DNA of 21,073 bases from a virus: the IMG/VR virus record IMGVR_UViG_3300023301_000140, positions 1-21,073 of that record. The stretch is one strand, 5' to 3'. Shown here one piece after another: positions 1 through 21,073 of this stretch. Each line of letters opens with the position of its first letter. The first letter of the stretch is position 1. The position numbers were made by a program, and so were the translations under genes. The notes beneath the pieces were generated by a model that searched no databases, had not been told where the DNA came from, and saw only the letters and a list, made by a program, of their open reading frames with translations.

Positions 1-201
1 AAAGTCTGCCTTTGCAACTGCACCCCCGCCCTGTAAACGAGAGATATGACCAACCACCTCTAAAGACTAGTGTTTACAGGTGTTCCCGTGCTTCTATCTA
101 CATGAATACTTATTCAGTGGGCGCAACCCAACCACTTTTGAGGGGGTTACAATGTACCGCATACCCTGTGTTTACTGGGTGTTTCCCCTGTCACACCACT
201 A
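1..201. other. Unresolved leader or 3' end of an upstream gene
   Basis: No confident gene is visible here. One forward frame (third base onward) is open from the window edge to a stop at 207-209, so it could be the end of a truncated upstream gene. Its translation is unusually rich in Pro, Cys and Arg, resembles nothing I recognise, and overlaps the start of the next gene. The stretch is richer in G+C than its surroundings. It contains an imperfect direct repeat built on GTGTTTAC (70-90 and 168-190) and a 9-bp inverted repeat, CCTGTAAAC at 30-38 and GTTTACAGG at 72-80. A non-coding structured leader is therefore an alternative. In many phages the terminase gene precedes the portal operon, but nothing here identifies it. 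Confidence 0.3.
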
Positions 202-507
202 ATGCCTGAAAACAGATACACTTGTATTATGAATGCAACCAAGAAGCTATACCAGATCGTACAACGAATGCGTGAACTTACGGCTGCTGGTGTGCCCTTT
301 GATATTGAATTCTACTCCTATCAAGAAAGTAAAAATATATCTGAGGGCTATAAGACACGAGACAATGTGGTACTCCGCACTGGTCTCAGCAAAAGATACA
401 GTGATAAGGCCGATCTACTTATAGGCTTCAAGGACGGCGATAAGGATCGCTTCTTCTACTTACCACTATTAATCAAATTCAATAATAAGTACATCAATGA
501 ATATTGA
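202..507 (+). CDS. Small conserved-looking protein upstream of the portal, function unknown
   Basis: This is a 101-residue soluble protein with no signal peptide or membrane segment. The N-terminal part looks helical (KKLYQIVQRMREL), followed by a mixed basic and aromatic C-terminal part. Two starts are possible: ATG 202 and, nine codons later, ATG 229. The second gives a more natural N-terminus (MNATKKLYQ), and neither has a Shine-Dalgarno sequence, as expected in Bacteroidota. The 3' end overlaps the portal gene by 11 bp, which indicates one transcript and translational coupling. I do not recognise the family. The position suggests a minor head or packaging protein, but that is inferred from gene order only. 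Confidence 0.6.
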   Translation: MPENRYTCIMNATKKLYQIVQRMRELTAAGVPFDIEFYSYQESKNISEGYKTRDNVVLRTGLSKRYSDKADLLIGFKDGDKDRFFYLPLLIKFNNKYINEY

Positions 508-1885
508 ACAGCACGGGCGCAATGCGCTAGTAGAGCACGAAGACGTTGTATTCTCCTACGAGGTAAGTGAAAACCCTAGAGACCTGGAGCAATCCAGGAT
601 CACCAACGGAGAGCAAACCTTAGACTGGACAAATGCCAATAGGCAATACACTATTGATAATTGGCGCATACTCCCATATGGAGATAACAATGATCTACCT
701 ACAGTCATTAAGGATACAGTAGCTAATAACTCAATAGTCCCTGGTATTCTTAAGAAGAAAACCGGTATGTTATGGGGCAAAGGACCTAAACTATACAAAG
801 AAGGCTTTGACTCCAAATATCAATTAGTGCGAGAATGGACGACCGATGATGAGATAGAATCCTGGTTGCAGAGTTGGGACTGCGATGCTTACCTGGCTAA
901 AGCTTGTGTAGACTATAATCATATAGAAGGCGTCTTCTCTAAATTTTATCTAAATCGCGGTGCGAGGGTTAATGGGAAGAAGAAAATATCCAAGTTAGAA
1001 CACATCTCCCCAAACCGGGGGCGCTTAGCCACCAGGGTTGAAAATCCTATAGTGAAGCCAGATCACGTGATTGTGAACGACTGGAACCTTAACCATGTAG
1101 ATCACCTTACCAACTTCAAGGTCTATTCGTTATTCGATTTTAAGCGCCCATTTGCTCATAAAAATAGCATTCTTTACTCGAACATGTATAGCTTCTGTAG
1201 CGACTACTATACCGTGCCCGACATATATGGCTCATTGGAATGGATTAGAAGATCTACGGCCGTACCGCTCATTCTAAAGGCACTCAGTAAAAACTCTATT
1301 AATGTAAAGTATCACATTACTTCTCCACAATCTTTTTGGGATATGAAAGAAGATCAGTTGAAAAGATTGTGCGATGAAACAAATAAGGATTATAAAGAAA
1401 AAATGCTCGTCGATTATCAGAAAGAATATCTGCGCAAAATAGCAAGTGTTCTTTCTGGAGATAGAAATGCCGGTAAGTTTTGGCATACGGTAGATACTGT
1501 TTTCGTAGATGGGAGTAGCCTAAAGGAGCAGGGCTGGACCATTAAACCAATAGACCAAAACATTAAGGACTTTGCCGAAGCCCAAATAAAGATTGGCGAG
1601 CGTGCAGACCGTGCTACTTCTGCCGGTGTTGGCGTGCATAGTGCGATTGGTGGCACCGGTAAAGACGGGCAGTCAGACTCTGGTAGTGAGCAACTTTACG
1701 CGCTTCAAAATTATATGATGACTGGTATAGACATCCCGGAGATGATCGTTACCAAGGCCGTTAACTATGCCATTAAGGCTAATTTCCCTAATAAAAAACT
1801 AAAGCTCGGTTTCTATCACGATCCTCCCCAACGGGAGCAGGATAAATCTGAAAGTGATCGACTTAAAAATCAGAAAGTAGCATGA
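497..1885 (+). CDS. Phage portal protein (putative)
   Basis: This 462-residue protein is the likely portal, the dodecameric ring at the capsid vertex through which DNA is packaged and ejected and to which terminase and tail connectors dock. Residues 57-100 carry the pattern seen in Bacteroidota phage portals: a W-x-I-L-P-Y-G-D-N-N-D-L-P motif followed by a helix with two or three lysines and M-L-W-G-K-G. The C-terminal part has a flexible Gly/Ser/Asp linker (about 384-397). It is followed by a helix resembling portal tails, reading LQNYMMTGIDIPEMIV, and a charged end. Its length is normal for portals (400-550 residues). It overlaps the genes on both sides (11 bp upstream, ATGA downstream). 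No catalytic motif is expected. The assignment rests on the N-terminal motif and on head-tail genes following; a structure-based search would settle it. Confidence 0.72.
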   Translation: MNIEQHGRNALVEHEDVVFSYEVSENPRDLEQSRITNGEQTLDWTNANRQYTIDNWRILPYGDNNDLPTVIKDTVANNSIVPGILKKKTGMLWGKGPKLYKEGFDSKYQLVREWTTDDEIESWLQSWDCDAYLAKACVDYNHIEGVFSKFYLNRGARVNGKKKISKLEHISPNRGRLATRVENPIVKPDHVIVNDWNLNHVDHLTNFKVYSLFDFKRPFAHKNSILYSNMYSFCSDYYTVPDIYGSLEWIRRSTAVPLILKALSKNSINVKYHITSPQSFWDMKEDQLKRLCDETNKDYKEKMLVDYQKEYLRKIASVLSGDRNAGKFWHTVDTVFVDGSSLKEQGWTIKPIDQNIKDFAEAQIKIGERADRATSAGVGVHSAIGGTGKDGQSDSGSEQLYALQNYMMTGIDIPEMIVTKAVNYAIKANFPNKKLKLGFYHDPPQREQDKSESDRLKNQKVA

Positions 1886-2853
1886 AGCTAATATTTAAAG
1901 ACAGCGATTATATAAGCGATATCCTAAGCTTTATTGATGCCGATATTCAAATTAAGGAAATCAAATCTGAATTATACACCGCCACTCGCGAGGTGTACGA
2001 TCTTATTGGTACTCAAACTTATGATTATGTATGGAGCCTTTTCGATACTGAAGTCTTAACTGAAGATACAGCTTTCCTATTATTCAATGTTCGTTACGCA
2101 ATTCTCCTCGATGCCTGGAGATATCACGCCCCATCCCGGGATTTAAGTCATACGGTGAATGGTCGTAAAATGCGTAACGATGCCAACGAGAAAGCGGCGT
2201 TCGAATGGATGGTAAATAGCGATAATGAAAACCTGGAGCGTAAATATTACAAAGCCATGGATACTTTGTTGAACCTCTTAGATGAAACCAATCCTATAGT
2301 GGTACCAAATCCCGAGATAAAATGGAAAGATACTGAAGCCTTCAAAGCGACTTACAATGTGTTTGTGCGGACCACAAAGGATTTCGAAGCCTATTTCCCT
2401 ATTCATTCCCGATACTTATTGGAGAAACTACAACCAGGGATCAGTAAGTGCCAACGTACCGAAATTAAAAGCCGATTAGGAACTGTGCAGTATAACATTT
2501 TGCTTAACCAGGTTAAATCATCTACCACAGAAGTAGATGAAGACCTACTGGAGCTCATAAAAGAAGCTTCAGTTTACTACGCGTTAGCTTGGGCGCTTCG
2601 CCGGCTTCGCGTTACGCTGTTACCCGAAGGTATCTTGCAAAAATACAAAGGCGGTGTAAGTACCAATACCAAACCACCTGAAAAAATGGAAGCTGAACTC
2701 GCAGCGCAGTCTTTTGATGCTGACACTCGCCAGGCATTATCAGCTATTGAAGATTACCTAAAACCAGAACTCACTGAAACCGAAAAAGAAGCCCTGAATG
2801 TAACCAAACCAATTTTTGGTTTCGATGATGATGATGATTTTGTAACTACCTAA
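1882..2853 (+). CDS. Head-tail connector-like protein (DUF6712-type, putative)
   Basis: This is a 323-residue, mostly helical, acidic protein with no signal peptide. It starts in an ATGA overlap with the portal stop codon. The N-terminal third reads like a small helical connector (FKDSDYISDILSFIDADIQI, then YDLIGTQTYDYVW). A second similar helical unit follows at about residues 149-249 (FVRTTKDFEAYFPI ... YYALAWALRRLRVTLLPEG), so the protein may be an internal duplication of a connector fold. It ends in an acidic DDDDD tail. From memory it fits proteins annotated DUF6712 that follow the portal in Bacteroidota phages. Gene position points to a head-completion or adaptor role. The family name is a recollection, not a search result. 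Confidence 0.6.
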   Translation: MKLIFKDSDYISDILSFIDADIQIKEIKSELYTATREVYDLIGTQTYDYVWSLFDTEVLTEDTAFLLFNVRYAILLDAWRYHAPSRDLSHTVNGRKMRNDANEKAAFEWMVNSDNENLERKYYKAMDTLLNLLDETNPIVVPNPEIKWKDTEAFKATYNVFVRTTKDFEAYFPIHSRYLLEKLQPGISKCQRTEIKSRLGTVQYNILLNQVKSSTTEVDEDLLELIKEASVYYALAWALRRLRVTLLPEGILQKYKGGVSTNTKPPEKMEAELAAQSFDADTRQALSAIEDYLKPELTETEKEALNVTKPIFGFDDDDDFVTT

Positions 2854-2864
2854 AACTATATATA

Positions 2865-3176
2865 ATGGCCAACCTATTTAAAAAACTACTTTCATTCTTT
2901 GCTTCCATTTGGAACTGGAGAAAGAAAAAACGTTTTGATTCTATTAATGATAAACTGGAAAATAAGCTAAAAGACCGTGCAAAAGAACGCAGGGAATTTC
3001 TTTCAGAGTTTAAATTCGAGCTTAGAAAATACCTTAAAAGGGATTCTTCTGGGAAATATATCCCCATTAAAGGCAAAAACAAGGCAGAAATCTACGAACA
3101 TATTGTTAATAAGCACGGAGCGCGCCTGGAAGAACTTGACCTTAAATTTTCTAAAAACCTCGAAATTAAACTATGA
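2865..3176 (+). CDS. Small highly basic protein, function unknown
   Basis: A 103-residue protein with a short hydrophobic and aromatic N-terminus (ANLFKKLLSFFASIWNW) followed by a Lys/Arg-rich, largely helical body. The N-terminal segment is too short and amphipathic to be a clear transmembrane helix; it could be a membrane-binding or packing helix. The start ATG follows the previous stop by 11 bases, and the stop overlaps the next start (ATGA), so it is co-transcribed with virion genes. High charge could mean nucleic acid binding, but no motif proves it. I do not recognise the family. Confidence 0.6.
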   Translation: MANLFKKLLSFFASIWNWRKKKRFDSINDKLENKLKDRAKERREFLSEFKFELRKYLKRDSSGKYIPIKGKNKAEIYEHIVNKHGARLEELDLKFSKNLEIKL

Positions 3177-4039
3177 TCACCTTAGAGATTCCAGAAAGCA
3201 ATAGGCTTTTATACCTTCCAGAAGATTTAAAAGAATGCGATAGCCGGCAATATGCTGAAGCTTCCCATTTAATTTACCGCTACCGAAAAGAAGAAATCAC
3301 CTACGAGGATTTTAGGATTGAAATGATTTACAAATTGCTGGAGCTCCAAAAAGGGAAAAGAAAGCTTTCTGAAGAAGAAGAACAGGAAATGTGCGCTAAC
3401 ATTTATAGGCTATCAACATCTATAGATTCTTTTTTTGAAGAAGATGAAGACGGTAAAATCACGATAAAACAATATTACATCGACAACCACTCCAAGGTAA
3501 TATCAGATGCTTTTAAAACCTGGTATGGTCCAGAAGATGGTTTCGACGATATTACCTGGGGGCAATACATAGACGCCCTGGAGATATATAGTTTGTTGGA
3601 ACAAGATTTTAACGAAGCCCATTTATACCGGTTAATGGCGGTTTTTTATAAAGAAAATAAGAATAAAGCTTACGATGCTAAGAAAACAGCTAAAACTGCC
3701 AATCACTTAAAACACGTGTATTTTGGTAGGGTTTATGGCTTCTTTCTCCTATTTGCCAGTTTTCAAAAATACCTGTTCTCTGCCCAGGTATTTGTGCAAG
3801 GAAAATGGCTGGATCTTTCCATACTTTTTGAGGAGGAAGGGAGCAAAAAGGAAGAAAGTAAAATCCCCGGCATAGGGATGAAAGCTGTAGCCCATAGAAT
3901 TGCAGAGACAGGTATCTATGGACCGATGCAAAAAGTGAATAAAACCAACTTTTGGGAAATGATCATCTTTCTATACGATATTCGCAAGAGAGAAAAAGAT
4001 CGTAAAGCGCAGGAGAAAACTAGAAAACAAAACCAATGA
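3173..4039 (+). CDS. Unassigned virion-operon protein, 288 residues
   Basis: Charged, helical protein of 288 residues. The N-terminal half is acidic (an LSEEEEQE stretch near residue 70 and FFEEDEDG near 95). The middle is aromatic and Lys-rich (about 160-215), with a moderately hydrophobic stretch, GFFLLFASFQKYLF, that could be buried rather than membrane-spanning. The C-terminus is strongly basic (REKDRKAQEKTRKQNQ). Both ends overlap neighbours by ATGA, which places it firmly in the structural operon. Its place before a tail-completion-like gene and its charge pattern would suit a tail assembly or chaperone role. That is inference: there is no recognisable domain and no frameshift arrangement of the usual G/GT type. 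Confidence 0.6.
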   Translation: MITLEIPESNRLLYLPEDLKECDSRQYAEASHLIYRYRKEEITYEDFRIEMIYKLLELQKGKRKLSEEEEQEMCANIYRLSTSIDSFFEEDEDGKITIKQYYIDNHSKVISDAFKTWYGPEDGFDDITWGQYIDALEIYSLLEQDFNEAHLYRLMAVFYKENKNKAYDAKKTAKTANHLKHVYFGRVYGFFLLFASFQKYLFSAQVFVQGKWLDLSILFEEEGSKKEESKIPGIGMKAVAHRIAETGIYGPMQKVNKTNFWEMIIFLYDIRKREKDRKAQEKTRKQNQ

Positions 4040-4491
4040 TACTAATCCCCGAATTAAAACAGTACGTAAAAGATACAGAGCAAGCCCTTGAAGACGTTAA
4101 TTTCGCCAGAGTTGTGGTAGTGAAAGATGAGCTCACCACATTTCTAAGTAAAATTCGCCCAACAGATAATCAAATAATGATTGCAGTAATGCCAGATGCT
4201 TCTACCCGTGGTAACGATGTAGATAAGCTAAAACTAAGGAATAGCTTAGGTTTCTTCTTCCTGGAGAAAACAGATTATGGCGCCACCAGGCAAGACGATT
4301 GGCTAGATGTTTTTTCCCGTACCCAAGAAACGGCCCTGGCCTTTTTCAATAAAGTACTGGACGATTCTATAGATGGCCCTTGCGGATTTATTCGCGATCT
4401 GGTAGTGAGTAATATTAGCATAAATCCAGAGAGTAATTTGGTAGGATGTAACGGTTGGAGTGTAGAACTTTATTTTGATTCTACGGTTTAA
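4036..4491 (+). CDS. Tail completion/terminator-like protein (putative)
   Basis: A compact 151-residue alpha/beta protein beginning in an ATGA overlap with the previous gene. Predicted strands (ARVVVVKDE, NQIMIAVMPD, SLGFFFLEK) and a final strand-rich segment (NGWSVELYFDS) suit the small fold of tail terminator or neck proteins, which cap the tail tube and join it to the head. Length is typical for that class. No signal peptide, no membrane segment. It is the last gene of the first co-transcribed block; a promoter-like sequence overlaps its 3' end. The assignment depends on size, fold impression and order, so it is tentative. Confidence 0.5.
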   Translation: MILIPELKQYVKDTEQALEDVNFARVVVVKDELTTFLSKIRPTDNQIMIAVMPDASTRGNDVDKLKLRNSLGFFFLEKTDYGATRQDDWLDVFSRTQETALAFFNKVLDDSIDGPCGFIRDLVVSNISINPESNLVGCNGWSVELYFDSTV

Positions 4492-4510
4492 TGTGGTATA
4501 TTTAACCACA
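4475..4510 (+). promoter_or_regulatory. Promoter with overlapping inverted-repeat operator
   Basis: TTG at 4475-4477 lies 19 bp before TATATTTA (4497-4504), close to the flavobacterial consensus TTG-N17-23-TAnnTTTG. The inverted repeat TGTGGT (4492-4497) / ACCACA (4505-4510) straddles the -7 element, so a bound dimer would block it. It sits 12 bp before the start of a small helix-turn-helix gene, which suggests self-regulation. The promoter elements and repeat are visible; function is inferred. Confidence 0.5.
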
Positions 4511-4522
4511 ATTAAAACCATT

Positions 4523-4699
4523 ATGACAGAAGAAGAAATTAAAACAGCCTTTTTTGAAGCCTTGTTAGAAAGGGGAGTTGGAAAAAAATTAGGAGTTACC
4601 AGGTATGTAGTTTATAATTATCGCAACCGCGAAACCAATACAGCCAAAATGCTGGAAGTACTTTGGAAACTCGATAAATTAGAACTCAAAATAGAATGA
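4523..4699 (+). CDS. Small helix-turn-helix protein
   Basis: A 58-residue protein that is little more than one DNA-binding-type helical domain. Residues about 17-45 read VGKKLGVTRYVVYNYRN and on, the layout of a helix, a tight turn, and a recognition helix seen in XRE-like and other HTH folds (K-K-L-G-V-T-x-x-x-V-Y-N-Y-R). ATG 4523 was chosen because the longer frame from 4475 would overlap the promoter and the previous gene. The stop overlaps the next start (ATGA). A lone HTH gene inside a virion operon, right behind an operator-like inverted repeat, suggests a local regulator, perhaps of itself and the genes after it. It could also be a minor structural protein that happens to use the fold. 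Confidence 0.6.
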   Translation: MTEEEIKTAFFEALLERGVGKKLGVTRYVVYNYRNRETNTAKMLEVLWKLDKLELKIE

Positions 4700-5070
4700 A
4701 ATCATTAAACGAACGGGAACGCATTAGTGAAGATGTGCTAAAAGGCCGGTTTACCTCGCAGGTGTTGCGGGAAGAAAGCCAGAATATAGATAGCGCACAA
4801 GAGAGCCTTATGTCTCGAAGGGGGTTTAGAAGCGACGAGTTTTACGGTGGCCGTAGTTTTGAGGTTAACGGCAACACTTTAGAATATAGGCACTTGGGCA
4901 AACATAGGTTTGTAGATATGCGCACCAGGGACTCCCGGGAAGGCAAAAAGAAAAAGAAAAACCATCCCATTCACAACCGTATTTTGTTTGGTCACGCCAA
5001 TAACATCATCAAACAATTACATTTTGGCTTTACAAATGCGGTGAAGGCCAAGCTGGCCACAAAAGATTAA
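4696..5070 (+). CDS. Basic 124-residue phage protein, function unknown
   Basis: Starts in an ATGA overlap with the small HTH gene and is the last gene before a terminator-rich region. The first half is polar. The middle carries a run of six lysines with a nearby Arg (REGKKKKKK at about 81-89), and the C-terminal part reads NHPIHNRILFGHANNIIKQ followed by an amphipathic helix. From memory, small proteins with this 'HPIHNR ... LNN(I/L)I' ending are common in Bacteroidota prophages next to tail genes, but I know of no proven role. It has no signal peptide or membrane segment. Tail or head-tail joining accessory is the most likely class. Confidence 0.6.
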   Translation: MKSLNERERISEDVLKGRFTSQVLREESQNIDSAQESLMSRRGFRSDEFYGGRSFEVNGNTLEYRHLGKHRFVDMRTRDSREGKKKKKNHPIHNRILFGHANNIIKQLHFGFTNAVKAKLATKD

Positions 5071-5102
5071 TTTACGTATATGTAAATATTTTATTATATT
5101 TA
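5071..5102 (+). promoter_or_regulatory. Promoter-like site with degenerate ATTACA-N4-TGTAAT operator
   Basis: The near-palindrome TTTACGTATATGTAAA (5071-5086) starts immediately after the stop codon of the preceding gene. It is followed by TATATTTA (5095-5102), a -7-like element with its last base off consensus. The palindrome matches the arrangement of two perfect sites near the repressor gene (16821-16865). No clear TTG lies at the right distance, so promoter strength is uncertain. Confidence 0.4.
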
Positions 5103-5133
5103 CACCAGTAGAATTTTTATAGGCAAGAGTTCT

Positions 5134-5169
5134 TTAAAAAAAGCAGTCCTCCCCAAGGCTGTTTTTTTT
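5134..5169 (+). terminator. Rho-independent terminator
   Basis: An A-tract and CAGTCCT (5144-5150) pair with AGG-CTG and a run of eight T (5162-5169), leaving a CCCC loop at 5151-5154. The stem has one G-T pair and one mismatch but is extended by A-T pairs from the flanking tracts. It would end the upstream virion operon or a short transcript started near 5108. Confidence 0.7.
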
Positions 5170-5209
5170 GTTTTTGCATCTTGTTCTCTAATCGAAAATT
5201 TAAATTTAA

Positions 5210-5377
5210 ATGAAAAATTTTTTAGAAGAGATAGAAATGCTCGACTCCAAGGAAAACCAATTAAAAACTTTAGACAATCTTTTAGAAGTGTATTTAAGCA
5301 GCTCTGCCGCCAACCACCAGGAAGAACGTATTGATACTATGGTGTTAATAGGTAAATTAAGAGAGCTCCTCCTTTAA
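5210..5377 (+). CDS. Small acidic helical protein, 55 residues
   Basis: An ATG at 5210 opens a 55-residue frame (MKNFLEEIEM ... RELLL) between two terminators. The composition is protein-like, with regularly spaced leucines and a predicted helix throughout (QLKTLDNLLEVYLS, then VLIGKLRELLL), so a short coiled coil or helical hairpin is likely. The AT-rich stretch AATTTAAATTTAA lies just before the start; there is no Shine-Dalgarno. It is followed after seven bases by a strong terminator, so it seems to be a single-gene unit. I do not recognise it. A small phage-encoded interaction protein is plausible; nothing more can be claimed. Confidence 0.55.
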   Translation: MKNFLEEIEMLDSKENQLKTLDNLLEVYLSSSAANHQEERIDTMVLIGKLRELLL

Positions 5378-5384
5378 AATTCCC

Positions 5385-5412
5385 AGCAGCGCCCTACCGC
5401 TGCTTTTTTTTT
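5385..5412 (+). terminator. Strong rho-independent terminator
   Basis: AGCAGCG (5385-5391), loop CCCTAC, CGCTGCT (5398-5404): a perfect 7-bp stem followed by a T run of eight (5405-5412). It directly follows the 55-residue gene and separates it from the lipoprotein gene. Confidence 0.9.
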
Positions 5413-5415
5413 GTA

Positions 5416-5440
5416 GTTTTATTGCCGGTAACAATAAAAC
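5416..5440 (+). promoter_or_regulatory. Inverted repeat before the lipoprotein gene
   Basis: GTTTTATTG (5416-5424) and CAATAAAAC (5432-5440) form a perfect 9-bp inverted repeat with a CCGGTAA loop, ending seven bases before the lipoprotein start. TAGTTTTA (5414-5421) overlaps it and is a loose match to the -7 element. It may be an operator, or in RNA a hairpin near the translation start. Only the repeat itself is certain. Confidence 0.45.
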
Positions 5441-5447
5441 TAATACA

Positions 5448-5768
5448 ATGAAAAAATTTTTTCCCCTACTCCTATTTTGCATTTTTATATCCTGCGGAGA
5501 TGATAAACCTAATCCTTGTATTGTGGCTGAAGATTTTATCCTGGAGGAATTGAATTATCCAGCTGAAGCTAATGTTTCAGTTTTCAATTGTAATAGCGAA
5601 GAAAATTCAACCTTCAATTATACGGTCTGGCACAAAGTAGAAGCGAGTAATGCTTTTGGTGTTAAGAAAGAAATTGTTTTCAAACTTAAATTAAAATATA
5701 ATGGCACTGGTATAACTACTGATGCTAGTAATTGGGATTTAATTTCTGTTCGGTCTGAAGAATTATGA
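5448..5768 (+). CDS. Phage-encoded lipoprotein, probably surface-exposed
   Basis: A 106-residue protein with a typical lipoprotein signal: two lysines, a hydrophobic core (FFPLLLFCIFIS) and the lipid-accepting Cys16. The residues after it, GDDK, are acidic like the lipoprotein export signal that sends Bacteroidota lipoproteins to the cell surface. Cys24 and Cys48 could form a disulfide. The mature part resembles small secreted domains of the kind 'A-x-x-F-(I/V)-x-x-x-L-x-x-P ... Y-x-V-x-x-x-V-x-(A/S)-x-N-x-F-G-x-(K/R)' (here VEASNAFGVKKE). Known phage lipoproteins such as T5 Llp and TP-J34 Ltp block superinfection, and this gene's isolated place between a terminator and other promoters fits such cargo. 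That role is inference. It could also be a host-derived envelope protein. Confidence 0.75.
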   Translation: MKKFFPLLLFCIFISCGDDKPNPCIVAEDFILEELNYPAEANVSVFNCNSEENSTFNYTVWHKVEASNAFGVKKEIVFKLKLKYNGTGITTDASNWDLISVRSEEL

Positions 5769-5800
5769 TTTATTCAAACGCACATTCCTTACCCTAAGCT

Positions 5801-5825
5801 TTGGTTTACATATATGTTATATTTG
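5801..5825 (+). promoter_or_regulatory. Promoter with ATTACA-N4-TGTAAT-like operator
   Basis: TATATTTG (5818-5825) matches the flavobacterial -7 consensus TAnnTTTG exactly. TTTACATATATGTTAT (5805-5820) overlaps it and differs from the repressor-region palindrome at two positions. A TTG lies at 5801-5803, closer than usual (14 bp). Promoter and operator look combined, so a repressor bound here would block transcription into the structured leader downstream. Confidence 0.5.
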
Positions 5826-5842
5826 ACGTATGATTTACATTT

Positions 5843-5873
5843 TTGGTAGAATCAATGCCCTTCTCTATATTTG
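5843..5873 (+). promoter_or_regulatory. Second promoter upstream of the structured leader
   Basis: TTG at 5843-5845 and TATATTTG at 5866-5873, separated by 20 bp, match the Bacteroidetes/Flavobacteria promoter consensus on both elements. Transcription should start at about 5878-5880, which is the beginning of the first copy of the repeated arm of the candidate RNA. No palindromic operator overlaps this one. Confidence 0.6.
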
Positions 5874-5876
5874 TTG

Positions 5877-6043
5877 TGCAGAATAACACAAAGTACAATG
5901 ATCACAAAGAAGTTTAATAATTCATCCCAGGAGAGAACCGGTGTAAGTCCGGCCACTTCAATAGCTTTGCTGTTGTTCTGCACCACTCCTGGGTATATTA
6001 AAACTATTTGTTATGCAGAACAACAGCAAAGAGGCGAAAGCCC
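5877..6043 (+). ncRNA. Candidate structured leader RNA with competing helices
   Basis: The arm CTTTGCTGTTGTTCTGCA (5965-5982) is a perfect 18-base complement of 6014-6031, which contains most of the start codon at 6013-6015. It is also a near-complement of 5877-5893 (one G-U pair and one bulge), at the predicted 5' end of the transcript. The two pairings exclude each other. CCCAGGAG (5926-5933) pairs perfectly with CTCCTGGG (5986-5993) and would be pseudoknotted with either helix. Inside it is a CCGG hairpin (5938-5952), and right after the last arm a GGC-GAAA-GCC hairpin (6033-6042). This suggests a leader that hides or frees the start codon. A 72-codon frame from ATG 5898 to 6116 also runs through it, so a translated regulator is possible. 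I cannot match it to a known RNA class. Confidence 0.5.
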
Positions 6044-6321
6044 ACAAAAATCAACGTACCAAAATTATGGTATTTATCGGCAACTGGGCGGGAGAGATGT
6101 TTTCCCACGCCCATAACCTTGAAGATCAATTAGAACTTTTAATAATCCTGCGCCGGGTGTATTTAGATTCCAGCTGGGCAGACAATCGTGAAGAACGCCG
6201 CAATGTTATTTGGCTTTTCGATGAATTAGAGGAACTCTTTAATGGTCTTAATAAATACGGTAAGGATGATTTTAATGGTTTAGATCATTGGATTTTAGAA
6301 CAAACCAAAATTGCTTCCTAA
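6013..6321 (+). CDS. Small acidic protein before the tape measure gene, function unknown
   Basis: A 102-residue protein. After a basic N-terminus (KEAKAHKNQRTK) comes a helical core rich in Leu, Glu and Trp (EDQLELLIILRRVYLD, NVIWLFDELEELFNGL). ATG 6013 lies inside the inverted-repeat arm of the preceding leader. The next in-frame ATG, 6067, would give an 84-residue protein starting MVFIGNWAGEMF and free of that structure, so the true start is uncertain. Its stop overlaps the next start (TAATG). Genes directly before the tape measure are often tail assembly chaperones, and size and acidity would allow that, but it has no recognised motif. It could equally be cargo belonging to the small-gene island. 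Confidence 0.6.
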   Translation: MQNNSKEAKAHKNQRTKIMVFIGNWAGEMFSHAHNLEDQLELLIILRRVYLDSSWADNREERRNVIWLFDELEELFNGLNKYGKDDFNGLDHWILEQTKIAS

Positions 6322-6482
6322 TGTATTACCGCAATTTAAAAGACCTGGTATCTATAGAAGGTATCGAGGTGGAAGCCGGTAGTTTATGGAAACACGAACA
6401 AGAAGACAATCTTCTTGTTTTGATAGATGAAGATCAATACGCCAGTACCCAACTGGACGAAGATTCCTTTATTGATGAGTAA
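6321..6482 (+). CDS. Small acidic protein, 53 residues
   Basis: ATG 6321 overlaps the previous stop (TAATG), giving a 53-residue, very acidic protein (MYYRNLKDLVSIEGIEVEAG ... DEDSFIDE). The alternating pattern suggests a small beta-rich domain in which a loop of the type EGIEVEAGSLW leads into a strand, LLVLIDED. An alternative TTG start at 6288 would overlap the previous gene and is less likely. It is followed after 23 bases by a terminator hairpin, so it ends a two-gene unit. It may act with the 102-residue protein. No family recognised. Confidence 0.55.
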   Translation: MYYRNLKDLVSIEGIEVEAGSLWKHEQEDNLLVLIDEDQYASTQLDEDSFIDE

Positions 6483-6505
6483 TTATTTTTAAGTTAGCTT
6501 ACCAC

Positions 6506-6531
6506 GCCCCTGCAATTGTAGGGGCTTTTTT
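6506..6531 (+). terminator. Rho-independent terminator
   Basis: GCCCCT (6506-6511) pairs with AGGGGC (6520-6525), with an extra G-T pair and a CAATTG loop, then six T (6526-6531). It separates the two small acidic genes from the tape measure gene, which therefore needs its own promoter or readthrough. Confidence 0.85.
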
Positions 6532-6561
6532 ATTGTCACACCTTAAACCTTTTATAGGCGG

Positions 6562-6580
6562 TAAACTTGTTTAAAGTTTA
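6562..6580 (+). promoter_or_regulatory. Inverted repeat upstream of the tape measure gene
   Basis: TAAACTT (6562-6568) and AAGTTTA (6574-6580) are perfect 7-bp arms around GTTTA, ending six bases before the tape measure start codon. No consensus -7 element is visible between the upstream terminator and the start. The repeat could be a regulator site or an mRNA hairpin affecting translation. Functional meaning is unknown. Confidence 0.35.
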
Positions 6581-6586
6581 TTCCCT

Positions 6587-9500
6587 ATGGCCAAGCGAAT
6601 TGTTGATGAAGAAATGCGTTTTTCTGTTGTTATTAATGGCAACGAAGCGCAAAAAGAATTGTTCGATTTAGAAAAATCTACCCGGCAACTTACCCAACGC
6701 AATAAAGAATTAAAACAAGAGAAGCGACAGCTTGCTAACGCGGGAAAAAAAGAATCGGCACAATATAAAGCGCTGGATAAAGAATTGCGACAAAATAATC
6801 GCACTCTTAAAGAAAAAAAGGCCAGAATGAACGCACTCCAAAAAGAAATTGGAGTTACGGGTCTTACTATGAACCAACTGAGCAAAAGGGCTTCCAAGCT
6901 TAGGTTGCAATTACATAATATGGTGCCTGGAAGCGCCCAGTACAAACGCTATAGCGCAGAACTAAAAGGGATAGATTCCAGGCTAAAAGAGCTTAGGCTG
7001 AATGCCAGGGCTACAAGATCTTCAATTGGTAGGGTTGCCGATGGTTTTAATAGATATGCGGCTTTGGGTGCTTCGGTTATCGCTACGGGTACCGGGATGG
7101 TGCTTTCCCTTCAAAAGGTACTAGACTATAACTCAAAATTGTCAGATTCTCAAGCCGATGTAATGAAGACCACGGGCTTAACAAAAGACGAAGTAGATGA
7201 ACTTACTAAATCTTTTGGAATGTTTACCACCAGGTCTGCCCGGTCAGAATTATTAAAGCTGGCGGAAGATGCGGGTAGATTGGGAATTACCGGAGTTAAA
7301 AATTTAAACGATTATGTAAAAGTAGCGAACCAGGTAAAAGTAGCCCTTGGGGATGATCTTTCAGACGAAGCTATTCGGGAAGTAGGGAAAATGACCAAGG
7401 TTTTTGAGGTGGGCGAACAAACCGGGCGCGATTATGCCGGTGCTTTAATGTCTGTTGGTTCCGCAATTAACGAAGTTTCAGCAAGTGGGGCTAACCAGGC
7501 TAATTATCTGGTCAATTTTATGAAGCGTACCGGCGGTATAGCCAAGGTGGTAGATATTTCTGCCGATAAGATTATAGGTTTGGGAGCTGCTTTCGATGAA
7601 ATGGGGGTTTCTCAAGAAATTGCTGCCACTGCGGCAAGCAAGACGCTTGCTGCAATGTATGAAGATGTGGATGCTTTTGCCACTGCCGCACAAATTCCCG
7701 TAGATGATTTCAGAAAAATGATGGAAGAAGATGCCAATGAGGCATTTATTGCTTTCGTAAAGAGTTTTTCAGATTCCACGGTGGGCGCTGAAGAATTAAT
7801 AAAACGCTTAAGCGGTGTTGAAATTGGTGGCGAACGTGGCGCACGTGCTATTTTATCTTTGGCTCAGGGAATTGATGTGGTAAGAAAAAGACAAAAAACA
7901 GCTGCGGAAGCTTTACAGGAGGCTACTTCTTTAACCGAAGAATACAACGTAAAAAACAATAACCTTGCGGCTACTTTACAAAAAGTTCAAAAAAGACTGA
8001 TAGGCCTTGTTTCTTCAGAATCTATAGTGAATTGGCTTAAATCTGGTGTAGAATGGTTTGCCAAATTTATAGGAGCATCAGAGGATGCTACCGGAGAAGT
8101 CACTATTTGGCGAAGTAGATTATTGGCCGTAGTTAAAGTTATGGCCGTAGTTCTCGCTGCCGTACTTTCTTATAATGCGGCACTTAAACTTAGTGCCTTA
8201 TGGACTGCCAGGGCTAGTGCTGTGACTAAAATTCATTATGCATTGCTACTGGCTCAAGAAATAGCAACAAAATCTCTGGCTATTGCCAAGGCACTTTTAA
8301 CCGGGAACATAAAAAAAGCGGTGCTGGCCTATAGGGCATTAACGGCAGCAATGGCGCTAAATCCCATTGGCGCAGCGTTAGCTATAGTAGGAGCTGCTGT
8401 TGCTGCTTATTATGCTTTTTCAGAAAGTGCTGAAGAAGCCGCAAGTAAACAAAGTTTGTTAAGTGATGCTAGCAAGAAGGTAGCAAGTGATCTTGCTTCA
8501 GAAAAAAATGAAGTAGAAGCTCTAATTGCTGTTTCGCGTGATGAAACTGCTAGCCGTGGAGCTAGACTAGTAGCGATAAGAAAACTAAATAAAATTTCTC
8601 CGGAATATCTAGGGAACCTTAACCTGGAGAATATTGCCACTAAAGAAGGTAAAACAGCTTTAAAGGATTATACAGCTGCGCTGGAGCAGGCATCCCGGGC
8701 TAAAGCACTTAAGGCAATGCTAGATGAGAAATCCCGAGAACTGTTAGATAAAGAAAATTCAAGTTTAGAGGATAATATTGATTTTTGGGATAAGGCCTGG
8801 GCTACTATCAAAGGAGGCTTTAATCCTGTTTCTACCCAAAATAATCTTATTGAAAAAGCCATTTTGAGTAAGCGGGAAAATGTGGAAGCAACCAAAGCCG
8901 AGATAAAAATACTCAAAGAGCTGTACGCAGAGCAAATGAAAGAAAGTGCTCCTGCAGGTGGTGAAACTCCAGGCCCTAAAGAAGGTGATACTCAAGAAAT
9001 AAACGGCAAATGGTTTGTTTATAAAAATGGCAAATGGCAAAGACAGAAAATAACTCCAGATTCAGACGATCCCGAAACCGATAAACCCGGAGGGAACAAG
9101 TATAGTGCAAATGCCGAGAATGAGAAAAAAGCTTTACGGCAAATACAACAAGAAAACAATAGGCTAAAAGCTTCTTTAATTGATGATTCCTTCAAACGGG
9201 AAGTAGCGCAGCTGGAAGCCAATCACGAGGCGAAGTTAACGAAGCTGCGTGAGCAAATGATTGAGGAAGCACAATTACAAAACCTCGATGTAGAAATAGA
9301 TAAAGCGCGTGCCGGTGGCGATAATAAAAGAGCTGCCGAGCTTTCTAAAGTGAAAGAACTTTGGCTACAGCAAAATGCAGAGCTCAACCAACAAATTCAG
9401 CACGAAGAAGCTATCCATCAAAATAAGCTAGGCAGCATTATTCAAAAAGGCCTTGAAGACCAGGCTCAAAAAAGACAGCAAGAATTTGAGCGTGAGAAAA

Positions 9501-10753
9501 CAAGACGGGAGATTGCGCACAATGAAGCACTGGCGGCACTTGGTAATGATAAAGAAGCCCGAGCTGTGCTTCAGGAAAAATTCAACCGGGAAGAAGCAGA
9601 TAGAGAGGCGCAACATCTTAATGAGTTGCTTGCTCAAATGCAGGGAATTATAGAGAGTGGAGAATTTAAAGGTTTTGACCTGGAGTTACTTTCAGAAGAA
9701 GAAAAACAAGAGTTATTAGATTACCTGGACGAGCTGGGGATTAAGCTCAGTGAAATTAAAGGCGGCTCTGTAGGTGGCGATGAACAAGAAGAAGGAAAAT
9801 CTTACGGAGGTTTTGATGTTTTGGGATTCACAGTAGATCAATGGGATGAAACCTTTGCAAATTTAGACACCGTTACCCAAAAAATTGAAGCTGCGCAAAT
9901 GGTAGTGCAGGGATTGATGAATGCCTGGGGAATGTATCACGATTTTCAGGCTAAAAAACAACAGGTAGAGCTTCAGGAATTTGAAAGAAACCAACGCCAA
10001 AAAGAAGAGCGTTTAAGGCGGCAATTAGATACTGGTAGATTAAACCAACGCCAGTATAACCGTGCGGTTGAAGAAATGGAAAAAGAAACTCAGCGCAAGC
10101 GTGCTGAGATGGAATATAAAACCGCCAAGCGAGAGAAAGAAATGATGATGGCGCAAATAGTCCTCAATACTGCTGCCGGTGTTGCCAAAGCCCTTGCGCA
10201 AGGAGGTTTAGTTTTAGGTGTGCCCTGGGCTGCTATTGTAGGTGCTATGGGTGCAATTCAATTAGGTATAGCTGCCGCTACTCCCCTTCCGGCAAAAGGT
10301 TTTGAAAAAGGGCTTTATCCTGTTCAACGTGAACAGGACGGCAAAATGTTTAATGCCGGTTATGGCGGGGAAACCCGCTCTGGTTTAGTGAATAAGCCCA
10401 CAATGTTCCTGGCGGGAGAAGGCGGTGCAGCAAGACCAGAAATGATTATAGACGATAAAGCCTGGAAAAAGTTTGATCCTGCCCTTCAAGAAACGATACA
10501 TAATGAAATTGCCCGGGTAAAAGGTTTTGAAACTGGGCTATATAAACAAAACCAACAGGTTTCAGGAAGCGATGTGCAGCCCCAGGATAACACTTCACTT
10601 TTAGCTGTAGCCCTGTCCAACAACACGAAAGTATTGGAACGCTTAGAAAAAAATGGAGTGATCGCATATATGGAGCGAAATATGGAGAATTCAAGAAAAA
10701 TGTCAGAAGATATTAAGGAGTACCAGAAATGGAGAAATTCAAATAAAAGATAA
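6587..10753 (+). CDS. Phage tail tape measure protein (TP901-like)
   Basis: This 1388-residue protein sets tail length and is ejected ahead of the DNA. The N-terminal 140 residues form a Lys/Glu/Gln-rich coiled coil. Residues about 160-450 match the TP901-type tape measure core, with typical stretches such as VMKTTGLTKDEVDELTKSF, ALMSVGSAINEVSASG and the KRLSGVEIGGERGARAIL segment. A hydrophobic helical region follows (about 505-612), able to insert in a membrane. Then come a Gly/Pro/Asp-rich linker (about 785-845) and a second long coiled coil (about 850-1010). A third charged stretch lies around 1120-1185, then a hydrophobic segment near 1190-1235. The C-terminal motif MFLAGEGGAARPEMIID is characteristic. 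By the usual rule of about 0.15 nm per residue the tail would be near 200 nm long. The stop and the next start overlap (TAATG). Confidence 0.92.
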   Translation: MAKRIVDEEMRFSVVINGNEAQKELFDLEKSTRQLTQRNKELKQEKRQLANAGKKESAQYKALDKELRQNNRTLKEKKARMNALQKEIGVTGLTMNQLSKRASKLRLQLHNMVPGSAQYKRYSAELKGIDSRLKELRLNARATRSSIGRVADGFNRYAALGASVIATGTGMVLSLQKVLDYNSKLSDSQADVMKTTGLTKDEVDELTKSFGMFTTRSARSELLKLAEDAGRLGITGVKNLNDYVKVANQVKVALGDDLSDEAIREVGKMTKVFEVGEQTGRDYAGALMSVGSAINEVSASGANQANYLVNFMKRTGGIAKVVDISADKIIGLGAAFDEMGVSQEIAATAASKTLAAMYEDVDAFATAAQIPVDDFRKMMEEDANEAFIAFVKSFSDSTVGAEELIKRLSGVEIGGERGARAILSLAQGIDVVRKRQKTAAEALQEATSLTEEYNVKNNNLAATLQKVQKRLIGLVSSESIVNWLKSGVEWFAKFIGASEDATGEVTIWRSRLLAVVKVMAVVLAAVLSYNAALKLSALWTARASAVTKIHYALLLAQEIATKSLAIAKALLTGNIKKAVLAYRALTAAMALNPIGAALAIVGAAVAAYYAFSESAEEAASKQSLLSDASKKVASDLASEKNEVEALIAVSRDETASRGARLVAIRKLNKISPEYLGNLNLENIATKEGKTALKDYTAALEQASRAKALKAMLDEKSRELLDKENSSLEDNIDFWDKAWATIKGGFNPVSTQNNLIEKAILSKRENVEATKAEIKILKELYAEQMKESAPAGGETPGPKEGDTQEINGKWFVYKNGKWQRQKITPDSDDPETDKPGGNKYSANAENEKKALRQIQQENNRLKASLIDDSFKREVAQLEANHEAKLTKLREQMIEEAQLQNLDVEIDKARAGGDNKRAAELSKVKELWLQQNAELNQQIQHEEAIHQNKLGSIIQKGLEDQAQKRQQEFEREKTRREIAHNEALAALGNDKEARAVLQEKFNREEADREAQHLNELLAQMQGIIESGEFKGFDLELLSEEEKQELLDYLDELGIKLSEIKGGSVGGDEQEEGKSYGGFDVLGFTVDQWDETFANLDTVTQKIEAAQMVVQGLMNAWGMYHDFQAKKQQVELQEFERNQRQKEERLRRQLDTGRLNQRQYNRAVEEMEKETQRKRAEMEYKTAKREKEMMMAQIVLNTAAGVAKALAQGGLVLGVPWAAIVGAMGAIQLGIAAATPLPAKGFEKGLYPVQREQDGKMFNAGYGGETRSGLVNKPTMFLAGEGGAARPEMIIDDKAWKKFDPALQETIHNEIARVKGFETGLYKQNQQVSGSDVQPQDNTSLLAVALSNNTKVLERLEKNGVIAYMERNMENSRKMSEDIKEYQKWRNSNKR

Positions 10754-13293
10754 TGGCCTACGATAAATTTAGTACCGAAAAAGTATTTAGCGACGAACTG
10801 GTTAATATTCTTAGTAACAAGCTAATTAACCGGGTCACTACAGAGTTTAGTGTAGATAAGTTAGTGCCTTATGGAGATTTGGCTATAATTATTAACGGTA
10901 GTGCGGTCTCCCCGCTTCCTGTGGTGGCTTTTGCCACACCAGATGCTGCCGTCTATAATTGGCTGGTAAAGAACCTACAGGATATTATTAATGTACAAAC
11001 CCAGCTAAGTTTTAAAAACAGGATCCAAATAGTGACTTTGCAAGCCTATTTCGAGATTTGGTTTGATGAGACGGCAACTGCTACGGCCATTACCGGTCCT
11101 TATAATATTCCCCTGGAAGATACTCCAGATTTTACCGATAGTTTTGAGAACGAATTGTATTACCAAAACTGGAAAACTCCCATAGATCCCCCAATTACTA
11201 TTTATTACATGGTGGGAGATCCTGCTCCGGCATCTATCGAAATCCCGGTTCAAATAGAAAATCATTTCGCTACCGAAGAAGCTGGGAAGTACAATTCTTT
11301 TATCGCTACCGCAAATGTTGTCAACTATTTAGGGGAATATGATAACCTAAATTTAGCTGGGGGGGATATTACCACTGAAAGCGGACTAGTTTTAACCGAG
11401 AATAATTTGGAACAAAACGTTAGTCTTGGTTATAAAAATTTAAGTCTATTAGATCCTGGTTATCATGCAGGGATCATTCAATTTGCTGTGGAGGGGGTGA
11501 GAGCAGATTCTGGTCTAACAGTTAATAATTTATCTTATTTAAGGCTTTTTGTGGAGCTGCGAGTAATTGGTCCAGATGAGCTAAAAGTAACTACCAGTAG
11601 TTTAAAGCTTTCACACGTGAAAAGTAATGCGCCATTGCCGGCGCAGCAATTTAATATTTTAACCAGGGCAAATTTTAAAATTAGAATTTCAGAATATTTC
11701 GAATTAAGCAGCACCGGAAACCTCGTTTATGAAAGCACTACCTGGGACGGAAAAAAAGTATATACCGGGCAGGGATCGCAAACCATAGATATTAGCCTTA
11801 CTTCTGAATTCGATTTCCATGAATCTCCTATACTAAGCGAAGGGATTGAAATTGAGAATTTAGATTTTTATCATCCAGATTATGAGCTATTCCCTACCAT
11901 TATCCCGGTTACAGCTTATCTTTTCGATACGCACGGCTTCAATGTATCTCCAGATGCCTTAGAGTTTTTTGCAATTAAAGGCGTTCAAAATGCGAGGACC
12001 ATAAAAACCAGTATTGTTAGCACACAATCTTATGTGATTAGTGTACCCTACTGGATAGAGCTTGCCGAAAGTGCGGGCGAGTATTACCAGGAACTCGGTG
12101 TGAAACCAATATCGGCCAATAACCTGGTGGCCGGGATCTATCAGGATGTAATTGTTTTTACTTCTAATAATGCGGTGTTTGAACTCCCGGTGATGCTTAG
12201 GGTAGTAGAAAGTATAGATGTTGGCTTTAATAGTGACAGGCTAAATTTTACAAACGATGAGCAGGAATTCACTAATATTTATTCGAACAAAGAAACGGAC
12301 AGGGCTTCTATAAGTATGGAAATTACCCGCTATGATTATAGCAACTTTTCTAAGTTGTTTTCCAATACGGCAAAAGGCGCGTTTTTCGAAAACAAAATGA
12401 GTATTCACTTAGGGAGTATAATTTCCAGAGCGTTTTATACTCCAAAAAAGCTCTTTGAAGTGCTTCCTGAAGCTTTAGAAAACTACGAGATATTTCCGTA
12501 TTACAGGCCGGCAAGTGTAGCTATTAATCTTAGAAAAGAAGTAAGGAAAACGGCATCGAAAATAGAAGATAAGAGCTTCCCTACTATCAATTTTATTAAA
12601 GGTCGAACTCCTAAAAAATACCAGGGAAACTTTGGGATTTTGAATTATGAAACGCGGCCGGTTCGGGTCACTAAAAACAGCAAAGCAATTTTCAACTTTG
12701 TGAAGCAATTTGGAAGCCATCAGCTTTTAATTATGCGAAATAATACAACCTACAAAACTATTAATCACACCCCGGGCAATAATTCGTTGTTTGGATTGGC
12801 CATTTCCTTCAGCGATTTTGTCCCGGGTGATGTGATTGAAATAAGAATGCCCATAAATGAGAATGATTATTATAGTCAGCGATATTTAATGTTTCCAGAG
12901 AACATGTACAGCTATAACCTTTATTTCTTAACGGAATACCATACGGTAGAATGTCTCGAATTTACTGGGGCCTTGCGCCTTGGTAGTAAATATGAGGCGA
13001 TAAGTAATACCAGTTTTAAAAACCTGGTAGAAGTATTACAGAATGTAGAAGTTAAAAAAGAGCTTCGGTTAAATTTAAATACCGGTCATATTCTTAAAGA
13101 GTCTGCCGGCACCTTAGAAGAATTAATTCGCAGTAAACGGGTTTGGTTAGAAAAGGAAGGGCGCGAAATCTCTTTAGCTCCGGTAGTTAAGGAGTTTCTT
13201 AATGAAGATAGCGAGCAGGGCACCTATAGCTATGATGTAGAATTTATAATAAACAGAGAAAATGATCTTCAAATTTACAACGGCACAATTTGA
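10753..13293 (+). CDS. Large tail-tip/baseplate protein with Ig/BACON-like beta domains (putative)
   Basis: An 846-residue beta-rich protein directly after the tape measure gene, where distal-tail and baseplate proteins lie in siphophages. The N-terminal 150 residues look like a structural attachment domain. At least three beta-sandwich units start with a similar strand: VTTSSLKLSH (about 275), VSPDALEFFA (about 396) and FNSDRLNFTN (about 490). The second has the spacing of BACON-like domains, with a Trp after a strand (VPYWIELAESAGEYY). Such domains occur in Bacteroidota phage tail proteins and are thought to bind glycans. The C-terminus (about 780-846, RVWLEKEGREISLAPVVKEF) resembles the end of other Bacteroidota tail proteins. 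No signal peptide. The structural role is well supported by order; the domain naming is my reading. Confidence 0.65.
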   Translation: MAYDKFSTEKVFSDELVNILSNKLINRVTTEFSVDKLVPYGDLAIIINGSAVSPLPVVAFATPDAAVYNWLVKNLQDIINVQTQLSFKNRIQIVTLQAYFEIWFDETATATAITGPYNIPLEDTPDFTDSFENELYYQNWKTPIDPPITIYYMVGDPAPASIEIPVQIENHFATEEAGKYNSFIATANVVNYLGEYDNLNLAGGDITTESGLVLTENNLEQNVSLGYKNLSLLDPGYHAGIIQFAVEGVRADSGLTVNNLSYLRLFVELRVIGPDELKVTTSSLKLSHVKSNAPLPAQQFNILTRANFKIRISEYFELSSTGNLVYESTTWDGKKVYTGQGSQTIDISLTSEFDFHESPILSEGIEIENLDFYHPDYELFPTIIPVTAYLFDTHGFNVSPDALEFFAIKGVQNARTIKTSIVSTQSYVISVPYWIELAESAGEYYQELGVKPISANNLVAGIYQDVIVFTSNNAVFELPVMLRVVESIDVGFNSDRLNFTNDEQEFTNIYSNKETDRASISMEITRYDYSNFSKLFSNTAKGAFFENKMSIHLGSIISRAFYTPKKLFEVLPEALENYEIFPYYRPASVAINLRKEVRKTASKIEDKSFPTINFIKGRTPKKYQGNFGILNYETRPVRVTKNSKAIFNFVKQFGSHQLLIMRNNTTYKTINHTPGNNSLFGLAISFSDFVPGDVIEIRMPINENDYYSQRYLMFPENMYSYNLYFLTEYHTVECLEFTGALRLGSKYEAISNTSFKNLVEVLQNVEVKKELRLNLNTGHILKESAGTLEELIRSKRVWLEKEGREISLAPVVKEFLNEDSEQGTYSYDVEFIINRENDLQIYNGTI

Positions 13294-15130
13294 GTTAGAC
13301 CTATATGGTAAAAACCTAAATATTGTACAAGAGAATCACTGGTTTACAGATCAGTTTTTTTCGCAATACTCATTTCCTTTTGAGTTTAATGTAGATGAAG
13401 ATATGGACACTACTTTAGAATTTGTAAGTGTTTTTTCTTCAGCTTCAAGCCCTAAAACTTTTACCGGCTTTTTGCAATTGTTTGGCGAGGAGCACGAAGC
13501 GCTGTTGGTTATAGAGCGTATTCAGGGGAAAATGATTCAGGGAAAAATAAAATTCGGCTTTGAAGAGTTTCCTAATTTCGAAAAGAAACTTTCAGAATTA
13601 CCTTTGGAAAATAATTCCTTCACGGGAACTATAGAAGATTTCGCTGCGGGTGTTGCTGCGCAGAATTACCCGGCGGTTAATTATAATTTTCCCGCTATTA
13701 TTACAGACGATATTGATACATCTTCTGTGCAATGGCAATATTTTGAAGGGATAATTAATAATTATAAATCAGGTGCTTTTCTAAAAAATGAATACGATAG
13801 CGCCAACGATGAGCAGGTTAATAGAAATCTTCTACAGCCAATGCCTTATTTGTTGCACGTGTTGAAGCAAGGGTTTGCAGATGCGGGATTCAGTTTAAAA
13901 GGGGATATTCTGCAAGATTCAGAATTTAAACAGGCGCTCTTGGTGGTGCTGTCAGATTATTATTCCAATATTTCTTCAGATGGCATAGAGTTTAAAATGC
14001 TTGCCGATGAATATTTTGAAATTAGAACGGTAGATCCTGTTATTCCCTGGTTCGGATTTCCTTTGCAAGCCGGCAGGTATCTTCAGTCGGTTCTTTTAAC
14101 CGAACCTGGGATCTATAAAATTGCTGGAAGCTGTGTGGTAAGATCGTATGGTACTTTTGCAGCTGCGGCTATAGATTTGGGTGATGAACGTATATTTCTA
14201 CACCATAATTTAGCGCGTGGTTATCGGGAATTCTACTCCTCTATAGATAGGAACTTCGAAATAAGTGTGGAGCAAGGCGGCGCTATGTTGAATTTTAGGT
14301 CAGATCAAATGGCTTATGCTATAGTTGATGAAAATCAAGACCCAAAAGCAATGATCTTTGATGTTACCATAACGAAGTTGGCCGGGTATGATCCTAACGG
14401 AAACCTAGTCCCTGCCTTAATTACTCCAGATAGAATAGATTTACGGAAATGTGTGCCCGATATCACCTTTGGCGAACTGGTGAAAACCGTTAAGAATTGG
14501 CGGAATTACGATCTTAATGTAGTGGGCAATGATGCTATAATGAATAAGATTCAGAATGAAATGGAAGAAGGGGAGATTATCTCTTTGGAAGATTATGAAG
14601 TAAAAGAACCGCTTCGGGAATTCTATCAGAACAAAAGCTTTTTACTTCAATTTCAGGAGCAAAGTTCAGATGAATATAAATTTGATAAGGTTTTTTTAGA
14701 TCATAATGGGATGCGTACAACTTCGTTCGTAAAAACTGAGGAAACCAGTGAGATCACTATTAACGGTATGCCACTGCCCTTAAAGCAAAGTGGCAGTATT
14801 AATACGGCACATTTGTTTTTGAACAATAAATCTATTGTAGCCTTGTCGAAATTTAGCGGAATTAATTTTGGGGAAAATAGTTGTGAAGATATAAGTGGCT
14901 TGCTATTGCCGGCCGTTTTCGAAAATGATTATGAAGATTGGCTGGATTTTAGAATAAATTCAGAAGGAAATGAATGGACTTTTATCTGCGATGCTGAAAT
15001 GGCCGGAAGAATTAAAAAGAAATCCAGGATCTTTGCTTATGGAAAATATAATGTCATTAGACGAGTAACGAAAAAGAATAGGTCTCTAGATTTATGGGAA
15101 GTTACTATAGAACAGGATGGGCGCCACTAA
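13262..15130 (+). CDS. Tail-tip/baseplate hub-like protein (putative)
   Basis: A 622-residue protein whose start lies 32 bp inside the previous gene, showing tight coupling. The N-terminus (FELDLYGKNLNIVQENHWF, then QYSFPFEF) matches, from memory, the start of large tail proteins that follow the tape measure gene in Bacteroidota phages. A later segment (CVPDITFGELVKTVKNWRNY, about 399-418) is also typical of those proteins, where it lies in a hub-like domain. The rest is beta-rich with regular aromatic residues. It has no enzyme motif that I can see. The likely role is the central hub or tail-tip protein linking the tube to receptor-binding proteins. It is the last gene of the rightward virion block and is followed by a hairpin facing the convergent integrase gene. 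Confidence 0.62.
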   Translation: MIFKFTTAQFELDLYGKNLNIVQENHWFTDQFFSQYSFPFEFNVDEDMDTTLEFVSVFSSASSPKTFTGFLQLFGEEHEALLVIERIQGKMIQGKIKFGFEEFPNFEKKLSELPLENNSFTGTIEDFAAGVAAQNYPAVNYNFPAIITDDIDTSSVQWQYFEGIINNYKSGAFLKNEYDSANDEQVNRNLLQPMPYLLHVLKQGFADAGFSLKGDILQDSEFKQALLVVLSDYYSNISSDGIEFKMLADEYFEIRTVDPVIPWFGFPLQAGRYLQSVLLTEPGIYKIAGSCVVRSYGTFAAAAIDLGDERIFLHHNLARGYREFYSSIDRNFEISVEQGGAMLNFRSDQMAYAIVDENQDPKAMIFDVTITKLAGYDPNGNLVPALITPDRIDLRKCVPDITFGELVKTVKNWRNYDLNVVGNDAIMNKIQNEMEEGEIISLEDYEVKEPLREFYQNKSFLLQFQEQSSDEYKFDKVFLDHNGMRTTSFVKTEETSEITINGMPLPLKQSGSINTAHLFLNNKSIVALSKFSGINFGENSCEDISGLLLPAVFENDYEDWLDFRINSEGNEWTFICDAEMAGRIKKKSRIFAYGKYNVIRRVTKKNRSLDLWEVTIEQDGRH

Positions 15131-15139
15131 GGGCACCCA
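15118..15139. terminator. Hairpin between convergent tail and integrase genes
   Basis: TGGGCGCC (15118-15125) and GGGCACCCA (15131-15139) form a stem with one mismatch, spanning the stop codon of the tail gene. Neither side has a strong T run, so termination would be weak. It lies in the 20-bp gap between two convergent genes and probably serves both. Confidence 0.5.
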
Positions 15140-15150
15140 TCACTATTTGG

Positions 15151-16275
15151 TTACCATAAATTGTCCATAAGTTTAATTTTCTCGCAAGCTTCGGCTTCTA
15201 CTATATGCACATAGATCATCGTTTCTGTTATTTTAGAATGACCTAATAATTTTTGCAAGGTCTGTACATCGCCTCCCATTCTAAGGAAATTGGTGGCAAA
15301 ACTATGCCGGGCCACGTGAAAGCTGATTCTTTTATTAATGCCGCAGGTGTTGGCTATTATTTTGAGCACCCGGTTAATTTCTTCGTTAGATATTTTCTTC
15401 ACGAATAAGCGTGGCTCTTGGTCCAGAATATCATCTATCTTTTTGGATTTTCTAATCCATTGCTTTTTCCCGGTCTTCTGGGCATTGAAAGTGAGTGATT
15501 CTTGCTTCACCTGATCTCTGGTTAATTGCTGGACATCTGAAATCCGCAAGCCAGTAAAGCAGGAGAAAAGAAAATAACCAGCAATAAGCTTATGCCTGGG
15601 GTTTACAAACTCTGAAATGTAAAAACGGAAGATCTTATATATTTCTTCAGGTTTTAGATCGGTTCTATCTCCCCGGGTAGAACCTACTTTGATATCTGAA
15701 GGGTCTAACGGCATTCTTATTCCGGCTTTATTAGCTGCAGTAATAAATTTTTTAAAGGAAGCCATATTAGACTCTATGGTAACTTGATCGTTACCTATGC
15801 CCTTTAGATGAGATCTTAATTTAATGATAAGCTGATCATCTATTTCCGTAAAATATATGGTTTTCTTCCATTCTCTAAGCTTATTTAGTATGGATTTGTG
15901 TCTTCGTATGGTGCCAGGAGCTAGGTTATTTTTCTCAATAAAAATTTGATGCTCCATAAATGCGAGAAAATCTATTCGCGGAATTGAGTTTTTAAACTCT
16001 TCTACAAACTTATTCAGGGAAAGATGCTTTTCAGCAAGCCTGTACATCGTTTTTATCCCGGTAATTTTAGACTCTACATTTTCAATAATCAAATTAATAT
16101 CTCGCGAGTCCATATCGCTCCCCTTTACTCTTGATTTTTTGGGATCCCAATTTTTTGAAGTCACATAAATATCGAGCGCCATTCTTTCCCGAACAGAATT
16201 TTTAGAAGCGTGCAAGTAAAGGAGCGATTTTCCTTCACTATTCTGGTAATTTCTTTTTACAATTTTAGTTTTCAT
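15151..16275 (-). CDS. Tyrosine recombinase, phage integrase
   Basis: This enzyme catalyses site-specific integration and excision of the phage. With the start at ATG 16275 it has 374 residues, normal for the family; a longer frame to 16371 exists but would run through a repeat-rich regulatory region. The N-terminal part (about 1-60) resembles the arm-type DNA-binding domain of Bacteroidota integrases. A SAM-like core-binding domain follows (about 100-185), then the catalytic domain. All catalytic residues are visible: Arg244 in TGLRISDV, Lys267 in AQKTGKK, His320 and Arg323 in HVARHSFA, His346 in LLGHSKITET and the nucleophile Tyr355 in MIYVH. It is transcribed leftward, convergent with the tail genes, with the repressor gene upstream on the same strand. 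Confidence 0.93.
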   Translation of the reverse strand: MKTKIVKRNYQNSEGKSLLYLHASKNSVRERMALDIYVTSKNWDPKKSRVKGSDMDSRDINLIIENVESKITGIKTMYRLAEKHLSLNKFVEEFKNSIPRIDFLAFMEHQIFIEKNNLAPGTIRRHKSILNKLREWKKTIYFTEIDDQLIIKLRSHLKGIGNDQVTIESNMASFKKFITAANKAGIRMPLDPSDIKVGSTRGDRTDLKPEEIYKIFRFYISEFVNPRHKLIAGYFLFSCFTGLRISDVQQLTRDQVKQESLTFNAQKTGKKQWIRKSKKIDDILDQEPRLFVKKISNEEINRVLKIIANTCGINKRISFHVARHSFATNFLRMGGDVQTLQKLLGHSKITETMIYVHIVEAEACEKIKLMDNLW

Positions 16276-16313
16276 TGACACAAACATTTTTCTTGTGTCA
16301 ACTCTTGTGTCAA
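16275..16313. repeat. Three copies of TTGTGTCAA at the integrase start
   Basis: TTGACACAA at 16275-16283 is inverted relative to TTGTGTCAA at 16293-16301 and 16305-16313; the last two are direct repeats 12 bp apart. A fourth partial copy, TTGTGTCA, lies at 16478-16485. The set touches the integrase start codon. Short repeats of this kind next to int are typical of integrase arm sites, excisionase sites or a local operator. The copies are exact; the role is inferred. Confidence 0.6.
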
Positions 16314-16482
16314 AAACGAGGTCTTGGATCATAAAACAGTACTTTTTAAGGTTAAAACAAAATAGCGGCACCTCAGGTCTATCCTGTGATACCGCTTCTT
16401 TTACTGTAAGTACTGTTACCTTTTGTGACCTTGCCAGGAATCAGACAACCGAGTTAACACGGGGTTTCGAAGCGGTATTGTG
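16314..16482. other. Repeat-rich intergenic region, candidate attP
   Basis: This non-coding region between integrase and repressor contains several nested repeats. AGCGGCA (16364-16370) pairs with TACCGCT (16390-16396) around a perfect CAGG/CCTG inner stem (16374-16377 and 16383-16386). ATACCGCTTC (16389-16398) is also a perfect 10-bp inverted partner of GAAGCGGTAT (16469-16478). TTTTGTGAC occurs at 16431-16439 and again at 16487-16495. Read leftward, the first hairpin is followed by a T-rich stretch and may end the repressor transcript. Such density beside an integrase fits a phage attachment site, but no crossover core can be fixed without a host junction. Confidence 0.45.
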
Positions 16483-16812
16483 TCATTTTTGTGACAAAAG
16501 CTTCTTAAGTTCTACTATATTTTCTTCAATATTTTCAATAATAAGCTCAGGGGTTTTGGGAAAAGAATAGATTTCTTCTTCTTCTTGGAGTACATTTCTC
16601 TCTTCTCCGCGAAAAAGCCAGTTCAAATCGGCATCCTTGAAAACATCTGCGAGTTTTAATATGAAATCTGATTTAGGTTTTCTGCGACCGCTCAAGTAAC
16701 TACTAATGGCAGTAGGGTGTTCATCGGTTTTTTCTGCCAGCATTTTATTATTAATGCCGCTTTTTTTCATTAATATTTTTACTCTTACCCCAAATTCCAT
16801 ATTTAGAATCAT
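16483..16812 (-). CDS. XRE-family repressor (CI-like)
   Basis: A 109-residue transcription regulator, probably the lysogeny repressor. Residues about 8-68 form a clear XRE helix-turn-helix domain: the first helix, NNKMLAEKTDEHPTAISSYL as helices two and three, then SGRRKPKSDFILKLADVF and the typical Bacteroidota ending LNWLFRGE. The remaining 40 residues are an acidic linker and a short helix that could dimerise. There is no S24-type self-cleavage domain, so induction would not follow the lambda RecA route. Starts at 16812 or 16800 are possible. It is transcribed away from the early genes. Two perfect palindromes lie just upstream, between it and the divergent early promoter. No consensus promoter for this gene is obvious. 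Confidence 0.85.
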   Translation of the reverse strand: MILNMEFGVRVKILMKKSGINNKMLAEKTDEHPTAISSYLSGRRKPKSDFILKLADVFKDADLNWLFRGEERNVLQEEEEIYSFPKTPELIIENIEENIVELKKLLSQK

Positions 16813-16820
16813 TTTAAATT

Positions 16821-16872
16821 ATTACAATAGTGTAATTTTGTGTTGTTTAATTACATATATGTAATATATTTG
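16821..16872 (+). promoter_or_regulatory. Early promoter with two palindromic operators
   Basis: ATTACAATAGTGTAAT (16821-16836) and ATTACATATATGTAAT (16850-16865) are both perfect ATTACA-N4-TGTAAT palindromes, with centres 29 bp apart. The rightward promoter has TTG at 16843-16845, 19 bp, and TATATTTG at 16865-16872, matching the flavobacterial consensus. The second operator fills the space between the two promoter elements, so a bound repressor would block RNA polymerase. The first lies 9-24 bases before the repressor start and may adjust its own expression. Confidence 0.75.
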
Positions 16873-16890
16873 CGACACAACATAACACAG

Positions 16891-17166
16891 ATGAACACAA
16901 AAGTAAACAAGTTAAAGGAGCTGTACAATATGCGTTTGAATAAAGCAGCGCGCATCGTTTCGCTTATAGATAATTACATACCAGACTTTTATACTAATGA
17001 AGTTATTAGGAGATGTGAAGCGTGTGGTATAGTTGTTAATTCTCAAAAAGTGAGAAATGTAAAAACCTTTAGAAGAAAAAATCCCGCCGTCCTGTATGTT
17101 ATTCTCGAATTCGCACTAGAGAATAAGAAAGCGCAGGACAGGCTTGTTAGCTATGTAACTGAATAA
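16891..17166 (+). CDS. Small early protein, probable DNA-binding regulator
   Basis: The first gene of the early operon, 91 residues from ATG 16891. A longer frame from 16840 is rejected because it would begin before the promoter's -7 element. The 5' leader would be only about a dozen bases. The protein is basic and helical. Its central and C-terminal part (residues about 40-85) follows the rhythm of small Bacteroidota HTH proteins, with S-Q-K-V-R-N-V-K then VLYVILEFALENK. Two cysteines lie close together (RRCEACG), but there is no full zinc site. Its place opposite the repressor suggests a Cro- or CII-like role. That is inference, as the HTH is not textbook. Confidence 0.6.
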   Translation: MNTKVNKLKELYNMRLNKAARIVSLIDNYIPDFYTNEVIRRCEACGIVVNSQKVRNVKTFRRKNPAVLYVILEFALENKKAQDRLVSYVTE

Positions 17167-17188
17167 TCAAATCTAATATTTACCAATT

Positions 17189-17764
17189 ATGACAACTCAA
17201 CAAAACACTCCAACCACGCGTATTTATCCCGGCTTAGTTTGCGGCGGTATTGAATTTTTTAATATGGGCGGCACCCTAAAAGTGATTAGTAGAGGAGGCG
17301 TTAAAGATTTTAAAGACGCGCCTTATAGCTATCACTTAATCTTAAAAGAGCAAATAGAAAAGGAGCCTGAAACCGAAAAGATTTTAAGAGAATGGTTCCC
17401 CAGTTCAGAAATTAAACGCCTGGTACAATTTGGTAGCTGCCGATATGGAAATCTCGACTTCAAATCAGATGTAGAAGATTTTGAGCTGCAAGACGCTGAG
17501 TATTGCGAATGCCCTAATCGGGGAAATTGTCCTGCCGAGGGCATTATCTGTAAGCCGCCAAAATACCACGGTGTGGAAATTAGCTTCGCTGAAATTAGAA
17601 TTTTAAAAGCCCTGGTTAGTACAGATACCAATGAGAATATCGCCTTTAAAATGGGCCTTCCACAGGGCAGTTTTAACCTTGCCAAAACAACCCTTTATAA
17701 GAAACTTAAAATACAAACCAAGCAAGAAGCGGCAATGGTTGCCGTGGAGCTTAACCTTATTTAG
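17189..17764 (+). CDS. Cys-cluster protein with C-terminal LuxR/GerE-like HTH
   Basis: A 191-residue protein, probably a transcription regulator. The C-terminal 62 residues (about 130-191) read like a LuxR/GerE helix-turn-helix: ISFAEIRILKALVSTDTNEN, then a second helix and recognition helix around SFNLAKTTLYKKLKIQTK. Before it lies a cysteine cluster (Cys106, Cys108, Cys114, Cys121, in YCECPNRGNCPAEGIICK) that could bind zinc or an iron-sulfur centre, with Cys84 nearby. The N-terminal 100 residues are unrecognised. It sits in the early operon 22 bp after the previous gene and is followed by a hairpin array and terminator. Similar regulators are common in Bacteroidota phages. A switch to later gene expression is possible but unproven. 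Confidence 0.65.
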   Translation: MTTQQNTPTTRIYPGLVCGGIEFFNMGGTLKVISRGGVKDFKDAPYSYHLILKEQIEKEPETEKILREWFPSSEIKRLVQFGSCRYGNLDFKSDVEDFELQDAEYCECPNRGNCPAEGIICKPPKYHGVEISFAEIRILKALVSTDTNENIAFKMGLPQGSFNLAKTTLYKKLKIQTKQEAAMVAVELNLI

Positions 17765-17829
17765 CTCAGGCTAAATACTACGTTCTTTTAATTACCCTTC
17801 TTTTATTAGAAGTATTGTTACCAACAATA
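17759..17829 (+). repeat. Tandem hairpins after the HTH regulator gene
   Basis: Three perfect hairpins: ATTTAGC/GCTAAAT (17759-17776, loop TCAG, overlapping the stop codon), CTTCT/AGAAG (17797-17812) and TATTGTT/AACAATA (17813-17829, loop ACC). The second and third abut directly, and one base separates the third from the terminator hairpin at 17831. This is denser than a simple terminator needs. It may be an RNA-processing site, a complex terminator or, next to a primase gene, part of a replication origin. Confidence 0.55.
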
Positions 17830-17830
17830 G

Positions 17831-17856
17831 GCCCACCGCACTATCGGTGGGCTTTT
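17831..17856 (+). terminator. Strong terminator hairpin in the early operon
   Basis: GCCCACCG (17831-17838), loop CACTAT, CGGTGGGC (17845-17852): a perfect 8-bp GC-rich stem followed by TTTT. It would end transcription of the two regulator genes, so the replication genes must depend on readthrough, antitermination or a promoter not recognised here. Confidence 0.85.
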
Positions 17857-17884
17857 AAAACTGATTTTTAAAACACCCCTCTAT

Positions 17885-18079
17885 ATGGATTCAAAATTAA
17901 GAATGCTAAGGTCTAAGCAAAATCTGCTTAATGCCCACATAGCCCAGCTCTATGATTCAGGAATATTTACGCCAATGGAAATAGCAGAATTAAGTGCTCC
18001 AATTATTCCACAGATACAAGATATGGAAGAACAAATTAGAGAATTTAAAGCGATGTCAACCCCCCAAAATTCAAATTAA
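17885..18079 (+). CDS. Small coiled-coil protein, 64 residues
   Basis: A 64-residue helical protein with a polar N-terminal helix (SKLRMLRSKQNLLNAHIAQL), a short middle (FTPMEIAEL) and a second helix (IPQIQDMEEQIREFKAM), so a helical hairpin is likely. It starts 28 bases after the terminator and its stop overlaps the primase-helicase start (TAATG), showing translational coupling. No motif is recognised. The coupling suggests a partner or regulator of the replication protein, but this is inference. Confidence 0.6.
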   Translation: MDSKLRMLRSKQNLLNAHIAQLYDSGIFTPMEIAELSAPIIPQIQDMEEQIREFKAMSTPQNSN

Positions 18080-20949
18080 TGAGTTACGTAAAATACCAGG
18101 ACATTCTTGATAATACCGACGGAGGTCTTCAAATTATAAGAGAATACTATCCCGATGTAGATGAAGCTCTAAACAGAAAGGATAACAAGTTTAAAATTAG
18201 AAATGAGAAGACTGCTAGCGCATCAATTCGGAAAAAAGAAGACGGTTGGTTTTATGTTACCGATTTTGGAGGTGACCAGAAAGAGCGTCACGCTATTGCT
18301 ATTTGCATGCTGGAAGATGGAAAAGACTTTCCCGAAGCTTGCGCCTACCTGGGCAGCAAATACAGGATTAAAGGCGCCCAGGACACCTGGAAACCTTTGT
18401 TGCCAAAAATTGATAAGCGTGAGCTTAAAGAAGATGAAGAAATTGGCGAATATGATTTTGAGTATAAAGACTGGGATGAGAAAAGCCTGGCGGTTCTCGG
18501 GCCATACGTTAGCGACATTCATTGCCAGGAATATAAACTACACAATGTAGCTTCTTATAGTCACGTGAAGAAAAATGAGGTAGTGGTGATTACTGCAACG
18601 GAAGATTACCCGATTTTCTGTTTCGATTTTGGAGACTGGAAGAAGCTGTACCAACCAATGAGCTACGAAAAGCAATTTCGCTTTATGTATATAGGTAAAA
18701 AGCCTAGAACACATTGGTTTGGAATGGATGTTATTAAAAAAAACTTTCAGGAAAACAAGGCTAAAATTGATGAAGCGAAAAACAACGAAGAGAAGGTAGA
18801 AGATAATGATCCGAGATTAGAATCGGTTTTCATCGTTTCTGGAGGTAGTGACGGCCTCAATTTAAGGAGCTTCAATTATTATCCTATTTGGGGAAATTCA
18901 GAAAGTGATCAGTTAACATTTGATGAGTATAAAAAGCTTAAAATGTGGGCAAAAGAAATTTATTATATCGCAGATCTGGATCCCACGGGAAAGGAGCAAG
19001 CCTTAAAAACAGGGCTGCAATTTTTAGATATCAATCTAGTGTGGTTGCCAAGTTACTTGAGGAAATTTAGAGACAAACGCGGCAATCCGTGTAAAGATTT
19101 TAAAGATCTGGTGGTAAAGACCGGGAAGGATAGAAAGAAATTCAGTAATAAAATTACTAAGATTTTTCAAAACTCCTTACCGCTTCAGTTTTGGACTGCA
19201 ATTCCCCAGGATAAAGGTTTTAAATATCAATTCAAAAATACACAGTCTTTTCACTTTTTAAGAAATATGGGCTTTGGCCGGTATAAAGACGATAACGAAA
19301 AAGACGGTTATGTGTTTATACAGATCGTTGGGAATTTCGTGAAAGAAATTAAGTCTCACGTAATTGAAGATTTTGTTATTGATTTTATGAAAGATCAGCC
19401 TACAGATTTACGGGATATGATTTATAAAACGCAGTATTTGAGCGATCGGCATATGGCGAAGCTGCCGATGATAGATATTGATTTTACCGATGCCGATAAG
19501 GATACGCAATATCTTTTTTTCCGGAAGAAAGTTTGGGAAGTGAAACCAACAGGCATTAAAGAATTTAAGCCTGGTCCTGGAGGGGTAGATAAGTTTATTT
19601 GGGACGATAAAGTAATTGAACACGATGTGAAGTTAAACCAAGAGGCGCCCTTTGAGATTTTTAAAGACGCGCACGGCGACATGGATATGAAGATTAATGA
19701 AAAGGACAATATGTTCTTAAACTATCTTATTAACACGTCCAGGATGCACTGGAGAAAAGAGCTAGAGGATTCTTTTGAAGACCGCCCAGAAATTGAGGCC
19801 GATGAATATTTTAAAAAGCATCAATTTGATATTGCCGGGCCTAACTTAACCGATGATGAGCGCCTGGAACAAAAGCTACACCTTATTAACAAGATCTATT
19901 CAATAGGCTACGCTTTGCATAAATACAAGAACGAATCTAAAGCCTGGTGCGTGTTTGCGATGGACAATAAACTTAGTGAACTTGGTGAAGCTCACGGGGG
20001 TTCTGGTAAATCTTTATGCTATGGCTATTTAAACAACGTGCTCTCCAGGAGGTTTTATTTAAAAGGCCGGGATCCCAAGTTAACGCAAAATGATTTTATC
20101 TATCACGGCGTTACGGAGGATACCGATTATGTCTTTATAGATGATGCTCACCAGTACCTAGATTTTAATTTCTTTTTCTCAGAAATTACCGGTTCGCTTA
20201 AAGTAAACCCTAAAAATGGAAAGCCTTATGAGATCCCGTTCGATAAAGCCCCTAAGTTTATTATTACTTCAAACTTTACTGCGCGCGATTTAGATCCTTC
20301 TACAGAAAGAAGGTTGCTGTACACTGTTTTTAGCGACTACTATCACTACAATTCTAATGATGAGTACAACCAAATTAGACAGGTGAGTGACGATTTTGGA
20401 GGCAAAAACTTGTTTCGTGATTTCGATGCCAATCAATGGAATAAATACTTCAATTTTCTAGCCTATTGCATCAAGTTCTTCCTGGAACATAGCGCCAAAG
20501 TTGAGCCACCAATGGATAACGTGAAGAAAAGAAATTTAATTTCTGAAATGGGTAGAGACTTCCTGGATTGGGCAGAAGTATTTTTTGAGAAAAGGGATTT
20601 TGAGGATGACTATTTAAATCTGGATAGGGCGATTAGCAAAAAAGATGCTTACGACGATTTTATTGAGGCCACGCGAAGCAAAATGAAAACAACCAGTTTT
20701 AAAAAATCGCTTAAATCTTACGCCAATTATAATAACTATGTCTTTAACCCGAAAAACCAGGGGCTTGATGGGAATGGCCGAATTATTAAAAAGACTGGTA
20801 ACGGCAGTGAAGAGTTCTTTTACCTGGATACTAAAATTAATTCGAACCCTTATTTGAGTGACGAAGAAATTGAAGATCGCGACAATAATGATGGCTTTCC
20901 ACCAGAAGAAATAAACCCCGGAGACGATATGGATCCACTTGAATTTTAA
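18079..20949 (+). CDS. Primase-helicase, toprim-like plus D5/SF3-like ATPase
   Basis: A 956-residue replication protein. The N-terminal 100 residues resemble the DNA-binding part of primases but have no zinc cysteines (YVTDFGGDQKERHAIAICML). A toprim-like region follows: VFIVSGGSDGLNL (about 251-263) and YYIADLDPTGKEQA (about 294-307). The DxDxxG metal site is present, but the usual Glu of the first motif is replaced by Ser. The C-terminal half is a D5/SF3-type helicase, with Walker A GGSGKS (about 640-645), Walker B YVFIDDAH (about 683-690), sensor-like FIITSNFT (about 727-734) and a downstream arginine pair (STERRLL). It would unwind and prime phage DNA in the cytoplasm. It is coupled to the 64-residue gene and followed by a P-loop gene. 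Confidence 0.8.
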   Translation: MSYVKYQDILDNTDGGLQIIREYYPDVDEALNRKDNKFKIRNEKTASASIRKKEDGWFYVTDFGGDQKERHAIAICMLEDGKDFPEACAYLGSKYRIKGAQDTWKPLLPKIDKRELKEDEEIGEYDFEYKDWDEKSLAVLGPYVSDIHCQEYKLHNVASYSHVKKNEVVVITATEDYPIFCFDFGDWKKLYQPMSYEKQFRFMYIGKKPRTHWFGMDVIKKNFQENKAKIDEAKNNEEKVEDNDPRLESVFIVSGGSDGLNLRSFNYYPIWGNSESDQLTFDEYKKLKMWAKEIYYIADLDPTGKEQALKTGLQFLDINLVWLPSYLRKFRDKRGNPCKDFKDLVVKTGKDRKKFSNKITKIFQNSLPLQFWTAIPQDKGFKYQFKNTQSFHFLRNMGFGRYKDDNEKDGYVFIQIVGNFVKEIKSHVIEDFVIDFMKDQPTDLRDMIYKTQYLSDRHMAKLPMIDIDFTDADKDTQYLFFRKKVWEVKPTGIKEFKPGPGGVDKFIWDDKVIEHDVKLNQEAPFEIFKDAHGDMDMKINEKDNMFLNYLINTSRMHWRKELEDSFEDRPEIEADEYFKKHQFDIAGPNLTDDERLEQKLHLINKIYSIGYALHKYKNESKAWCVFAMDNKLSELGEAHGGSGKSLCYGYLNNVLSRRFYLKGRDPKLTQNDFIYHGVTEDTDYVFIDDAHQYLDFNFFFSEITGSLKVNPKNGKPYEIPFDKAPKFIITSNFTARDLDPSTERRLLYTVFSDYYHYNSNDEYNQIRQVSDDFGGKNLFRDFDANQWNKYFNFLAYCIKFFLEHSAKVEPPMDNVKKRNLISEMGRDFLDWAEVFFEKRDFEDDYLNLDRAISKKDAYDDFIEATRSKMKTTSFKKSLKSYANYNNYVFNPKNQGLDGNGRIIKKTGNGSEEFFYLDTKINSNPYLSDEEIEDRDNNDGFPPEEINPGDDMDPLEF

Positions 20950-20952
20950 ACT

Positions 20953-21073
20953 ATGAAACAAGCAACATTAATTACAGGCGAACCAGATTCAGGAAAAGCT
21001 TTATGCGTTCAAATTATGACCTTGCCTTTTGAAAATCCAGTTATCATTAATGGCCGAGATGAAAGCTTAAAGT
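20953..21073 (+). CDS. P-loop NTPase-like protein (partial, runs off the window)
   Basis: ATG 20953 opens a frame three bases after the primase-helicase stop and continues past the window end; 40 codons are visible. The start, ATLITGEPDSGKALCVQIM, matches a Walker A motif (GxxxxGK) except that the usual Ser or Thr after the lysine is Ala. In phages, small ATP-binding proteins beside the helicase include AAA loaders and recombination ATPases. Too little is present to choose. Whether the missing hydroxyl residue matters cannot be told from this fragment. Confidence 0.6.
   Translation, partial: MKQATLITGEPDSGKALCVQIMTLPFENPVIINGRDESLK

Follow-up and report, generated by a model that had tools for sequence, protein, structure and literature searches.

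What kind of regulatory RNA precedes the small gene that begins at position 6,013 of this viral DNA? The window (the whole stretch analysed, 21,073 nucleotides) had been described from its letters as carrying a leader with two mutually exclusive helices, one of them hiding a start codon, in the layout of a two-state switch. The pairing at the centre of this sequence-only reading was confirmed, as arm B is a perfect complement of arm A' over the start codon (Table 1). With 18 bases, this is the longest inverted repeat in the window (arms within 150 nt), and in 200 order-2 Markov shuffles the longest repeat averaged 11.0 and reached 16 at most. The repeat is real and beyond chance. Arm B, also described as a near-complement of the 5' end of the transcript, does pair with arm A, with a duplex energy of -23.5 kcal/mol vs -31.0 kcal/mol for B/A'. 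Folding of the nascent RNA (5878-6008) gave A/B and folding of the full leader gave B/A', favoured by 6.5 kcal/mol. The 8-bp helix outside these arms matched exactly and is pseudoknotted with A/B and likewise with B/A'. The GNRA-type hairpin (GGC-GAAA-GCC) noted after the last arm is present at 6033-6042, but it is not general among homologues. A possible extra helix (5911-5919 with 5996-6005) would lengthen the outer stem, reaching into the AU-rich spacer that precedes the start codon, and similar complementarity was spotted by eye in three other leaders (L003, L006, and L017).

Table 1 Features of the leader and its putative transcription unit, in window coordinates
Feature	Coordinates	Strand	Details
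Bacteroidota-type promoter TTTG-N20-TATATTTG	5842..5873	+	TTTG at 5842-5845, 20-nt spacer, TATATTTG at 5866-5873; exact pattern, sole match in the window, 0.24 expected
Arm A	5878..5893	+	Copy of the target, starting at predicted +1; corresponds to P1 a1/b1; partner is arm B
Outer stem, 5' strand	5926..5933	+	Like stem P1 of C4; 8/8 pairs kept in 5 sequences, 4 pairs doubly changed
Hairpin 1	5938..5952	+	CCGG-UGUAAGU-CCGG; T-loop-like (UGNAA)
Hairpin 2	5959..5975	+	CAAUAGC-UUU-GCUGUUG; like stem P3 of C4; overlaps arm B; forms when the isolated core is folded (MFE)
Arm B	5965..5982	+	Antisense arm; equivalent of C4 a'/b'; 18/18 complement of 6014-6031
Outer stem, 3' strand	5986..5993	+	Partner of 5926-5933
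ORF1	6013..6321	+	102 aa; candidate regulated gene; predicted helical bundle
Arm A'	6014..6031	+	Target over UG of AUG and the next ORF1 codons; equivalent of a2/b2
ORF2	6321..6482	+	Start overlaps ORF1 stop (TAATG); relatives keep it immediately before the tape-measure gene
Intrinsic terminator	6506..6525	+	8 pairs, 6 of them G-C, T tail; closes the leader-ORF1-ORF2 unit

The sequence-only reading had transcription start at the first arm copy from a consensus promoter. The start is still predicted there, and the promoter is better read as the Bacteroidota type than as a sigma-70 consensus. In F. psychrophilum, the TAnnTTTG box sits at -12 to -5 (PMC9723704), so that arm A would open with the predicted +1 (5878). 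Across 20 leaders of this layout the box lies 4 nt from +1 in 18 cases and 5 nt in two, and arm A starts with a G that matches the G of AUG. A terminator was found ahead of the tape-measure gene in nine of the ten loci checked. From the promoter and the terminator we infer that the leader would be co-transcribed with ORF1, and the overlap of the two ORFs makes it probable that ORF2 is translationally coupled to ORF1. Having its own promoter, overlapping ORFs, and its own terminator, the unit appears to be a self-contained, moron-like cassette. The contig encodes an integrase and an HTH repressor-like protein, suggesting that the phage is probably temperate. Elsewhere in the window, a small ORF at 5210-5377 with 38% identity to ORF1 (MAFFT alignment) resembles another moron-like unit, with an intrinsic terminator on either side (5135-5170 and 5385-5404).

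A homologue of ORF1 in L006 is 45% identical and has the same start position. The AF2 model of ORF1 (mean pLDDT 81) had no match in a viral fold library at E<=0.001, and ORF1 as the sole bait recovered no relatives from the genome contigs, viral contigs, or phages searched. Neither ORF1 nor ORF2 was recognisable as an antirepressor using PHROGs and Pfam. We considered a tail assembly chaperone, given the position just upstream of the tape-measure gene, and rejected it: PHROGs, Pfam, and the fold search did not support it, and the terminator between these ORFs and the tape-measure gene also opposes it.

Folding of 5919-6000 alone produced the outer stem enclosing two hairpins, which the earlier reading had missed. 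The window core is 68 nt long and has three stems in its MFE structure. Across the 20 cores folded (67-87 nt), the MFE folds consisted of an outer stem around two hairpins, with few exceptions. Hairpin 1 is retained in the five closest sequences, and in L062 it has a UAGG/CCUA stem with the identical loop. An equivalent of hairpin 2 is present in most homologous cores, with differing sequences. Arm B is a single continuous stretch, located partly in hairpin 2 and partly single-stranded, with no separate a' and b' segments. Its 3' end (UUCUGCA), the complement of the start codon region, is single-stranded in the core fold.

The tape-measure protein of the window shares ~40% identity with its counterparts in Duneviridae Flavobacterium phages. 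These relatives have an equivalent layout upstream of the tape-measure gene, with other arm sequences, and related phages carry the leader between the homologue of the gene at 4696 and the tape-measure gene. A DNA pattern for the core (GAACCGGTGNAAGTCCGG), blind to the arms, identified five further phage contigs (L003, L006, L014, L015, and L017), all with the three-arm layout and with different arm sequences. The same pattern had 12 matches in genome contigs, none with the arm layout. We also scanned for a promoter box, an arm, an inverted arm, and a start codon. This search had no hit when 1.16 Mb of shuffled sequence was scanned, and its hits are ascertained because six matching bases are demanded.

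Positions 2-7 of A/B and A'/B were 100% paired at 20 loci, vs 55% after shuffling (0/2000), with the loci non-independent in that several are close Unahavirus relatives. A cleaner but small set for covariation, namely the window plus the five loci that the core pattern identified, was 100% paired vs 58% when shuffled (2/2000). In alignment A1, which covers A/B, the outer stem, and hairpin 1, all cells were paired and nine pairs were doubly changed (0/500 shuffles), vs 31-51% paired in the slid controls. MAFFT misaligned hairpin 2 in the nested-core alignment. The arms covary by compensatory changes, G-U pairs among them, and always in register with the predicted +1 and the G of AUG. A' was present at the downstream start codon, and covarying, at the 20 loci. 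The sequence-only reading had asked whether arms diverge among homologues without compensation; instead, all three arms change together.

The R1 and R2 models, run over Bacteroidota and Flavobacteriaceae genomes, had convincing matches in one genome only (G257), and the weak R2 matches L064-L066 were without arms. L062 and L059 were found using a model that includes the A/B pairs. L062 and L063 are at contig ends, so the absence of A' in L063 is uninformative. In Daejeonella lutea (L039, near 7056-7075, minus strand), the T-loop hairpin sequence GCGAACCGGTGGAAGTCCGG occurs in a different setting: GGATATTTTTGA is repeated on its flanks, and a start-codon arm is absent.

The A/B duplex energy is fairly uniform among the leaders (mean -24.0, sd 2.4 kcal/mol) and that of A'/B ranges from -31.0 to -7.7 kcal/mol. 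In window-type leaders A'/B is the stronger duplex, whereas in c4-2-type leaders A/B is much stronger. Because this order is reversed between groups, a single switching rule may not fit all leaders, and the balance between action in cis and in trans may differ.

The genes that start at arm A' include AntA (L015) and Bro-N (L034), both antirepressor-type, and a SymE toxin (L062). Scanning of 30 Flavobacterium symE loci revealed the layout in five (L069, L070, L071, L076, and L092). L092 is the same locus as L062, and the other four have another core. The leaders of these four (L069:1203-1410, L070, L071:1176-1390, and L076) share a different conserved core, GCGGTTTTGGTACC...CCGTGTGG...GCGCCCAC... 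It is possible that these three-arm leaders of symE represent a new leader-encoded type I-like antitoxin. In phage laban6-1 (L026:1835-2068), the annotated and possibly spurious CDS gp010 overlies the leader RNA. At arm A', that phage has a 15-aa ORF overlapping gp009, an ORF2 homologue, which suggests coupling as in P1 icd-ant. The contig of L015 (L060:2915-2996) has a match to RT-17 RNA (RF03020) at 38.5 bits, just below the cut-off of 40.4.

Of the two-state switch proposed for this leader, the exclusive pairings and the hidden start are supported by folding and by the three-arm covariation. The riboswitch sense of the term is not. A ligand-sensing riboswitch would use the outer stem and the T-loop hairpin as an aptamer, with a bound metabolite stabilising A/B and freeing the start codon. 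The conserved T-loop hairpin (CCGG-UGNAAGU-CCGG) and the two exclusive helices agree with this, but neither the window nor its close homologues matched an Rfam riboswitch, and the core is swapped under an equivalent arm layout, with GGAAAC or GUGA hairpins in L022, L024, and L027-L034 and another core before symE. With the cores exchanged in this way, the homologues share no one ligand site. The downstream genes also speak against a riboswitch, as antirepressors, toxins, and small phage proteins were found and none is metabolic. We therefore consider a riboswitch improbable. Nothing indicates a sensed ligand, so the better fit is an antisense RNA whose target is present twice. The hairpin, which is T-loop-like and preceded by GAA, presumably resembles the P4 hairpin of cobalamin riboswitches. 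The rest of that fold is absent, and there is neither an Rfam match nor a B12-related gene; since the core is also unconserved across the layout, a cobalamin-like riboswitch was rejected. An HDV-like ribozyme topology, considered by eye, was likewise rejected: the first helix of such a ribozyme is expected to be short and A/B is far too long, and no Rfam ribozyme matched.

A protein could also select the helix, if the ORF1 product or another phage protein bound the pseudoknot. A structured pseudoknot with a conserved hairpin could serve as a binding site, and the rather uniform A/B energy is in line with this. The same layout, however, precedes unrelated proteins (Bro-N, AntA, SymE, ORF1, and ORF2 homologues), which speaks against control by the gene's own product and is compatible with a host RNA-binding protein. 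In our assessment such an autoregulatory or protein-binding leader is unlikely. Least credible is that the three copies are a DNA-level feature, such as the footprint of a mobile element or a recombination or invertible site. Two direct copies and one inverted copy do resemble a duplicated site, and the module sits before different genes. Against this, the arm changes are compensatory, include G-U pairs, and keep register with +1 and AUG, the intervening stems covary, and no sizeable open frame that could encode a transposase or invertase lies between 5768 and 6587.

We conclude that the leader is most likely a divergent C4-type antisense system of a temperate flavophage. Transcription would begin at 5878, placing target copy A at the extreme 5' end, followed by the C4-like core carrying arm B and then by the true target A' over the ORF1 start. 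Pairing of B with A would leave the start codon free and pairing of B with A' would cover it, with the outer stem compatible with either pairing as a pseudoknot. On the emerging RNA, A/B would form first and ORF1 would be open. Later, B may shift to A', shutting ORF1 and the coupled ORF2. Alternatively, a processed core may close other copies of the message in trans. The predicted outcome is that expression is limited to a pulse and that incoming phages with the same target are silenced, as C4 does for P1 icd/ant. We hypothesize that arm A is a decoy that silences B until the 5' end is removed. More tentatively, and as a possibility that we would not yet favour, this may be a widespread Bacteroidota module, each transcript of which encodes both an antisense arm and, exactly at +1, a decoy target for it. 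In such a module, A would silence B in cis for as long as the 5' end has not been removed by processing, so that each message would yield protein in a timed pulse, followed by a trans-acting immunity or antitoxin RNA. The module would be swapped among antirepressor, toxin, and moron-like genes, with interchangeable cores.

These findings suggest that C4-type antisense control, described so far chiefly in enterobacterial phages, evolves fast and is a general module in phages of Bacteroidota as well as on Flavobacterium SymE toxin genes, with a reach exceeding what Rfam detects. Three-way arm covariation offers a sequence-independent means of finding such systems and a way to predict mutual gene silencing among prophages. 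With the proposed decoy at +1, the question of cis-versus-trans timing becomes directly testable.

The known system that the leader most resembles is the C4 RNA of phages P1 and P7. C4 forms three stem-loops and is processed by RNase P, which cleaves at the 5' end of the first stem. Its a' and b' segments bind the targets, with b' partly blocking the ribosome-binding site, and both its processing and its action in trans are known (PMC5320573). The annotated order of P1 immI is a1/b1 sites, C4 RNA, a2/b2 sites, icd, and ant, and Rfam detected both C4 and c4-a1b1 in the P1 genome. Like P1/P7 C4 (RF01695) with a1b1 (RF03163), the window has a 5' target copy, then an antisense RNA with an outer stem and two hairpins, then a second target at the translation start of the next gene, followed by an overlapping gene, in a probably temperate phage. 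Three traits of the C4 clan are present, namely a compact three-stem RNA (68 nt vs about 77), an antisense segment for a downstream start, and a target copy at the predicted 5' end. Control of an antirepressor operon is a further trait of the clan; antirepressor-type genes follow the leader in L015 (AntA) and L034 (Bro-N), and none was recognisable in the window. Unlike C4, it has a single uninterrupted 18-nt antisense arm in place of two distinct segments (a' and b'), and its target covers the AUG rather than lying upstream of it. Its target copy begins at the predicted +1, a T-loop hairpin replaces UUCG, and the target gene encodes a small protein without known relatives. Since Shine-Dalgarno sequences are absent from Bacteroidota mRNAs (PMC7366714), a target that covers the AUG is a natural counterpart of the C4 target.

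The window had no C4, c4-2, or c4-a1b1 match in Rfam even at E<=10, and its close relatives had no C4-type match at E<=5. In contrast, the syntenic leaders of the Duneviridae phages 1H and 23T, which have an equivalent promoter, arm, and start-codon layout, matched c4-2 RNA (RF02944) at 49.4 bits vs a cut-off of 41. Thus, the earlier statement that the leader could not be matched to a named RNA class is superseded by its likeness, in layout and three-stem core, to phage C4 antisense RNAs. The c4-2 core sequence differs (AUGG, GGAAAC hairpin), and A'/B in 1H and 23T is just ~8 bp, unlike in the window. Because it fails the Rfam models and has no separate a' and b', we call the window leader C4-like and not a member of RF01695 or RF02944. 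Among chromosomal c4-2 RNAs of Flavobacteriaceae, upstream and start-codon target copies were found in nine of the 12 loci examined. One Flavobacteriaceae genome has two tandem c4-2 RNAs ~180 bases apart (L101/L110; G257 C11:576468-576722). The symE leaders recall SymR/SymE of E. coli in that an antisense RNA would control the SymE toxin. They differ in that the antisense arm lies within the leader of the same transcript, whereas SymR is encoded opposite symE (PMC1891008). Taken together, the syntenic c4-2 matches, the P1-like order, and the covariation of the arms indicate that the leader probably functions as C4 does, as an antisense RNA whose target is duplicated.
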